A stretch of DNA of 64,000 nt from Runella rosea (GTDB lineage Bacteria > Bacteroidota > Bacteroidia > Cytophagales > Spirosomataceae), in NCBI RefSeq assembly GCF_003325355.1, contig NZ_CP030850.1:868001-932000 (forward strand). Reading direction: 5' to 3'. This document shows positions 1-64,000 of the stretch, in pieces. Each line of letters opens with the position of its first letter. Positions within the stretch are counted from its first letter, which is position 1. The notes under the pieces were generated by a model. That model did not search any database, was not told the origin of the DNA, and saw nothing but the letters and a program-made list of their open reading frames with translations. A program made the position numbers and the translations under genes.

Positions 1-1
1 G

Positions 2-241
2 GCCGAAATAGAACATTTGAGTCATTTGTTCGAAAAACTGTTTCTGTCTTACGAAATGGGTATCATGAAACCTCATCATGACATCTACCGGCAGGTTTTA
101 AGCGACGCGGGTATCGAAGCAAACGAAACCCTTTTTCTGGACGACAACCTCGATAACATTCGCGCCGCGGCAGAATGCGGCATTCAAACCATCCACGTTC
201 AAAAACCCACCTCCATCGTGGAATATCTGCGTGATTATTAA
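2..241 (+). CDS. HAD-superfamily phosphatase, C-terminal fragment
   Basis: The gene enters from the left edge, so only about 79 C-terminal residues are present. They read GIMKPHHDIYRQVL, then FLDDNLDN and an AAECGIQ segment. This is the usual end of HAD-IA phosphatases: a motif III lysine followed by P-x-x-x-IY, then the motif IV acidic pair DD that holds Mg2+, then an Asn-rich turn. The pattern resembles YihX-like sugar-phosphate phosphatases, but the nucleophile motif DxD lies outside the window and the substrate cannot be named. The next gene on the same strand starts 33 nt downstream. The fold is clear from the motifs; the exact role is inferred. Confidence 0.85.
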   Translation, partial: AEIEHLSHLFEKLFLSYEMGIMKPHHDIYRQVLSDAGIEANETLFLDDNLDNIRAAAECGIQTIHVQKPTSIVEYLRDY

Positions 242-274
242 TGCGTTGCCCCTTTCCTTTTTTTAATAAGCATT

Positions 275-1432
275 ATGAAAAATCAACGCACTCTATTCCT
301 GCAAATTTCCCTTTTCATTGTTACACTGGCAACGACCTCGTTGTCGGGTGCAGAGTGGATGTTTGGGCGGCCGTTTGATTTGCCTTTTTTCAAAATTGAA
401 AATCCCCTGGGATGGTCTGAATTTTGGCAAGGGTTTCGATTCTCTATTCCATTTCTAGGTATTTTGACCGTGCACGAATTTGGGCATTATTTTGCGGCAA
501 AACGCCACCATGTGCGCGTCACCCTCCCTTATTATATCCCGCTCTGGCTTGGTTTTGGGCAAACCATCGGAACCTTGGGCGCATTTATTCGCATCAAAGA
601 GTTTATTCGCTCCCGGGTAAAATACTTTGACATCGGCATTGCGGGCCCGTTGGCAGGTTTCGTGGTTGCGGTGGGGGTTTTATGGTATGGCTTTGCCACC
701 CTCCCAACGCTGGATTATATTTTCAAAATCCACCCCGAATACCAAAAATTTGGAATGGGTTTTGCCCGCGTGGTGTATGCCAATCAAAACATGACGGGCA
801 ATATCTTATTGGGTGACAACCTACTGTTCTCTTTCTTTAAAAACTACGTAGCTGACCCTACTCGTTTGCCTCCACCGCAAGAAATCATGCACTATCCTCT
901 GATTCTGGCGGGATATTTGGCGTTGTTTTTCACTTCGCTCAACCTCATCCCAATTGGTCAATTAGACGGCGGGCACGTGTTGTACGGACTCATCGGTGGC
1001 AAGAATTTCAAAATTGTTGCTCCAATCCTTTTCTTTGTTTTTATCACGTATGCGGGTCTTGGTTCGTACCGACCCGGCGAATTTGCCATTGCCGATGACG
1101 GCGCTTTTTGGCAAAAAATTGGTTCATTGGGCCTATATATTCTCTTTTTACAAATCTGTTTCAGTCGCATTACCGACGATAACCCACTCACCAGCTGGAT
1201 GCTGGCATTATTGTCGGTCGCCATTCAGTTTGGTACATCTATGCTCTTTCCCACTTGGGAGGGCTACTCAGGATTTTTGGTTTTCGGGTTTTTATTAGGG
1301 CGTATTTTAGGCGTTCATCACCCTCCCACCGAAGATAATCTACCGTTAAATCGTACGCGTCAAATTTTAGGTTGGCTGACTTTACTTATCTTTGTGCTTT
1401 GTTTTAGTCCAAAGCCGTTTGTTATTATGTAA
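275..1432 (+). CDS. Site-2 protease family membrane metalloprotease (M50)
   Basis: This is a 385-residue polytopic membrane protein with the zinc-protease motif HEFGH at residues 67-71 and the second motif NLIPIGQLDGG at about 223-233, whose Asp supplies the third metal ligand. Both sit in hydrophobic segments, as in intramembrane-cleaving site-2 proteases. There is no PDZ domain, which places it with short S2P-like proteins rather than with RseP. The N-terminal hydrophobic segment (about 6-25) could be a membrane anchor. It lies between a HAD phosphatase and an aminotransferase with short gaps, so cotranscription is plausible. The substrate is unknown; cleavage of an anti-sigma factor or another membrane protein is the family expectation, not something visible here. 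Confidence 0.88.
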   Translation: MKNQRTLFLQISLFIVTLATTSLSGAEWMFGRPFDLPFFKIENPLGWSEFWQGFRFSIPFLGILTVHEFGHYFAAKRHHVRVTLPYYIPLWLGFGQTIGTLGAFIRIKEFIRSRVKYFDIGIAGPLAGFVVAVGVLWYGFATLPTLDYIFKIHPEYQKFGMGFARVVYANQNMTGNILLGDNLLFSFFKNYVADPTRLPPPQEIMHYPLILAGYLALFFTSLNLIPIGQLDGGHVLYGLIGGKNFKIVAPILFFVFITYAGLGSYRPGEFAIADDGAFWQKIGSLGLYILFLQICFSRITDDNPLTSWMLALLSVAIQFGTSMLFPTWEGYSGFLVFGFLLGRILGVHHPPTEDNLPLNRTRQILGWLTLLIFVLCFSPKPFVIM

Positions 1433-1479
1433 ATTGGGGCGTATCCAATAATTTAGGTCTACCGTCCAACGTCACATCA

Positions 1480-2637
1480 ATGATTATTTCGCTCGCCCAA
1501 CGCGCTACCCAAGCGCAAGAATATTATTTTTCAGTCAAACTCGCCGAAGTCCGTAAGCTCATTTCGGCGGGGCATGATGTTATTAATATGGGTATCGGCA
1601 ACCCCGATCAATCGCCTTCCGAAGCCACCATCGAAGCCCTTCACCGTTCTGCTTTAGAGGCAGGCAGTCACGGGTATCAATCCTACAAAGGGATTCCAGC
1701 GCTACGTCAGGGCATTGCGCAATGGTACCAAAGAATCTATGACGTTACCTTAGACCCCGAAACCGAGATTTTGCCTTTGATTGGCTCCAAAGAAGGCATC
1801 ACCCACATCAGCATGACGTTTTTAGACGCGGGCGATGAGGTCTTGGTGCCCGAACTTGGCTATCCTGCCTACCGCGCCGTGAGTCAAATGGTGGGCGCAA
1901 ATGTCATCGAATACCCTTTGCTCGAAGACCAAGGCTGGCAGCCCGATTGGGAAATCATGCATTCGCTGGTAGGCCCACAGACCAAACTACTTTGGCTTAA
2001 TTATCCGCACATGCCAACGGGGGCCCCAGCCACCCGTGAATTGTTTGAAAATGCCGTTAGGTTTGCGCACCAACACAAAATTTTACTCTGCCACGACAAT
2101 CCGTACAGTCTGATTCTCAACCAGAAACCTCCCATTAGCCTTCTTTCCACAGAAGGAGCTAAAGAAGTGGCCATTGAGCTCAATTCTATGTCGAAATCGC
2201 ACAACATGGCGGGCTGGCGCGTGGGTTGGTTATCGGGCGCTAAAGCCTACATTGATGCGATATTAACCATCAAAAGCAACGTGGATTCTGGTATGTTTTT
2301 GGGAATTCAACAAGCCGCTGCCGCTGCCCTCCAAAATACCGACCAATGGCATCAGGCCCAAAACGAAATCTACCGTAGCCGTCTGGATGCCGCAAAAGCC
2401 TTTTTGGAAACGCTGCATTGTACCTATGACGAAAGCCAAGAAGGGATGTTTTTGTGGGCAAAATTACCCGAAACTATCGCTTCGGCCGAACAATTAGTGG
2501 ATGAATTGTTATACCAAAAATACATTTTTATTGCACCAGGCTTTATTTTCGGTCCAAAAGGTCAACGCTACATACGCCTATCGTTATGCATGTCGGCCGA
2601 ACGGATTTGGCAGGCAGTTCAGCGCCTTAAAGCATAA
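1480..2637 (+). CDS. PLP-dependent class I/II aminotransferase
   Basis: This is a 385-residue fold-type I aminotransferase. Landmarks are INMGIGNPDQSP near residue 36, the substrate and cofactor loop YPHMPTGAPA near 175, CHDNPYS near 204, and the Schiff-base lysine K239 in SMSKSHNMAGWR. A conserved arginine region, RYIRLSL, occurs near the C-terminus. The overall pattern resembles the aspartate/LL-diaminopimelate (DapL/DapC-like) and methionine aminotransferase branch, but the substrate cannot be decided from motifs. The stop codon overlaps by 11 bp the end of the convergent gene on the minus strand. It follows the site-2 protease gene after 47 nt. Confidence 0.88.
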   Translation: MIISLAQRATQAQEYYFSVKLAEVRKLISAGHDVINMGIGNPDQSPSEATIEALHRSALEAGSHGYQSYKGIPALRQGIAQWYQRIYDVTLDPETEILPLIGSKEGITHISMTFLDAGDEVLVPELGYPAYRAVSQMVGANVIEYPLLEDQGWQPDWEIMHSLVGPQTKLLWLNYPHMPTGAPATRELFENAVRFAHQHKILLCHDNPYSLILNQKPPISLLSTEGAKEVAIELNSMSKSHNMAGWRVGWLSGAKAYIDAILTIKSNVDSGMFLGIQQAAAAALQNTDQWHQAQNEIYRSRLDAAKAFLETLHCTYDESQEGMFLWAKLPETIASAEQLVDELLYQKYIFIAPGFIFGPKGQRYIRLSLCMSAERIWQAVQRLKA

Positions 2638-3280
2638 CCACCTCGGTTTGTTCCCCTTTTTCAAACGGGAATTGCCGTAATATTCGTTCTTCTTCCAGCG
2701 CGTTGAAGAACTCGAATAGGCGTAGCCAGCTTTCGGTGCTGTTGTCTAATCCGTTGCGGGTTCTAAATAAATCAAGTTGATTGCGCCAACGGACCGTTTT
2801 TTGATGAAATGATTTCCTGAGAAACTCCTCCATCGTAGACTGATAGAGTCCGTTGTGGACGTAGTAACGATAGACGTTGTGATCCATTCTTTCTTGAGGA
2901 AAATAGTTATAAAATTGTCGACCGCGATTGCTTTTGCTGTACTTAATGCACCTCAGCACTTCGAGCGGTCCATCAAAAACCACCTCTACAATCTCCACCC
3001 GTTTACTATCAGGCAATACACTCGTTTTGAAGCGGCGGTTAAAATTCTGACGATTATCCCAAAAAATAAATGATTCAACTTGTGAAACGTTAAACGCCTT
3101 TAGGGTACCGTTGGTCATTTTTAAAGAGACCACCTCGACATCGGCCGCAAATATTATCTCTCCTTCCAAGTACTCTCCGCTGGCCAATACGACCTGTCCT
3201 TTGTACCAAGGTTCTTTCAATTGGGCGTGTGTAGACAATACCATCCACCCCAAGCCCAAGCTTAGTAGAAATTTTTTCAT
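2627..3280 (-). CDS. Secreted protein of unknown function
   Basis: This encodes 217 residues with a Sec signal peptide (KKFLLSLGLGWMVLSTHAQ, cleavage after about residue 20). The mature part starts with a KGQVVLASGEYLEGEI segment and is rich in beta-strand-like stretches and aromatic residues. I recognise no domain. Its tail overlaps the convergent aminotransferase gene by 11 bp. A Bacteroidota-type promoter lies about 95 nt upstream. It is probably periplasmic. The signal peptide and codon pattern support a real gene; the function is unknown. Confidence 0.75.
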   Translation of the reverse strand: MKKFLLSLGLGWMVLSTHAQLKEPWYKGQVVLASGEYLEGEIIFAADVEVVSLKMTNGTLKAFNVSQVESFIFWDNRQNFNRRFKTSVLPDSKRVEIVEVVFDGPLEVLRCIKYSKSNRGRQFYNYFPQERMDHNVYRYYVHNGLYQSTMEEFLRKSFHQKTVRWRNQLDLFRTRNGLDNSTESWLRLFEFFNALEEERILRQFPFEKGEQTEVVML

Positions 3281-5065
<1,785 letters not shown>

Positions 5066-5077
5066 TTTTCAACATCG

Positions 5078-5117
5078 GAAAGGGTGAATTCCGCAAGAAT
5101 TCACCCTTTCTTTATTT
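5078..5117 (+). terminator. Intrinsic terminator of eno
   Basis: A perfect 14-bp inverted repeat, GAAAGGGTGAATTC at 5078-5091 and its complement at 5097-5110, has a 5-nt loop and is followed by TTTATTT. It starts 12 nt after the eno stop codon. Confidence 0.9.
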
Positions 5118-5131
5118 CCCCTTTGCCAAAC

Positions 5132-5446
5132 ATGAATTTTTTGTCACGCTTCCGCTTTCTCAAAAATTTTTACCTCGGCGGTGCCGTAGGTTTGTTCATT
5201 TGGCTACTTTTTTTTGAAATGAACAGCATTCCCGAACAAATCAAAAATTGGTGGAAATTACATAAGTTGGAAGACCAAAAAGAGTATTATGTGGAGCAGA
5301 TTGAATTATTGAAAAAAGAACAGGCCACCACGCTGGGCAATGATAAACTCATGGAAAAATATGCCCGTGAAAAGTACTTCATGAAAAAAGACAGCGAAGA
5401 TGTGTTTGTGCTTGTGGATGAAAAAGGGGAACCTTTTGAGAAGTAA
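5132..5446 (+). CDS. FtsB/DivIC-like septum formation initiator protein
   Basis: This encodes 104 residues from the ATG at 5132: a short basic N-terminus, one membrane segment (about 11-28, FYLGGAVGLFIWLLFF), a charged coiled-coil-like stretch (DQKEYYVEQIELLKKEQ), and a conserved-type end, MEKYAREKYFMKKDSEDVF. This layout is that of FtsB/DivIC, bitopic proteins that join the divisome with FtsL and FtsQ. An upstream in-frame GTG at 5084 is rejected because it lies inside the eno terminator stem. The position directly after eno supports the assignment. Confidence 0.85.
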   Translation: MNFLSRFRFLKNFYLGGAVGLFIWLLFFEMNSIPEQIKNWWKLHKLEDQKEYYVEQIELLKKEQATTLGNDKLMEKYAREKYFMKKDSEDVFVLVDEKGEPFEK

Positions 5447-5540
5447 CAAATAAGGAGTGAGAAAACCGTAGGAAACAGCAAGTAGCATTTACATTTTTCA
5501 CTACTCTATACTCACTACTCTGTACTGACTCCTACCTCTT

Positions 5541-6032
5541 ATGATTAATGTTTTATTCGTTTGCCTCGGCAACATTTGCCGTTCTCCGCTTGCCGAAGGT
5601 GTATTCAGAGCATTAGTAGCTCAACAGGGCCTTACCGACAAAATCAACTGCGATTCGGCAGGTACCCACGGCTACCACATCGGCGCCCTCCCCGACCGCC
5701 GCGCCCGACGTGTAGCGGCCGACTATGGAATTCAGCTCACTCATGCTGCCCGTAAGTTGTCCAGCGATGATTTTGCCAATTTTGACTACATCGTGGCCAT
5801 GGACGAATCCAACCTCGAACATATCCAAACCCAAAGCTATCGTTCAACGGGTTTCTATCCCGAAGAAGGCCGCATTTTTACTTACCGCAATTTTGACCAG
5901 CAGGCCGATGAAAGTGGCGTGCCTGACCCTTATTACGAAGACATTGCCGCGTTTGAAAATGTCTATCAAATCGTAACCCGCTGCGGAGAGCAATTTTTGG
6001 AGTACTTGATCAAAGAACATAAATTAGCCTAA
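5541..6032 (+). CDS. Low-molecular-weight protein-tyrosine phosphatase
   Basis: This is a 163-residue cytoplasmic phosphatase. The P-loop is CLGNICRS with nucleophile C8 and R14 (C-x5-R), and the general acid is D129 in VPDPYYED. Length and layout are standard for the LMW-PTP family, which dephosphorylates phosphotyrosine on bacterial proteins. The partner kinase is not in view. The gpmI gene begins 17 nt after the stop codon, so the two may be cotranscribed. Confidence 0.95.
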   Translation: MINVLFVCLGNICRSPLAEGVFRALVAQQGLTDKINCDSAGTHGYHIGALPDRRARRVAADYGIQLTHAARKLSSDDFANFDYIVAMDESNLEHIQTQSYRSTGFYPEEGRIFTYRNFDQQADESGVPDPYYEDIAAFENVYQIVTRCGEQFLEYLIKEHKLA

Positions 6033-6049
6033 AATTATAACCCACGACA

Positions 6050-7588
6050 ATGAGTCAAAAAGTCATTTTAATCATCATGGACGGTTGGGGCATCGCTAAA
6101 AACGGTGAAGAAAACCGCTCCGCCGTCATCGCGGCAAATACGCCTTTTTATGACCGCATTTTGGAGCAATATCCTCATAGCAAACTGGAAGCCAGCGGAT
6201 TAGCAGTAGGCTTACCCGATGGGCAAATGGGCAACTCGGAAGTAGGCCACACCAACCTTGGCGCGGGGCGCGTGGTATACCAAGATCTGGTCAAAATCAA
6301 TTTGGCCGTAGAAACGGGCACCTTGGCCCAAGAGCCCACGTTGGTTGAAGCGTTTACGTATGCCAAAAATAGCGGCAAAAAAGTGCATTTTATCGGTCTG
6401 GTGTCTGATGGTGGCGTTCACTCGCACATCAACCACCTGAAAGGGCTGTGTACTACCGCACAAAATTTCGGGCTGAGCGATGTCTACGTTCACGCGTTTA
6501 CCGATGGACGTGATTGCGACCCCAAAAGCGGTCTTGGATTTTTGACTGATTTAGAACAACATTTGGCTAAAACAACGGGAAAAATCGCCAGCGTTACGGG
6601 TCGTTTTTACGCCATGGATCGGGATAAACGCTGGGAACGTGTCGCAAAAGCCTATAATGCAATGGTAAAAGGAGTCGGCAGTGCACAATGTACCGCTGAC
6701 CATGTTTTGACATCCGTACACGAAGCCTACGATGCAGGTGTGACCGACGAATTTATCGAGCCCATCGTAGTCGTAAAAGAAGACGGCTCTCCCGTGGCGA
6801 CCATTGACGAAGGCGATGTTGTGCTATGTTTTAATTTCCGTACCGACCGTGGACGTGAAATTACGGAAATGTTGACCCAACAAGATTTTCCAGAGCAGGG
6901 CACCCAAAAGCTGAATCTATATTACCTGACATTAACCAACTACGACGACGCATTTGTGGGGGTAAAGGTCATCTATGATAAAGACAACTTGGAGAATACC
7001 CTCGGAGAAGTCGTTGCAAAAGCAGGAAAAACGCAGATTCGCATTGCCGAAACTGAAAAATACCCACACGTTACGTTTTTCTTTTCAGGAGGCCGAGAAT
7101 TGCCTTTTGATGGCGAAAAACGGCTTTTATGCCCGTCGCCGAAAGATGTAAAAACCTACGATTTAAAGCCAGAAATGGCAGCTTTTGACATCCGTGACGC
7201 CATTATTCCCGAAATTGAAGCCGAAACTGCCGATTTTATTTGCCTCAACTTTGCCAACCCCGACATGGTGGGTCATACGGGCGTTTTTGAAGCGGTGGTC
7301 AAAGCTTGCGAAACCGTTGATCAATGCACTGAGGCCGTTGCGACGGCTGGAATGGCCCACGGATACACGTCAATCATCATTGCTGACCACGGTAACTCAG
7401 ATTATATGCGCAATGACGACGGAACCCCCAACACCGCACACAGTACCAATTTGGTTCCCTGCGTTTTTGTCGGGAATGAATACAAAGGCCAACCCAAAGA
7501 TGGCAAACTGGCCGATATTGCCCCGACCATTTTGGCATTGATGGAAGTTCCTCAACCAGCCGAAATGACGGGAGTAAGTTTGTTGTAA
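6050..7588 (+). CDS. gpmI: 2,3-bisphosphoglycerate-independent phosphoglycerate mutase
   Basis: This interconverts 3- and 2-phosphoglycerate without 2,3-bisphosphoglycerate, using two Mn2+ ions. The 512-residue length fits the family. The N-terminus MDGWGIAKNGEENRS gives the metal ligand D11; the phospho-acceptor serine is S63 in QMGNSEVGH; FTDGRDCDPKSG and SVTGRFYAMDRD are the mutase substrate loops; and the phosphatase-like domain ends with NPDMVGHTG and IADHGN. It lies 17 nt downstream of the tyrosine phosphatase gene and ends just before a strong terminator. Confidence 0.98.
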   Translation: MSQKVILIIMDGWGIAKNGEENRSAVIAANTPFYDRILEQYPHSKLEASGLAVGLPDGQMGNSEVGHTNLGAGRVVYQDLVKINLAVETGTLAQEPTLVEAFTYAKNSGKKVHFIGLVSDGGVHSHINHLKGLCTTAQNFGLSDVYVHAFTDGRDCDPKSGLGFLTDLEQHLAKTTGKIASVTGRFYAMDRDKRWERVAKAYNAMVKGVGSAQCTADHVLTSVHEAYDAGVTDEFIEPIVVVKEDGSPVATIDEGDVVLCFNFRTDRGREITEMLTQQDFPEQGTQKLNLYYLTLTNYDDAFVGVKVIYDKDNLENTLGEVVAKAGKTQIRIAETEKYPHVTFFFSGGRELPFDGEKRLLCPSPKDVKTYDLKPEMAAFDIRDAIIPEIEAETADFICLNFANPDMVGHTGVFEAVVKACETVDQCTEAVATAGMAHGYTSIIIADHGNSDYMRNDDGTPNTAHSTNLVPCVFVGNEYKGQPKDGKLADIAPTILALMEVPQPAEMTGVSLL

Positions 7589-7620
7589 TTCCCTCCGTAT
7601 TTTCGAAAGAACTTTTTACG

Positions 7621-7654
7621 TGCTTCTTGGGTTAATTCCAAGAAGCATTTTTTT
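7621..7654 (+). terminator. Intrinsic terminator after gpmI
   Basis: A perfect 10-bp stem, TGCTTCTTGG (7621-7630) with CCAAGAAGCA (7638-7647), has a 7-nt loop and is followed by seven T residues (7648-7654). The next start codon comes only 2 nt later. Confidence 0.92.
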
Positions 7655-7656
7655 GT

Positions 7657-8220
7657 ATGAAGCACGTACTTTTATTTATTTTAAGCCTACTATTATTTAC
7701 CAACTGCACCAACCCCACGGATACTGCAGTGGTTCAAAATTACTTTGACCTCAAAGGATTTATTGAAAACCAAATCGCCGAATTGAATAAACGTAAGCCT
7801 TTGGTAAACAAAGAAATGGCTTTGGATGATAAACAGGAGCATAAGCAAACCAACGAAATTGATTGGCGGCAAGAATTGGAATTATTTATCCAAGCCGACC
7901 TTAATAAACAGGCGTACCAACTTATTTATACCATCTCCCAACCAAGCCCGTCAACTTACCTCTACACTTTAAAAAGTGGCGAGACACTTCCCGTAAAATC
8001 ATTGAAAATTGTGTTGGACGAAGTCTCTAAACAGCCTAAGCTAGTTGAGGCTTTATTACAGGAAGAAAACAGATTGTACGACTCAGAAAAGAAACTGCAA
8101 TTAACCTGTACGATGAGGCCCGAAGGCGTTTGGCTCATCAAAACCTACGAAATCAACGGATTTCAGCATTTAACCATCACCGATAAAAAGACTTTTTCGG
8201 TAAAAGGGACGATAAACTAA
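7657..8220 (+). CDS. Putative lipoprotein, unknown function
   Basis: This encodes 187 residues. The N-terminus MKHVLLFILSLLLFTNC is a lipoprotein signal peptide with a lipobox ending at C17. The mature part is polar and Lys/Glu-rich and contains predicted helices (IENQIAELNKRKPLVNKEMA) before beta-like segments. No domain is recognised. The start codon is fixed by the signal peptide, yet it sits 2 nt after the T-tract of the gpmI terminator, so either a promoter inside gpmI feeds a transcript that passes the hairpin, or read-through is needed. The end is 19 nt from the convergent acyltransferase gene. Confidence 0.8.
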   Translation: MKHVLLFILSLLLFTNCTNPTDTAVVQNYFDLKGFIENQIAELNKRKPLVNKEMALDDKQEHKQTNEIDWRQELELFIQADLNKQAYQLIYTISQPSPSTYLYTLKSGETLPVKSLKIVLDEVSKQPKLVEALLQEENRLYDSEKKLQLTCTMRPEGVWLIKTYEINGFQHLTITDKKTFSVKGTIN

Positions 8221-8239
8221 ATGATTTCGTCCCTAGAGA

Positions 8240-9064
8240 CTACTCTTCTTTCTTCATCCAAATCATTTTTTCGGGAATATCCTGTTCGATTTCTTTACGC
8301 ACCCATTCCACAATTTCTTCCACGCTCATCGAATCGTCGAACTTAATCGGTGCTTTGAAACGTATGCTCAACGTCGTATTTCTTTTTTTAAAACGAAGTC
8401 CTTTTTTATCAAACGCGCGACGAAACCCATTGATAACCACTGGTACCACAATCGGTTGATTTTCCAACACCAAATGGCCCGTTCCTTTACGAATGGGCGC
8501 GTACGGGCTCGTCGTTCCCTGCGGGAAGCTCACAACCCACCCGTGGTCCAGCGCCTGTGAAACCTTATTGGCGGCCGATGTGTCACGCTCCCGCTTCACG
8601 TTTTGGCCTTCAGCCCGCCACGAGCGTTCAACGGTCAGCGCTCCTCCCAAGCCAAACAGCTTAGGCACAATTCCAGCTTTCATGGTTTCGCTCGCCGCCA
8701 CGTAATAGCTCCGCGCCCGGGGCGCCAACAAATACAACGGAGGCACAATGGTACTCTTAAAACCCCATTTTACGCTTGAAAAAATGTGGTAAAACGAAAT
8801 CACATCCGCAAAATAAGTTTGATGATTGGACAAAAAAAGCACCCCGTTTTCAGGAAGGTCTTCGAGGTGTTCAATCCCTTCTATTTTGGTTTTATTCACG
8901 ACCGTAAAACGCCAATACGTAAACCAGCCGATAACGGAAATCATTATTCGTTTGATAAACAGAGAATTACCAAAGGGGTCGCGTTCCAGAAGGCCTAAGA
9001 AATCGAGCCAAGCGAGCCATTTAGGGAGATAACTAAACCGAGTAAGGGGTCGGTTGGAGGTCAT
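8240..9064 (-). CDS. PlsC-type lysophospholipid acyltransferase
   Basis: This is a 274-residue member of the glycerolipid acyltransferase family, which moves acyl groups onto lysophosphatidic acid or related acceptors at the membrane. The acceptor motif reads SNHQTYFAD (N80-D87). The second block is FPQGTTS at 180-186, in place of the usual FPEGTRS. The spacing between His81 and Asp87 is H-x5-D, one residue longer than the textbook H-x4-D. A membrane-associating segment is likely near residues 38-52. Acceptor specificity cannot be inferred; it could be PlsC itself or an ornithine-lipid or acyl-carrier-linked homologue. Confidence 0.85.
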   Translation of the reverse strand: MTSNRPLTRFSYLPKWLAWLDFLGLLERDPFGNSLFIKRIMISVIGWFTYWRFTVVNKTKIEGIEHLEDLPENGVLFLSNHQTYFADVISFYHIFSSVKWGFKSTIVPPLYLLAPRARSYYVAASETMKAGIVPKLFGLGGALTVERSWRAEGQNVKRERDTSAANKVSQALDHGWVVSFPQGTTSPYAPIRKGTGHLVLENQPIVVPVVINGFRRAFDKKGLRFKKRNTTLSIRFKAPIKFDDSMSVEEIVEWVRKEIEQDIPEKMIWMKKEE

Positions 9065-9202
9065 AGAGTGCGGGGTTGGAATACTATCAACTACGTAAAA
9101 GTAATAGAACCCCGTAAATTTGCAAGTAAAAGCCCATTTTGAGTATCGATTGCCGAAGAATAATTTTCAAAAAGAACTGAAAATCAACCTTCGGCAATAC
9201 TG

Positions 9203-9976
9203 CTACGCCAATTCAGCAATAGCATGTTTGACCAAAAAACGGTCAAGCAACTCGTTAAAGCGCTCAGGATGTTCCATCATGGGCGCGTGGCAACATTTAT
9301 CGATGAAGTATAATTCAGAATTGGAAATCAAGCGGTTGAATTCATGACCGACGTGAGGCGGCGTAATGGTATCATTCAGTCCCCAAACCAATAAGGTCGG
9401 CGCTTCGATTTTGTGTAATTCTTTTGCGACATTGTTACGCTGTGCCGACTTGGCAATTCCTACAATGCTCATACATTTCGGAATACTGGACGTTGTCTCA
9501 AATACCTCGTCAATCAGCTCTTTGGTGGCCACTTTTGGGTCGTAGAAAGTATACGCAACGCGTTCAGAAATGTACTCATAACTGCCGCGCTTGGGATACG
9601 AACCACCCATGCCATTTTCGAACAGACCTGAGCTACCCGTCAATACCAATCGTCTGACCTGCTCTGGATGCGTAAGTGTGTACAAAATGGCAATATGCCC
9701 TCCCAACGAATTTCCGATGAGGGTCATGTCTTTCAATTCCTGCGAAGCCACAAATCCTTCCGTAAAAGTCACCAATGCCTCCAGACCCGCTTCACGAGGG
9801 CTCATTTCATAAATGGGCAGCATCGGAATGATGATGCGATAATCTTTTTTGAAATAATTAATAACGCCGTCCCAATTGCTTAATGCACCAAACAAACCAT
9901 GCAGCAGCAACAGCACCTCTCCCTGCCCTTCGTCTATGTAGCGATAGCCATTAGATTCTTTTATCAAGTAGCTCAT
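9203..9976 (-). CDS. Alpha/beta hydrolase
   Basis: This encodes 257 residues from the ATG at 9976. The oxyanion loop is LLLLHGLFGALSNW, the nucleophile elbow is GNSLGG (Ser90), the acid is in WGLNDTITPP, and the catalytic His is in KCCHAPMMEHPE, where hydrolases of the esterase/BioH-like group have it. A longer reading frame to 10057 was not used: a perfect -7 promoter element lies at 10059-10066, so the longer start would fall at or upstream of the transcription start. The substrate is unknown. Confidence 0.88.
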   Translation of the reverse strand: MSYLIKESNGYRYIDEGQGEVLLLLHGLFGALSNWDGVINYFKKDYRIIIPMLPIYEMSPREAGLEALVTFTEGFVASQELKDMTLIGNSLGGHIAILYTLTHPEQVRRLVLTGSSGLFENGMGGSYPKRGSYEYISERVAYTFYDPKVATKELIDEVFETTSSIPKCMSIVGIAKSAQRNNVAKELHKIEAPTLLVWGLNDTITPPHVGHEFNRLISNSELYFIDKCCHAPMMEHPERFNELLDRFLVKHAIAELA

Positions 9977-10058
9977 AATCAAGGAATAAGTTTCAAAAAT
10001 ATGGGATAAATCAAAGGGGAAATTAAAGTTTTCTATTGTTTTCCCGACGATGTACACA

Positions 10059-10066
10059 CAAATATA
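10059..10066 (-). promoter_or_regulatory. -7 promoter element for the alpha/beta hydrolase
   Basis: The minus strand reads TATATTTG, an exact TAnnTTTG match. The predicted leader to the start at 9976 is about 75 nt. I see no well-spaced -33 TTG. Confidence 0.4.
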
Positions 10067-10350
10067 GTTAATTAAAAATCAACCTTTTTATGATATTTTC
10101 GTTAAACAGGAAATAATACCACACTTTCTAAACGAAAGTCAAATTTTACAACTATTTGTGTATAAAGCTTTTAATGCAAATATTATATCAGTATGCAAAC
10201 ATACTAAAATTGTACTTTTTTGATTCCATAATCTCAAAAAATATTTTCATCAACTTAACTTAATGAAACATAGGTTATTTTGAAGACTGATGGAATTCCG
10301 TTTAACGGTTATCTCCGAAAAGTACACATCTTAGAATTCTGCTTTTAAAA

Positions 10351-10382
10351 TAAAAAAGTGGCGGTGATGCCACCGCCACTTC
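10351..10382 (-). terminator. Intrinsic terminator of the YcxB-like gene
   Basis: An 11-bp GC-rich stem (GTGGCGGTG core, 10358-10366, with its complement 10371-10379) has a 4-nt loop. On the minus strand it is followed by TTTTTTATTTT. It lies 24 nt after the stop codon at 10406. Confidence 0.9.
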
Positions 10383-10405
10383 AGAATCGTAAAACGAAAT
10401 AAAAG

Positions 10406-10975
10406 TTATTTTGTCACCTCTTTCACATCAGGAAGCAGATTTTTCTGTTTGAGAATACGTTCAAAAAGTCGAAGGTCATGTTCTGAGTTAAAAACGGAGT
10501 GTGGAAAATGCAAAAACTGACCGCGTGCCATCATTAAAATATACGCGTCTTTGGTTCTATAAGCGCTCTTAATTTGCTCCCACTGCATAATTCCGCCTTC
10601 TTTCGGGTTGGTTTTTACCAAAATTTGGCGGCTGTCAATCTCATACAAATACTTATCAAACAACTGTTTATATTGCTCTAACTGTGTAACGCCTGTGAAT
10701 TGTACCCACCAAAAACCTACGTACAACAATGCACCTAAGATAATGACAATGTAAGCCCAAATGTTTGGATAAACGCCCGTGATTCCCAAGATAGCATTCA
10801 CTAAAAGTAAGCCTAAAGGTACAAGCGTCCACATTTTTTGTTGCTCCCACAATTGACCCATTGCAATGTTGACGTACTTCTTTTTATCCAACGCAAATTT
10901 TTTGGTCTTCACCGCCAACGGTGAAGTAGGCATTTGATAGACAGGCTGATGTTTGTTTACCGGAACTTTTGCCAT
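10406..10975 (-). CDS. YcxB-like membrane protein
   Basis: This encodes 189 residues. A basic cytoplasmic N-terminus is followed by two membrane segments (about 52-66 and 73-91, GVYPNIWAYIVIILGALLY) and a C-terminal domain of about 90 residues with MQWEQIKSAYRTKDAYILM, then FLHFPHSVFNS and a final amphipathic helix. That order (Trp-containing strand, a Tyr-rich strand, a P-x-x-F/V-F turn) is the pattern of the YcxB-like C-terminal domain, related to PH-like folds. The function is unknown in general. It has its own terminator. Confidence 0.7.
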   Translation of the reverse strand: MAKVPVNKHQPVYQMPTSPLAVKTKKFALDKKKYVNIAMGQLWEQQKMWTLVPLGLLLVNAILGITGVYPNIWAYIVIILGALLYVGFWWVQFTGVTQLEQYKQLFDKYLYEIDSRQILVKTNPKEGGIMQWEQIKSAYRTKDAYILMMARGQFLHFPHSVFNSEHDLRLFERILKQKNLLPDVKEVTK

Positions 10976-11066
10976 CGATGTTTTTTTGTTAACTGATTAT
11001 TAAATTGTGGTCGTGTATTCGCCTTTAAGGCAGTTATTTGTTGCTTTTATTGCGAACTTTACTCCG

Positions 11067-11097
11067 TTGAAATAGATACCCTTCAAAATTGATTTTG
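11067..11097 (+). promoter_or_regulatory. Promoter for the phosphodiester glycosidase gene
   Basis: TTG at 11067-11069 is followed after 20 nt by TGATTTTG (11090-11097), one mismatch from TAnnTTTG. The predicted leader to the ATG at 11129 is about 25 nt, which also argues against the in-frame TTG at 11099 as start. Confidence 0.35.
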
Positions 11098-11128
11098 TTT
11101 GAATCAACGCACAAAATTAGAAAATAAA

Positions 11129-12007
11129 ATGAAACCCATTGTCTTTTTATTGTTTGCAACCATCACAACAATTCATGCCCAAACGGCCGCTGATTCAATT
11201 ACCCTTCATAATGCAAAATGGGATATTCAAGAAATTGGTAGAGGGATAAAATGGCGTAAAACGCATTTCAACCAAAAGCAGCTTTTCAACGCCAACCAAA
11301 GCATTAATATTATAGAAATACCCGTCAAAAGTCGAAAGCATCGTTGGGCCATCGTCACCGCCGATTCATTAGACAAAAAGAACAAAGCCCAAGGCCAATT
11401 ACGTCCAACGAGTACATTAGCCAAGGAAAATCAGGCCCTGCTTGCCATCAACGGCGGTTTTTTCGACGTAAAGAACGGCGGCTCGGTTGATTTTATTAAG
11501 GTAAACGGACAGGTAGTGGATACCACCCGTTTGGGCATTGGCCACCAAGCCGCTTTTCATGGGCAAGCCGCCATTGTCATCCACCACAATCGATTACGTA
11601 TCATCAAAGGGGCATCTACCGTGGGCTGGGAATCTACACTTCCGTATCAAAATGTGATGCTTTCGGGGCCTTTATTGAGGTTGAACGGCACCGATGAAGT
11701 GCTCCCTAAGAATGCCTTTAATGACAATCGCCATCCGCGAAGTTGCGCCTGCATTACCAACAAAAAAAAGGTGTTGCTGATTACAATAGACGGCCGTTCG
11801 GCAGAATCTTACGGAATGAATTTGGCAGAACTTACTTTTTTGGCCCGTCAACTCGGCTGCCGCGATGCCCTCAACCTCGACGGCGGTGGCTCCACCACTT
11901 TATGGATTGAGGGCAAAGGCGTGGTAAACTATCCCAGCGACAACAAAAAATTTGACCACGAAGGCGAACGAGCCGTCAGTAATGCGCTGGTATTGAAGCT
12001 AAATTAA
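11129..12007 (+). CDS. Secreted phosphodiester glycosidase family protein (NAGPA/DUF2233)
   Basis: This encodes 292 residues from ATG 11129, with signal peptide MKPIVFLLFATITTIHAQ. The mature protein carries the family landmarks: AINGGFFDVKNGGSV, SGPLLRLNG, RHPRSCACI, LITIDGR and LNLDGGGSTTLW. Family members resemble the mammalian uncovering enzyme that removes GlcNAc from a phosphodiester, and many bacterial relatives are periplasmic or spore-cortex proteins. Its substrate here is not known; a polysaccharide or teichoic-like phosphodiester is possible. An in-frame TTG 30 nt upstream would place ten charged residues before the signal peptide and is rejected. Confidence 0.88.
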   Translation: MKPIVFLLFATITTIHAQTAADSITLHNAKWDIQEIGRGIKWRKTHFNQKQLFNANQSINIIEIPVKSRKHRWAIVTADSLDKKNKAQGQLRPTSTLAKENQALLAINGGFFDVKNGGSVDFIKVNGQVVDTTRLGIGHQAAFHGQAAIVIHHNRLRIIKGASTVGWESTLPYQNVMLSGPLLRLNGTDEVLPKNAFNDNRHPRSCACITNKKKVLLITIDGRSAESYGMNLAELTFLARQLGCRDALNLDGGGSTTLWIEGKGVVNYPSDNKKFDHEGERAVSNALVLKLN

Positions 12008-12029
12008 ATACGTGGCTAGAGTGTAAACA

Positions 12030-12539
12030 TTATTTCACTCGATTAAAAACAAACAAATCAACAAAGACCCATTTGCCGCCCTCCTGTTTGCCTCGTTGGA
12101 TGACGAGTTGGTTTTCGCTGAGTTTTTCGTAAATAATCCGCACTGAGCCGTCCTGTTTTTCAAACAGTGCCTCGTTCTTTTTGGCTTCAATAAAACGATA
12201 ACGGTCCGAAATCTCTTTTTCTTCCAGCGCAATGAGGCCCGGTTTGAAGTGTTTAACCAATACAATGGGACCATTGGCGGTTTGTTCAAAAACCAACATT
12301 TCGTACATCGTAACTTTATCGTCTTTCATCATCCGCATAAAACCCGTCAGGTTGTCGCCCGCAGGTGCCGCCCAAAAAGCTTCAATTGGCCCGCCATTGA
12401 AATTCCCTAGCCAATGCCCCTGCATAAAGGCCACGTCTTGCAAAGATGCCGTATTGGATTGCGAATAGCTGGAAAATTGAAAAAGAGTTACCAAAATAAA
12501 AATGAAAGATTTGGTACGGAGGCGTGTCAAGGAGATCAT
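12030..12539 (-). CDS. DUF6265 family secreted protein
   Basis: This encodes 169 residues. A signal peptide (FIFILVTLFQFSSYSQ) is followed by LQDVAFMQGHWLGNFNGGPIE and AAPAGDNLTGFMRMM, the hallmark opening of DUF6265, a lipocalin-like beta-barrel family common in Bacteroidota. The function is unknown. It is convergent with the upstream glycosidase gene (22 nt apart). Confidence 0.75.
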   Translation of the reverse strand: MISLTRLRTKSFIFILVTLFQFSSYSQSNTASLQDVAFMQGHWLGNFNGGPIEAFWAAPAGDNLTGFMRMMKDDKVTMYEMLVFEQTANGPIVLVKHFKPGLIALEEKEISDRYRFIEAKKNEALFEKQDGSVRIIYEKLSENQLVIQRGKQEGGKWVFVDLFVFNRVK

Positions 12540-12629
12540 TTAAGTAATGTGACTTTTAGTGGTTAAATTGTTTCTATAAGACTGCCAACGCTAAAAATTA
12601 CTTTTACCTTTACAGTAAACTACTGCCTT

Positions 12630-13424
12630 ATGAATAAACCTATCTTTCGTTTCATCGTTTTTGGAATGCTCCTTTCGGCCACTCTGCAAGCCCAAAAAGC
12701 CAAAGAAATCAGGCGTTTTCAACTGGAAGAAGTAAAACAGGGCGTCGCTGTGGATGCCGTTCATTTTTACGTTATCAACAACAGTTCCATTACGAAACAT
12801 ACCAAAACCGACGCGAAGCAGGTGGCAGCATGGAAAGATACAACGGGGATATTTAAGCACCTCAACAGCGGTATCATCATCGGTAACAAACTCTACTGCG
12901 CCAACTCCAATTACCCCGACAAACCCATGGCCAGCTCCATTGAAATATTTGATGCGGCCACGCTCCAGCACATTGATACCCACAGTTTTGGGTTGTTTCC
13001 CGGCTCAGCCACTTGGATTGATTTTCATCAGGGATATTGGTGGGTGGCTTTTGCCAACTATTCGGATAAAAACATGGATGGCGGACGCGACAATCGGTGG
13101 ACCACTTTAGTCAAATTCACGGCTCAATGGCAGCAAGTGGAGTCGTGGGCTTTTCCGCAAGAGGTATTAACATCATTTGCCCCCAAAAGTACGTCGGGCG
13201 GCGCGTGGGGAAAAGACGGGCTGTTGTATTGTACAGGCCACGACAAGCCCGAATTGTATGTACTTCAACTGCCCAAGCGAGGACCAACCCTGCGCTATCT
13301 AAAGACAATCCCGACCATCAGCGAAGGACAAGCTTTTGCTTTTGACCATAGTGCTAAAAATGCCGTTATTTTTTATGGTATTACCAGAAATAATAATTAT
13401 GTAGTGGTGTCGAAAGTTGAATAA
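12630..13424 (+). CDS. Secreted protein, probable beta-propeller-like, unknown function
   Basis: This encodes 264 residues with signal peptide NKPIFRFIVFGMLLSATLQAQ. The mature part has repeated short strands with Asp/Gly turns (IIIGNKLYCANSNYP, SSIEIFDAATLQHID, WAKDGLLYC-like segments), suggesting a small propeller or YncE-like repeat protein, but I cannot assign a family. A weak promoter-like TACCTTTA lies just upstream of the start. The stop codon is 6 nt from the stop of the convergent DUF2279 gene. Secretion is well supported; the fold is an inference from the strand pattern. Confidence 0.7.
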   Translation: MNKPIFRFIVFGMLLSATLQAQKAKEIRRFQLEEVKQGVAVDAVHFYVINNSSITKHTKTDAKQVAAWKDTTGIFKHLNSGIIIGNKLYCANSNYPDKPMASSIEIFDAATLQHIDTHSFGLFPGSATWIDFHQGYWWVAFANYSDKNMDGGRDNRWTTLVKFTAQWQQVESWAFPQEVLTSFAPKSTSGGAWGKDGLLYCTGHDKPELYVLQLPKRGPTLRYLKTIPTISEGQAFAFDHSAKNAVIFYGITRNNNYVVVSKVE

Positions 13425-13430
13425 ACTGAC

Positions 13431-14351
13431 TCAATAGTAAATTCCATACAATTGAAATCCGTTTCGGGTGTTGATTTCAATGGCGGGAAAGGGCAGTTTT
13501 ATCATAAACATGCTTTGGAAGACCTGATTTAGAAATCGGTTCTTTGTTTTGATTTTTGTCCAATCAATGTCCAACGAAAACAAAAATTGCCGGTAGCGTT
13601 GGGTAGGCGGAATCACCACATTGCCCCATTTCTTTATATTTTCAAATTCACCAAACATACCGTTGGCACCGTACCCCACGTCAATATTGAGCCAATCTGG
13701 AATATGCTCCGAACGGATAATACGATTGAGGCCAATGCTGAACCAATACGTGTGGGCGTTGTAATCCTGTAGAATCTGCCCGGCAAAGGTTGTTCCCAAG
13801 TAGCCGTTGGCAAGTTTTGAATAGGGCGAACGTCGAAAACTGAATTTATACTTCATGATTTGTTCGTCAAACAGCAATTCTTGGCCAATGACCATCCCGC
13901 TGCCCACGGCGTTGGCGGCCATATCGCTCCACGAAAAACCCCATCCTTCGTAAAAACCATCCACGATCTCAATCGGTGACTGTAACAAAAAACCCAAAGT
14001 ACCACCATACAACAACGCTTTTTTCTTAGAAGCTCCCGACCACCGTAGGGCTTTGTAACCCACATAACTTTCCAAATACGCCCCGTAAGCATGCCCGAAT
14101 TTATCCACTTGCAGGTAGCCTTTGGCGTCGTTATAAAATTCAAATGGTACCCGTTTTTCGTCTTTATACCAAATAAAATTCAGGTAAGACATCGTGCCAG
14201 CATACAGCGCAGCCTCGGTAGCGACCACTGCCGCAAAGCGGCCTTTGTGAAAGATGGGGGTTTGTGAAACTGAATCAGATTGGGCAAAACCTATCAAAGA
14301 GATATTCAACACCAATACAAGCAGCAACGAAATAGTTAAATGAAATTTCAT
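13431..14351 (-). CDS. DUF2279 family membrane/secreted protein
   Basis: This encodes 306 residues with signal peptide LTISLLLVLVLNISLIGFAQ. Family landmarks are VDKFGHAYGAYL, a glycine-rich hydrophobic helix (LYGGTLGFLLQSPIEIVDGF) and GFSWSDMAANAVGSG. These make up the DUF2279 (YfiM-like) domain over about residues 90-200. The C-terminal 100 residues look beta-rich. It is probably outer-membrane or periplasmic. It is 23 nt upstream (in coordinates) of the repeat protein's stop codon on the same strand, so the two could be transcribed together. Confidence 0.75.
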   Translation of the reverse strand: MKFHLTISLLLVLVLNISLIGFAQSDSVSQTPIFHKGRFAAVVATEAALYAGTMSYLNFIWYKDEKRVPFEFYNDAKGYLQVDKFGHAYGAYLESYVGYKALRWSGASKKKALLYGGTLGFLLQSPIEIVDGFYEGWGFSWSDMAANAVGSGMVIGQELLFDEQIMKYKFSFRRSPYSKLANGYLGTTFAGQILQDYNAHTYWFSIGLNRIIRSEHIPDWLNIDVGYGANGMFGEFENIKKWGNVVIPPTQRYRQFLFSLDIDWTKIKTKNRFLNQVFQSMFMIKLPFPAIEINTRNGFQLYGIYY

Positions 14352-14374
14352 GCCCCTAAGTTAAACAAAAGACA

Positions 14375-16234
14375 CTATCGATTCATTGCTTTCACCTCGT
14401 GCAAACTGCCAATTCCCTGCATCTTATCCTTTCCAAACACTTCTGGATGTAGGTATTTTCCTTTTTCCTCTCCCTGTTTTTCTACCTCCACCACTACCCG
14501 ATTGGCTTCGGCATAGGCATCTTTGCGGATGCCCGTTACCTGCCAGCTCACCTTTACATTGGGTTTATCGGTTTTGATTTTGAAGCGATTATGATTGATT
14601 TCATCAGCAACGATGGCCTGCGCAAACTGGCCGATTCCTGTGAGTTGATACCTAAAATCTTTATTAAGGGCTTCAAAATAGGCGGGCATTTCTACAGTGG
14701 CTTCGCCGTTAGCATCGGTCGTAATGACCCCATCGTAGATATTTTTCATGTCGGGGCTTTCGACGAAACTGTGGTACAGGAATTTATTTTCGGGGTCTTG
14801 CGGGTGGTCGATTTTGAACGTACCGCTGCCTTTGGTTAGGTTTCCAGTGACCGATACATTGCCAGCAAAATAACCTGCATAACGGATATTTGGTCCTAAA
14901 TTGGCATCTGAAGTAGCATAAATACCATACTGAATAAGTGAACTTCCAGTAGCCTCAAAATAGCCTCCATAGGTTCTTAACCCGCTTCCTGCTGGATTGT
15001 CCGACACGTTTTTAGCGCGGGCATATACACCATACGAATAATTCCATGTAGGACCTTCCACATCGGCATAAAGCCCATAACGGTACATCGGTGAATTACC
15101 CGTCCCCCCTTTTACGTTGGCTCTGACCCCGTACCAGTCACCGCGACCCGTGCCCGCCATATCCAATTTTACACCGTAAATACCAGTGGTATTTCCTGCA
15201 TCACTGATTCCGGGAGTAATAGTGGCATGAAACCCGATGATTCCCGACGAATAAGCCCCTGCAATGTCGGTATGAACCCCTTTGGCGTCTGTAGCCTGAA
15301 CACCTCCAAGATGCTCTACCTTCGAAAATACTCCCGTTTTTGTACCTATTCCCAAGCCTAAAGCACCAAAATACCCTCCGTACGATGCTCCAGTAGCTCC
15401 CGAAGTATTATGATAAGTGGTGGCGTAAATACCATACCCCAATGAATTGGTTCCTCCTTCTCTTCTGGAACTGAAAAGTCCGCCATAGGTGTTAGTATTG
15501 GAGCTAACTGATGAGCTAAACCCATATACACCATAGGCGTTTGAGCCGCTCCCGTATCCATCGGCAATGCCCTTTACACCATAGGCATTGGTCTTAGAGG
15601 CTGAAAAACCCGTAACCCCAGTAGTTTGACCTGCATCATCAGAAGATGACAGACTGGTATGATAATCGGAAATACCAACCACTGCCGTGGTATTGGTTCC
15701 GTTGGTAGGAGCTGCTACGGCTTTAATTCCCATTCTTTCTGACAAAGTGTAGTAATCTCCGTAAACATATTGTGCAGGTCCTGAGCCAGTTACCCACAAC
15801 TGAGCCTTGGTAATGGTAGGATCGGCAATTGGGTCAAAGTTATATTTGTCTTTTGTTGTATAATTGATACCCACCGCTCCGTCAGTGTTCATCACCATTC
15901 TATTTCTATTGGCATTGGTTCCCAACCTAAATTGATTGATACCATACAGACTTAAATTGCCCGCATAGCTATCAAGATACATACCCGCATTTATTTCTGG
16001 ATAACTGCCCAATACTCCTGAAATTGAACCGGTGTTTTGCCAATTGGACGCGCTGCTTACCCCTGTTCTGAAGACCATTGCGGTTCGTGTATTGGTAGTT
16101 GTACCATAGTTTCCCCACACATCGCCACCGCTGCCTTTAACATTGACACGACCATTGCCCGGTTCAATTAAAACTTGAGCAAAACCATTGGTCACCACCA
16201 GTATTGTACAGATTGTTATGATACGTCTTTTCAT
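14375..16234 (-). CDS. Secreted YG-repeat protein, adhesin- or fibre-like
   Basis: This encodes 619 residues with signal peptide MKRRIITICTILVVTNGFAQ. After a beta-rich N-terminal 200 residues, residues about 205-457 hold roughly a dozen irregular repeats of the form YG(V/I/L/G)(Y/K/R/F), for example YGVYGFSS, YGIYAT, YGGYFGA, YGLYADV and YAGYFAG, spaced about 15-30 residues apart. The C-terminal domain (about 468-600) begins KGSGTFKIDHPQDPENK and FLYHSFVESPDMKN, a block I know from many otherwise unrelated bacterial surface proteins. Low charge and many Ser/Thr/Asn/Gly fit a secreted beta-solenoid. The function is unknown. A stand-alone LytTR gene lies 50 nt upstream on the same strand. Confidence 0.75.
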   Translation of the reverse strand: MKRRIITICTILVVTNGFAQVLIEPGNGRVNVKGSGGDVWGNYGTTTNTRTAMVFRTGVSSASNWQNTGSISGVLGSYPEINAGMYLDSYAGNLSLYGINQFRLGTNANRNRMVMNTDGAVGINYTTKDKYNFDPIADPTITKAQLWVTGSGPAQYVYGDYYTLSERMGIKAVAAPTNGTNTTAVVGISDYHTSLSSSDDAGQTTGVTGFSASKTNAYGVKGIADGYGSGSNAYGVYGFSSSVSSNTNTYGGLFSSRREGGTNSLGYGIYATTYHNTSGATGASYGGYFGALGLGIGTKTGVFSKVEHLGGVQATDAKGVHTDIAGAYSSGIIGFHATITPGISDAGNTTGIYGVKLDMAGTGRGDWYGVRANVKGGTGNSPMYRYGLYADVEGPTWNYSYGVYARAKNVSDNPAGSGLRTYGGYFEATGSSLIQYGIYATSDANLGPNIRYAGYFAGNVSVTGNLTKGSGTFKIDHPQDPENKFLYHSFVESPDMKNIYDGVITTDANGEATVEMPAYFEALNKDFRYQLTGIGQFAQAIVADEINHNRFKIKTDKPNVKVSWQVTGIRKDAYAEANRVVVEVEKQGEEKGKYLHPEVFGKDKMQGIGSLHEVKAMNR

Positions 16235-16284
16235 TTTAGGTAGCTTAAAATAATTATTGCTGTTGTAAATTGATGATAATTGAT

Positions 16285-16632
16285 TTATTGAAGTGTTTTC
16301 GCGAAAAAACTCGCTGCTTTCTTGGCTTTACGCATCTCAGACGCTCGGCGTCGACTTATCTCAAACTTCTGCCCAGTGTTCAATTGGGCGTAACGTGAAT
16401 ACCCTTTTAGATGCATTTTGTCCAGATAAGTTGTATTCACGGCGTGTGTTTTACTAAGCCGCAGAAACAAAGTTTCGGGCAAAAGCGTAAGCAGAGACGC
16501 AATGTTTTTGGACAGTAATAACCGTTGTCCGTTGGTAAAAACAACACTGGTATAATTGCTGTCGCCTTGAAGGTAGAGGATGCTATCTACCTCAATGGGT
16601 GTTCGGAGTGGTAGTTGATGATACATAGTCAT
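16285..16632 (-). CDS. Stand-alone LytTR DNA-binding domain protein
   Basis: This encodes 115 residues consisting almost only of a LytTR domain: VDSILYLQGDSNYTSVVF, a LLLSKNIASLL segment, LFLRLSKTHAVNTTYLDKM and the basic tail FEISRRRASEMRK. It lacks a receiver domain, unlike the response regulator at 18.9-19.7 kb. Single-domain LytTR proteins act as transcription factors in several bacteria. Its position 50 nt upstream of the repeat-protein gene on the same strand suggests autoregulation and control of that gene, which is inference. M3 is an alternative start. Confidence 0.88.
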   Translation of the reverse strand: MTMYHQLPLRTPIEVDSILYLQGDSNYTSVVFTNGQRLLLSKNIASLLTLLPETLFLRLSKTHAVNTTYLDKMHLKGYSRYAQLNTGQKFEISRRRASEMRKAKKAASFFAKTLQ

Positions 16633-16992
16633 TTTTTGAACGTTGTCCCATGGTCTGCCTTAAACCCTTCATTGAGTTGGATACTTTTGGCTTGGTAGGT
16701 TAGATTGATGCGCCAAACCTACTCACTTCCTTACACCTCTTCCACCACCTACCTGCGAGTGGTGTATTTTAAAGGGTGAGCAGCCAGAAATACCGGGTCA
16801 TTGACTAAACGGTCTACCATTATCATTTTTGTTAGTTTTGCCCCAACCCGTTCAATTCTCCCGTTCGCCCATTATTTCGGGCTGTTAGCGGATAATCTCA
16901 ACGTTTATTTCAACATTATTCCTATCATTGAGGATGGCTTACCATCTACTCGTCATCAGTGGGGGCATCCTTTATGATAGAGAATTACCCGT
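16633..16992. other. Divergent intergenic region with promoter and hairpins
   Basis: This 360-bp region separates the LytTR gene from the sensor kinase. It holds a perfect plus-strand -7 element (16833-16840). Short inverted repeats GTAGGTT/AACCTAC (16695-16722) and CACCAC/GTGGTG (16743-16764) lie on the LytTR side. LytTR proteins bind paired direct repeats, but I could not pick a convincing pair by eye. Confidence 0.45.
16833..16840 (+). promoter_or_regulatory. -7 promoter element for the sensor kinase operon
   Basis: TAGTTTTG matches TAnnTTTG exactly. It implies a leader of about 145 nt before the kinase start at 16993. No TTG with proper spacing is seen. Confidence 0.35.
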
Positions 16993-18942
16993 ATGAAACA
17001 TAAAACAGTCCCTAGGCTTTGTCGATGGACCTTGATATTCTTTTTTTTTGCAAATATCACCCATGCGCAGTTTCCCGCATGGGAAAGCCCTGCGGCGAGG
17101 GTATTCCGTTTAAACAATGTAGATTCCATCACACAGCCCGTTTTCATTGGACATTTTATGGCCTTTTGGAAAAAATCCCCGACCCAAAAAACAGTGTTTG
17201 AAGCCATAAAATATGCTCCTTTTGTAAACACCAATACTCAACAATTTGCCATTGACAGCCTGAAAGACATCGCTTTTATTCGATTCTCCATTCAAAATAC
17301 ACACCCAAAAGATACTTTAAAGATGATGTTGGAGGTTGACGGTCAAAACCATTTCTATTTGAAGTTCGAATCATTTACGGGCGATTGGCAACCTACTCAA
17401 AACGCCCCTCTGCACGAGGTACCATTGCAAAAATTCATGTACGAAAAATTTGCATTTCCCTTGTCGCTGCCACCCAACACGGGGCACATCTACTGGCTGA
17501 ATCATGATGATTCATTGTTTCCGATTGATTTCATCCCAACCCTCATCAGTGCCCCAGCCATTGTAAAATCACAAAATGAACAAATGTATGCACAACGATT
17601 CAATTTGGGCTTTTTATGGTTTGTGTTGGGTGTGAGTGTATTTCTTTCCGTATTCGGGTACATCATGTTTTTTTTAAACAAACAAGCTATTTACTTATGG
17701 TGGGGCTGTTATTTAAGTTGCAATGCCCTTTTTTTTCTCATGATGTCTGACTACCTCTTTGTTTTTCCGCAATTGCCTTTTATCGGTTTGATCATACCCG
17801 TACAACACCTCATTTTGCTTTGCTATGTTCTTTTTTTCAGTACCTTTTTTAATTTCAAAACCAATGCTCCTTTTTTACACAAAGCCACCGTTGGTCTTTG
17901 TTTTTGCATTGTTTTTTTGTTGGTCGTCACCGTTGTGTTGGTACGGCTTTTTCCAGAAACCTGGTCCGATTTTATCGACGACCGATTGTTCTTTATTGTT
18001 CAATTTTGGTTTCTGGCGGTTTTGATCAGCAGTTTTTTTCTGAAAATCCCCCAAAAATCATACATTGTCTGCGGCTCAATTTGTTTAATCGTTTTTTCCA
18101 TTTGGGCGGTCTGTATTGATACTTTCGGACAGACCGATTATGACTCCCTTCTGACTACACCAGCCTGCATTTACGGCATAGGTTTTCTCTTCGAACTTTT
18201 ATTTTTATCGCTGGCACTCAGTGAGCGGGCAAAATTTGAACAGAAGGATAAGCTGGATATAAAAAGAAAAATGGAAGAAGAGCGCATTCATTTTCATCAT
18301 CAGATTGCACAAACCGAAATTGTCGCCCTACGGGCGCAGATGAACCCGCATTTTATTTTTAACTGCCTGAATTCCATCCAGTTATATACCATCCAAAACA
18401 ACACCGAAAAAGCCACTGAATACCTCACTAAGTTTTCAAGGTTGATACGACTGGTCTTGGAAAACTCCCGTTCCGAGAAGGTGACCCTCGAAAACGAATT
18501 GGAAACCCTGCGACTTTACCTTGACATGGAAACTATGCGTTTTAGAGGTAAAGTCAAATATAAAATCTATTTTGAGGCCACAATCGACCAGACATATATC
18601 CAAATTCCGCCGCTGTTGGTGCAGCCTTTTGTCGAGAATGCCATCTGGCACGGCCTGATGCACAAAGACGAGGGAGGAACCGTGCGCATTGAAGTAACCC
18701 AACCCAATCCCCATTTACTGCGCATCGACATTAGCGATGATGGTATCGGGCGCCAAAAAGCGGCGGAGTTCAAGAGCAAGTCAGCCACTCAGAACAAGTC
18801 TTTTGGCATGAAAGTAACCGCTGAGCGCATTGCGCTCATCAATCAACTTTATAATACAAACAACCAAGTGGAAATTATTGACCTCATAAATAGGAGAAAT
18901 GAGGTCGTGGGTACCAAAGTAACAGTAAAAATCCCTATTTGA
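16993..18942 (+). CDS. 7TM (DISM-type) LytS-family sensor histidine kinase
   Basis: This encodes 649 residues. A signal peptide leads to an extracellular beta-rich sensor of the 7TMR-DISM type (about 30-190), then seven hydrophobic segments (about 200-400), a short coiled coil (ERAKFEQKDKLDIKRKMEEE region), and a His_kinase (LytS/YehU) domain. The phospho-acceptor is H453 in MNPHFIFNCLNSIQ, followed by an ATPase domain with LVQPFVENAIWHGL and DDGIGRQKAAE. It acts at the inner membrane. The response-regulator gene starts 2 nt after the stop codon, so the pair is a two-component system. The ligand is unknown; DISM sensors often bind carbohydrates. Confidence 0.93.
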   Translation: MKHKTVPRLCRWTLIFFFFANITHAQFPAWESPAARVFRLNNVDSITQPVFIGHFMAFWKKSPTQKTVFEAIKYAPFVNTNTQQFAIDSLKDIAFIRFSIQNTHPKDTLKMMLEVDGQNHFYLKFESFTGDWQPTQNAPLHEVPLQKFMYEKFAFPLSLPPNTGHIYWLNHDDSLFPIDFIPTLISAPAIVKSQNEQMYAQRFNLGFLWFVLGVSVFLSVFGYIMFFLNKQAIYLWWGCYLSCNALFFLMMSDYLFVFPQLPFIGLIIPVQHLILLCYVLFFSTFFNFKTNAPFLHKATVGLCFCIVFLLVVTVVLVRLFPETWSDFIDDRLFFIVQFWFLAVLISSFFLKIPQKSYIVCGSICLIVFSIWAVCIDTFGQTDYDSLLTTPACIYGIGFLFELLFLSLALSERAKFEQKDKLDIKRKMEEERIHFHHQIAQTEIVALRAQMNPHFIFNCLNSIQLYTIQNNTEKATEYLTKFSRLIRLVLENSRSEKVTLENELETLRLYLDMETMRFRGKVKYKIYFEATIDQTYIQIPPLLVQPFVENAIWHGLMHKDEGGTVRIEVTQPNPHLLRIDISDDGIGRQKAAEFKSKSATQNKSFGMKVTAERIALINQLYNTNNQVEIIDLINRRNEVVGTKVTVKIPI

Positions 18943-18944
18943 AT

Positions 18945-19688
18945 ATGAGAGCAATTATCATCGACGACGAACCAGACGCCGTAGAACTTCTCAGCATTCG
19001 GCTGAATCAAAAATGCCCGCAAGTTGAAATCGTAGCCACTTGTATCAGTAGCATCAAAGGCGTGGCGGCCATCATAGAACACCGTCCTGATGTGGTTTTT
19101 CTGGACATTGAAATGCCCCAAATGAACGGATTTCAGGTGTTGGAAGCCGTGGAAGCCATTCCGTTTGCGCTGATTTTTGTCACGGCCTATGGCAAGTTTG
19201 CGCTAAAAGCTTTCAGGTATAGCGCTTTGGACTATCTGCTCAAACCCATCGACAGCAACGAGTTGATGCAGGCCATCCATAAAATTGAGAAACAAAAACA
19301 AACCTCCAAAGAGCAAGTCAGTCATCTGAAAAGCCAATTTTCCAATACCACCAAAACTTTTCCCGATAAAATAGCCCTACCCTACCAAAACGGTGTAGCG
19401 TTTGTAAATCTGTCTGAGATTGTTTATTGCGAGTCCGACGACAATTATACCAAGTTTTATATCTCGGAAGGGCAGTTCTATCTGGTGACCAAATCGCTCA
19501 AAGAAGTACAGGAACTGCTGGAAGAACGGGGATTTTTGCGTGTCCATCGTCAGTTTTTAATCAATCTCAACCACATCAAAAAATTTGTCAAAGGAGAAGG
19601 CGCTTATGTGATCATGACCAATGGGGTTTCTATTCCAGTTTCTCGTTTAAACAAAGACCGACTTGCCGAGTATTTTGGCTGGCTTTAA
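18945..19688 (+). CDS. LytTR-family response regulator
   Basis: This encodes 247 residues from ATG 18945. An in-frame TTG at 18939 would overlap the kinase stop codon and add only two residues. The receiver domain has the acidic pair in IIIDDEPDA, the phospho-acceptor D54 in VVFLDIEMPQMNGF, and the conserved lysine in YLLKPID. The C-terminal LytTR domain (about 140-247) contains EIVYCESDDNYTKFYI and FLRVHRQFLINLNHIKKF. It is the cognate partner of the upstream kinase. The next gene, convergent, is the TonB receptor operon, which is a possible but unproven target. Confidence 0.95.
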   Translation: MRAIIIDDEPDAVELLSIRLNQKCPQVEIVATCISSIKGVAAIIEHRPDVVFLDIEMPQMNGFQVLEAVEAIPFALIFVTAYGKFALKAFRYSALDYLLKPIDSNELMQAIHKIEKQKQTSKEQVSHLKSQFSNTTKTFPDKIALPYQNGVAFVNLSEIVYCESDDNYTKFYISEGQFYLVTKSLKEVQELLEERGFLRVHRQFLINLNHIKKFVKGEGAYVIMTNGVSIPVSRLNKDRLAEYFGWL

Positions 19689-19773
19689 TATTAAATCTCA
19701 GTGGAATTTGGAAAGAATTATCTCACGGTAAGATTTATGCTCATCTACTTCAACCTATTACGACCCACAATTC

Positions 19774-22197
19774 TCAAAACTTCGCCTGCAAGGTCACATA
19801 AAAACTGCGGCCGTCGGAAGGCAAAATGCCCGGCCCAGGATAGCCAGTGGCACGGCGGGTAAAGTAGGCCTTATCGGCGAGGTTGTTGATGCTGGTTTCA
19901 ATGCGGAATTGACGGAAAGCATACGATAAGCTCACATCCATGATATCATACGCAGGGATAAGCCCCACCACCGCCGAAACGCCCCCATCTATGGCGTTGG
20001 TGGCTTCCGTAAATTGGTCCGACAGATAGGTATATTGAAAGGATGCTTTCAACTGTTTATAGCCTAAACGTAGACCGCTTTTGAGGTTGATTTTGGGAAC
20101 AAACTCCACTTGTTTTCCAACAACGGCCGTAATTTCGCTGGCCTTATAAGAAGATTTAATGACCGCAACATTGGCAAATAGTACACCGCTGATATTCGCA
20201 TTTTGGGGCTGTAACATCCGCAGAAAATCTGCTTCGGCATAGGATTCTAGCCCATAAATAACCGCCTGACCGATGTTTCCACGACGACGCAACACGCGTT
20301 GGCTCTCATCATAAAATTGCACTTCACCGATGCGGTTGTTGTAATTCAAATAAAATGCACTAACGTCAAAATTGTACAGCGTTGTTTGCACACTCCGAAT
20401 ACCTGCATCCAGCGAATAGCCTTTTTCATCCTGCAAATTAGGGTCAATCACCGACGATGGATTGGTAATTCGCATATCGCTGAAGGTTATTGAACGGTAG
20501 TTTTGCGAAATATTGGCGTACATATCCAGCTGACTGACAGGCTTATAGCTCACACCTATTCCACCAAGCAAGAATTGACGACCGTTGGTACGGGTTTCGT
20601 TGGTGCGGGTCGAAGTGATGATATTTCCCGCCAAATCGCGCTGAATCGTTCCGTAAAAACCCGCCGCCGTGGTATATATGTACTCGTAGCGAAGTCCTGG
20701 TGTAATGGATAATTTGTCATTTACATAAAAGATATTTTCCACAAAACCCGAAACGTTTTGGTTCGGAAACTCATAATCGGAGGCAATGGTTTGCGGATCG
20801 TCGGTAAAGGTAAAATCAGCGTCTTTTCCTTTGCTTCCTAAGCCCTGAATGCTGTGGTTGAAACCGTGGTAGTAGCGACTCCCAACCAACAAAACACCTT
20901 GTTTTTTGCCAAAGAAATAACGCTTTAAAAAACGGGCTTCGAGGCCCCAATTGGTAAAATCTCCCTTGATTAAATCGCGCTCACTGTTGTCATCAACACT
21001 TGCCACGCGGTTTGGACGAAAGCCCAGCGAATAACGGGCGGCTGAGAGCCCAAAAGCTCGCAGATTAAACTCATTTTTGGGGTTGAATTTATGGTCAAAA
21101 TGCAGCGCAAAAAGATTCCAATTGACTTTAAACCAGTTTCTTTCGCGGTTGCTTTGGCGGGGGTTTTGGCGAAACATCTGGTCAGTTAGTCCGCCCGGCT
21201 GCTGCGCCAGATAGTCCATGTGCGTAATGTCTACGCCAATGGTGGATTTTTCCGACAATTTATAATCAACGTCTGCAAACAGCGTGTAGTTGTTAAAATG
21301 GGAATTGGGCCGCCAGCCGTTGCCCTGCTTATACTGAAAAAAGGTGTAATAACTTACTTTCCCCACCGTTCCGCTCGCACTCGTAAAGGCATTATAAAAC
21401 CCAAAAGAACCGATACTTTGCCGCGCTACCACTTCCAATTTGCGGTCTGCTACGGGCTTTTTCATAACAAAATTGAGCAGCCCGCCAAACTGCGTACCGT
21501 ACTGAAGCGACGCCGCTCCGCGCACAATTTGAATGCGTCCGACGGCTTCGATGGGAGGTGTATAATAACTTTCAGGATAGCCCAGCGCGTCGGCGCTGAT
21601 GTCGTAGCCGTTTTGGCGAACGTTGAAATTGGAACTACGGTTTGGGTCAAGGCCACGGCCACCAATACTAAGTTGAAGGCCCGCACCTTCGTTTTCCCAT
21701 ATATTTAGTCCCGCTACCCGGGCGTAGATTTGACGGGCATTGTTGGTAGAGAGATTCGCCACAAGTTGCTCAGGAATAATAACTTCCGACTTTTTTCCTT
21801 CGTAAATTCCCATACTTTCGACGCTCCTCATCCGAGTAAAGCCAAAATCAGCCTGCTTTTCGGTCACAATCACCTCATTAAGGGTTTCACTCCGCCCCGC
21901 CACCAAAAGCATGACAAAATGGTTTTGATTCGCAATGGTAACGGAGATTTTGGCGGTTTTAAAATCAACACATTCCGTCTGTAATTCGTAGTTGCCAGCG
22001 GGTAGGTTGTTGAAGGTAAAAAACCCATTTTGGTCGGTAGAAGCCGTCAGCTTTCCGTTCAAAAGATACACCGAACAGCCTTTGATGGCGGCGCTATCTT
22101 GCCGCGCCAAAATTCGACCAGTAAGTTGAAACTGTGCAACGACCGTCGTTGAAATAAGTAGGCACATTGCTGCGCTAAAAGCCCGTAATATTGTCAT
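19774..22197 (-). CDS. TonB-dependent outer-membrane receptor
   Basis: This encodes 807 residues from ATG 22197, with signal peptide TILRAFSAAMCLLISTTVVAQ. A carboxypeptidase-regulatory-like beta-sandwich (about 23-100) precedes a plug domain with IIPEQLVANLSTNNARQIYA, SIGGRGLDPNRSS and VGRIQIVRGAASLQYGTQFGG, then a 22-strand-type barrel ending in an aromatic residue (LQAKF). It resembles the FecA-like ferric-citrate branch more than SusC. The start overlaps the HTTM gene stop by 23 nt, indicating translational coupling, so it is the last gene of the DUF4856-imelysin-HTTM operon. An N-terminal extension to 22254 is rejected because it would precede the signal peptide. Confidence 0.95.
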   Translation of the reverse strand: MTILRAFSAAMCLLISTTVVAQFQLTGRILARQDSAAIKGCSVYLLNGKLTASTDQNGFFTFNNLPAGNYELQTECVDFKTAKISVTIANQNHFVMLLVAGRSETLNEVIVTEKQADFGFTRMRSVESMGIYEGKKSEVIIPEQLVANLSTNNARQIYARVAGLNIWENEGAGLQLSIGGRGLDPNRSSNFNVRQNGYDISADALGYPESYYTPPIEAVGRIQIVRGAASLQYGTQFGGLLNFVMKKPVADRKLEVVARQSIGSFGFYNAFTSASGTVGKVSYYTFFQYKQGNGWRPNSHFNNYTLFADVDYKLSEKSTIGVDITHMDYLAQQPGGLTDQMFRQNPRQSNRERNWFKVNWNLFALHFDHKFNPKNEFNLRAFGLSAARYSLGFRPNRVASVDDNSERDLIKGDFTNWGLEARFLKRYFFGKKQGVLLVGSRYYHGFNHSIQGLGSKGKDADFTFTDDPQTIASDYEFPNQNVSGFVENIFYVNDKLSITPGLRYEYIYTTAAGFYGTIQRDLAGNIITSTRTNETRTNGRQFLLGGIGVSYKPVSQLDMYANISQNYRSITFSDMRITNPSSVIDPNLQDEKGYSLDAGIRSVQTTLYNFDVSAFYLNYNNRIGEVQFYDESQRVLRRRGNIGQAVIYGLESYAEADFLRMLQPQNANISGVLFANVAVIKSSYKASEITAVVGKQVEFVPKINLKSGLRLGYKQLKASFQYTYLSDQFTEATNAIDGGVSAVVGLIPAYDIMDVSLSYAFRQFRIETSINNLADKAYFTRRATGYPGPGILPSDGRSFYVTLQAKF

Positions 22198-23524
22198 CAA
22201 ATGAGGTAATCCACGTTTTATGTTTAAAAGAATCCTGCTCTTGGGCCAAGTCAACGGTGGGTTCTACCAAGGGTTTCCCCAAGCGGCCGTTGAGCGCCAC
22301 GTACGAATCCACATATACTTGCGGATTGCGAAAACCTTTTTTGGTGTATTCATCCCGCAAAATGTGCGCGTATTGCAACAGCATATCTGGTTGGGTAGAC
22401 ATCATTTTTTCCTGTAAAGGGGTCAAAAACAAGCTATTATTCACCACAGCCAGATTTCCTACCTCATCCTTTACCGTAAATTGCGCATACCCGGCTTTTT
22501 CCATCAGCATCACACGCCAGGAAAAACGATAACCTTCTTCGGTCCAAAAAAGCTCCCCTGGGTATAGCAAATAACGAAACGGCATTAACAATTGAATGAT
22601 AAAGAAAATCGAAAATCCCGCGAGGAGAAACGACTTAAGCATGGGTGGATAGTCATAGGTTTTTGCAGGCCTGAGAAAGGTAGTCGGCACCGAAAACCAA
22701 CGGTTGAGCTGCTCAATGATTTTCTGGTGAAATTCGGCCGAGAAAAAAATCAACGCCGTCACCATCATAATGTAAGGAAACATACCAATAGGGAAAAGAA
22801 TGGCCGTTAACGTGTGAAAAACAACCACAGCAGCGTAAGCGAACGGGCGAGTTTTGCGGTTCCAAAGCAAAAACGGAATGCTCAAATCATACAGGCACCC
22901 AAACCAGCTGAATACGTACGGAATCCAATCATAATTGAATAGAAAACCCAAAATGGGCAAGTCATTTTTTGCAGGTAACCAGATTCGCAGAGGCAGTGCA
23001 TGCAATAGCCAATCGCTGTTTAGCTTCGCTAATCCTGCATAAAAGTATAATATTCCCACAAAAAGTTTAAGCGAATCTACACACCAAAGCGGGATAGAAT
23101 CAGCCAAAAGCGTCCTCCGCCGATACGCATCCAACGAAAAATAAGCGTGAGAAGGCAGAAAAATCAACAAAAGGCAAACGATACTCGTAAAATAATAGTG
23201 GTTAAGATACGTGCTTTTGTCAATGAGTTCGATGTAGGTAAAACTCACAAAAAGGCTGATGGCGGACCAACGATAAAACAAGCCAATGGCCACCAAAAGG
23301 GCCGAAACACCGCAAATGGCAAACAAAACGTAGGTATATTCTCCCACGGGGCGCACAAATTCAAACCCATAAAAAGAAAAAAAATGGCTCGGTTGAACGT
23401 ACAACGTCTCAATCCAGCCATTTCTCCAAAAGCGTACAATGCCCCCGAAGAGCATCAATCCGAATGCAATTCTAAATCCCGCCAAAGGCGCTGCCGATGT
23501 TGTTTTGTTAAAATAACCCTTCAC
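22175..23524 (-). CDS. HTTM domain membrane protein (vitamin K carboxylase-like fold)
   Basis: This encodes 449 residues with about eight membrane segments. Landmarks of the HTTM domain are RIAFGLMLFGGIVRFW at the N-terminus, YIELIDKSTYLNHYYFTSIVC, DSLKLFVGILYFYAGLAKLNSDW and a long C-terminal soluble part with ELFWTEEGYRFSWRVMLMEKAG. HTTM is homologous to the membrane part of vitamin K-dependent gamma-carboxylase; bacterial members are mostly uncharacterised. It starts 3 nt after the imelysin stop and overlaps the receptor gene, so it clearly belongs to this operon. A role in modifying or assisting the surface lipoproteins or receptor is speculation. Confidence 0.88.
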   Translation of the reverse strand: MKGYFNKTTSAAPLAGFRIAFGLMLFGGIVRFWRNGWIETLYVQPSHFFSFYGFEFVRPVGEYTYVLFAICGVSALLVAIGLFYRWSAISLFVSFTYIELIDKSTYLNHYYFTSIVCLLLIFLPSHAYFSLDAYRRRTLLADSIPLWCVDSLKLFVGILYFYAGLAKLNSDWLLHALPLRIWLPAKNDLPILGFLFNYDWIPYVFSWFGCLYDLSIPFLLWNRKTRPFAYAAVVVFHTLTAILFPIGMFPYIMMVTALIFFSAEFHQKIIEQLNRWFSVPTTFLRPAKTYDYPPMLKSFLLAGFSIFFIIQLLMPFRYLLYPGELFWTEEGYRFSWRVMLMEKAGYAQFTVKDEVGNLAVVNNSLFLTPLQEKMMSTQPDMLLQYAHILRDEYTKKGFRNPQVYVDSYVALNGRLGKPLVEPTVDLAQEQDSFKHKTWITSFDDNITGF

Positions 23525-23527
23525 GCT

Positions 23528-24676
23528 TTAGTCACCGTCGTTGTCGGTATAGGTAATCACGATGCTCATTGCGGCCGTCATGTCCACTTTCAACATACGA
23601 ACAGCTTTTTGCATTTCGGTATATACCTGCACCATGGCGGTATTATTGGTTTTTACTTCTTCGTATAAATTCGGTTTTAAGGAAGTTATTTTTTGATTGG
23701 CCGTCTGAAACTGTTTATTGATGATTTCGGCCAACGACATCCCCGTGCTGCTATCTTTAGCCCCGAGGGCATTGAGATAGGTTTTCAGACTTGGCCCTTC
23801 CTGACCAGTCGTTACGCTTTTCCCATTGAAGAAATCTACAAATGCCTGATGGGCCGCCTGAGCCAATTGTTTAGAGATATCTTTTTTGTAAAAAGCCTCT
23901 ACTTTTTCGGGAGCTACCACGCCATTGAGCATAGCCCCAGAAGGAATTCCGAATTTTCCAGAACGAATAAAACGCTCATAATGAAGCACGTAGCCATTTA
24001 CCAATTCCCCCATTGGCGAGCCGATGTCGAGGCCAGTTTTGGTGGTAAATTCTGTTTTATAACTGCTATTCCAGTCCGTAATCACTTTGGTCAGCAATGA
24101 CGTCATGTGGTCGGTAATGCGTTTGATGTACGCCAAACGTTTAGGTCCTTCCGTTGCGGCAGTATAATAAGCCACTACCTGCGCGTCGGTAGCACCAACG
24201 CCGTTGAGTAAATAATCCAAAGCGGGAAACCCCTGTTTGTCGTACGACGATGCCACTTCCAAATTTATTGAAGGGTCAGCGATGTATTCATTAATTCCTG
24301 CCACGCTGACTGGATAAATATTGTAATAATTGCGAATGGCGGTTCGGTTGGCGGGTCCCACATCAAACAATTCTACTTTTTGCCATTCAACATAGGCATC
24401 CGTCCACGCCAAGCGAAATTCGGTCAAGGTAGCCACGTCGGGTTTGGCCGAAAAAGCCTGCGATTTTGTCACCATCACATCCAGTTTGGTTTTAAAATTG
24501 GCGTAGGATGGCAAAATGATATTATCGGCCAAATTCGTCAATAATGCTTGTCGATCTTTTGCATCCTTGTCGCCTTCGGGTTCGGTGGTAGAACTGTCTT
24601 TGCCACACGCCCAAAGCAGGCCACCGAAAAGACAAACAATGCTAAATTTAATGGCTAGCTGTTTGAAAGTTATCAT
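23528..24676 (-). CDS. Imelysin-family (M75-like) lipoprotein
   Basis: This encodes 382 residues with lipobox GGLLWAC (C24). Imelysin features are LRLAWTDAYVEWQKVELFDVGP, YNIYPVSVAGIN and, where canonical members have GxHxxE, the sequence GFPALDYLLNG at 149-159. His and Glu are therefore replaced by Pro and Asp, so a metallopeptidase role is doubtful. Imelysin-like proteins of Bacteroidota are often iron-regulated lipoproteins near TonB receptors. The operon position (DUF4856 upstream, HTTM 3 nt downstream) fits a surface or periplasmic metal-uptake function, which is inference. Confidence 0.88.
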   Translation of the reverse strand: MITFKQLAIKFSIVCLFGGLLWACGKDSSTTEPEGDKDAKDRQALLTNLADNIILPSYANFKTKLDVMVTKSQAFSAKPDVATLTEFRLAWTDAYVEWQKVELFDVGPANRTAIRNYYNIYPVSVAGINEYIADPSINLEVASSYDKQGFPALDYLLNGVGATDAQVVAYYTAATEGPKRLAYIKRITDHMTSLLTKVITDWNSSYKTEFTTKTGLDIGSPMGELVNGYVLHYERFIRSGKFGIPSGAMLNGVVAPEKVEAFYKKDISKQLAQAAHQAFVDFFNGKSVTTGQEGPSLKTYLNALGAKDSSTGMSLAEIINKQFQTANQKITSLKPNLYEEVKTNNTAMVQVYTEMQKAVRMLKVDMTAAMSIVITYTDNDGD

Positions 24677-24771
24677 TGCACAATTTGGAATTTAAAATGA
24701 AATTGGAGGGCCGACAACAATCACTTGTTCTCAACCCTTCTCACATAAAAACAGTGTGTCTAAGAAAATGT

Positions 24772-25923
24772 TTACAACTTAAATTTCGCCTTTATAGCGT
24801 CTGAGGCCGTCGACAATTTGGTCGGGGTCAAGTCCCAAAAACCATTTGGTGCATCATAAATCAACGCTTTCAAGATGTTATCCGAGAAAGTCGCATCGGC
24901 GCCATTGACGGTAGCAAAACGCAGCGAGTAGATAAAACCGAGTCCCTCGCCAATGGCATGAGCACGGGCGGCATCGGTTTGAGCCGCTACGTATTTTGGC
25001 CCTAAATAACCTATTGCCGACGCCGCAATGGCTTTTTCTATGGCTGCTTTAATTAGGTCAGCCTGCTTTTTCAACTCGGCTTTGTCATTATTTACAATGG
25101 CCGCCCGACCTTTGAGAAAAGCAGGATAAATTTGTGCATACGCACCTTTGTTATATTCCCAAATGTACGACCCGAGGGCAAATTCGGTGGTGCCTCTTTT
25201 ATCATCCGTAGAACCGTTCAGGTAAATGGGATTCAAGGTCAATAAACCGTAGGCTTCGTCCCAATTTTGCTCTAATTGCGTATAATTCTTGCCCGTTACC
25301 AACGTAGAATTATCGGCATCAAGTCCTTTGGTCAACAACACATTTCCGATATAATCGTACTGTAAAGCGCCAATAAGCGACTTTTGAATGATTTGAATCG
25401 GCTCAATTCCTTTTTCATCCACTAGATACGTCCCGAGTTTACCTGCTTTGCCTTTGGCTGCAACCGTAGTCACCGACTTGCTGGCTTCGGCCACGGCCGT
25501 AAAATTGGATTCGATAAATGCTCTTACTTTTTCCGCTTCAGTCGCCGCCCAAGACGAGGCCGTAATGCTGCGTAGCTGGACGCCCGACGTGTTCAATTTA
25601 GTGCTATCGGCAAAGGCATTTCCCGTATTTGCGTACATATTTTTCAGTACCGCTGCGTCAATCTGTCGGTTGCCACTGATGGCCGAACTGATATAGGTAT
25701 TAAGCGCCTGAAACATTTTATAACGGTTGTTTCCGTTGCTAAAGTCAACGGTCGTTGCACCGCTGTTGTCTACAAAAAGGCTACTGTATGGCGTAGTTGG
25801 GGTAAGCGCGGCATAATCAATCGAGGTGCGAAGTTGCGGAGTAGCGGTATCTTCAGTATTGCACGAAGCCAACACCGCGACTAAAAGACTGATGGGGATA
25901 AAACGTAACAAATTTTTGCGCAT
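24772..25923 (-). CDS. DUF4856 domain lipoprotein
   Basis: This encodes 383 residues from ATG 25923, with signal peptide RKNLLRFIPISLLVAVLASC and lipobox VLASC. The mature sequence has SIDYAALTPTTPYSSLF, NRYKMFQALNTYISSA, ...TYLVDEKGIEPIQIIQKSLIGALQYD-type segments and LEQNWDEAYGLL, as in DUF4856 proteins, a helical family distantly reminiscent of imelysin. It is the first gene of a minus-strand operon ending in a TonB receptor. A degenerate -7 element (TTTATTTG, 25989-25982) lies about 60 nt upstream. Residues upstream of M12 of the longest frame are not used because they precede the signal peptide. Confidence 0.85.
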   Translation of the reverse strand: MRKNLLRFIPISLLVAVLASCNTEDTATPQLRTSIDYAALTPTTPYSSLFVDNSGATTVDFSNGNNRYKMFQALNTYISSAISGNRQIDAAVLKNMYANTGNAFADSTKLNTSGVQLRSITASSWAATEAEKVRAFIESNFTAVAEASKSVTTVAAKGKAGKLGTYLVDEKGIEPIQIIQKSLIGALQYDYIGNVLLTKGLDADNSTLVTGKNYTQLEQNWDEAYGLLTLNPIYLNGSTDDKRGTTEFALGSYIWEYNKGAYAQIYPAFLKGRAAIVNNDKAELKKQADLIKAAIEKAIAASAIGYLGPKYVAAQTDAARAHAIGEGLGFIYSLRFATVNGADATFSDNILKALIYDAPNGFWDLTPTKLSTASDAIKAKFKL

Positions 25924-26169
25924 TGTTTTTGAGCTGAATGGTGAATGATGCCGCAAACTTCTGCATTATTTAGACTAAGTACAAATAAACAGAAAGAAAA
26001 ATTTTAAAAATAAAAGTTTGGGTGATTGAATAATGCCCTTAGTCATTGGGCACTAATTTTCTGTAAATGACGCTATTGACTTATCCGACCTATCACTTTG
26101 CAGTTGAATATAAGCCCTTTGAATGGGAAATATTTATCAGTAAGTGTTTTGATAAAGCATCTGAGGGCG

Positions 26170-27951
26170 CTACAGCAGAAAATTAAAACCGATTCTGCCC
26201 CAACCGTAAGGTTTTCCTGCGCTATCGGGAGTTTCTGCGTTTAAAATCATTTTCTTAAATTCTTTATTTAAGATCATTGTCCTCATGTAATAAATAGAGA
26301 CTTTATTGAATCTAAATCCTGCAAAAACGTCCCAAGTCCACAGGTGTCTGTTTACTTCATTTTTTCTCAATGTGTATTTCGTAGGTGCTTCGTCATCGTA
26401 TATATCATCTTGCCAAGTTTTTCCCCATCCCAAACCCTCAAGCATCGTATTATGAAGTACATAACGGTATCGTATTTCAGATGACGCGCTAAAATTATTA
26501 TACCATCTTTGAAGCATCGGCTGCGACCTATTGTCATCAATTTTCAAATCATTGGTCCCACTTTTTTCTTTGAAATTTCGGTTCGATAGCCCAAGGCCCG
26601 CCCCCAACGCATCCAATTCGGTACCTGTGTGAACCTCTAAAGGCGCATAAACATTCAGAAACGTTGGCCATTTGCTCCGATTTGATTCACGCAGGTATTT
26701 ATCTTTCTCAAAAACAGTACTTTCTGAAGAAAAAAGCATTAAATCAAAGTGGTGATCAATGTTAAATGCCAGCCTACCTCCGTTAGCGATTTGGTCTTCC
26801 CAATTCAATACTTTAATAGAACCTTGGGTCAAATCCTGATGAATAGCGGCCTGCAGATTTCTCCCAATATTGCCGCCAATTGTACCGATTTTAAAAAAGC
26901 TTTTTGAACGCCAGTGACCATGGTAATTTAAGCGATACTTTCCCCGAGCTATATACTGAAATGAGGCAAAAGGTCTGTCTGTCTGGGTTTGTCTGGCGCG
27001 CATGTATTTGATGATTGAGTCTTGCGAGGCTTGATCAAAATATCCAGTGTTTTGATTGACTACCAACCGAATGCCCATTGCATTTTCCACTTCATCCTCC
27101 TTAAATCGGATGTAAGGAGTATAGCCTTCTCCCCCCAGAAGAATACTCTGATAACTCAGAATGTTGTTTTTGTTGAGGGGGCGAAAAAGTCGCATTTTGA
27201 AGTAATCGGTCGTAAACTCAAACCGAAATCCACCCGTATAATTTCTATCTTCATTCATTTTTGAAAATAGTAAAAAATCATTGTCGTGGAACAAGTGAAT
27301 ACTCTTAACAAACTGCTTTGAAGTGGGGGTATACCGATAGAAAATAAACTGATTTTCTAACAATAAATTCATGTGTTTTTTGACAATATCTAGGTTTTTA
27401 AGTAACCCGTTGAGATAAATATCCCCCGAAATTCGCCCCTTTAACTGTTGATCTATGTATCCTTTAAACCGTTCATAAACCTCATAAATCACTTTATATT
27501 CCGCAATCCTTTCAACTCTGAACTCAATTTCATTGCTTTCTATAGCTGTATCAATCAATCGAAGACTATCAATCAATATATCAACGTCATTTTTAAATAC
27601 TGCCATTTCCAAAGCATCAGAAATTGTTTTTTTTCTGACGGCACCGTTGGGAAGATTTAACAGTGAATCTTTTCCTACCAGTTCGTTTCTGAAAATGATG
27701 GCCTCTTTAGCCGTCAATATCATTTTATTTGCTTCAAATACTGCTCGTGCATCTCCTTTCTCATAAGAAATGTTCTTTTCCTTTATGGGATACTTCTTTG
27801 TTACTTCTTTAAAAATAGTATCCGCCAACTGACTGACCTTAGACACAGCAACTGTATCCTTAACAATTTGCTTTTTGGGATTCATCTGACCATAGACAGA
27901 AGTCGACAGCAGCATAAAGACAGCCCAGGTCATTAATTGTGAAGTTTTCAT
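26170..27951 (-). CDS. LpxR-like (lipid A deacylase family) outer-membrane protein
   Basis: This encodes 593 residues with signal peptide SQLMTWAVFMLLSTSVYGQ. Residues about 25-215 form a charged, helical extension without a recognised domain. From about 225 on the pattern matches the LpxR/DUF2219 outer-membrane barrel: NDFLLFSKMNEDRNYTGGF, DRPFASFQYIARGKY, IGTIGGNIGRNLQAAIH and a GRLAFNIDHHFD strand. LpxR removes the 3'-acyloxyacyl chain of lipid A. Catalytic residues in this homologue are not secure, so the enzyme activity is inferred. It starts 43 nt after the M19-like gene's stop on the same strand, so the two are likely cotranscribed. Confidence 0.65.
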   Translation of the reverse strand: MKTSQLMTWAVFMLLSTSVYGQMNPKKQIVKDTVAVSKVSQLADTIFKEVTKKYPIKEKNISYEKGDARAVFEANKMILTAKEAIIFRNELVGKDSLLNLPNGAVRKKTISDALEMAVFKNDVDILIDSLRLIDTAIESNEIEFRVERIAEYKVIYEVYERFKGYIDQQLKGRISGDIYLNGLLKNLDIVKKHMNLLLENQFIFYRYTPTSKQFVKSIHLFHDNDFLLFSKMNEDRNYTGGFRFEFTTDYFKMRLFRPLNKNNILSYQSILLGGEGYTPYIRFKEDEVENAMGIRLVVNQNTGYFDQASQDSIIKYMRARQTQTDRPFASFQYIARGKYRLNYHGHWRSKSFFKIGTIGGNIGRNLQAAIHQDLTQGSIKVLNWEDQIANGGRLAFNIDHHFDLMLFSSESTVFEKDKYLRESNRSKWPTFLNVYAPLEVHTGTELDALGAGLGLSNRNFKEKSGTNDLKIDDNRSQPMLQRWYNNFSASSEIRYRYVLHNTMLEGLGWGKTWQDDIYDDEAPTKYTLRKNEVNRHLWTWDVFAGFRFNKVSIYYMRTMILNKEFKKMILNAETPDSAGKPYGWGRIGFNFLL

Positions 27952-27994
27952 ATTTCTGATGGGTAAAAAAATGATACAGAGTACAGTAAACCCT

Positions 27995-29605
27995 TCATTT
28001 CCAATTTTTTCTCAGGAAATCTACCGCGTTGTCAAACAACAGTGCATCTACTAAATCTTCGGGTGATGCGGGCAAAACTACCTCTTTAATCGCCGCAATG
28101 ATGGGAAGTTCTTCGGCGAGTCGTTGCCGAAAACGCTCTATAAAATTGGCTTTGGGAGCTATATCCAAAGCATTGATTAAGCCGTCATAATCGCTTCCTA
28201 GACATACACTTTTCCAGGCTTCGTCACCTCCGATTTTAACAATATGCAGCCAGTTATTTAAGAAATAGTAAATACCATTGGCGTGTGCATTGCGAGGGTC
28301 GGTGTTGATGTCTAAAATATCATCTTCAATGACTCCTCCCTGCAAATAACCATTGACACAAAGCGGTGCATCTAGCAACGGCCTGCGGTCATCTCTTGTT
28401 TTTTTACTAAACAACTCAGGTGAGTGGTAATTGGTAATCGACTTTGTTTTACCTAAAATCCGCTCATCCATTACCAATCCTATCAATCCGCCCGAAGTAC
28501 CCGATTCTATAATTTTTACAATCTCATCATCATAAAGATTGATGCTCCACGGATTAAAACAAACAGTGTCGCGGTTCAACTCAAAAGCAAAAATTTGGTT
28601 ATAGTGTACCTTATAACATCTTTTGTCCGTAAATTCCGTAATACCCCTAACAATGTCCGTTAAGTTTCCTTCTTTAACGTATTTTGCGCTTCTTACAGAA
28701 AATCCCGAAACCCCCATGTGGGTAGCAATCAGCGGCGTTTGGGGAAACTCAGCTGCAACTAATTTGTAATAATCATCCCTCGCAATAACACTCAAATGCT
28801 TAATATCCAACAATATACGTTTTTCAATATCGGTCTCTCTCAAGCACTCCCGAACAAAATTTTTCCCCTCCTCCGTCAATCCATAGCCTGTAGGATTATA
28901 TCCGCCCACTGGATTAGCCCCGCCCTTGCCCGCGCAGTCTAAAGGAATTGCATGGGCCTGATTGGCAAATCTATTTTGGGCATGATGCGCTAAAGTAATG
29001 TGGCTGAGACGTGGCCGAGTAGCAGTAGGCGTCTTAAACTCTCTGATACGATTGATGATGTTAGCAGGATTCTGATTGAGTATCTGGGGGTTTTCATAAA
29101 AAGCATGACCTCCTTCTATTGATAAAATAACGTGTAGAATATCATTACGACCAGCGTCAAACTCATCCATTGAGTGGATGAATTTATAGGAAACCTGACG
29201 TTTTACCCCGTTGTCCTCCACGTCATGAAGGGTATTTTGGTATTTTAGGGCGTGTTCCAATTCCCGCATTAAAATCTCCCAGTAACTTATCTGCTCTTTT
29301 TCAATGGTCTGGATGAGTTTCTTACTCAAATCCTTCGTAAGTAATTTAAGCAGCTTGATGAACGTTGCCTTTGTATATGCGTTCTCTACGGGAAACAGTG
29401 ATACTACAACTAAATTGCCTTTTCCTTGCACTATTTGCGTAAAACTTGCCTGCGAATCTACCACGTCGTTAAAGGCAAATTGATCGGCATTCAGTGGTAT
29501 ATCCACATCCAGTATTGTAAAGGGTGACTTGGCGTTTTGAATCTCATCTACGTTGAGATGGGTTTTCAAAAAAGTATGCGTATGAAAATCAACATAAGGT
29601 TTCAT
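27995..29605 (-). CDS. Membrane dipeptidase-like (M19) amidohydrolase
   Basis: This encodes 536 residues from the ATG at 29605. Amidohydrolase-type metal motifs are visible: DFHTHTF near the N-terminus, SIEGGHAF, HITLAHHAQNRF, LIATHMGVSG and CLGSDYDGLINAL, and the C-terminal NAVDFLRKNW as in renal-dipeptidase relatives. It is longer than the typical 350-400 residues because of inserts around 80-160 and 300-400. There is no signal peptide from this start, so it is probably cytoplasmic. It would hydrolyse dipeptides or similar amides; the substrate is not known. It is followed by the LpxR-like gene. Confidence 0.75.
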   Translation of the reverse strand: MKPYVDFHTHTFLKTHLNVDEIQNAKSPFTILDVDIPLNADQFAFNDVVDSQASFTQIVQGKGNLVVVSLFPVENAYTKATFIKLLKLLTKDLSKKLIQTIEKEQISYWEILMRELEHALKYQNTLHDVEDNGVKRQVSYKFIHSMDEFDAGRNDILHVILSIEGGHAFYENPQILNQNPANIINRIREFKTPTATRPRLSHITLAHHAQNRFANQAHAIPLDCAGKGGANPVGGYNPTGYGLTEEGKNFVRECLRETDIEKRILLDIKHLSVIARDDYYKLVAAEFPQTPLIATHMGVSGFSVRSAKYVKEGNLTDIVRGITEFTDKRCYKVHYNQIFAFELNRDTVCFNPWSINLYDDEIVKIIESGTSGGLIGLVMDERILGKTKSITNYHSPELFSKKTRDDRRPLLDAPLCVNGYLQGGVIEDDILDINTDPRNAHANGIYYFLNNWLHIVKIGGDEAWKSVCLGSDYDGLINALDIAPKANFIERFRQRLAEELPIIAAIKEVVLPASPEDLVDALLFDNAVDFLRKNWK

Positions 29606-29943
29606 GGTAATATTGAGGTTTCGTTTTTGCCTTAGCAAATCCAACCTACAACTTTAGCCATGTTTTCACAAGAGTTGTGCTGACTATCATGTCATATTCT
29701 TATCAAGCGGTTAAAAGGCATCTTTCTTTCCATTTTTTAGCGAGAAAACCAGCAAGATATAACTTTTACACTCTAGCAATCAATAAGATAACCAGAAAGT
29801 ACATTTCAGTTAAAAAGCTTAGCATAATTAACAAATGGGGAACGCAGAATACCCTTCAGGACATAAAAAACCCTCCGTAAGAACAGGCTCAAATGGCCTT
29901 TTTTACAGAGGGATAGAATAAAGTAACTAATGATAAAAATATT
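29606..29943. other. Intergenic region between mfd and the M19-like gene
   Basis: This 338-bp region holds the mfd terminator (29863-29912) and, nearer 29606, the presumed promoter of the M19-like gene, for which I find no clean TAnnTTTG. A 67-codon plus-strand frame (29677-29880) runs into the terminator and has no features, so it is not called. Confidence 0.45.
29863..29912 (-). terminator. Intrinsic terminator of mfd
   Basis: On the minus strand CCCTCTGTAA pairs with TTACGGAGGG (10 bp with one mismatch) around a larger loop containing a smaller GGCC stem, and TTTTTT follows. It begins about 30 nt after the mfd stop codon. Confidence 0.75.
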
Positions 29944-32900
29944 TTAAGCAATCGTCAGCTCTTCCATAACCTTCCGCATTTCGGAAATGTTTTTCACCTC
30001 TGAACAAGTCACTAACAACCTGTTTTTGAGGTCTTTTAAGGAAAAACGTTTTGGATTGCGCTGAATGTGGCTGATGATATGCCCAAATTTATCGGACTGG
30101 AAGAAGGCGTCGTTGCCCGTTGTCAGGAAGTATCCTTTCAACGTATTATTTTTCAAGGTCAATTTTTCCATAAAAAGCGCTTCGGCCATCCACCTGATTC
30201 TCACCATCTCTATCAAACCTTTCACTTCCTCAGGGAGCGGACCGAAGCGGTCTGTAACCTCATCACCAAACGCACTTAACTCATCTTCACTACTGATGTT
30301 GTCCAGACGAGTATATAACGACAAACGTTCAGAAATATTTTTCACATAATAGTCAGGAATTAAAATGGCCAAGTCAGTTTCAATCTGGCAGTCGGTTCTG
30401 ACAACCTCTGCAATCTCTCCCAAATCGAACAAATCTTTGAAGGTCGTTTGCTTCAGCTCCTGCACAGCTTCGTCCAAAATCTTGTGGTACATCTCGTAGC
30501 CAAGGTCATTGACAAAACCGCTTTGCTCAGCCCCCAAGAGGTTTCCTGCCCCGCGAATGTCTAAGTCGCGCATGGCTACTTTGAAACCATCGCCAAGCTC
30601 CGAAAACTCCTCCAAGGTCTGCAAACGCTTGCGGGCGTCGGAGGTTAAATGGGAGATTTGGGGGGTCAATAAGTAACAAAATGCTTTGCGATTGCTCCGC
30701 CCTACCCGACCGCGCATTTGGTGCAAATCCGACATCCCAAAATAATGCGCCGAATTGATAATGATGGTGTTGGCATTGGGAATATCAATCCCCGATTCTA
30801 TGATATTGGTACTGACCAACACATCATATTCGCCTTCGATAAATTTCATCATCACTTTTTCCAGCTTTTCGCCTTCCATCTGACCGTGTGCCACCCCTAT
30901 GCGGGCTTCAGGCACCAATCGCATGATAATATTACCGATGGTATCAATATCGTTTACTCGATTATGGACAAAAAACACCTGTCCGCCCCGATTCAATTCA
31001 TAACTGACGGCATCCCGAATAAATACTTCATTAAAAACGTGAACCTCCGTCGTAACTGGCTGACGGTTGGGCGGAGGCGTACCAATCACCGACAAATCGC
31101 GCGCGCCCATAAGCGAGAAATGCAACGTACGGGGAATAGGCGTGGCAGTCAGCGTCAGAACGTCAATATTAACCCGCATTTCCTTCAATCGGTCCTTTAC
31201 TTTCACTCCAAATTTTTGTTCTTCATCAATCACCAGCAGCCCTAAGTCCTTGAATTTGATGTCTTTATTCACAATACGGTGCGTGCCAATTAAAATATCA
31301 ATCCTCCCCGCCTCTACTTCTTTCAGTATTTCTTTGATCTGCTTGTCGGATTTGAATCGGTTGATGTACTCGACCCGCGCCGGGAAATCGGCCAAACGCT
31401 CACTGAAGGTTTTGTAATGTTGCATCGCCAAAATTGTCGTGGGCACCAGTACCGCTACTTGTTTGCTATCCGTAACGGCCTTAAAGGCAGCCCGAATGGC
31501 GACTTCGGTTTTCCCGAAACCCACATCGCCGCACACCAAACGGTCCATAGGATGCGGTTTTTCCATATCGTCCTTCACATCCTGGGTTGATTTGGCTTGG
31601 TCGGGGGTATCTTCGTACAAAAACGACGATTCCAGTTCTGCCTGCAAATACGTATCACGAGAAAACGCAAATCCATTGGCCGAACGACGTTTGGCATACA
31701 ACGCAATCAATTCCTGCGCAATGTCTTTCAGCTGGCGTTTTACTTTCGACTTTTTATTCTCCCATTCTGGTGAGCCCAATTTACTCATCGTAATGGCGGT
31801 GCCCTCTTTGCCCGTATATTTGGCAATTTTGTGTAAACTGTGGATACTCACAAACAGGATGTCGTTGTCGCGGTAAATGAGCCGGATCGCCTCTTGCTCC
31901 CGACCGCCCACATCTACTTTTTCCATTCCTGCAAATCGCCCGATACCGTAGTCGACGTGCGTAACATAATCGCCTGACTTCAAAGACTTTAATTCTTTCA
32001 ACGTCAGCGCCTTTGACTTGCTAAACTTCTCTTTGACGTGGTATTTGTGAAACCTGACAAAGATTTGGTGATCGGTATAACAAACGATTTTAAGTTGCTC
32101 ATCAATAAATCCTTCGCGCAATGACACATTCATGGGTCTAAACCGCACGTATGGGTCTAGTTCTTCAAATATACGCTCCAAACGCTCCAATTGCTTGGGC
32201 GACTCGGCCGCAATAATGTTGGTGTATCCTTGGTGCTGACGCTCCGATAAATCGTCAATCAGTCGTTTATAATCTTTGTTGAAAGAAGGCTGTGGTTTGG
32301 ACGAATACAAAATTTTATTCTCATTCCTCTGGCCGTTCAATGACCCCGATTCATCTTCGCTTTTGGAGTTCGTGTCTTTAAAATAAAAACGTTTTCCAAA
32401 TTCAATCGTTTTAAACGTCTTAATCTGATTTAGAAAACCACGCCTAGTTTCAAAAATTTGGTTGGGGTCGGCCACCATTTGAATATCACCACTTTTGACA
32501 GTTTCAAAGGCCTTTTCGGCTTTTTCGTAACATTCTTCAATCACTTCCAACGTCAACTCCACATCTTTAAACCACAATAAAGCGTTGGTAGGCAGAAAGT
32601 TAAGAAATGATTCACGGGTTTCAAGCGTGAGTTTATTCTGAATATCGGGAATGATATTTACTTGGTTGACGCTCTCCACCGAAAGTTGGGTTTCGGGATT
32701 GAAAGAACGAATACTCTCCACCTCATCACCGAATAATTCAATCCGGTAAGGATACTCACTCGCGTACGAAAACACGTCAATAATTCCCCCTCGCACCGAA
32801 AACTGCCCTGCTTCGTACACAAAATCCGTAATCTCAAAGTCGTATCCCAATAAGAATTCTCGCAAAAACTGAGCATCCAACCGCTCGCCCACTTTCACCG

Positions 32901-33333
32901 AAAACGTATTGGACAACAGCGAACGTTTGTTGATTACTTTTTCAAACAATGCCTCTGGATACGTCACAATTACCAATTCCTGCGGCGCGGTCACGTTGAG
33001 TTTATTCAGAATTTCGGCCCGCATCAAAACGTTCGCATTCTCAATTTCTTCGTAATGATACGGCCGTTTGTAGGAAGTTGGATAATACAACACTTCACGC
33101 CCCAACAGATTTTGCAAGTCATTTTGAAAGTAAGAGGCTTCTTCGCGGTCATTGGCCACCAATAGGCATAACCTTGGAAGGTGTTGATAAACCACCGCTG
33201 GCAACACCGCATCTAAGCTACCCGCCAAACCTTTGACCTGAACGTGGGGCTGTTTACCAGAAATCTGATTGATAATCATCTGGACGAGGGCATCGTCCGA
33301 ATATAATTTAAGAAAGTCTTGAGTTGAAAGCAT
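29944..33333 (-). CDS. mfd: Transcription-repair coupling factor Mfd
   Basis: Mfd removes stalled RNA polymerase from damaged DNA and recruits UvrA. The 1129 residues follow the family order: a UvrB-homology N-terminal part, the RNA polymerase-interaction Tudor-like domain (LKSGDYVTHVDYGIGRFAGM), a RecG-like translocase with Walker A GDVGFGKTE at 602-610 and DEEQ at 703-706, LTATPIPRTLHFSL, the motif SGIDIPNANT and QMRGRVGRS, and the C-terminal TRCF domain. A short insert rich in Ser/Asn/Glu (DTNSKSEDESGSLNG) lies near 330. The start ATG follows a short intergenic region. It is transcribed alone. Confidence 0.97.
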   Translation of the reverse strand: MLSTQDFLKLYSDDALVQMIINQISGKQPHVQVKGLAGSLDAVLPAVVYQHLPRLCLLVANDREEASYFQNDLQNLLGREVLYYPTSYKRPYHYEEIENANVLMRAEILNKLNVTAPQELVIVTYPEALFEKVINKRSLLSNTFSVKVGERLDAQFLREFLLGYDFEITDFVYEAGQFSVRGGIIDVFSYASEYPYRIELFGDEVESIRSFNPETQLSVESVNQVNIIPDIQNKLTLETRESFLNFLPTNALLWFKDVELTLEVIEECYEKAEKAFETVKSGDIQMVADPNQIFETRRGFLNQIKTFKTIEFGKRFYFKDTNSKSEDESGSLNGQRNENKILYSSKPQPSFNKDYKRLIDDLSERQHQGYTNIIAAESPKQLERLERIFEELDPYVRFRPMNVSLREGFIDEQLKIVCYTDHQIFVRFHKYHVKEKFSKSKALTLKELKSLKSGDYVTHVDYGIGRFAGMEKVDVGGREQEAIRLIYRDNDILFVSIHSLHKIAKYTGKEGTAITMSKLGSPEWENKKSKVKRQLKDIAQELIALYAKRRSANGFAFSRDTYLQAELESSFLYEDTPDQAKSTQDVKDDMEKPHPMDRLVCGDVGFGKTEVAIRAAFKAVTDSKQVAVLVPTTILAMQHYKTFSERLADFPARVEYINRFKSDKQIKEILKEVEAGRIDILIGTHRIVNKDIKFKDLGLLVIDEEQKFGVKVKDRLKEMRVNIDVLTLTATPIPRTLHFSLMGARDLSVIGTPPPNRQPVTTEVHVFNEVFIRDAVSYELNRGGQVFFVHNRVNDIDTIGNIIMRLVPEARIGVAHGQMEGEKLEKVMMKFIEGEYDVLVSTNIIESGIDIPNANTIIINSAHYFGMSDLHQMRGRVGRSNRKAFCYLLTPQISHLTSDARKRLQTLEEFSELGDGFKVAMRDLDIRGAGNLLGAEQSGFVNDLGYEMYHKILDEAVQELKQTTFKDLFDLGEIAEVVRTDCQIETDLAILIPDYYVKNISERLSLYTRLDNISSEDELSAFGDEVTDRFGPLPEEVKGLIEMVRIRWMAEALFMEKLTLKNNTLKGYFLTTGNDAFFQSDKFGHIISHIQRNPKRFSLKDLKNRLLVTCSEVKNISEMRKVMEELTIA

Positions 33334-33553
33334 TTATGTACTGAAGCGCGAAGGGTTGAGCCGCGCAGTTAATTGTTAAATGGTAACTTTATATTACGAA
33401 TTATCAATCAGTTAAGAGACTTTTTGCCGCAACATAAGCTTGTAATTTTCATCAAAAAGACAAGCCACGTCAAACAGCAAAAGGCCGACGAGTGGTTTTC
33501 TCTCATCGGCTCTTTAGCTATAACAAATGTAAAACAAAAAAGATTTAAAAAAA

Positions 33554-34279
33554 TCAGAAAGCAAATCGGAGCCCTCCCGTCACGTTGAGAACGCCAACGT
33601 GCTGCTCAATATCAACAAGTTGATTCACAGTAGGAAAGCCTGTCGTGGTGATTTGATTACTAACGTTTCTAAAAGTTGTGCTGATTAAAGTGGCATCGGT
33701 ATTGACCACCATAGAAAGACCTCCAATCAGGCCAATATTTAGCGTTGCTCCCGCTCCGTAGGCCCAATCAGCCGAGTTTTGCGTTTGGGTGCTTACCGTG
33801 ATATTGTATTTTTGGTAAGAACCCGTCGTTACAAACATTGGGCTGTTGACCACGGCATAACCAACCAGTAAACGTCCTTCCAAGCCCAGTCTTCGCCCCC
33901 CCAATCGCAGAGAAGGGCCAATCATGGCACTCATGGCATTCCAACCTTCGGTAGATTCAACTACGGGATTTTCTACTCCATAGTTAGTCGAAGCAATCAA
34001 CTTAATTCCTTCCTCGCGAGTTCGGTTTTGATTGTATGAAAAGCGGGTTGCTAACCCCAATCGGCGGGTTGGATAATACGCTAGCACTACCTGAGCGCCG
34101 ATGCCATCGTCGGCAAGCTCACCACCTCTTGTTCTACCAAAAACTTTAGTGGCTAACTCTCGCACGGAAAGGCTTTTACCCCCTGCAATATTTATCGAAA
34201 ATCGGTCGTAATCCTGTGCCTGAACAGCACCCATCGTCAACCCAGATATAACAATTACAAATCTCCAAAAACGAACCAT
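33554..34279 (-). CDS. Outer-membrane beta-barrel (porin-like) protein
   Basis: This encodes 241 residues from the internal ATG at 34279, chosen because it opens the signal peptide MVRFWRFVIVISGLTMGAVQAQ. The mature sequence alternates hydrophobic strands with Gly/Asn turns (FSINIAGGKS, AQVVLAYYPTRRLGLATRFSYNQN, LEGRLLVGYAVV) and ends in the aromatic tail LRFAF, as in small 8-strand outer-membrane barrels. No specific family was recognised. The longer frame to 34333 would begin with a TTG outside the signal peptide. Confidence 0.72.
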   Translation of the reverse strand: MVRFWRFVIVISGLTMGAVQAQDYDRFSINIAGGKSLSVRELATKVFGRTRGGELADDGIGAQVVLAYYPTRRLGLATRFSYNQNRTREEGIKLIASTNYGVENPVVESTEGWNAMSAMIGPSLRLGGRRLGLEGRLLVGYAVVNSPMFVTTGSYQKYNITVSTQTQNSADWAYGAGATLNIGLIGGLSMVVNTDATLISTTFRNVSNQITTTGFPTVNQLVDIEQHVGVLNVTGGLRFAF

Positions 34280-34388
34280 ACTTGATTTAAAATTTTGTAA
34301 TTCAACGATAACATTTTGCGTTAATTGTGCCAATACACCCTTAAAACGACTTTTTCTTTTGACGAATGTACTTAAGAAAAGCCACTTA

Positions 34389-34841
34389 TTAATTCTTGCA
34401 AGTTGCTTTTTTTAAAATTAAGGTACTATTAAAATTTAACGCATTGGGGTTTTTAAAGTTCACTTTTTCATCAGTTACTTCAACATCCCCGTAGCCTTCC
34501 ACCCAATTTTCGCCTTGTTTGAGAAATAGCACTTGCCGAATAGAGCTAGTCCCTTCTGAATTAAATGTATAATTAACGAGTAGGGTATCCCCTCTTACTT
34601 CCCCCTCAACTGTGCCTTGGTTGAAGTCTTTTTCATAGAATTTATAGGTCAAATCACCACTTACCTTGGTTCCCAGCCGAAGCAGGTTCATCTGAACAGT
34701 ATCTTTTTCACTGGCATAAATGTAACAGTTTGAAGTCATCTCAACACCTTCATTATTAGCCATTGTTCCTTCACTCCCTTGGGTCGAGCAAGCCGCTAAA
34801 ACACTGATTATCAACAAACTTAAAATATCTAAGGTTTTCAT
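34389..34841 (-). CDS. Putative lipoprotein, unknown function
   Basis: This encodes 150 residues with lipobox SVLAAC (C18). The mature part is a small beta-rich domain (NCYIYASEKDTVQMNLLRLG, VSGDLTYKFYEKD, GTVEGEVRGDTLLVNYTF), a pattern I associate with small Bacteroidota lipoproteins of lipocalin- or META-like type, but no family is assigned. It lies upstream of the beta-barrel gene on the same strand with a 110-nt gap. Confidence 0.75.
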   Translation of the reverse strand: MKTLDILSLLIISVLAACSTQGSEGTMANNEGVEMTSNCYIYASEKDTVQMNLLRLGTKVSGDLTYKFYEKDFNQGTVEGEVRGDTLLVNYTFNSEGTSSIRQVLFLKQGENWVEGYGDVEVTDEKVNFKNPNALNFNSTLILKKATCKN

Positions 34842-35048
34842 ATTTTAAAAAATGATTTACTTTATGAAAAAAGCATTATTAGAATCAAGAAATCATTTGT
34901 CCAATGGGTTATTTTTGAACCTATAAAAGCACCTAATTAGACTACATCTAAAAGTATTAAAACTTCGTGCCGGGGTATGGTCAAGCAGTTACTTGAAAAC
35001 CAAATTGAGGTCATTTGGGGAAATAACCAGGAGGCTTGTCACTATTGA

Positions 35049-35056
35049 TATTTTTG
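35049..35056 (+). promoter_or_regulatory. -7 promoter element for the NUDIX gene
   Basis: TATTTTTG matches TAnnTTTG exactly and lies about 50 nt before the start at 35108. A well-spaced -33 TTG is not evident. Confidence 0.35.
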
Positions 35057-35107
35057 AGAAATATATCCAAACCCATTTTTTAGCGTTCTATTTTCAAAAA
35101 ACATGCA

Positions 35108-35560
35108 ATGAATCAAACCGTTAAAAAAAAACAAACTCTATTTCCCGCCGTGGCAGCCGCTATATTTAACGAGCAGGGAGAAATCCTGCTTCAAAAGCGA
35201 AGAGATGTCGGCCAATGGGGTGTTATATCGGGACATGTTGAATTTGGTGAAACAGTCGAGAGTGCCATTCTTCGAGAAATTAGGGAAGAAACAAATAGAG
35301 AAGCACACATCAAACGCTTAATTGGGGTTTATTCATCTCCCACGTCCCAAACGTACCATTATCCCGACAGGTCAGTCCAATACGTAACGACATACTTTGA
35401 AGCCCAATTGACGGAAATGATAAGTAAAGACTTTTCAAAAGAGGAGACGTTGGAACTTCAGTTTTTCAAAACCGATCAACTTCCAGATAACCTTGCCATG
35501 ATGAATCCGCATTGGCTACGGGATGCCCTAAGTCAAACGAGTCAGGTTTTTATTCGCTAA
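35108..35560 (+). CDS. NUDIX hydrolase
   Basis: This encodes 150 residues. The Nudix box spans 42-63, GHVEFGETVESAILREIREE plus TN. The glycine of REUXEEXGU is Asn63 here, but the catalytic glutamates are all present. The N-terminal strands (PAVAAAIFNEQGEILLQKRR) and QWGVISG fit nucleoside-polyphosphate hydrolases. The substrate is unknown. It is a single gene, convergent with the glycosyltransferase gene and separated from it by a 9-bp-stem hairpin. Confidence 0.92.
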   Translation: MNQTVKKKQTLFPAVAAAIFNEQGEILLQKRRDVGQWGVISGHVEFGETVESAILREIREETNREAHIKRLIGVYSSPTSQTYHYPDRSVQYVTTYFEAQLTEMISKDFSKEETLELQFFKTDQLPDNLAMMNPHWLRDALSQTSQVFIR

Positions 35561-35566
35561 AACAAT

Positions 35567-35598
35567 GAAGCAGTCCCTTAAAATTAAGAGACTGCTTC
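35567..35598. terminator. Hairpin between convergent genes
   Basis: GAAGCAGTC (35567-35575) pairs with GACTGCTTC (35590-35598); after one mismatch, CTTAA/TTAAG extends the stem. It lies 6 nt after the NUDIX stop codon. Neither side has a strong T-tract, so it may terminate both strands weakly. Confidence 0.6.
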
Positions 35599-35631
35599 GT
35601 GCAGGTTTATTTAACACGGTAGGCCTCTTTA

Positions 35632-37293
35632 TCAATCGGCCATCAACAAATACCGAGGGTGAGTTTCGGTGGCGCGTAGGGCAGGATTCAAGAAGGGCAA
35701 TGTTAACCCCGTAACGTGGAAATTTTGGACCTTATGCACTTCTTTAAACCGAAGTCCTGCGGTATTGAGCGATTTCAATCCCTGCTCATCGGTGTAAATA
35801 AGGGTACTTTTAGGCTTAAAATGCTGTTTTACTTCATTAAGTGAGCGCAAAACAGGTGTAGTACGTTGGGTGTAATAATCCAATGCGCTGTGAAAAATAT
35901 TGTATTCATCGACAGGTGCCAATTCATAAATATAAAAGTCCTTAACATTTGCGGAGTAATCTTCCGCTACTTTCTGCCCCATAACCGAACCCGCCTGATA
36001 TTTCAATAAGCTCGGATAAAAATGCGCGTTCATCAGCAAATTGATGCCAAGGCCCGTCAGAAAAGGAGCAAAAACCAATTGAGAAAACCCAGGCCGCTTA
36101 CCATTGTATAAACGTACAATCAACACCGCAAGCAAAATAGCGACAATCAATAAAGGGATATTTTGCAAAGGAAAAGCCCAAAAACAAAGCCCAACGATGG
36201 CAATAAGCATCACGCATGAAGTCACGATTAAACCGATGCGGGTCCACCGAAAAGACGAGGTTTCGGGATGCTCAATGAGTTTATCCAAAAAACGGGCGGT
36301 CCATACGGCCGCCAACGGAAATACGACAAATGTATAATGCGGCAATTGGTATTGAGCGGTAGAGAGTGCCATAAATGGCAAAATAAAACCTCCTACCGAA
36401 ATCGCTTCGTCGGCCACTGGAAGTAAAAACCTTTGCTTGATGATGTCCCGCAACCTCGTCACAAGGCCAGGTATAAATGCCAAAACCCACGGCAAAAAAC
36501 TCCACAGAAAATTATGCGATTGAAAAAAAAGGCCTGGGCTATTGTCCCACTCGCTCTCGCCCGTAATCCGTCCGAAACTTTGTTCCCAAAAATAGAAATA
36601 AAGTCCATCTGAACCATACTGACGATATAGCCCGACGCAATACGGCAGCAAAACCAACACGATGATGGGTAGCCCCAGCAGCCAACGCCAATCAAAAAGC
36701 TGTTTCCATTGTCGTTTTAAGACAAAATCAACGAAAAAAGCGGCTCCAATCACAATCAAACTGATGGGCCCTTTGGCCAACATCGCCAGTCCAGCAAAGA
36801 TAAAACCAGCCACGAAGTGTTTCCAATTTCGACTTTTAACGTATTCAGCTACTTGCCAAATAGAAACTATGACGCAGTTGGTGAGCAGGGTATCGCACCT
36901 TACATCATGGTTCATCAGAAAGAATGCCTGGCAGCTTCCCATCACCAACGCAGCAATGTAAGCCGTACGCTCCGAATAGTATAATTTACAAAAGCGATAC
37001 AAGGCATACATGCCCAATAGCGTGGAGAGAATCGGAATCAGCCGGTAAGAAAAATTTGAGATGCCAATCACTTTAAACACAAGGGCAGAAAGCCAAAAAA
37101 GCAAAGGCGGCTTGTCCAGATAATAGTCTTTACCCCGAAATTGAACTTCCAAAAACTGACCATTATCGGCCATTTCGCGGCCAATGGAGGCATATTGGGC
37201 CGCGTCAATATCCATAATATCAATCTTAACGGCTCCGATAATGTAGACCACAATGAGTCCTAAAAAGGGCAAATACTTATTATTCCAACGCAT
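35632..37293 (-). CDS. GT39-family glycosyltransferase (ArnT-like membrane protein)
   Basis: This encodes 553 residues with 11-13 membrane segments. The first periplasmic loop has DIDAAQYASIGREMA and YYLDKPPLLFWL, and a second has NHDVRCDTLL. These acidic and lysine-proline motifs are typical of polyprenyl-phosphate-sugar transferases of the GT39/GT83 group (ArnT, protein O-mannosyltransferases). The C-terminal ~100 residues are soluble and probably periplasmic. The donor would be a lipid-linked sugar and the acceptor lipid A or protein; neither is determinable here. Confidence 0.88.
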   Translation of the reverse strand: MRWNNKYLPFLGLIVVYIIGAVKIDIMDIDAAQYASIGREMADNGQFLEVQFRGKDYYLDKPPLLFWLSALVFKVIGISNFSYRLIPILSTLLGMYALYRFCKLYYSERTAYIAALVMGSCQAFFLMNHDVRCDTLLTNCVIVSIWQVAEYVKSRNWKHFVAGFIFAGLAMLAKGPISLIVIGAAFFVDFVLKRQWKQLFDWRWLLGLPIIVLVLLPYCVGLYRQYGSDGLYFYFWEQSFGRITGESEWDNSPGLFFQSHNFLWSFLPWVLAFIPGLVTRLRDIIKQRFLLPVADEAISVGGFILPFMALSTAQYQLPHYTFVVFPLAAVWTARFLDKLIEHPETSSFRWTRIGLIVTSCVMLIAIVGLCFWAFPLQNIPLLIVAILLAVLIVRLYNGKRPGFSQLVFAPFLTGLGINLLMNAHFYPSLLKYQAGSVMGQKVAEDYSANVKDFYIYELAPVDEYNIFHSALDYYTQRTTPVLRSLNEVKQHFKPKSTLIYTDEQGLKSLNTAGLRFKEVHKVQNFHVTGLTLPFLNPALRATETHPRYLLMAD

Positions 37294-37356
37294 AAAGTGG
37301 GTTTAAACGGCAACACATTGCCGATCATGACAAATGTTCAAATCTATTTTAGTGCT

Positions 37357-38544
37357 TTATTTAAAGGCTTGAATCCCCGTAATTTCGTGACCTAAAATCA
37401 ACAAATGTATGTCGTGCGTACCCTCGTAGGTAATGACCGACTCAAGGTTCATCATGTGGCGCATGATGGGATAGTCGCCCGTGATGCCCATACCTCCGAG
37501 CATTTGCCGGGCTTCGCGCGCAATGTGTAGTGCCATGTCAACATTGTTGCGTTTGGCCATTGAAATCTGGGCGGTGGTGGCTTTCCCGTCGTTTTTGAGG
37601 GTTCCCAATCGCCAAGTTAATAGTTGCGCTTTGGTGATTTCGGTCAACATTTCGGCCAATTTCTTCTGTTGCAATTGAAACCCTGCAATGGGTCGCCCAA
37701 ACTGTTCACGTTCCAACGAATACTTCAATGCCGTTTCGTAGCAATCAATGGCCGCGCCAATCGCGCCCCACGCGATGCCATAGCGGGCATTGTCGAGGCA
37801 GCCGAGTGGCCCGCGTAGGCCTTCGATGTTGGGCAAAATATTTTCTTTGGGTACCTTCACATTGTCAAATACCAGTTCTCCCGTAACGCTCGCTCGCAGC
37901 GACCATTTGTTATGAATTTCGGGTGCAGAAAAGCCTTCCATTCCCTTTTCTACAATCAATCCGCGAATCCGTCCCTGTTCATTTTTGGCCCATACGACTG
38001 CAATATCGGCCACTGGCGAGTTAGTTATCCATAATTTTGAGCCATTCAGCACCACATGGTCGCCTGCCTCTTTAAAGGAGGTCAACATTCCTCCTGGATT
38101 TGAGCCATGATTGGGTTCGGTCAGACCAAAACAACCCACCATTTCACCAGAGGCCAATTTGGGCAGGTATTTTTGGCGCTGTTCTTCCGAACCGTAGGCA
38201 TAGATTGGCCACATGACGAGCGAACTTTGCACCGAAACGGTTGAGCGCATCCCCGAATCACAACGTTCGATTTCTTGCGTCATTAGACCATAAGAAATAT
38301 AGTCAAGTCCACCACCGCCGTATTCAATCGGCAGGGTTGGGCCAAAGGCCCCGATTTCGGCAAACTTTTGAATCAAATGCGCAGGAAACTCAGCCTTCTG
38401 GGCATACTCTTCTATGATGGGCCGCACATCGCGGTTAATCATTTGCTGAACCGCGTCCCGAACCAGCTTATGCTCTTCGGTCAGCAAGTCATCAAGTTGA
38501 TAAAAGTCGGTTTGTCGAGTCGATGTTGATAAAGTAGTACTCAT
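37357..38544 (-). CDS. Acyl-CoA dehydrogenase, probable glutaryl-CoA dehydrogenase
   Basis: This is a 395-residue FAD enzyme. LTEPNHGSNPGG, KLWITNSPVADI and the catalytic base E374 in TYEGTHDIH are standard; RSTVSVQSSL, NARYGIAWGAIG and RQMLGGMGITGDY follow the glutaryl-CoA dehydrogenase subgroup, which oxidises and decarboxylates glutaryl-CoA in lysine/tryptophan breakdown. A clear promoter lies 49-83 nt upstream. The subgroup is a motif-based call; a short-chain acyl-CoA dehydrogenase is the alternative. Confidence 0.85.
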   Translation of the reverse strand: MSTTLSTSTRQTDFYQLDDLLTEEHKLVRDAVQQMINRDVRPIIEEYAQKAEFPAHLIQKFAEIGAFGPTLPIEYGGGGLDYISYGLMTQEIERCDSGMRSTVSVQSSLVMWPIYAYGSEEQRQKYLPKLASGEMVGCFGLTEPNHGSNPGGMLTSFKEAGDHVVLNGSKLWITNSPVADIAVVWAKNEQGRIRGLIVEKGMEGFSAPEIHNKWSLRASVTGELVFDNVKVPKENILPNIEGLRGPLGCLDNARYGIAWGAIGAAIDCYETALKYSLEREQFGRPIAGFQLQQKKLAEMLTEITKAQLLTWRLGTLKNDGKATTAQISMAKRNNVDMALHIAREARQMLGGMGITGDYPIMRHMMNLESVITYEGTHDIHLLILGHEITGIQAFK

Positions 38545-38592
38545 GATTTTTGGACAGTGAATCGGTAAATGTTATTACGTAGGTACGATGCC

Positions 38593-38627
38593 CAAAATTA
38601 CCACAAAATCTGCCTAATTTCACAAAA
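38593..38627 (-). promoter_or_regulatory. Promoter of the acyl-CoA dehydrogenase gene
   Basis: On the minus strand TTTTG (38627-38623), 22 nt, then TAATTTTG (38600-38593), an exact TAnnTTTG match. The leader to the start at 38544 would be about 42 nt. Confidence 0.5.
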
Positions 38628-38710
38628 TTCGTCGAAACCTGTAACCAAAGTCATATTCAAAACGTTATGAAATTGTAACTTTAGCTGCAACTGATTACCG
38701 CCCAAACATC

Positions 38711-39259
38711 GTGGAAACGTTTTTGCTTATTTTTTTGCTGATTCCTTACCTCGTACTTCGGTATTATCTTACCGACCACGATACGCCTGCCGAAAAAGAA
38801 CGAAAACGCCTAGCCGAAGGTATTGAATTATTCAACAACGGAGAATATACCAAAGCACACGATTATTTTAACCAAAAAATTAAGGAGTACCGCAAATCAG
38901 CTATCGCTTACGCCTATCGCGGTCAATGTAACCTCAAAGAACAAAATATCTACTCTGCCCTCTACGATTTTGCCGAAGCACTAAGTTTTGATAATACGCT
39001 GTCAGAGGTGCATTTGCAAAAAGGAATGGCTCATTATCAATTATTGGAATACGAAACCGCTTTTTTATCGTTCGATAAAGCCGTTTGGTTTTCGCGCGGG
39101 GAAGAACCACAAGCACTGCGTTGGCGGGCCCTTGCCCGTCTAAAATTGCACCAGCTTTCACAAGCCGAAAAGGACTTGTCCAAAGCCGTTGAGCTCGGTG
39201 ATGAAAATGCAGCTTACGTACTCAGTCAGCCTCCCTTCCGTCGCAAAGTGATTCTTTAA
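38711..39259 (+). CDS. Membrane-anchored TPR protein
   Basis: This encodes 182 residues beginning with GTG. A membrane segment (about 3-19, FLLIFLLIPYLVLRYY) is followed by three to four TPR-like helical pairs (EGIELFNNGEYTKAHDYF, AYAYRGQCNLKEQNIYSAL, VHLQKGMAHYQLLEYETAF, ALRWRALARLKLHQLSQAE). TPR arrays bind partner proteins; the partner is unknown. No ATG offers an equally good membrane segment, which supports the GTG. Confidence 0.8.
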   Translation: METFLLIFLLIPYLVLRYYLTDHDTPAEKERKRLAEGIELFNNGEYTKAHDYFNQKIKEYRKSAIAYAYRGQCNLKEQNIYSALYDFAEALSFDNTLSEVHLQKGMAHYQLLEYETAFLSFDKAVWFSRGEEPQALRWRALARLKLHQLSQAEKDLSKAVELGDENAAYVLSQPPFRRKVIL

Positions 39260-39340
39260 TTCCTCAACTTTTTTTCAAAAGTTTGCGTTAAAGGATGGCG
39301 AACCCTTTAGTACGGTTTATCATCAGTAATCATTTAAAAC

Positions 39341-39721
39341 ATGTTAGAAGTAACCTCCGACAATAAGCTTAAACGCCTCATCGTGGTAGGCGACCGCGTT
39401 CTGATTAAGCCCAAAAACCCCGTAGACCAAACGCCAACGGGCTTGTATCTTCCTCCTACCGTTACCGAAAAAGAACAAGTACAGACTGGGTATGTCATCA
39501 AAGTAGGACCCGGTTTTCCGATTCCCGCCCCTACTGAAGATGAACCTTGGAAAGAAACCGAGGAAAAGGTAAAATACATGCCACTGCAAGCGCAGGAAGG
39601 TGATGTAGCCATTTACCTGCAACGCAACGCCATCGACGTCATGTACGGAGACGAGAAATACGTCATCGTTCCCCAATCTGCCATCCTGATGCTCGAACGC
39701 ATCGAGGATTTGTTCAATTAG
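39341..39721 (+). CDS. GroES-like co-chaperonin family protein
   Basis: This encodes 126 residues with the Cpn10 fold signature: VVGDRVLIKPKNPVDQTPTG, LYLPPTVTEKEQVQTGYV, a VGPG segment, and the end GDEKYVIVPQSAILMLER. It is about 30 residues longer than GroES (about 95), with a central insert (PAPTEDEPWKETEEKVKYM) where GroES has its short linker, and the mobile loop is altered. No groEL gene is adjacent. It is therefore probably a second, divergent GroES homologue; the partner is unknown. Confidence 0.8.
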   Translation: MLEVTSDNKLKRLIVVGDRVLIKPKNPVDQTPTGLYLPPTVTEKEQVQTGYVIKVGPGFPIPAPTEDEPWKETEEKVKYMPLQAQEGDVAIYLQRNAIDVMYGDEKYVIVPQSAILMLERIEDLFN

Positions 39722-39736
39722 ACTAAGGCAATAAAA

Positions 39737-39777
39737 AATTCCCTGCGCTGATTATGATAAAATCAACGCAGGGAATT
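39737..39777. terminator. Bidirectional terminator between convergent genes
   Basis: AATTCCCTGCG (39737-39747) pairs with CGCAGGGAATT (39767-39777); TGATT/AATCA extends the stem. On the minus strand it is followed by TTTTTTATT, fitting termination of the DUF4136 gene; it also lies 15 nt after the GroES-like stop. Confidence 0.85.
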
Positions 39778-39809
39778 ACTATTTTGAAATGAATATGGGG
39801 ATGTAGTTC

Positions 39810-40379
39810 TTATCTTCCGCTTTCTTGGGGACCGCCGCCACGGGGGTCGTAGCCCGAAGCAAAGAGCGGATATTGGTCAAAAATAGATCGAACCACGTTT
39901 CGATAGTAGCTGTTGGCGGCATTGGGATTTTTGAAAATACCCGCAGCATAACCTCTCCAAACCACCTGATCGGTATCGGCGTCAATCAGCGAAATGATAA
40001 TCGTGCCCTTATCTAATGAGTAGCGAATCGGCTCGTATTTGAAGGAGTCATCTTCGGTATCAACCCAGTTTTTGATAACGGGCTGCATGTATCCCTGATA
40101 GCGTAAGTTGTCGTAGAAAATTCCGTAGTTTACCAGAAGCGTGGGCTTGCTTGTGCTGAGGCGATAGCCACGTGCTTGCATTTGTCGGTGGATGGCGTTG
40201 TATACTTCAGTACATACGTTACCCGTATCACGTTCACATTCCAAAAAGGCGTAAGTGCTGTAGGCTTTAAAGTTAGTTTCATAACTGTAATCGTGCTCCA
40301 CAAAAATTCGACGATTGGTATTGCAACCCGCCGCCCACACAACGACGCACACAAAAGGTAAAAGTTTAGCAAGCTTCAT
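39810..40379 (-). CDS. DUF4136 family lipoprotein
   Basis: This encodes 189 residues with lipobox VWAAGC (C19). The mature protein has the DUF4136 pattern: HDYSYETNFKAYSTYAFLE at the start, MQARGYRLSTSKPTLLVNYGI and a Gly/Ser-rich end. DUF4136 proteins are periplasmic or outer-membrane lipoproteins of unknown function; aromatic- and Pro-rich strands suggest a small beta-sandwich. It is a single gene; its stop lies near a terminator. Confidence 0.85.
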   Translation of the reverse strand: MKLAKLLPFVCVVVWAAGCNTNRRIFVEHDYSYETNFKAYSTYAFLECERDTGNVCTEVYNAIHRQMQARGYRLSTSKPTLLVNYGIFYDNLRYQGYMQPVIKNWVDTEDDSFKYEPIRYSLDKGTIIISLIDADTDQVVWRGYAAGIFKNPNAANSYYRNVVRSIFDQYPLFASGYDPRGGGPQESGR

Positions 40380-40480
40380 GATGGATGTTAGAGTTTGGTG
40401 TTATACCAGTTTTGATTGGATAAAAATACGAAATTTTCTACAAAAGCAAATTATTTATTGTAAATCTTAGCGATTATAAA

Positions 40481-41509
40481 TTATCCTACATAGTACGCGG
40501 CAGCCTGCTGAATTTCACCTGGGGTTACTTTAATATCGAACCCGCAACTCCCCAAACCAGTCAACAATGAAAAACGCAACTCCCCTCCTTTGTTCTTCTT
40601 ATCCTGCTGCGCCAACTGAATCACCGTAGCCACATCCGACATTTGCAAAGCTACTTTGCCGTATACCGAAAATATAAACTCCTCAATCTGTTCTAATGTT
40701 TGTAAATCAATCATTTTTTTTCGGTATGCCACGTAAGCCTCCATGACCATACCCGCCGCAATTGCTTCCCCGTGCAAGAGGCGCTCTTTGGGGGGCTTAT
40801 TCAGAAAATAAGTTTCTACCGCGTGCCCGATGGTGTGCCCGAAATTCAAAATCTTGCGTAAGCCTTTCTCCGTTGGATCTTCGGCCACCACTTTTTTCTT
40901 GATTTCGACAGAATGCGCAATCAAGTCTGGCCAATTCTGTTCCTCAAAATCTTTTTTGCGAATTTCTTCCCACTTAGCCGCATCAGCAATCAAACAGTGC
41001 TTCACAATCTCGGCAAATCCAGACCTTAATTCGATATACGATAAGGTTTGCAAAAAGGATGCGTCGATTAAAACATTTTTTGGTTGGGTAAAAACGCCCA
41101 AGTGGTTTTTAAATCCCTGAAAGTCTATTCCTAGCTTCCCGCCCACACTGGCATCCACCTGAGAAAGCAGGGTGGTAGGAATCTGCACAAAATCAATTCC
41201 ACGTTTATAGGTAGCCGCACAAAACCCGCCCATGTCGCCGATTACGCCGCCGCCGAGATTAAAAACGACCGCATGGCGGTCCAGTTCCAAACGCGTCATT
41301 TCACTCCATATTTGTTCGCAGGTGGTTAGGTTTTTGTGTTGTTCACCCGCAGGAACAACGATGAGATGGTGCTTTGACAAATACGGTTTTAGGCGAGGAT
41401 AACAGTGTTTACGGGTGTTGACATCGGCAATGACCACATATTTTGAATACTCTTTGGTCGCTAAAAAAGCAGCGAGCCCTTCCTGAATTGGAGCGATGGT
41501 TACAGACAT
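40481..41509 (-). CDS. aroB: 3-Dehydroquinate synthase
   Basis: AroB makes 3-dehydroquinate from DAHP, the second step of the shikimate pathway, using NAD+ and a divalent metal. At 342 residues it is slightly shorter than the E. coli enzyme. Visible parts are the NAD loop GGGVIGD (87-91), IPTTLLSQVDASVGGK, and the metal ligands E167, H225 (NFGHTIGH) and H246 (LLHGE). A perfect -7 element lies 24-31 nt upstream of the start. It is downstream of thrS on the same strand but separated by two hairpins. Confidence 0.97.
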   Translation of the reverse strand: MSVTIAPIQEGLAAFLATKEYSKYVVIADVNTRKHCYPRLKPYLSKHHLIVVPAGEQHKNLTTCEQIWSEMTRLELDRHAVVFNLGGGVIGDMGGFCAATYKRGIDFVQIPTTLLSQVDASVGGKLGIDFQGFKNHLGVFTQPKNVLIDASFLQTLSYIELRSGFAEIVKHCLIADAAKWEEIRKKDFEEQNWPDLIAHSVEIKKKVVAEDPTEKGLRKILNFGHTIGHAVETYFLNKPPKERLLHGEAIAAGMVMEAYVAYRKKMIDLQTLEQIEEFIFSVYGKVALQMSDVATVIQLAQQDKKNKGGELRFSLLTGLGSCGFDIKVTPGEIQQAAAYYVG

Positions 41510-41532
41510 ACGTGCGTGTTAAATTAGAAATT

Positions 41533-41540
41533 CAAATGTA
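41533..41540 (-). promoter_or_regulatory. -7 promoter element of aroB
   Basis: The minus strand reads TACATTTG, an exact TAnnTTTG match. It would give a leader of about 15-20 nt before the start at 41509. Confidence 0.4.
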
Positions 41541-41584
41541 AAACTTTTACTGTAATAACGTGCTTAGGATATTCTTTAGGGTTA

Positions 41585-41624
41585 TTTCAAAACTGGTTTT
41601 TATGTCAAAAACCCAGTTTTGAAA
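41585..41624 (-). repeat. 12-bp inverted repeat between thrS and aroB
   Basis: TTTCAAAACTGG (41585-41596) and CCAGTTTTGAAA (41613-41624) form a perfect 12-bp stem with an A/T-rich continuation. It lies between the thrS terminator and the aroB promoter; its role is unknown. Confidence 0.7.
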
Positions 41625-41633
41625 GCTATATTT

Positions 41634-41673
41634 AACAAACAATCCCGCACTGTACAGCGCGGGATTGTTTGTT
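41634..41673 (-). terminator. Terminator of thrS
   Basis: A perfect 15-bp inverted repeat, AACAAACAATCCCGC with its complement at 41659-41673, has a 10-nt loop. It begins about 28 nt after the thrS stop codon; the stem ends in a T-rich arm on the minus strand. Confidence 0.85.
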
Positions 41674-41700
41674 ACGATTAAGGTACTACTTAACACAAAA

Positions 41701-43653
41701 TCAAGCGCCAAACGTGGCAATGCCGCTCTGGATTTCGGTTTTGAAATAGGTCACAAAGTCTTCCAACTTCATGGAACCCATATCAGGATGGCCCTTGCGA
41801 CGTACAGAAATGGTTCCTTCGGCCTGTTCTTTGTCACCCACAATCAACATGTAAGGCAATTTATGAACTTCGGCATCGCGGATTTTACGGCCAATTTTTT
41901 CGTCACGATGGTCAACATACCCGCGTACGTCGGCTTCCTGCAGTTGCAAAAATATGTCATTGGCGTAATCCATATATTTTTCGGAGATCGGCAACACCGC
42001 AATTTGGTCTGGCGAAAGCCACAATGGAAAATTACCAGCTGTGTTTTCAATCAAAATCGCAATAAAGCGCTCCAGTGAACCAAAGGGAGCTCGGTGAATC
42101 ATCACGGGGCGGTGTTTGGTACCATCGCTGCCCATGTATTCAAGGTCAAATCGTTGCGGCAGTTGGTAATCCACCTGAATCGTACCCAATTGCCACTTAC
42201 GGCCCAGGGCATCCCGAACCATAAAGTCGAGTTTGGGGCCATAAAAGGCGGCTTCTCCTAGTTCGGTAACGGTATTTAACCCCTTTTCGGCCGAAGCTTC
42301 AATAATCGCCGATTCGGCGCGGTTCCAGTCTTCGTCTGTTCCGAAATATTTTTCAGGTTTTGCGGGGTCACGGAGGGATATTTGCGCACTATAATTCTCA
42401 AATCCCAATGACCGAAACACATACTGAACCAAATCAATTACGCGCTTGAATTCATCTTTCACTTGGTCGTTACGGCAGAAAATGTGGGCGTCATCCTGCG
42501 TAAAACCACGCACCCGGGTCAGCCCATGAAGCTCTCCGCTTTGTTCATAACGGTACACGGTGCCAAATTCCGCCAGACGCAACGGTAACTCACGATACGA
42601 CCGTGGACGTGCTTTGTAGATTTCGCAGTGGTGAGGGCAATTCATGGGTTTAAGCATGAACTCCTCCCCTTCTTCGGGGGTATGAATCGGCTGGAAGGAA
42701 TCTTTCCCGTATTTTTCCCAGTGTCCTGAGGTTACGTAAAGTTGTTTGCTGCCGATGTGGGGCGTCACTACGGGTGAATACCCCGCGCGCACCTGCGCCC
42801 TGCGCAAAAAGCTTTCGAGGCGTTCGCGCAACAAAGCGCCTTTTGGTAGCCAAAGCGGCAAACCAGCGCCTACTTTTTCGGAAAAAGTAAACAATTCCAG
42901 TTCTTTGCCGAGCTTGCGGTGGTCGCGACGTTTTGCTTCTTCCAGTACGTGCAAATAGTCGTCCAGTTCTTTTTGTTTAGGAAACGTTACGGCATATACC
43001 CGCGTGAGCATTGGGCGTTTTTCGTCGCCGCGCCAGTAGGCCCCTGCCACATTCATGATTTTGATGGCCTTAATAAATCCCGTATTGGGGATGTGCGGCC
43101 CCCGGCACAAGTCCGTAAAATTACCCTGCGAGTAGAACGTAATCTGACCATCTTCCAGTCCGTCAATCAGTTCAAGCTTGTATTCATCCGCTTTTTCGGT
43201 AAAGTACTCAATGGCATCGGCTTTACTAACCGACGTTCGCTTGTACTCGCTTTTCTGGCGCGCAAGTTCAAGCATTTTATCTTCTACTTTTTTAAAATCT
43301 TCCTGCGAAAAAGGCTTACCGCCCAAATCAATGTCGTAATAAAAACCCGTCTCGATGGCAGGTCCGATTCCAAATTTTGTACCCGGGTACAACGCTTCAA
43401 TCGCCTCGGCCAATAAGTGCGCGGAGGAATGCCAAAAAGTAGCTTTTCCATCGGTATCGTTCCAAGTCAAGAGTTGGAGGTTGGCATCCGTATCAATGGG
43501 TCGGGTGGCATCCCAAACTTGTCCATTGACTTTAGCCGCTAAAACATTTCGCGCCAGTCCTTCGCTGATACTCAGCGCGATGTCCATACTTGACGAGCCT
43601 TGGGGGTACTCGCGCACACTACCATCAGGTAGGGTGATTTTAATGTTACTCAT
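41701..43653 (-). CDS. thrS: Threonyl-tRNA synthetase
   Basis: This charges tRNA-Thr. The 650 residues contain an N-terminal TGS domain, the editing/SAD domain with HSSAH (75-79), the class II catalytic domain with zinc ligands C339 (NCPHHC), His in [10 protein letters not shown] and His in [12 protein letters not shown], and the C-terminal anticodon-binding domain ([16 protein letters not shown]). All the motifs are intact and the length is standard. It ends in a strong terminator. No T-box or threonine leader was recognised upstream, where a 108-nt gap separates it from the TPR lipoprotein gene on the same strand. Confidence 0.98.
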
Positions 43654-43761
43654 GTTAATTAGTTATGTTTAGTCACGCTTCATCAACATCCGCTATTACA
43701 AACTAGCATGAATCGTTGATAAATTTTCTGCAAAAATGGTTGTTTTAAACGTTACTGCCAA

Positions 43762-44979
43762 CTATTGCCTGATTTTCAAGCTTCGAACGGTATCACTTTT
43801 CGTTTTCAATTCAAGTCGGGGAGTTAGAATATTGACCTGAACCCTTTCACGCTCGGGGGCAATTGGAGAAACATCCTTCTCATTATCAGCATCAGAAGTT
43901 ATTTCGGGGGAAGCCGGCGGTAGGGTACCGTAGGTGTCAAGGTAGTATTTTCGCTGTTGCGCCCGGTAGAGACGCCCCCGCGAACGCCAATCAGCCGCAT
44001 CTATCTGAGTAGCCAGGGTATATTGTTCAATAGCCCCTTCAATGTTTCCATGTTTGTCGTAAGCACTTCCCAACAAAAAATTAATCTGTGGATATTTGGG
44101 ATTATAGCGCAAAACTTTCTGAAAACTTTTAATGGCCAACGGCAAACTGTTCCACTTCAAATAAATAGTACCAGCCTGAAAATCAGCCGCATAATTGGTC
44201 GAGTCAAATTTAATGGCCGCCCGGTACGCAATCAGCGCGCTGTCTAGCCGTTTTTGGCTGTGGTACATTATCCCCCGCGAATAATAAAGCATCGACTCCT
44301 TGGGAAAATAACGCAAGCCCTGATCGTTAATGTCTTTTGCCTGAATATAATCGTGCAATCGGGTATGGATGGTGGTCAGCTCCACGTACGCAGGGACAAA
44401 GCGTGGTTTTAATTCCACGGCCCGCTGCATAAGCGCAATCCCCGACAGCGTATCTCCCTGACGAGCATCTAAAAGTCCATTATAGAAATAGGCTTCTCCT
44501 TCGTAGGGAGCCATTTGCAGGGCTTTCGACAGATATAATTTTGCCTGACGGTATTGCTTTTTTTGTTGGGTCAAATCTCCCAATAAAATATACAACTCGG
44601 GCGTATCTTGTTGCAACACTTCTGCCTGCCGCGCCGCCGCCAGCGCTTCGTCATAGCGCTTAATCTGCCGCAATATTCGGGCTTTGGTCAACAAAAAAAG
44701 TCCATTGCTAGGACTGATTTCAAGGGCATCATTTATATCCGTCAAAGCCGCGGGAAAGTCCTTAAGGACGATGTACAACTCGGCTCTTTTGTGGTAATTT
44801 AAGGAGTTGCGTGGACTGCGCCGAATGATGGCACTCAGGTACTCAACACCGATTTCAGCCCGTTTGAGGGCATCATCGGAAGGTAGCGGAGGAATACGGG
44901 TACTCTGACGTTCGTCGCTACTGCACCCGCCCAGCCACATTGCCAAACAAATACTTACTATATACGTTAGGGCTTTCAA
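43762..44979 (-). CDS. TPR-repeat lipoprotein
   Basis: This encodes 405 residues with lipobox WLGGC (C19). The mature protein is an array of about eight TPR units (for example NYHKRAELYIVLKDFPAALTD, ELYILLGDLTQQKKQYRQA, AYFYNGLLDARQGDTLS, INFLLGSAYDKHGNIEGA) followed by an extended polar tail of about 60 residues. It is likely a periplasmic or outer-membrane scaffold, perhaps for type IX secretion, gliding or envelope assembly as for other Bacteroidota TPR lipoproteins; that is inference. A perfect promoter -7 lies 95 nt upstream. Confidence 0.85.
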   Translation of the reverse strand: MKALTYIVSICLAMWLGGCSSDERQSTRIPPLPSDDALKRAEIGVEYLSAIIRRSPRNSLNYHKRAELYIVLKDFPAALTDINDALEISPSNGLFLLTKARILRQIKRYDEALAAARQAEVLQQDTPELYILLGDLTQQKKQYRQAKLYLSKALQMAPYEGEAYFYNGLLDARQGDTLSGIALMQRAVELKPRFVPAYVELTTIHTRLHDYIQAKDINDQGLRYFPKESMLYYSRGIMYHSQKRLDSALIAYRAAIKFDSTNYAADFQAGTIYLKWNSLPLAIKSFQKVLRYNPKYPQINFLLGSAYDKHGNIEGAIEQYTLATQIDAADWRSRGRLYRAQQRKYYLDTYGTLPPASPEITSDADNEKDVSPIAPERERVQVNILTPRLELKTKSDTVRSLKIRQ

Positions 44980-45073
44980 GTTGCTCTGTACTATTATTGA
45001 TGTTCTGTAAGAAAGTCATTTTAGTGCTTCAAAAACACCTGACAATGAATGCATTAATAAAATCAGTAAGTTA

Positions 45074-45081
45074 CAAAGGTA
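45074..45081 (-). promoter_or_regulatory. -7 promoter element of the TPR lipoprotein gene
   Basis: The minus strand reads TACCTTTG, an exact match to the Bacteroidota -7 consensus, 95 nt upstream of the start at 44979. No well-spaced -33 TTG is seen. Confidence 0.4.
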
Positions 45082-45157
45082 CATCATCCTTACCATTGAC
45101 TCACTCATTGATGCAAAGTACGGGAAAGTTTTGGGGAAATGCACGATTAATCGCTGC

Positions 45158-46039
45158 TTAGACGGAGGCGAAACGATAAAATATACCTAAGGGCAGTTTG
45201 CGTTGTTTATGGTCAGCAAGAAAAAGTTCACCGCATTCAGTATTCGCCATTTTACCAAATCGGTCCAATACTAAATTTTCGGCCATCAAGGCGGAAAAAC
45301 CCAACGAATATAGATTCAGAATAAATACGTGGTGAACGGGGTCTAACAACTCCGCACAGGACTTAAGTAGCTCATTCAATTGCTCCTCCAAAATCCATTT
45401 TTCACCCGCTGGCCCACGGCCATAAGCAGGTGGGTCGAGAATGATGCAGTTGTATTTTTTTCCCCGCCGCACTTCACGCTGAACAAATTTAAAAGCATCT
45501 TCCACCATCCATCGGATATTGTCGGTATCGCTTGCCTCCATATTCTCCCGCGCCCACGTCACCACTGGTTTAATTGAATCTACGTGTGTTACGTCGGCCC
45601 CTGCCTGTCTTGCTGCCACCGATGCGGCCCCTGTATACGCAAAAAGATTTAAAACGGCGGGCTTCTCAATGGGCAGCGCGCGGAGTTTTTGGTCTAAATA
45701 ATCCCAGTTAACAGCTTGCTCAGGAAAAATCCCGACATGCTTGAAGGAAGTAAGCGAGCATTTTAGGCGCAATGACAACCCCGCATTTCGGTAGTTTATC
45801 CACCATTTTTCGGGCATTCCTTTCGTCAATTGCCACTCTCCGCGTTCGGTTGCTTGCTTATCCCGTACAAAAGTAGCGTGCGCCTTTTTTTTCCAATCGG
45901 CGTCGGAGAGAGATTTATCCCAAATGGCCTGAGGCTCAGGACGGGCTAGTAAGTAGTCGCCAAATCGTTCTAATTTTTCGAAATTACCGCTATCAATCAG
46001 TTCGTAATCTTGCCAGTGGAGAGGAGTGAGAAGTTGCAT
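45158..46039 (-). CDS. Class I SAM-dependent rRNA methyltransferase-like protein (RlmI/RlmK-type)
   Basis: This encodes 293 residues from ATG 46039, where the product opens MQLLTPLHWQDYELIDSG. The SAM-binding motif is VLNLFAYTGAASVAARQAGA, followed by VTHVDSIKPVVTWARENM and the catalytic-site signature CIILDPPAYGRG. This pattern is that of the RlmI/RlmK-type 23S rRNA (cytosine/guanine) methyltransferase branch. It lacks the N-terminal PUA domain of RlmI (about 400 residues), so the target base is open. Residues upstream in the frame are rejected as they add no homologous-looking sequence. Confidence 0.8.
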   Translation of the reverse strand: MQLLTPLHWQDYELIDSGNFEKLERFGDYLLARPEPQAIWDKSLSDADWKKKAHATFVRDKQATERGEWQLTKGMPEKWWINYRNAGLSLRLKCSLTSFKHVGIFPEQAVNWDYLDQKLRALPIEKPAVLNLFAYTGAASVAARQAGADVTHVDSIKPVVTWARENMEASDTDNIRWMVEDAFKFVQREVRRGKKYNCIILDPPAYGRGPAGEKWILEEQLNELLKSCAELLDPVHHVFILNLYSLGFSALMAENLVLDRFGKMANTECGELFLADHKQRKLPLGIFYRFASV

Positions 46040-46123
46040 TTGTGCGTTAAGGCGAAAGTCAACCGCTGGTACATTCAGGAAAAAACCCTCTGTGACCAAC
46101 GATTGACCCTCTATCCTATGTTA

Positions 46124-47791
46124 TTAAAAAGATATTTTATTCAGATAAAAAACATTTCGGCGACCATCATCACCTGTAATCCGTTGATAGCCAAACGCCA
46201 AGTAATAATTATCAAACCAGTACAGCACTTCGTCGGTGTTGGTTTGACGTACTTTGTCACTCGCATCAACGGTCATGATCGGAATCGGCTGGCGGTCATT
46301 CAATACGCGGTCTTTGTCAAAAACCTTGGCTTTGATAGCCCCTTTGTTGCTGTAAAACATGGAAACAGTCTGGTCTTCATTAGGTTTTACCCTTACTTTT
46401 TCTTTGAGTTCCATGCTTTTCACCCCTTCAAAAGGCAACGAATTATCCCATAATAAATCGCCTTTGGGGTTAAATCCAGCCACAATCGCGTGGGTATACA
46501 CAAAACCATTAAATATCTGACCGTTGTTCATCCGACGTGAGCCAAACCATGGGTCCCAATAGTATGGATTATAAAGTCCATACGATGGAAACATACCCAT
46601 ACCACCAATTCCCCACGGCGACATGATGGGTGACCCCCACCACGAGCTCATACCATACATACCGTTGTTGTTGTTACGGTATTCAGGATAAAAGACCTCT
46701 CCCGAAATCAGGTAGTTGCCATTTTGCTCAATAATATCATGAACTAGCAATCGATAATTAAGCTTTACTTCGTCTCCGTTTTCTTTTTTCCGCTCTATCT
46801 TACGTAGCATTCGTTCCTGCTCACGTTCGCTCATAAAGTTGAAAAAATTCTTAAAATCGGTAAAACTGTGGTATTGGGTAAATTCTACCTCGTCGTAAAC
46901 GATTTTACTCAGAAAAAGCCCTTGCGATGCGCTGTTGTTGTTCCCTTGCATGTTTCGGAAACCATAGGTGCCAATCATCAGTTTAGTAGAATCATTCAGC
47001 GTAAAAAGGCGTCCGTTGAGCAATGAGTAATCAGGCTCTGGCTCTACCATAACCTGCCCTACCGATTGCCCATATTCGTCGAAAGTACGTGAGATAAGTT
47101 TGATTTCTCGCCCCTTGCGAGCGGCATAACAGACATTTATCAAATTGTGAGTGGTATCAATATCTACAGATTGAATCACGGTGTTGGGCTGCGTAACCCC
47201 GGGCAAAATCTTGCTTTGTTTGGAAGCAAGGTTGGTATAAAGGAGCATCGGCTCGTCTCGTACTGTCCCTGCCATAAAAACCGAATAACCAATTGTCTGG
47301 AAATCGGTAATTTGAAAACGGTCTACGGAGCTAAGGTAAAATGTCTCCATAAAACCCGCGACTCCCACCTTTACAACCTGATAAAAATCAGTCCGACTGC
47401 GAGTAAATAACAGATAAACAGACTGGCCATCGTAAGAAGACTTTACAAAATCAAGGTTATCTTCAATCGTTCCGTTGATTGACCAATCGCGGTCCAAATC
47501 AACGTTAAACTTCTGAATGTTAAACGCATTTTTTGAAAGCTGAGAAACCAGTACCACGCCTTTTGCGCCCAAAGAAATCGTGTGATACGACTCATTGGCT
47601 CCTGGAACAGGAAGCTCTATCCGCTTGACAGTCTGCGCCTTTAGATCAATGGAAACTAAACCAATGACCAAAAACAAAGCGTAAAAGAAAGAAACTAAAC
47701 CGGCACTAAGCGCCATACCAACCCTGCGCACTACAAAAAATTGGTAATGCGCCTTTAGGCTATTGACAATAAATTCATTAGGTGTTTTCAT
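46124..47791 (-). CDS. Secreted protein with Gly/aromatic-rich insert, unknown function
   Basis: This encodes 555 residues. A hydrophobic segment (about 26-50, MALSAGLVSFFYALFLVIGL) ends in LKAQ and looks like a signal peptide with an unusually long N-region; a start at residue 26 (47716) would give a normal one. The mature part is beta-rich and repetitive, perhaps a propeller. Residues about 365-420 are a low-complexity insert with GMYGMSSWWGSP, MSPWGIGGMGMF and YNPYYWDPWF. No family is recognised. The long start overlaps the EVE gene stop by 14 nt, which suggests cotranscription with it. Confidence 0.65.
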   Translation of the reverse strand: MKTPNEFIVNSLKAHYQFFVVRRVGMALSAGLVSFFYALFLVIGLVSIDLKAQTVKRIELPVPGANESYHTISLGAKGVVLVSQLSKNAFNIQKFNVDLDRDWSINGTIEDNLDFVKSSYDGQSVYLLFTRSRTDFYQVVKVGVAGFMETFYLSSVDRFQITDFQTIGYSVFMAGTVRDEPMLLYTNLASKQSKILPGVTQPNTVIQSVDIDTTHNLINVCYAARKGREIKLISRTFDEYGQSVGQVMVEPEPDYSLLNGRLFTLNDSTKLMIGTYGFRNMQGNNNSASQGLFLSKIVYDEVEFTQYHSFTDFKNFFNFMSEREQERMLRKIERKKENGDEVKLNYRLLVHDIIEQNGNYLISGEVFYPEYRNNNNGMYGMSSWWGSPIMSPWGIGGMGMFPSYGLYNPYYWDPWFGSRRMNNGQIFNGFVYTHAIVAGFNPKGDLLWDNSLPFEGVKSMELKEKVRVKPNEDQTVSMFYSNKGAIKAKVFDKDRVLNDRQPIPIMTVDASDKVRQTNTDEVLYWFDNYYLAFGYQRITGDDGRRNVFYLNKISF

Positions 47792-48194
47792 CGTTGCTAA
47801 AACTTAAGATTAGGTCGAATTCCTCCCGTTTAATCGGCATGACCGACAAACGAGATTGCCTAATTAACGCTATTTCCTGCAATCTATTATCTGACTTAAT
47901 TTCCTGCAATGAAACCGGTCGTTTTAACTTCTGAACGGGCACCAATTCAACCACCACCCAGCGAGCGTCGTCGGTGGTTGGGTCAGGATAAGCTTCACGA
48001 TCTACCTGTGCAATACCCACCACGGCCAGCCCTTCATTGCTGTGATAAAAGAATACCCAATCGCCTTTTTGCATGGCTTTCAGGTTATTACGTGCCTGAT
48101 AATTACGAACGCCATCCCAAACACTCCTCCCCGCTTTTTCAAAATCATCCCAACTGTATACAAACGGCTCCGACTTTACTAACCAATGATTCAT
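47778..48194 (-). CDS. EVE domain protein (PUA-like)
   Basis: This encodes 138 residues with the EVE fold signature: HWLVKSEPFVYSWDDFEK, WDGVRNYQARNNLKAM, GDWVFFYHSNEGLAVVGIAQV and a DDARWVVVELVPV strand. EVE domains read modified nucleobases in DNA or RNA and appear near restriction systems, though many, like this one, are stand-alone. A conserved aromatic cage residue pattern (W, Y, W) is present. The next gene downstream overlaps its stop by 14 nt. Confidence 0.9.
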   Translation of the reverse strand: MNHWLVKSEPFVYSWDDFEKAGRSVWDGVRNYQARNNLKAMQKGDWVFFYHSNEGLAVVGIAQVDREAYPDPTTDDARWVVVELVPVQKLKRPVSLQEIKSDNRLQEIALIRQSRLSVMPIKREEFDLILSFSNDENT

Positions 48195-48271
48195 TCTTAA
48201 CTTTTCATTTCAAAGGCTCAGTTTGCATTCAAATAACGCATTACACTGTTACCTTTCAACTTAATACTTTA

Positions 48272-49198
48272 TTAAATGGACAACATGGCCGCCCCAAATA
48301 CCCCTGCACTATCTCCTAACTTTGGACGAAGAATTTTTGTTTCTACCCGACCGCTATTAAAGATGTATTTTTTGGCCCGTTCCAAGCCTTCGGTGTAAAG
48401 TAAATCAATGTTTCCAACACCACCGCCCAAAACAATGGCATCGGGGTCGAGAATATTCATCAGTACTGAAACGGCTTTCCCAAAATGTTCTAACATACGG
48501 TCAATGGTTTGGGAAGCAAACGGATCAGTGCCTGCATAATGCCGTGCCACAATGTCTTTCATCTTTAACTCCTGACCGCTAATCTGCGCATAGTACCGCT
48601 GCAATGCGGGGCCAGAAAGTACCTGTTCTACACAGCCTTTTTTGCCGCAATAGCAATCATACCCATTAGGTTCTAGTTCATTATGGCCCCATTCGCCACC
48701 GATTCCCTGTGTTCCGTTCAACACAAAAGACTGTCCGTCTTTTCCTTTAATAACAACACCGCCACCAACGCCAGTACCCATAATAACGCCAAATACACAC
48801 TGATAATCTGGAACAACATCGGGAACAATTCCCATTGTTGCTTCGGCCAACGCAAAACAATTGGCATCGTTGGCAATAAAGACTGGAATTCCCAATGTAT
48901 TTGCTAAATCACTCTGTAAAGGCATATCATTGAGGCAGGTAGTATTGCAGTTTTTCATCAAACCGTTAGACGGCTCTACCGTTCCAGGCGTGCCAATCCC
49001 TATGCTTGGGGCTTTGAAGCCTGTTTCTGCTTCCAATGCACGTACCAGCTCAACAATCCGGCCCGCAATGTGCTCATACCCTTTATGAGCCTCTGTATCA
49101 ATTCTTTTACGGATAATCACCGCATCAGGCGAGGGTGACGACAATACAACGCCTTCAATTTTTGTTCCGCCGAGGTCAATTCCCCAAATGGTTTGCAT
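48272..49198 (-). CDS. ROK-family sugar kinase
   Basis: This encodes 308 residues. The N-terminal phosphate loop is GIDLGGTKIEG (6-16), and the ROK zinc/structural motif is WGHNELEPNGYDCYCGKKGCVEQ region with Cys residues in CxCGxxGC. MGTGVGGGVV and DPDAIVLGGGVGN complete the fold. It probably phosphorylates glucose or another hexose (glucokinase- or fructokinase-like) with ATP; it lacks an HTH domain and so is not a ROK repressor. Substrate specificity is not decided. Confidence 0.92.
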   Translation of the reverse strand: MQTIWGIDLGGTKIEGVVLSSPSPDAVIIRKRIDTEAHKGYEHIAGRIVELVRALEAETGFKAPSIGIGTPGTVEPSNGLMKNCNTTCLNDMPLQSDLANTLGIPVFIANDANCFALAEATMGIVPDVVPDYQCVFGVIMGTGVGGGVVIKGKDGQSFVLNGTQGIGGEWGHNELEPNGYDCYCGKKGCVEQVLSGPALQRYYAQISGQELKMKDIVARHYAGTDPFASQTIDRMLEHFGKAVSVLMNILDPDAIVLGGGVGNIDLLYTEGLERAKKYIFNSGRVETKILRPKLGDSAGVFGAAMLSI

Positions 49199-49359
49199 AC
49201 GTATTATGATGTGTGTTAGTGAAAGGTAAAATCCGCCGCTGTGGGGTTTAGGTATTGATATAATAGTTTACTTATTGAGTATCCTACTACTGCCAATGTT
49301 ACTTTTTTTGGCATAATTACGAACATTTAATGATTTAGCAAGTTTTCAGGATGTATTTA

Positions 49360-49367
49360 TATTTTTG
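49360..49367 (+). promoter_or_regulatory. -7 promoter element of the peroxiredoxin gene
   Basis: TATTTTTG matches TAnnTTTG exactly and would give a leader of about 20 nt before the start at 49394. Confidence 0.4.
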
Positions 49368-49393
49368 CAAAAACAAAATTAACTTAAGCAACC

Positions 49394-49861
49394 ATGTCAT
49401 TACAAAAAGGCGATAAGGCCCCTTCATTCACCCTGTTTAATACCGACAAAAAAAAGGTTTCACTTGAAGATTTTAAAGGAAAAAATCTCATCATTCATTT
49501 CTTTCCAGCGGCTTTTACGGGTGTATGTACCGCACAACTCTGCACCATGCGCGATGACTTAGGATACTATACCAAACTCGGTGCCGAGGTAGTGGGTATT
49601 TCGGTAGATTCGCTTTTTACCCTGGGCAAATATAAGGAGGAGCAAAAATACAATTTTGATTTACTGTCCGATTTTAACAAGGAGACTTCACAGGCTTTTA
49701 AATCCTACTACGATACATTTGCGTTTGAAATGAAAGGCGTGGCAAAACGTGCCGCTTTTGTGATTGATAAAGAAGGAGTTATCCAATATGCAGAAGTACT
49801 GGAAAGTGCTGGCGACCTACCTGATTTTGCGGCGATTAAATCCACGTTAGAGCAAATTTAA
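49394..49861 (+). CDS. Peroxiredoxin (thiol peroxidase)
   Basis: This encodes 155 residues of the AhpC/TSA family. The peroxidatic cysteine is C45 in FPAAFTGVCTAQLC (P38-x3-T42-x2-C45), with a second cysteine at C50 that may act as resolving residue, as in BCP/PrxQ-type enzymes. The conserved arginine is in GVAKRAAFVID. It reduces peroxides using thioredoxin in the cytoplasm. It ends in a strong terminator. Confidence 0.93.
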   Translation: MSLQKGDKAPSFTLFNTDKKKVSLEDFKGKNLIIHFFPAAFTGVCTAQLCTMRDDLGYYTKLGAEVVGISVDSLFTLGKYKEEQKYNFDLLSDFNKETSQAFKSYYDTFAFEMKGVAKRAAFVIDKEGVIQYAEVLESAGDLPDFAAIKSTLEQI

Positions 49862-49913
49862 CCTTGAAATCTATGTTGAAATTCGCCTAAAAACAGTATT
49901 TATTATCAAGCAT

Positions 49914-49949
49914 AAAAAAGCCCAGTCAAACGTTTGGCTGGGCTTTTTT
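49914..49949 (+). terminator. Intrinsic terminator of the peroxiredoxin gene
   Basis: AAAAAAGCCCAG pairs with CTGGGCTTTTTT; a CAAA/TTTG continuation forms the upper stem. A T-tract is included (49944-49949). Confidence 0.9.
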
Positions 49950-50038
49950 ATTGTCTTTTTTTTGGTTCTTTCACCATTTATTTTTTACTTGTAGATAATT
50001 TAACAGTGTAAAGTCTACTCTAATCCATCGTTAATCTT

Positions 50039-50635
50039 ATGGGAATCGTTGAACGTCGGGAGCGATTGCGGAAACAAGTCCGTCACGACATCCTCAAAAC
50101 TGCCCGCGACATTGCTCGTGAGGAAGGCTGGCAGGCCGTATCCATTCGAAAAATTGCCGATGTTATTGAATATAGTCCTCCTATTTTGTACGAATATTTT
50201 GACAGTAAAGATAAACTGCTGGAAACCATTAGAAACGACGGCTTTGCTTTTCTGCACGAAGAACTACTGAAATTGAGGACTTTATACCGTAACCCTGAGA
50301 AATTAATTACGGAATTTGCCCAAATTCAATGGCGATTCATGCATACCCAAACCGAGGTTTTTCAGGTGATGTTTAACATGGAAGGCGGGATTTGTCAGTC
50401 AAAACAGGCTTATCAAATTGAGTTTGCCATGCTCAACAATCATCCCGTATGGGAAGCCATGGCCTTGATACGCCCGCGCTCCGCCGATGCTGTCTCCAAA
50501 ACCTTTTATGAATGGTGGTGCTTGACGTACGGTTTTTTGGTGGTCACTTCCGTTACCCAACCTCGCCAAACATTATCGAATTTCGAACCAATTTTTATGG
50601 AAACCGTTCGAAGATTTGTGCGAGGACTCGCCTGA
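50039..50635 (+). CDS. TetR/AcrR family transcriptional regulator
   Basis: This encodes 198 residues. The N-terminal TetR HTH is clear: LKTARDIAREEGWQAVSIRKI, ADVIEYSPPILYEYFDSKD and KLLETI. The C-terminal ligand domain (about 70-190) is TetR-like, with a WHG-type MTxTF-like region. The controlled genes are not evident; it is convergent with cysE, and no operator palindrome was found by eye. Confidence 0.9.
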   Translation: MGIVERRERLRKQVRHDILKTARDIAREEGWQAVSIRKIADVIEYSPPILYEYFDSKDKLLETIRNDGFAFLHEELLKLRTLYRNPEKLITEFAQIQWRFMHTQTEVFQVMFNMEGGICQSKQAYQIEFAMLNNHPVWEAMALIRPRSADAVSKTFYEWWCLTYGFLVVTSVTQPRQTLSNFEPIFMETVRRFVRGLA

Positions 50636-50694
50636 TATTCTCCATTAAGAAGCAACTAAGAACTGATTCAGAATACCAGTTCTTAGATAAAATT

Positions 50695-51522
50695 TTAAAG
50701 AATGCTTTGTCTAATTTTCAATTCGCTTTGGTGATACACCTGCGAAAACGCGGGTACGCTTGTCGTCAGCCATGCATTTCCACCGATGATAGAATCATTG
50801 CCAATGACCGTTTTGCCGCCCAAAATGGTGGCGTTAGCGTATATAACTACGTTGTCTTCAATGGTAGGATGACGTTTGGTTTCGGCCATTGACTTAGAAA
50901 CACTCAATGCACCAAGCGTCACGCCTTGATATACTTTCACGTTATTACCGATATCGGTCGTTTCACCAATCACGACGCCCGTTCCGTGGTCAATGAAAAA
51001 CGATTGTCCGATATTTGCTTTAGGGTGAATATCTATCCCTGTCAGTCCATGAGCATGTTCGGTAAGCATTCTTGGCAGCAAAGGCACGTTCAAATCCACT
51101 AATAAATGGGCCACCCTATATACGGCAATGGCATAAAAACCTGGGTAGACAGAAATCACCTCCTCAATGCCCACCGAAGCGGGGTCATTGTCCGCAATTG
51201 CCTGAGCATCAAGCAAAAGATTTTCATAAATCTCGGGCAATTTGGCCAGAAATCGGTCCATAATGGCGTCTTTATCAGCGTCAAGATGATTGGAAAGCGG
51301 GTCCAAAAGGCAAGACAAACGGTTTTGAAGACGGCGATAGGCTTCGGGCAAATCCAATGAAGTTCGTTCGCAATCCTGTGTAACGGGAAACAGAAAACAC
51401 ATCATTTCTTCCACAAACTTCCCAACGCTGCTGCGGGGAGGCAATCGATGCCGATACTTGGCATTTTGCTCGGTAAGACGCGTTAAAAAGGAGACCGAAA
51501 TTTCTTGCTCAGTTAATGTCAT
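50695..51522 (-). CDS. cysE: Serine O-acetyltransferase
   Basis: CysE acetylates serine to O-acetylserine, the committed step of cysteine synthesis. From ATG 51522 it has 275 residues. An N-terminal helical part precedes the left-handed beta-helix: [39 protein letters not shown] and [18 protein letters not shown]. The catalytic His/Asp pair is in [10 protein letters not shown]. The in-frame extension to 51651 is rejected because it runs through the leader peptide, attenuator hairpin and untranslated spacer described in the next entries. The organism seems to control the gene by cysteine-dependent attenuation. Confidence 0.95.
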
Positions 51523-51539
51523 GGCATTGATTGGATTAC

Positions 51540-51612
51540 AAAATAAAAGCCCTTTCTTCTGGAAAGGGCGGCTCAATTTCTTAGTTTTGAAGCGTAAATC
51601 ATTCCCTTTCCA
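51540..51612 (-). promoter_or_regulatory. cysE transcription attenuator (terminator/antiterminator)
   Basis: On the minus strand segment 2 is TGGAAAGGG (plus coordinates 51604-51612), segment 3 CCCTTTCCA (51560-51568) and segment 4 GAAAGGGC (51549-51556). Segments 2 and 3 pair perfectly over 9 bp (antiterminator). Segments 3 and 4 form an 8-bp stem (GCCCTTTC/GAAAGGGC) with the 5-nt loop CAGAA, followed by TTTTATTTT (51548-51540), which is an intrinsic terminator. Because segment 3 cannot pair both ways, the structures are exclusive. The hairpin ends about 27 nt before the cysE ATG. A ribosome on the leader stop codon would cover segment 2. Confidence 0.8.
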
Positions 51613-51616
51613 TGTA

Positions 51617-51664
51617 TTAGTCACGGATACAGCAACAACAAACAGCGGCACGTTTGGTTTTCAC
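51617..51664 (-). CDS. cysE leader peptide with four Cys codons
   Basis: A GTG-initiated frame of 15 codons plus TAA reads [15 protein letters not shown]. Codons 9-12 are TGT TGT TGC TGT (51640-51629). The basic-hydrophobic start and the run of the pathway's end product are typical of amino-acid attenuator leaders. The stop codon is 4 nt from segment 2 of the attenuator, so a ribosome that terminates normally would sequester segment 2 and leave the terminator to form, while one stalled at the Cys run would leave it free. No Shine-Dalgarno is seen, as usual in this group. It is too short for automated ORF calls. Confidence 0.8.
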
Positions 51665-51686
51665 AGGAATGATTTTTATAATTTTG
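51653..51686 (+). promoter_or_regulatory. Promoter of the apbE-like gene
   Basis: TTTG (51653-51656), 22 nt, then TAATTTTG (51679-51686), an exact TAnnTTTG. The leader to the ATG at 51764 is about 70 nt. The -33 element lies on the opposite strand of the first codons of the cysE leader peptide. Confidence 0.5.
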
Positions 51687-51763
51687 ATACCAAAAACCGT
51701 GCAAAAAGGTTCATTATTTCTAAAAAAGTTACCATTTATTTGCGGATTGCGCAATTCCACCAA

Positions 51764-52780
51764 ATGATGATTTATAAATTTAAAGTACACTACACTCGGG
51801 TTATTCTCCAGTACATATTCTTTTTTTGTATTTTGTCTCTCTGTACTACCCTCTCAGGCCATGCCCAAAATCGGTATTCTTACGCATGGAATGCAATGGG
51901 TTCGGAATTCAATCTAGTTTTTTACGCCCCTCATGACTCCATCGCAAAAGTGGCCTCCGATAGCGTTTTTAAACGCATTGAGTACCTGAATTCAATCTTA
52001 AGCGATTACTTAGATGGCAGCGAAACCAATCGTTTATCAGCAACGGCTGGTTCGGGAGAAGCTTTTTTTGCGGGTCAAATTCTCTTTGATATTCTTCAGC
52101 AATCAGTTCATTACAGTAAACAAACCAAGGGCACTTTTGATGTGAGCGTCGGGCCGATTGTTCAACTCTGGCGGCGCGCCTTACGGCGTAATTATTTCCC
52201 CGACAGCGCCCAAATTCAGGAAGCCAAACAAACCGTTGGGTACAAAAAAATCCGTTTAAATGCTAAAAATAGTACAGTGATACTTACCCAAAAAGGGATG
52301 CGTCTCGATTTTGGCGGTATCGGAAAAGGCTACGCGGCCGATGATGCCATACGCATATTACGCTATTTTGGCATTTCTGCCGCTTTTTTGGATGCTGGCG
52401 GGGACTTGACCCTTGGCGACGCCCCTCCTCAAAAAAAGGGTTGGGAGATTGAAGTAAGTTCGGGAGGGAAAGACAGTACGGCAAAGCGTGTGTTGACGCT
52501 TAAAAATTGCGGGGTGGCCACTTCTGGAAATACCTACCGTTTTATGGAACATAAAGGGATTAAATATTCCCACATCGTAGATCCTCGCACGGGCGTTGGG
52601 CTCACCACCCATACACGCACCACGGTCATTGCTCACAACGGAACCGCGGCCGATGCCCTCGCCACGGCGTTTAGCGTGTTAGGAATAAAAGAAGGCAAAA
52701 AAGTGGCTAAAAAATTAAAGTCTGTTCGAATTTGGCTCTTGGAACAAAACGGACTTGAATGGAAAACGGCTAATTTTTAG
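51764..52780 (+). CDS. FAD:protein FMN transferase (ApbE family)
   Basis: This encodes 338 residues from the ATG at 51764 (or the adjacent 51767), with a signal peptide RVILQYIFFFCILSLCTTLS and GHAQ. The mature protein shows ApbE landmarks: AMGSEFNLVFYA, FDVSVGPIVQLWR, LDFGGIGKGYAADDA, DAGGDLTLGD, GVATSGNTYRF and HIVDPRTGVGL, and AADALATAFSVLG with a Mg2+-binding Asp/Ser. The enzyme is periplasmic and attaches FMN to threonine of flavoproteins such as NqrB/C or FrdA. No substrate gene is in the window. The upstream in-frame extension to 51458 is rejected since it runs antisense through the cysE leader. Confidence 0.93.
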   Translation: MMIYKFKVHYTRVILQYIFFFCILSLCTTLSGHAQNRYSYAWNAMGSEFNLVFYAPHDSIAKVASDSVFKRIEYLNSILSDYLDGSETNRLSATAGSGEAFFAGQILFDILQQSVHYSKQTKGTFDVSVGPIVQLWRRALRRNYFPDSAQIQEAKQTVGYKKIRLNAKNSTVILTQKGMRLDFGGIGKGYAADDAIRILRYFGISAAFLDAGGDLTLGDAPPQKKGWEIEVSSGGKDSTAKRVLTLKNCGVATSGNTYRFMEHKGIKYSHIVDPRTGVGLTTHTRTTVIAHNGTAADALATAFSVLGIKEGKKVAKKLKSVRIWLLEQNGLEWKTANF

Positions 52781-52799
52781 CAGGCTCGCACGAAAAATA

Positions 52800-52831
52800 C
52801 AAAAGGCAAACCGTTTCCGATTTGCCTTTTG
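52800..52831. terminator. Terminator between apbE-like and cold-shock genes
   Basis: CAAAAGGCAAA (52800-52810) pairs with TTTGCCTTTTG (52821-52831), an 11-bp perfect stem with a 10-nt loop. It lies between convergent stop codons at 52780 and 52896. On the minus strand it is followed by TATTTTTC, so it could serve both genes. Confidence 0.8.
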
Positions 52832-52895
52832 ATTCTTACATCGTTTTAAGCTCCCTAAGTTACTCTAAACAAAATGTATTTCGTTTGCGTGAGTA

Positions 52896-53087
52896 TTACG
52901 CACGTTTCACTTTCGTAGCGTTCAAGCCTTTCTTACCTTGTGCAGGCTCGAAAGTAACTACGTCACCTTCACGTACGTTGTCGATAAGACCTGATACGTG
53001 TACAAAAATTTCTTCGCCTGTGTTACTGTCTACGATAAAACCGAATCCTTTGGTTTCATTGAAGAACTTTACTGTTCCTGTGTTCAT
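52896..53087 (-). CDS. Cold-shock domain protein
   Basis: This encodes 63 residues from ATG 53087. The entire protein is one cold-shock domain: TGTVKFFNETKGFGFI with RNP1 KGFGFI, RNP2 IFVHVS, and a FEPAQGKKGLNATKV end. It binds single-stranded RNA/DNA and acts as an RNA chaperone. It has a good promoter 44-75 nt upstream. A longer frame to 53162 is rejected, since its extra residues come from the A-rich leader. Confidence 0.95.
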   Translation of the reverse strand: MNTGTVKFFNETKGFGFIVDSNTGEEIFVHVSGLIDNVREGDVVTFEPAQGKKGLNATKVKRA

Positions 53088-53500
53088 TGAAAAAAAAATA
53101 AAAAATGAAAAAAAATGGTAATTACCGTTACAAAAGTAATCTTTTAAAAACAATAATTGCAATTTTGTTTAAAATCATTTCAAAAATTATGCTTTTTTCA
53201 CCAAAAACAACCCAATTAGCCTCCTTAGGTTTATAGAAACATCTATTTTTCCAATTTCTATTTTTTTATGAAGTTCATTTCAACGTTTCTAAGCCTCTCT
53301 GCTCCTACCCTTGATGCTCCAACCTACTGAGTCGTCGCCGACAGTTGACTCTGTTGAAAAAATCATCGGCAAACTGGACGTTTGGCGAATAAGTTGCTTT
53401 TTTTCGAAAAAAGCCCTAATAACTTCAAGGATTTTATAAGGTTAAATCATTTTTTCTTTTAACTTTTAACGCTATTTTAGCCTTATAAAAATCAATCAGA
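53088..53500. other. Intergenic region with cold-shock promoter
   Basis: This 413-bp stretch contains the A-rich leader and promoter of the cold-shock gene and, toward the right, AT-rich DNA before the HTTM-pair operon. I see no RNA gene. The segment 53290-53430 is less AT-rich than its neighbours but has no reading frame with recognisable features. Confidence 0.45.
53131..53162 (-). promoter_or_regulatory. Promoter of the cold-shock gene
   Basis: On the minus strand TTG (53162-53160), 21 nt, then TACTTTTG (53138-53131), an exact TAnnTTTG. The leader to ATG 53087 is about 37 nt. Confidence 0.55.
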
Positions 53501-54025
53501 ATGGATTCTTTGGAAATTCTTCAGAAAATTGGAGCGAGCATTTTCATTGTTTTGATGAGTATTTTACTTCTTTTCTGGTGTCTTCCCGAAGGATATTTTT
53601 TTAGACAAATTCTTCACAACTATTTTAGCAAATACATTTGTTGGGCAGGACTTGACAATTATTGGGCATTGTTTGCACCTCAGCCCGTTTCTAAAAACTT
53701 TTTGATTGGCTTTGAAATTGAATTTACCGACGGAACCATTCAACCTTGGAAACTACCTGAATATACTTTAAAAAATGATTATCAATGGGCACCGCATTTT
53801 AGGTTTATTAAAATGCATAATCAGTTGCTCTCTCAAAAGGATGATGTTCCTAAAGAAGCAGTTTGTAATTTTATTTTACGCGAGTATCATAAGACCAACA
53901 CTTCATCCAAAACCCCAGTTAAGGTACATATTATCAGGTTTTATGAACCCCAAAAACCCCAACAACGAGCGATGTTTCCTTGGCTAAGTCAACGGGTATT
54001 CACGTACGAACTACCTCAACAATAA
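53501..54025 (+). CDS. Single-span membrane protein, partner of an HTTM protein
   Basis: This encodes 174 residues. One hydrophobic segment (about 10-30, ASIFIVLMSILLLFWCL) precedes a soluble part that begins GLDNYWALFAPQPVSKNFLIG. The short NYWALFAPQP motif recurs in proteins encoded beside HTTM genes in other bacteria, as I recall. It ends 7 nt before the HTTM gene at 54033, so the two form an operon. The function is unknown. Confidence 0.7.
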   Translation: MDSLEILQKIGASIFIVLMSILLLFWCLPEGYFFRQILHNYFSKYICWAGLDNYWALFAPQPVSKNFLIGFEIEFTDGTIQPWKLPEYTLKNDYQWAPHFRFIKMHNQLLSQKDDVPKEAVCNFILREYHKTNTSSKTPVKVHIIRFYEPQKPQQRAMFPWLSQRVFTYELPQQ

Positions 54026-54032
54026 AGTATCA

Positions 54033-54932
54033 ATGACCGATTTTATCACTCTGAATCAACTGTTACAATCGTGGAATGACTTTTTTTTCGAAAACCAATC
54101 TACCCTGACCATTAGCGTTTTACGCCTGTTAACGGGTATTTTGGTATTGATTGAAACGTGGGTTTGGCAGGGAAAAAACAAGATACTATTGCAACCCGAA
54201 GGTTGGTTTGGCAACGATGACTATAAAAGAAATAAAAAAGACCTTCGCTTCTCACTTCTCAATTATTTACCTCCAACTACGGCATCTCTTAATCAGGTTT
54301 TCGGAATTCAGTTTATTGCGGGACTTTGCTTGACTTTGGGGATCTTGCCGAATCTGTCGGCATTTGTCTGTTTTGTCACGCTTGTTTCGATTCACAATCG
54401 GAATATTTACGTGTTGAGTTCGGGAGATACAGTCTATCGTTTTTTTTGTTTGTTCCTTATTTTCTCTCCTTACGACGCACAACTCTCCATTTTAAACCCC
54501 AAGCATCTTTTCCGACCCGAAGCAACAGGCTGGCCTTGGACATTGATCATGATTCAGCTTTTCATGGCCAATATTTACGCAAAAAACGTGCTGTTTAAAT
54601 TAAAGGGAGAATGGTGGCGCGATGGCTCCGCTACCCAAAAAGTACTGAAGGTAAGGATTTGGAATCGCCGCGAACTACCTAAAGCATTGGACCGTACATG
54701 GTTTTTTAAGTGTACAACCTACGGAACCATAGCGATAGAAGCAGCGCTTTTTTCCCTAATTTGGATTGAAGAATTCAGGCTTACCGTGCTCGCAATGGGC
54801 GTATTGCTCCACATAGGCCTTTGGATTTTTTTGCGTTTCGGGTTCTTTCAGCTAACGATGATTTTTGGATTATCGGCTTTCATTACACCAAAGGAATATC
54901 ATCTTTTTTTTGAATGGCTGTCTCATTTTTAA
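54033..54932 (+). CDS. HTTM domain membrane protein (small)
   Basis: This encodes 299 residues with about seven membrane segments. It shows HTTM-like features: LRLLTGILVLIETWVW near the start, a loop with LLQPEGWFG, IHNRNIYVLSSGDTVYRFFCLF and NVLFKLKGEWWRDGSATQ. It is smaller than the HTTM protein at 22-23.5 kb, lacking its C-terminal soluble extension. It is the second gene of the pair that starts at 53501. Its minus-strand neighbour ends 5 nt downstream. Confidence 0.75.
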   Translation: MTDFITLNQLLQSWNDFFFENQSTLTISVLRLLTGILVLIETWVWQGKNKILLQPEGWFGNDDYKRNKKDLRFSLLNYLPPTTASLNQVFGIQFIAGLCLTLGILPNLSAFVCFVTLVSIHNRNIYVLSSGDTVYRFFCLFLIFSPYDAQLSILNPKHLFRPEATGWPWTLIMIQLFMANIYAKNVLFKLKGEWWRDGSATQKVLKVRIWNRRELPKALDRTWFFKCTTYGTIAIEAALFSLIWIEEFRLTVLAMGVLLHIGLWIFLRFGFFQLTMIFGLSAFITPKEYHLFFEWLSHF

Positions 54933-54937
54933 AACGC

Positions 54938-55534
54938 TTACCCTCCTTTCAAATCATCATCTTCGAGGCTTTTTGCCTGAGTATTTTGATAAAAACGTTG
55001 GGCAGCTATTTGAGCAAGCTTCAGAAAATCTGGTGAAGAATAAAGTTCTCCTGCTACAAACCCGTTAAAACATGGTGCAATTGGGATAAAAAAATCGTTG
55101 TCTCGCTGGTCAGCCCGTAGCCAAATAGTGTTTATTCTGAGAGCAAATATTCTAAGATAGGCAAGCTCAAAATCTTCATTTTTTAGCTTTTCCAGCTCTT
55201 TAAGCTTAGACAACAGTAATTTATAGTCAAAGGCCATCGGCCCAAAATGGGCTTCCTGCAAAACATGCTCATCTTCCTTTTCTCCAACTTTGATTTCAAC
55301 CAGAGCGTGGTTTTCTTTAGCATCAGTATGGAAGTGCCGCCAGGCAACCAGTTGGGCATTGACTAATCCTTTTCCAGAAATGATATCATTCAGTCCCGCA
55401 TGAAAAACTTTATGAGGGATGGATTCTTCATACGCATGAGGCCGTTTTCGGGGCCTTCCTTTTTTTTGTTTAGAAGCCCAATCTTTAAATAAATTGGCAG
55501 ACTTTAGAGGGGCAAAAACTTCTTTGATAGGCAT
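54938..55534 (-). CDS. Unknown protein with C-terminal LKGG
   Basis: This encodes 198 residues with no signal peptide. A basic region (WASKQKKGRPRKRPHAYEE, residues about 19-37) is followed by mixed helical segments, QLVAWRHFHTD, LLLSKLKELEKLKNEDFELA and FIPIAPCFNGFVAGELY. The protein ends in LEDDDLKGG, a diglycine terminus. I recognise no family. It starts 3 nt after the papain-like protease gene stops, so it is surely in the same operon. The C-terminal LxGG form is a recognition sequence for some papain-like proteases, which is an observation, not a demonstrated link. Confidence 0.72.
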   Translation of the reverse strand: MPIKEVFAPLKSANLFKDWASKQKKGRPRKRPHAYEESIPHKVFHAGLNDIISGKGLVNAQLVAWRHFHTDAKENHALVEIKVGEKEDEHVLQEAHFGPMAFDYKLLLSKLKELEKLKNEDFELAYLRIFALRINTIWLRADQRDNDFFIPIAPCFNGFVAGELYSSPDFLKLAQIAAQRFYQNTQAKSLEDDDLKGG

Positions 55535-55537
55535 AAC

Positions 55538-56203
55538 TCACGCATTTTGAAGGGGAGAAGTAAAGAAGCTGTGGGTCACTCTGCAACCCGTTACGCTGTC
55601 GATACCATTTGTGCTATTAGCATCCGCAACCGCTCCACCGTGACATTTGTAATTAGTTTGAAAAACTTCATAGGTCATAGTCGAGTATCCTTTTTCGAGA
55701 CTGAAAGGGTCGTATACATACACCGTAACGTTCTGGTCATTGGGGGAAGCCATAGAAGATTCGTAGCCCGCAATAACTACAAAATGTCCAAATTTTGGAA
55801 TTTTGATTTCTTGACCATCAATGTTAAAGTCTAGCGCGTGCTCAAGGGTTATTTCAAATTTATAGGCTACCAATCTACCCTGATCAATCTCCGCCATTAA
55901 TTTATCAACAGGCAGAGCCCCAATCACAAAACTACTTGGTATATGAGTAGTTACAAAAGAGCCTTGGTTGTTTGGCGTAATCAAGTACCAAGGTTTATCA
56001 CAATCAAGACTCTCTGGCGCATCACAGCAGTTTCCTGGCGAGGGTTCGATAGAAGCGCTCGCTACTTTACACTGTGTCCACTGACTCTCGGGGTCATAAA
56101 AATGGGCACAACTTGTTCCGACGGCAGCCCAGCACCAAGCAAATTGCTGCTGGGATTGCATGTTAAAATCTAAAACTTTTTTTTTATTTTTTTTGGTAGC
56201 CAT
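55538..56203 (-). CDS. Papain-like cysteine protease (AvrRpt2/C39-like)
   Basis: This encodes 221 residues from ATG 56203, with no signal peptide. The active-site pattern is QQQFAWCWAA (oxyanion Gln about 20, nucleophile C24), H140 in KFGHFVVIAGY and D165 in VYVYDP, which fits the papain-like cysteine protease family (pfam12385-like). Additional cysteines (GNCCDAPESLDCDKP) lie in an insert. Proteins of this group process peptides or act as effectors; the substrate may be one of the neighbours. It is preceded 109 nt upstream by the 92-residue gene and followed 3 nt later by the LKGG gene, all on the minus strand. Confidence 0.8.
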   Translation of the reverse strand: MATKKNKKKVLDFNMQSQQQFAWCWAAVGTSCAHFYDPESQWTQCKVASASIEPSPGNCCDAPESLDCDKPWYLITPNNQGSFVTTHIPSSFVIGALPVDKLMAEIDQGRLVAYKFEITLEHALDFNIDGQEIKIPKFGHFVVIAGYESSMASPNDQNVTVYVYDPFSLEKGYSTMTYEVFQTNYKCHGGAVADANSTNGIDSVTGCRVTHSFFTSPLQNA

Positions 56204-56312
56204 AAGCAATACGAAGTGCCGAAAAAACACAAACGCTATTCTGCGCTTGTATGCTTTTCGGCAATATTAACCTTCTTGATAAAACTAGGCTTTAAGTATG
56301 GTTAGTATCTGA

Positions 56313-56591
56313 TTACCAGGTACCTCCTCCCATATTATCGTCTGCTTCATTGTGCTGAACATCCTCCATAGATTCGTAAGGGAAAGCACTTTTCCCCTCA
56401 ATGATCCGCTGCTTTGAAAGTTTACGAAGGGAACGTATTGTCCCTAGGGTCAGCTTATCATCGAGCTTGTTGTTAAGCAAATCGGTAATGTCGTCTTTGG
56501 TCAGGTTTTTAGCCTGTGTTGTCAAAAGTTCAATGTGTTTTTTGTCGCCTACGCGAATGAGTGCGTCTTTGAGTTTTTCTGAAGAATCCAT
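56313..56591 (-). CDS. Small 92-residue protein ending in GGGTW
   Basis: This encodes 92 residues. It is charged and predicted helical (KDALIRVGDKKHIELLTTQAK, DDITDLLNNKLDD, LRKLSKQR), followed by a disordered-looking acidic tail, DVQHNEADDNMGGGTW, that ends with a triple Gly. A helical leader with a Gly-Gly motif near the C-terminus is the layout of peptide precursors cleaved by papain/C39-like proteases, and such a protease is encoded next in the operon. It may alternatively be a small regulator. No family is recognised. A perfect -7 element lies about 95 nt upstream. Confidence 0.6.
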   Translation of the reverse strand: MDSSEKLKDALIRVGDKKHIELLTTQAKNLTKDDITDLLNNKLDDKLTLGTIRSLRKLSKQRIIEGKSAFPYESMEDVQHNEADDNMGGGTW

Positions 56592-56685
56592 AGTAGAGTG
56601 TAGGGTTTAGGTAAATAAGTAAGGATTGTATTGAGGAGAGACTGTTTTGTCACTACGTAAATGAATCTAAAAATATACTGTTTTC

Positions 56686-56693
56686 CAAAAATA
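56686..56693 (-). promoter_or_regulatory. -7 element for the small-protein/protease operon
   Basis: The minus strand reads TATTTTTG, an exact TAnnTTTG, 95 nt upstream of the start at 56591. It is divergent from the kinase promoter element at 56712-56719. Confidence 0.35.
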
Positions 56694-56711
56694 TACCATT
56701 TATTTTTTTAT

Positions 56712-56719
56712 TAGCTTTG
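56712..56719 (+). promoter_or_regulatory. -7 promoter element of the 56753 sensor kinase
   Basis: TAGCTTTG matches TAnnTTTG exactly, about 34 nt before the start at 56753. The -33 partner is not convincing. Confidence 0.4.
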
Positions 56720-56752
56720 ATTTTTACTTAATGTAGCCTAAAACTCTATCGT

Positions 56753-58858
56753 ATGAGGATTTTTACTGTACTTTTTACCCTACTCCTTCTAACTTTAAAA
56801 CCTTCCTTTTCACAACAGATTATTTTGAATCCACAACAAGCATTGACTATTACCAAAGATTTTCAACTTTTACCGGATTCAAACAAAACGTTAACAATTA
56901 AGGATATTTTAAAAAAAGAATTCAGCAACAGTTTCAGCACCGCGACTAGCACAACAACCAGAGGCCAAAACATTGATGTGTATTGGTTACGATTCACCGT
57001 CAAAAACGATACCGACCTCGACCAAGAATGGGTATTTGATTTCGAGAACTGGGCGTACGTCGATTTCTACCACCGAGAACAGGCCCGATACTATTTAAAA
57101 AAAACGGGACATCTTTACCCTCAATCGAAGCGGGATTATCCTGTGGCCAACAAAAACTATATCGTTTTGCCGCTGAAATCTGGCCAAACCACGGTTTGCA
57201 TTGTTAGATTGGATTACCGTCTGAGTATCTCCAAAATCCCCAAAGATTTAAGCTTTGGGGTGTCTCCTCGGAAAATAACTGATGCACAGAACGCACTTTC
57301 TGGCAAAACTATCTTTGCTTTTTTAGGCATTTTTGCAATTATGTTTCTCTATAATTTATTCATTTTCATAGTCACACGCCTTAAAAGCTATGCTTATTAT
57401 CTTTTAGTCTTACTATCAGCTTTTTATTTTACTTCCAGCAATTCTGGGTATCTACTATCACTCTTCAGCAGCGTAGACAACTTCCCTGTTTGGGCCTCAA
57501 AATTTGAATATATCGGCTCCGCTTTAGGAAATATTGCCTATTTTCTTTTTGTTCAGAGCCTGATGAGTACCAAAGTAAGGTACCCAAAACAGAATAAAAT
57601 TTTGAATATTCTGGTGTTGTTAAACGCAATCAATTGTATTCTTTTTTATATCTTTTTTGAAGCCGCATTTACCCTTCTATTGTTAGTTACTATCATTGGT
57701 TTTGTATTCATACTTGTATTGGGTATTAGATGTATAAAGGATAAAATTCCATCTGCGGGTTATTTTTTAGTTGGATATTTAATCAACATGATGGGGGTGA
57801 TATGCATCATACTAGTCCTAACGGGTGTATTACCCAAGAATGAATTTACTTTTGAATTCTCCGTACCGCTCGGCTTATTGGGAGAAGTTATGCTGTTTGC
57901 GTTTGCTTTGGCAAATATGATCAATGTATTGAGAAAGGATAACGAGGAAAAGCAAAAGAAAAACATAAAACAACTCCTTGAAAATCAAGAATTACAGACT
58001 AAAGTAAATAGAGAACTAGAGCAAAAAGTGGCAGAAAGAACTGATGAACTCAATCGGTCATTGAATCAGTTAAGAATTACCCAAGATCAATTAATTCTGA
58101 AAGAAAAGTTGGCTTCGCTCGGAGAACTTACCGCCGGAATTGCACACGAAATTCAAAACCCACTCAATTTTGTTAATAATTTTTCAGAGCTTTCCATTGA
58201 TTTAGCGCAAGAACTGAAAGAAGAAATAGCGAAACCCACTATTGACCAGGGGCTTGTCAGCGACCTGATTGATGATTTGACGCAAAACCAGCAAAAAATA
58301 CATCATCATGGTCAACGTGCAAGCGGTATTGTAAAGGGAATGTTGGAACATTCGCGTACAGGTATTGGCGAAAGGCAACTTACAAATCTCAATGGGTTGG
58401 CCAATGAATACCTGCAAATTGCCTATCAAGGAATGCGAGCAAAAGACGCGGCTTTTGAGATTGAATTGATTACAGATTTCGACACCAATCTTCCCAAAAC
58501 TGAAATTGTCCCCCAAGAATTAGGGCGGGTTTTGCTCAATCTCTATCAAAACGCTTTTTATGCTACCCACGAAAAAAAACAACAGCAACATATCGATTAC
58601 CAGCCGACAATCTGGGTGAGTACCCAAATTGTTAAAAATATGATTGAACTAAGGATAAAAGATAACGGAACCGGCATTCCTAAAGAGAATATCACGAAGA
58701 TTTTTCAACCTTTTTTTACCACAAAAGCAACAGGAGATGGGACTGGTTTGGGGCTATCAATCAGTTATGATATCGTCACAAAAGGCCACAGCGGCGAATT
58801 AATCGTTGAGAGCGAGAAAGGAAGCTACTCAGAATTTATTGTCAGACTTCCAATTTAA
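56753..58858 (+). CDS. 7TM (DISM-type) sensor histidine kinase with HisKA domain
   Basis: This encodes 701 residues: signal peptide RIFTVLFTLLLLTLKPSFSQ, an extracellular beta-sandwich of 7TMR-DISM type (about 30-180), seven membrane segments (about 185-395), a coiled coil (about 395-445), then a HisKA domain with H465 in ELTAGIAHEIQNPLNF and an HATPase domain with N box QELGRVLLNLYQNAF and DGTGLGLSISYDIV. No response regulator is adjacent, so it is an orphan. It differs from the LytS-type kinase at 17 kb in using the classical HisKA. Its divergent neighbour is the papain-like protease cassette. The stop overlaps the convergent gene by 4 nt. Confidence 0.92.
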   Translation: MRIFTVLFTLLLLTLKPSFSQQIILNPQQALTITKDFQLLPDSNKTLTIKDILKKEFSNSFSTATSTTTRGQNIDVYWLRFTVKNDTDLDQEWVFDFENWAYVDFYHREQARYYLKKTGHLYPQSKRDYPVANKNYIVLPLKSGQTTVCIVRLDYRLSISKIPKDLSFGVSPRKITDAQNALSGKTIFAFLGIFAIMFLYNLFIFIVTRLKSYAYYLLVLLSAFYFTSSNSGYLLSLFSSVDNFPVWASKFEYIGSALGNIAYFLFVQSLMSTKVRYPKQNKILNILVLLNAINCILFYIFFEAAFTLLLLVTIIGFVFILVLGIRCIKDKIPSAGYFLVGYLINMMGVICIILVLTGVLPKNEFTFEFSVPLGLLGEVMLFAFALANMINVLRKDNEEKQKKNIKQLLENQELQTKVNRELEQKVAERTDELNRSLNQLRITQDQLILKEKLASLGELTAGIAHEIQNPLNFVNNFSELSIDLAQELKEEIAKPTIDQGLVSDLIDDLTQNQQKIHHHGQRASGIVKGMLEHSRTGIGERQLTNLNGLANEYLQIAYQGMRAKDAAFEIELITDFDTNLPKTEIVPQELGRVLLNLYQNAFYATHEKKQQQHIDYQPTIWVSTQIVKNMIELRIKDNGTGIPKENITKIFQPFFTTKATGDGTGLGLSISYDIVTKGHSGELIVESEKGSYSEFIVRLPI

Positions 58859-59940
58859 GGAGTTCTCAAAACGGGACGCAAGAACATCGGATAGGCCTTC
58901 GCTATGGGAGGTCTATCTGGTTCAAAAATGATTTTGATATAACTCAACATCTTTTTGATTTTCACCCTTTTGGGGATGTTTTCTGGCTCTTTAAGTATCC
59001 GATCTGGCCATGACCAAAAATGGGAAGGAGTTTCTACCTCAACGTATCCATTCCACTCCAAAACTGCCTTTCTTTTAGCAATAGAACAAAGCCCTAAATC
59101 ACATAAATTTTGGGTAAATTCTGAAAGATGTTTCTCCAAGTTATCAAGATGAAAATGCCACTCTATACCGATTTTCTGGGAAAACTTTCCGTCAAAATCC
59201 ATGGAAAGCCCATATATGCGGCACGATTTTGACCAGGGTGCCCATGTAGCTTCCAACTCTTCAATATTTCCAGGCCATTCCAAAAAATGTAAAATCTGGA
59301 TAACCTCTTCAAAAGTGTAGATTTCTAGATAAAGCCTGATTGTTGGTTGGTTATTTCGTTTGTTGATACCAATCGTACCCACCCTGCATGAGGAAGGAAG
59401 TGAACGTACAATTGCATAAAATTTTTCCTTCACCTCTGTCGAAAGTTCATTATCAAGAAGAGATAGCGTTTTTGAAATAACTTCTGCTTTTATATCCTGA
59501 TCACGATCCAAGAAATTATTTAAAAAAGAGATATAAAGCCAAGGTACCGGCGGTGACGGTATTTGTAAATCTGCGATATCATACACTTCTGATAGTTCTC
59601 CCAAAATCGGCTTCAGAAAAAAATGTTCTTTTGTCCATAAAACGCAAAAATCCCGAATTTTGTCACGCATTCCCGAGTAGGCTTGATTTTCAACAAATGC
59701 TCCTTCAGGTTGCCAATCTCTCATCGCAACGTGCTCATTTATACGCGGATTGATGCAAATATTAAAATCGACCCTTGGTTCATTTGCATCCAACCAACAC
59801 TCAAAAGCTCCAAACGATAGAACGGGTAGCCGCTCTGCAATGGCTTGAATGCGATTCATATAAAGCGGAGATATCAAATCCGAAGAAATCCATGGTATAA
59901 GAAAATCCAGGTAATTGGCTAGGGTCGGTTTCATCAGCAA
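58855..59940 (-). CDS. Protein of unknown function
   Basis: This encodes 361 residues with no signal peptide or membrane segment. It is mixed alpha/beta with several Trp/Tyr-rich stretches (PGNIEELEATWAPWSKSC, ATWAPW, KSCRIYGLSMDFDGKF, IGIEWHFHLDN, PSHFWSWPDRIL). I do not recognise a domain with confidence; the DFDGK/IGIEWHF pair resembles substrate-pocket motifs of some natural-product enzymes but that is weak. It sits between the orphan kinase (convergent, overlapping 4 nt) and the VioB-like gene (divergent, starting 100 nt away), within an accessory-looking stretch. Confidence 0.65.
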   Translation of the reverse strand: MLMKPTLANYLDFLIPWISSDLISPLYMNRIQAIAERLPVLSFGAFECWLDANEPRVDFNICINPRINEHVAMRDWQPEGAFVENQAYSGMRDKIRDFCVLWTKEHFFLKPILGELSEVYDIADLQIPSPPVPWLYISFLNNFLDRDQDIKAEVISKTLSLLDNELSTEVKEKFYAIVRSLPSSCRVGTIGINKRNNQPTIRLYLEIYTFEEVIQILHFLEWPGNIEELEATWAPWSKSCRIYGLSMDFDGKFSQKIGIEWHFHLDNLEKHLSEFTQNLCDLGLCSIAKRKAVLEWNGYVEVETPSHFWSWPDRILKEPENIPKRVKIKKMLSYIKIIFEPDRPPIAKAYPMFLRPVLRTP

Positions 59941-60039
59941 CGTACTTTTAGTTCCTAATGTAGAGAATTGTATTTGGCTGACAAAATTTACCCAACGGTT
60001 AATTTCTTTTTTTACTTTAGAGCATCAATCCTCAAACTT

Positions 60040-62106
60040 ATGAGTCAGTTCGACTTTCCGCGTATCAATTTTTACGGCCAAGCATTCATTAATCCGGGCA
60101 CGGCAAACAACAATCTTTTGCTACCGTTGCTCACCTACGACCCCATTCAGGTAAAAGCCATTTTACCACCGAGGATTTACCTGTCGCCTGATTTGCTTTT
60201 GTTGCATAAATTGGGCGGATTGCCAGTTCCTGAAGATTCGCCTGTTAATTATGACGAAAGCGTTCAGCCTTACATCGAAATTCAGCCGATTGATACTCCT
60301 GAAAAATACAAAGCATGGGCAAAAACCCCTTTGGGGAAATTCTCATTGGACGAACCTTACCATGAACTGTATCAATTGGTAAGGACAAAACGAAACCAAC
60401 AACCTTTGACGGGAAACCTGCCCGCAGGATGGAATTATTACGGTGGGATGGAATTTGGTTTTGAAGATGTGAAAGTTGGAAGTGTCGCGGTGCCTGTTTC
60501 TCAAACAGAACATCAACTTTTTACGTCCAACACCCCTGATTGCCCCAACGAAATTGTGGCCATTTTGGGGGCTACAATTGACTTAAAAAACGACAAAGGC
60601 CGAAACTCCGCCGTCATGATTGATATACTTCCTACGCTCGCCTTTTATTCTCAGGTATTTTGTGATGTATTTCACGTCCAAAAAGACGGCTTATCCCTGC
60701 TCAAAGGCACCCCAAAAAAAGCTTCTCTGCGTTTTTTTAATAAGGAAAGAATCCTCAACCAAGAAGGCGTTTTCGGGGCTTCAGGTACATTTTTCTCCGT
60801 TATTCCAATAGAAAATTTAATCAATAGCGTCCACTCTCCCATATTTTCCCTCTTTCAAAATTACCAACCGAAAACGACCCTCATCAAAGGGGTATTCATT
60901 CAGTACACTTTGTTTGAAGTGAAAGAAGACCGCACGATAGACTACCACACATTGGGAGAAAAAGCCAATCCTGCTTCAGCAACTTTGACCGGTTGTATAA
61001 CGCCTTGGTACGAGGACGATATGATGTCGATTGCGATGGGCAGACAATTATTACCCGAAATACCTTTCTTCAATAAAAAAAAGCTTGCCTCTTTTGTTTG
61101 TCGCATAGATACCCAGCGCAGGACGGTTTCATTAGATATGTCGGGAAGCATTCCTGAGCAATTGGTGCAAGAATACCCCACCCCTGTCTATGAGACCTAT
61201 CCGTTGGGGGAATTGACGTTGAAGTTATTGGAAGAAGAAAACCAAGAGACCGAACTGGGGACGTTCCACATTTCTCCCAGTTATTTTGACCGTAATCACC
61301 TGCTAATCAACGGTGGCCTGATTGAAGTCTCATTTAAAGACAAGGTTTTTTTGACCGCTGAAAGATTAGAGAAAGGAACGTTATTGCTTTATGGAAACTC
61401 AAAAACTTCCGAGGATTCGAGTGAAATAGCGGTTTTATTAATGAAAGAAAGTCCTTTTATGATTGCCTCCGACCAAGCGGGCATGTACGCAGAGCAAGGG
61501 CAAACAGAGGATGAGTACCGTTGTTATGATTTCCAGAAAGAACCGTGCCAAGTCAGAGTATATCAACGAGGCAAACCATTTGTAGGTGACATATCACTGA
61601 CAATCATGGAGTTGAAAATGACAGGGGTGAGTGCCTCGGCCACCGTAAAACCCTTTTTGATTACGCAACATTTTCGGGACAAACAAACGCTTACTTTCCC
61701 GACTGAGCAAGCCGCCAACGCGATGTACGTATTTTATCCAGCGCCGCCGCCCGTTATATCCGAAGATTTAGTCTCCGAAATACAACGGACTGGTTTCTTC
61801 GTCAGTCTCAGGGTATTACCTAAAAAGGAATTTGGGAAGTACCTTGACCCATCTCACACCGACTACCCAACTCGCGTTACTTTTGAGGTTTTATACAAAG
61901 AATTGCTACAAACCTCCGACCTCATCTTTCCTATGTCGTCACTGATTACACCGTTTACGGAGGCTTATTTTAAGAAAGGAGGAGCGTTTATCAAACAAAG
62001 AATGGCACCCGAAAACTGGACAAATGCCACGTATATGCCCTCAAGCAGGGATATGTCGACGGAGCAATGGCTGCTGTTTTGTAAATGGTTGGAAGAGATT
62101 AAATAA
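60040..62106 (+). CDS. VioB N-terminal-like protein without ferritin-like domain
   Basis: This encodes 688 residues from ATG 60040. It opens MSQFDFPRINFYGQAFINPG and TANN, closely like the opening of VioB (MSILDFPRIHFRG... TANRD, from memory), and it ends TYMPSSRDMSTEQWLLFCKWL, like YYMPSTRELS...LFLKYL, the stretch that in VioB precedes its C-terminal ferritin-like enzyme half. The protein therefore looks like the VioB/RebD N-terminal region alone (VioB is near 1000 residues), lacking the catalytic half that dimerises iminophenylpyruvate-type intermediates. No RebO/VioA partner is in the window. The start was chosen at the motif; upstream codons from 59968 are rejected. The role is unknown. 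Confidence 0.6.
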   Translation: MSQFDFPRINFYGQAFINPGTANNNLLLPLLTYDPIQVKAILPPRIYLSPDLLLLHKLGGLPVPEDSPVNYDESVQPYIEIQPIDTPEKYKAWAKTPLGKFSLDEPYHELYQLVRTKRNQQPLTGNLPAGWNYYGGMEFGFEDVKVGSVAVPVSQTEHQLFTSNTPDCPNEIVAILGATIDLKNDKGRNSAVMIDILPTLAFYSQVFCDVFHVQKDGLSLLKGTPKKASLRFFNKERILNQEGVFGASGTFFSVIPIENLINSVHSPIFSLFQNYQPKTTLIKGVFIQYTLFEVKEDRTIDYHTLGEKANPASATLTGCITPWYEDDMMSIAMGRQLLPEIPFFNKKKLASFVCRIDTQRRTVSLDMSGSIPEQLVQEYPTPVYETYPLGELTLKLLEEENQETELGTFHISPSYFDRNHLLINGGLIEVSFKDKVFLTAERLEKGTLLLYGNSKTSEDSSEIAVLLMKESPFMIASDQAGMYAEQGQTEDEYRCYDFQKEPCQVRVYQRGKPFVGDISLTIMELKMTGVSASATVKPFLITQHFRDKQTLTFPTEQAANAMYVFYPAPPPVISEDLVSEIQRTGFFVSLRVLPKKEFGKYLDPSHTDYPTRVTFEVLYKELLQTSDLIFPMSSLITPFTEAYFKKGGAFIKQRMAPENWTNATYMPSSRDMSTEQWLLFCKWLEEIK

Positions 62107-62176
62107 CAAAAAACGGTTTTCCCATTCATCCGATAAAATCAGATAACATGAGAAAACCATTTAGGTATTGTAGTCT

Positions 62177-63448
62177 CTACACTCCCTTCGCAATCTTATC
62201 CAATCGCACCACCGACTGTACCATTGAGCGTACATCGTGGTAGTTGATTTTCCAAGAGTGGCTCATGTGCTTCCAGATGGGTTCGCCTTCGCGGGTCATC
62301 AGCGGCCACCATTCGCCCAAGGAATGATTTATCATTTTATCAAAAACAAAACGGTGGATGTTTTCGTAGGCTTGCAGGTACTTTTCATCTTTGAGGAAAC
62401 GATAGGCATCCAACATCCCGATGAGCATTTCCGCCTGTTGCCAAAACTCCTTTTCTTTATCATATACCTGTCCAGCGTGCGAGCCTTCCACGTATACCCC
62501 GCCAAATTCCCAATCGACGCCGTTTTCCACAGCGTGGGTGTACGATTTCGTGATTTGGTCGCGGTAGGTATCATACGGCAATCCTAAAATATCTAAGGCG
62601 TGCATCAGAAGCCACGCAAATTCTGAATTGTGCCCATAACTGGTATTGTCTTCGGCGGCTGATTTGAGGCCATCGGGGTTGAATCGGTCCCACCCCCAAA
62701 CAATGTCAAACTTGATTTGCGGAGCCACGCTCCAATCTGCCCAAAACTGCGGAATACCCGTTCCATATTCAGGATGCATCACACGATTTACCAGCAACTC
62801 AATGGTTTCCAGTAGTTTACGACGATGAATTTCTTTCCCCGTACATTCATACAACGTCGTGTAGGCTTCCATCAAGTGCATGTGTACGTCAAGTGTTTTG
62901 CGGTCACCGCCCGCGGCACCTGGCCCTTTGAGCGTCCAATCGCGGTTAAACATCTCAAAATAACCACCGTAGTGGGTATCAACGGCGTATTTTTGGAGCA
63001 AATCAAAGGTTTTTTCGGCGTATTCTTGTCCGCGTGGGTCACCCGTAGCCAAGGTGTATTCACTCAATGAGTAAATGCAAAAACTGAGTCCATAGACAAT
63101 TTTCTGGTCAATGGTCACTTCGCCTTTGCGATTGGTCATCCAATAAAACCCACCGTACTCGTTGTCCCACATGTTGTTGATTAAATAATCCACCCCGTGG
63201 CGCGCCATTTCGGCCAAAACCCCATCCCCATACCCCGCACGGTGGGCTGAAGAGTAGGTAAAAACGGAGCGCGATTGCGCAATCAACGATTTCTCATCTT
63301 CGCCCGAATCGTGCCCAAACTGGTCAAAGTGAGTGAGAAAGCCACCGTTTTCTTTGTCAACGGTGCGGGTAATCCAAAAGGGAAGCAAGCCGCCGGTAAG
63401 ATACGTTGCAATTTCCTGACGGAGAGACGCAATTTTTTCAGAAGTCAT
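62177..63448 (-). CDS. AGE-family epimerase, probable cellobiose 2-epimerase
   Basis: This encodes 423 residues of the (alpha/alpha)6-barrel N-acylglucosamine 2-epimerase superfamily. Catalytic histidines are visible in KTLDVHMHLMEAY (H189, H191), YGHNSEFAWLL (H273) and HSWKINYHDVRSM near 397-404. EKEFWQQAEML and WWPLMTREGEPIW match the cellobiose 2-epimerase subgroup, which epimerises the reducing glucose of beta-1,4-linked disaccharides. N-acylglucosamine 2-epimerase is the alternative. It appears as a single gene. Confidence 0.85.
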   Translation of the reverse strand: MTSEKIASLRQEIATYLTGGLLPFWITRTVDKENGGFLTHFDQFGHDSGEDEKSLIAQSRSVFTYSSAHRAGYGDGVLAEMARHGVDYLINNMWDNEYGGFYWMTNRKGEVTIDQKIVYGLSFCIYSLSEYTLATGDPRGQEYAEKTFDLLQKYAVDTHYGGYFEMFNRDWTLKGPGAAGGDRKTLDVHMHLMEAYTTLYECTGKEIHRRKLLETIELLVNRVMHPEYGTGIPQFWADWSVAPQIKFDIVWGWDRFNPDGLKSAAEDNTSYGHNSEFAWLLMHALDILGLPYDTYRDQITKSYTHAVENGVDWEFGGVYVEGSHAGQVYDKEKEFWQQAEMLIGMLDAYRFLKDEKYLQAYENIHRFVFDKMINHSLGEWWPLMTREGEPIWKHMSHSWKINYHDVRSMVQSVVRLDKIAKGV

Positions 63449-63593
63449 AGTTAAAGGTAATGATTGATGTATTTATTGACTCTAAAATGCCAAATAGTGC
63501 ATAAAATACTGATTCAATCTTCATTCAGGCTATTTCTTTGCGTATAACTTTCAACGTCGGCTCCCTCGCTCCTGATGCTGAATTTTCCCCTCA

Positions 63594-64000
63594 TTACGAT
63601 TTCGGCCTGAATACCTTTATGACCGTTTCATTGACTTCCAAATAAGGTCCTCCAATCAAATCAATGCAATACGGAATGGCTGGAAAAACGGCGTCTAAGC
63701 ACTGCCGAATAGCCGATGGTTTGCCGGGAAGGTTCACAATCAGTGCTTTACCACGAATACCCGCCGTTTGGCGCGACAGGATGGCGGTAGGAACGTACTG
63801 CAAACTCACTTGCCGCATCAGCTCACCAAAGCCGGGCATCATTTTATGGCAAACGGCTTCGGTCGCTTCGGGTGTGACATCACGCGGGGCGGGGCCGGTG
63901 CCGCCGCAAGTTACCACTAAACAGCAACCTTCGCGGTCAGCCATTTCTACAAGCGCCTGACTGATAAGATGTTGCTCATCAGGAATAACGCGATACACGG
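63594..64000 (-). CDS. mog: MogA-like molybdopterin adenylyltransferase, C-terminal part
   Basis: The gene runs off the right edge; about 135 C-terminal residues are present. They contain VTCGGTGPAPRDVTPEATE and IRGKALIVNLPGKPSAIRQ, the nucleotide and molybdopterin binding loops of the MogA/MoaB family, which adenylates molybdopterin before molybdate insertion. The end, SIKVFRPKS-like, is standard. The N-terminus is missing. Other molybdenum-cofactor genes may lie beyond the window. MoaB is the alternative name. Confidence 0.85.
   Translation of the reverse strand, partial: VYRVIPDEQHLISQALVEMADREGCCLVVTCGGTGPAPRDVTPEATEAVCHKMMPGFGELMRQVSLQYVPTAILSRQTAGIRGKALIVNLPGKPSAIRQCLDAVFPAIPYCIDLIGGPYLEVNETVIKVFRPKS

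Follow-up and report, generated by a model that had tools for sequence, protein, structure and literature searches.

A predicted ribosome-mediated cysteine attenuator upstream of cysE in Runella rosea, with probable counterparts in other Bacteroidota

The trp, his, leu and ilv operons are governed by ribosome-mediated attenuators, in which a leader containing cognate codons is combined with a 1:2 hairpin, a 2:3 antiterminator and a 3:4 terminator. The DNA analyzed here, a stretch of 64,000 nucleotides from Runella rosea (the window), carries on its minus strand a leader of similar design, with a run of cognate codons, a 1:2 hairpin around the stop codon, a candidate 2:3 pairing and a 3:4 stem ahead of a biosynthetic gene. 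It differs from the classical attenuators in the amino acid (cysteine), the gene (cysE) and the host (a member of the Bacteroidota), and also in that its GTG or ATG start codons lack an obvious Shine-Dalgarno site when inspected by eye. The use of Shine-Dalgarno sites is weak in Bacteroidota. We consider it highly probable, from sequence comparison, that the predicted element is a ribosome-mediated transcription attenuator coupling cysE transcription to the charging of tRNA-Cys. A sequence-only reading of the window had named this class of mechanism, and in this it was very probably right.

Leader peptides with cysteine were described at cys and cbs operons of Mycobacterium, Propionibacterium and Bifidobacterium, where no conserved terminator hairpin was found (PMC1262725). 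Control by the actinobacterial and mycobacterial Cys leaders is described as possibly Rho-dependent or translational. The cysE leader resembles those in being a short ORF that lies ahead of a cysteine gene and has a run of Cys codons close to its stop; it is unlike them in having an intrinsic terminator with a candidate antiterminator and in the gene being cysE. Thus, among the mycobacterial-type traits, the run of Cys codons in a short upstream ORF is present, and the absence of a terminator hairpin is not matched. Polycysteine short ORFs upstream of cysteine genes in mycobacteria are reportedly the subject of a 2020 study by Canestrari.

Within the same phylum, leader-peptide attenuation was noted for amino-acid operons of Flavobacterium psychrophilum, for which the same general mechanism was proposed; the accessible part of that paper names no cysteine leader (PMC9723704). 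A search of open-licence literature, a body that most subscription papers fall outside, found no cysteine attenuator of Bacteroidota and so did not contradict the earlier remark that this arrangement was undescribed for cysE in the phylum. Cysteine sensing in Bacteroidota appears to be poorly known. What the present comparisons appear to add is a 1:2 hairpin that covaries, evidence that the leader is conserved in most of Runella and naturally absent from three of its genomes, its recurrence ahead of cysE or cysE-cysK/M elsewhere in the phylum, and a leucine control.

The gene downstream of the leader, cysE (50695..51522, minus strand), encodes a putative serine O-acetyltransferase of 275 aa with matches to TIGR01172, NF041874 and Hexapep. 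The match to TIGR01172 (E 6e-47, 159.6 bits) falls under the cut-off of 210.65, and that to EPS_EpsC NF041874 (151.2 bits) is barely above the cut-off of 150. By its sequence the protein is classed as a serine acetyltransferase of the cysE/EpsC type. The divergent neighbor of cysE is apbE, and no Cys leader was found upstream of cysM in the same genome, even allowing two Cys. An N-terminal extension of cysE was considered and rejected, since in seven of ten Runella relatives the cysE frame does not stay open as far upstream.

As the sequence-only reading had described, a 15-codon frame with four adjacent Cys codons precedes the acetyltransferase gene; it is read on the minus strand. This leader ORF (51617..51664) runs from a GTG at 51664 to a TAA ending at 51617, and ATG stands at the aligned start position in L014, L015 and L017. 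The Cys codons, TGT TGT TGC TGT (51629..51640), are the proposed sensor codons. Segment 2, TGGAAAGGG (51604..51612), begins 4 nt past the leader stop and is complementary over 9 bp to segment 3, CCCTTTCCA (51560..51568); these are the two arms of the candidate antiterminator. The first seven bases of segment 3 also lie within the 5' arm of the predicted terminator, GCCCTTTC-CAGAA-GAAAGGGC (segments 3 and 4; 51549..51569; −11.6 kcal/mol), which consists of an 8-bp stem and a 5-nt loop followed by the T tract TTTTATTTT (51540..51548). Both the 9-bp partner 4 nt beyond the stop and the 8-bp stem that shares segment 3 and leads into the T tract are therefore present in the sequence, as had been claimed. 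A further helix, which the earlier reading did not notice and which is newly recognized here, is the 1:2 hairpin formed in the fold of the window and supported by the alignment, with segment 1, TCCGTG (51622..51627), as its 5' arm and CATGGA (51609..51614), overlapping segment 2, as its 3' arm. The cysE ATG is at 51522, 17 nt past the T tract and outside the stem. Upstream, a promoter-like block, GAACCTTTTTGCACGGTTTTTGGTAT (51687..51712, minus strand), is conserved throughout Runella; its 21-nt core has one mismatch-free match in the genome. It ends 22 nt ahead of the leader GTG, a distance to be set beside the leaderless start of mycobacterial-type polycysteine ORFs, in which the start codon is the first codon of the mRNA. 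The block is nearly invariant in Runella, and similar blocks occur in other genera.

From these features we infer leader translation, a transcription start, termination and a response to cysteine, in the following form. RNA polymerase would transcribe the leader with a ribosome following. With ample Cys-tRNA, the ribosome would pass the four Cys codons and reach the stop in the loop of the 1:2 hairpin, where its front edge would cover part of segment 2, freeing segment 3 for segment 4; the 3:4 pairing would then end transcription at the T tract before cysE. When Cys-tRNA is scarce, the ribosome would stall on the Cys run and block the 1:2 hairpin, segment 2 would be free for segment 3, and the polymerase would continue into cysE. 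If no ribosome were present, 1:2 and 3:4 would form together and transcription would end.

All 13 genomes of the genus that were searched, including R. limosa, R. zeae, Runella sp. CRIBMP and others, have cysE, and the leader was found in ten. In each of these ten leaders the stop ends 12 nt after the last Cys codon of its run and is 43–47 nt from the terminator, and a T-tailed stem is present. Eight of them start with GTG or ATG at the aligned place, and the other two (L020 and L021) have an ATG a few codons further upstream. The Cys run is CCCC or CCCCC, and the residues before and after it vary. The remaining three genomes (L016, L018, L019) have neither leader nor terminator; the promoter-like block is close to the cysE start in L018 and L019, and L016 has a near copy of it there. 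A covariance model of the leader gave no match in the two of these three genomes that were searched. Run against 121 genomes of the family, the model recovered the cysE leader in 8 of the 10 genus genomes included; no other match had an E below 0.001, and the seven further matches that were read (E 0.001–0.018) resemble ordinary terminators, one lying behind a Leu leader at the leuA of G041, an Arsenicibacter.

Three helices were scored on the alignment of the ten Runella sequences, four of which are near-identical and one of which (L014) is a base out of register in the terminator columns. For the 1:2 hairpin, whose structure was taken from the window's own fold and has the stop codon in its loop, 93.1% of the cells are paired, compared to 26–59% for slid versions. 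Changes on both sides were seen in five of its six pairs (1 of 500 shuffles was as high), and its covariation score of 0.589, against 0.190 for shuffles, was reached by none of 500. This covariation is strong but not proof of the predicted hairpin, as related rows may exceed shuffles without structure. For the antiterminator, 84.4% of cells are paired, which is above its slid versions, though 203 of 500 shuffles were as high. The terminator is nearly invariant over the ten sequences and is for that reason uninformative on covariation. Hence, although the leader expected in related genomes is there in most of Runella, the compensatory changes expected in the two named stems are a mixed matter: the terminator hardly varies, and those in the antiterminator do not exceed shuffles.

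The antiterminator shares bases with the terminator, and in the window its 9-bp duplex has an energy of −15.8 kcal/mol, where shuffles average −8.4 (p 0.008). Compared to dinucleotide shuffles, the 2:3 duplex stands out in L010 (p 0.008), L011 (0.008), L012 (0.042), L014 (0.042) and L017 (0.004), and it is weak in some relatives (L013, p 0.19; L015, 0.07; L020, 0.21; L021, 0.31). The total fold energy of the window's leader is unexceptional (z −1.61; 12 of 200 shuffles equally good).

Terminators were assigned by hand for 30 leaders, and 11 of the 30 were folded under a mask ending 12 nt beyond the first base of the A-site codon, as the assumed front edge of the ribosome. Before segment 4 exists, placing the last Cys codon in the A site leaves segment 3 with 7–13 nt of upstream pairing in the 11 leaders, and with the ribosome at the stop this pairing drops to 0–5 nt in ten. 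In the eleventh, L014, 9 nt remain paired at the stop and the energy falls from −17.1 to −11.7 kcal/mol. The modeled folds thus agree, for the time before segment 4 is made, with the prediction of the sequence-only reading that a stalled ribosome favors the antiterminator and a ribosome at the stop favors termination. For a ribosome decoding the last Cys codon, the full-length minimum-energy fold favors the terminator in 10 of the 11, the window being the exception, and for one decoding the first Cys codon the fold of the window favors the terminator too. The antiterminator would therefore have to win kinetically, by co-transcriptional folding. Kinetic, co-transcriptional folding is usual for attenuators.

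Outside Runella, counterparts were found in Larkinella (genus g17), where nine of nine genomes have a CCC or CCCC frame and a T-tailed stem at the aligned place, with exceptions in L084 (CCS) and L038 (a TTG start). Support for the antiterminator is weak to absent in these nine (p 0.05 to 0.99), and the leader frame of L037 and L086 extends across the terminator. In L028 (genus g27) the leader is MKMCCCSNSSKRGGQSTMFPGH followed by a stop codon that abuts the terminator, with a 7-bp antiterminator (p 0.012). A ribosome at that stop would cover the terminator as well, and in the masked folds of L028 the terminator was indeed lost with the ribosome at the stop.

More distantly, among 80 loci, a Cys-rich leader and a terminator were found at cysE in Capnocytophaga sputigena (L127), a Capnocytophaga MAG (L143), a Rikenella-labelled MAG (L137), a Crocinitomicaceae MAG (L151), a Bacteroidia MAG (L145), two uncultured Bacteroidetes (L135 and L140) and a Chloroflexi-labelled MAG (L117). 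The last has a Bacteroidota-like cysE followed by a cysK/M homologue, along with the Cys leader, and is perhaps mis-binned. The CCC frames of L128, L129 and L132 were set aside, being probably chance or antisense readings with no terminator behind them. A class-wide sample gave the leader in 3 of 28 loci (L176, L186, L190), where L176 shares its leader with L135 and is not counted as a further case; nine further new class-wide loci had none. A class-wide TIGR01172 search gave no match above the curated cut-off. One cysE match, G205:C1:2396956-2397369 (L221), lies in an open frame of 257 codons, counting one internal TAG, and that genome carries a Cys leader. Judged from these sequences, the distribution of the leader outside close relatives is patchy.

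In the distant lineages the geometry is different. Segment 2 there falls within the last part of the leader ORF and starts 24–46 nt before the end of the stop, the antiterminator duplex has p of 0.002 to 0.15, and the T-tailed stem has a different sequence. In all eight distant loci (the L117–L151 group) cysE is followed by what looks, on inspection by eye, like an O-acetylserine sulfhydrylase homologue, and the coordinates of cysE and cysK are adjacent at the three class-wide leader loci. The Cys codons of the distant leaders keep their frame across other codons (CCLCFC, CCICC, CCQYCCC) and most of these leaders mix TGT and TGC, which favors codons over an RNA repeat as the thing conserved. 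Between the leaders of L145 and L151 there are four synonymous changes and one non-synonymous. It seems probable that a cysteine-specific attenuator of cysE or cysE-cysK/M is recurrent across Bacteroidota (Cytophagales, Flavobacteriales and a Bacteroidales-labelled genome) in two geometries: in Runella the stop precedes segment 2, and in the distant lineages the leader ORF takes in segment 2 near its end.

The same comparisons bear on translational control, by which slow reading of the Cys run would alter ribosome access to cysE and the stem-loop would be incidental. Short ORFs with Cys codons in M. smegmatis are reported to regulate downstream translation, and a hairpin-like element lies 16–160 nt before cysE in Spirosoma and Fibrella, where the terminator finder gave nothing. 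We nevertheless regard this explanation as improbable for the cysE leader, because a T-tailed stem accompanies all ten Runella leaders and recurs in the distant lineages, and because the cysE start lies clear of the stem. As for the hairpin-like element itself, it reads TTCCTCA-nnn-CGGGG and then about TTCCACTA, was seen in Spirosoma, Fibrella and relatives (L040, L049, L052, L056, L057, L061, L105 and others), often with TGTTG ahead and mostly without a Cys leader or terminator; a loose pattern of it is present in 28 of the 36 regions listed.

How often the arrangement arises by chance at cysE was gauged with 151 non-redundant upstream regions, drawn from 216 oriented loci, using as a rule an ORF with at least three Cys in five codons plus a terminator. 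Cys leader and terminator occurred together in 14 of the 151 (five Runella, L028, L032 and seven distant), against a shuffled mean of 0.03 and one in the reverse complements; the regions are enriched for relatives of the window, and 14 of 151 is not a frequency for the phylum. The Cys leader alone was found in 26 regions, whereas shuffles gave 2.35 and reverse complements 3. The screen misses Capnocytophaga, with two adjacent Cys, and through its stem finder most of Larkinella; because the finder allows a stem to extend into the T tract, it overlooks some terminators, and the screen counts are low as a result. At L190 the screen scored a frame other than the leader named above. Upstream of cysK/M, no Cys leader was seen in 30 scanned regions, a weak control comprising 29 distinct loci and one read on the wrong strand, 13 of them directly behind cysE.

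A further comparison is offered by leuA of the same family. Among 45 genomes with leuA, 30 loci were taken and 29 scanned, and a Leu-rich leader with a terminator was present in 9 of the 29, for example MKPIAQNLILLLLTTS followed by a stop. Upstream of leuA, Leu-rich leaders with terminators were noted at L332 (G041:C134), L337, L338, L345-L348, L356, L358 and L359; the leuA leader of Arsenicibacter itself was missed by the terminator finder. Neither of the two Runella leuA examined had a Leu leader under the rule used. When one rule was applied to every residue, Cys came out on top at cysE (13 of 151; Leu 6) and Leu on top at leuA (9 of 29; Cys 0). From their sequences, the Leu leaders at leuA are a second candidate amino-acid attenuator in the family, and their having the same layout supports cognate sensing. 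Taken as a prediction, classical attenuation, as the sequence-only reading proposed it, is supported by the leader in 10 of 13 Runella genomes, the covarying 1:2 hairpin, the masked folding and these Leu leaders.

The leucine leaders also weigh against an arrest peptide responsive to metal or redox state, in which the nascent CCCC would bind metal or be oxidized and would stall the ribosome independently of tRNA-Cys. Runs of Cys can bind metals. Copper-responsive translational control by a nascent exported protein has been reported (PMC9973294). Against these points, a conserved peptide of the arrest type was not found, residues outside the Cys run varying widely among Runella so that the Cys codons alone are conserved; no signal peptide is apparent by eye, the downstream gene belongs to the cysteine pathway itself, and the same layout is seen with leucine at leuA. 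We give an arrest peptide very little credence.

Within the genome of the window, a run of Cys codons alone means little, as the four-Cys-codon pattern TGYTGYTGYTGY is no commoner than its reversal (39 + 28 matches against 34 + 32). All 67 matches were read, and 69 occurrences were scanned, two neighboring matches falling in two overlapping loci. Of the matches, 26 lie in short frames, and just three of these 26 have any terminator-like stem within 200 nt, two of the three stems being poor and more than 150 nt away. The cysE leader is, by these sequence tests, the sole convincing leader among the runs of four adjacent Cys codons of the genome. No Rfam family matched at gathering score in the window and nothing relevant appeared at E up to 5 in 51450–51850; ten other loci gave tRNA only, and no known Rfam family of T-box or metabolite riboswitch matched in the window or at those ten loci. 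Coincidence, in which the Cys codons are due to chance or belong to an extended cysE product while the stem merely stops read-in transcription, could draw on the lack of enrichment genome-wide and on the cysE frame being open for 138 nt upstream in the window, but it is most unlikely, as seven of the ten Runella leaders have that frame closed at 12–120 nt upstream, as it differs from the frame of the Cys run, and as conservation and recurrence at cysE exceed shuffles.

If ribosome-mediated attenuation is the true account of the cysE leader, it would be an equivalent, for cysteine, of the trp-type attenuators, complete with an intrinsic terminator, and would imply close coupling of transcription and translation in Bacteroidota. 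The leader, of about 125 nt and with predicted states that can be tested by codon changes, would offer a direct assay of this coupling, for which the three leaderless Runella genomes may provide a natural unregulated state for comparison, with the leuA leaders rich in Leu from related genera as a matched control.
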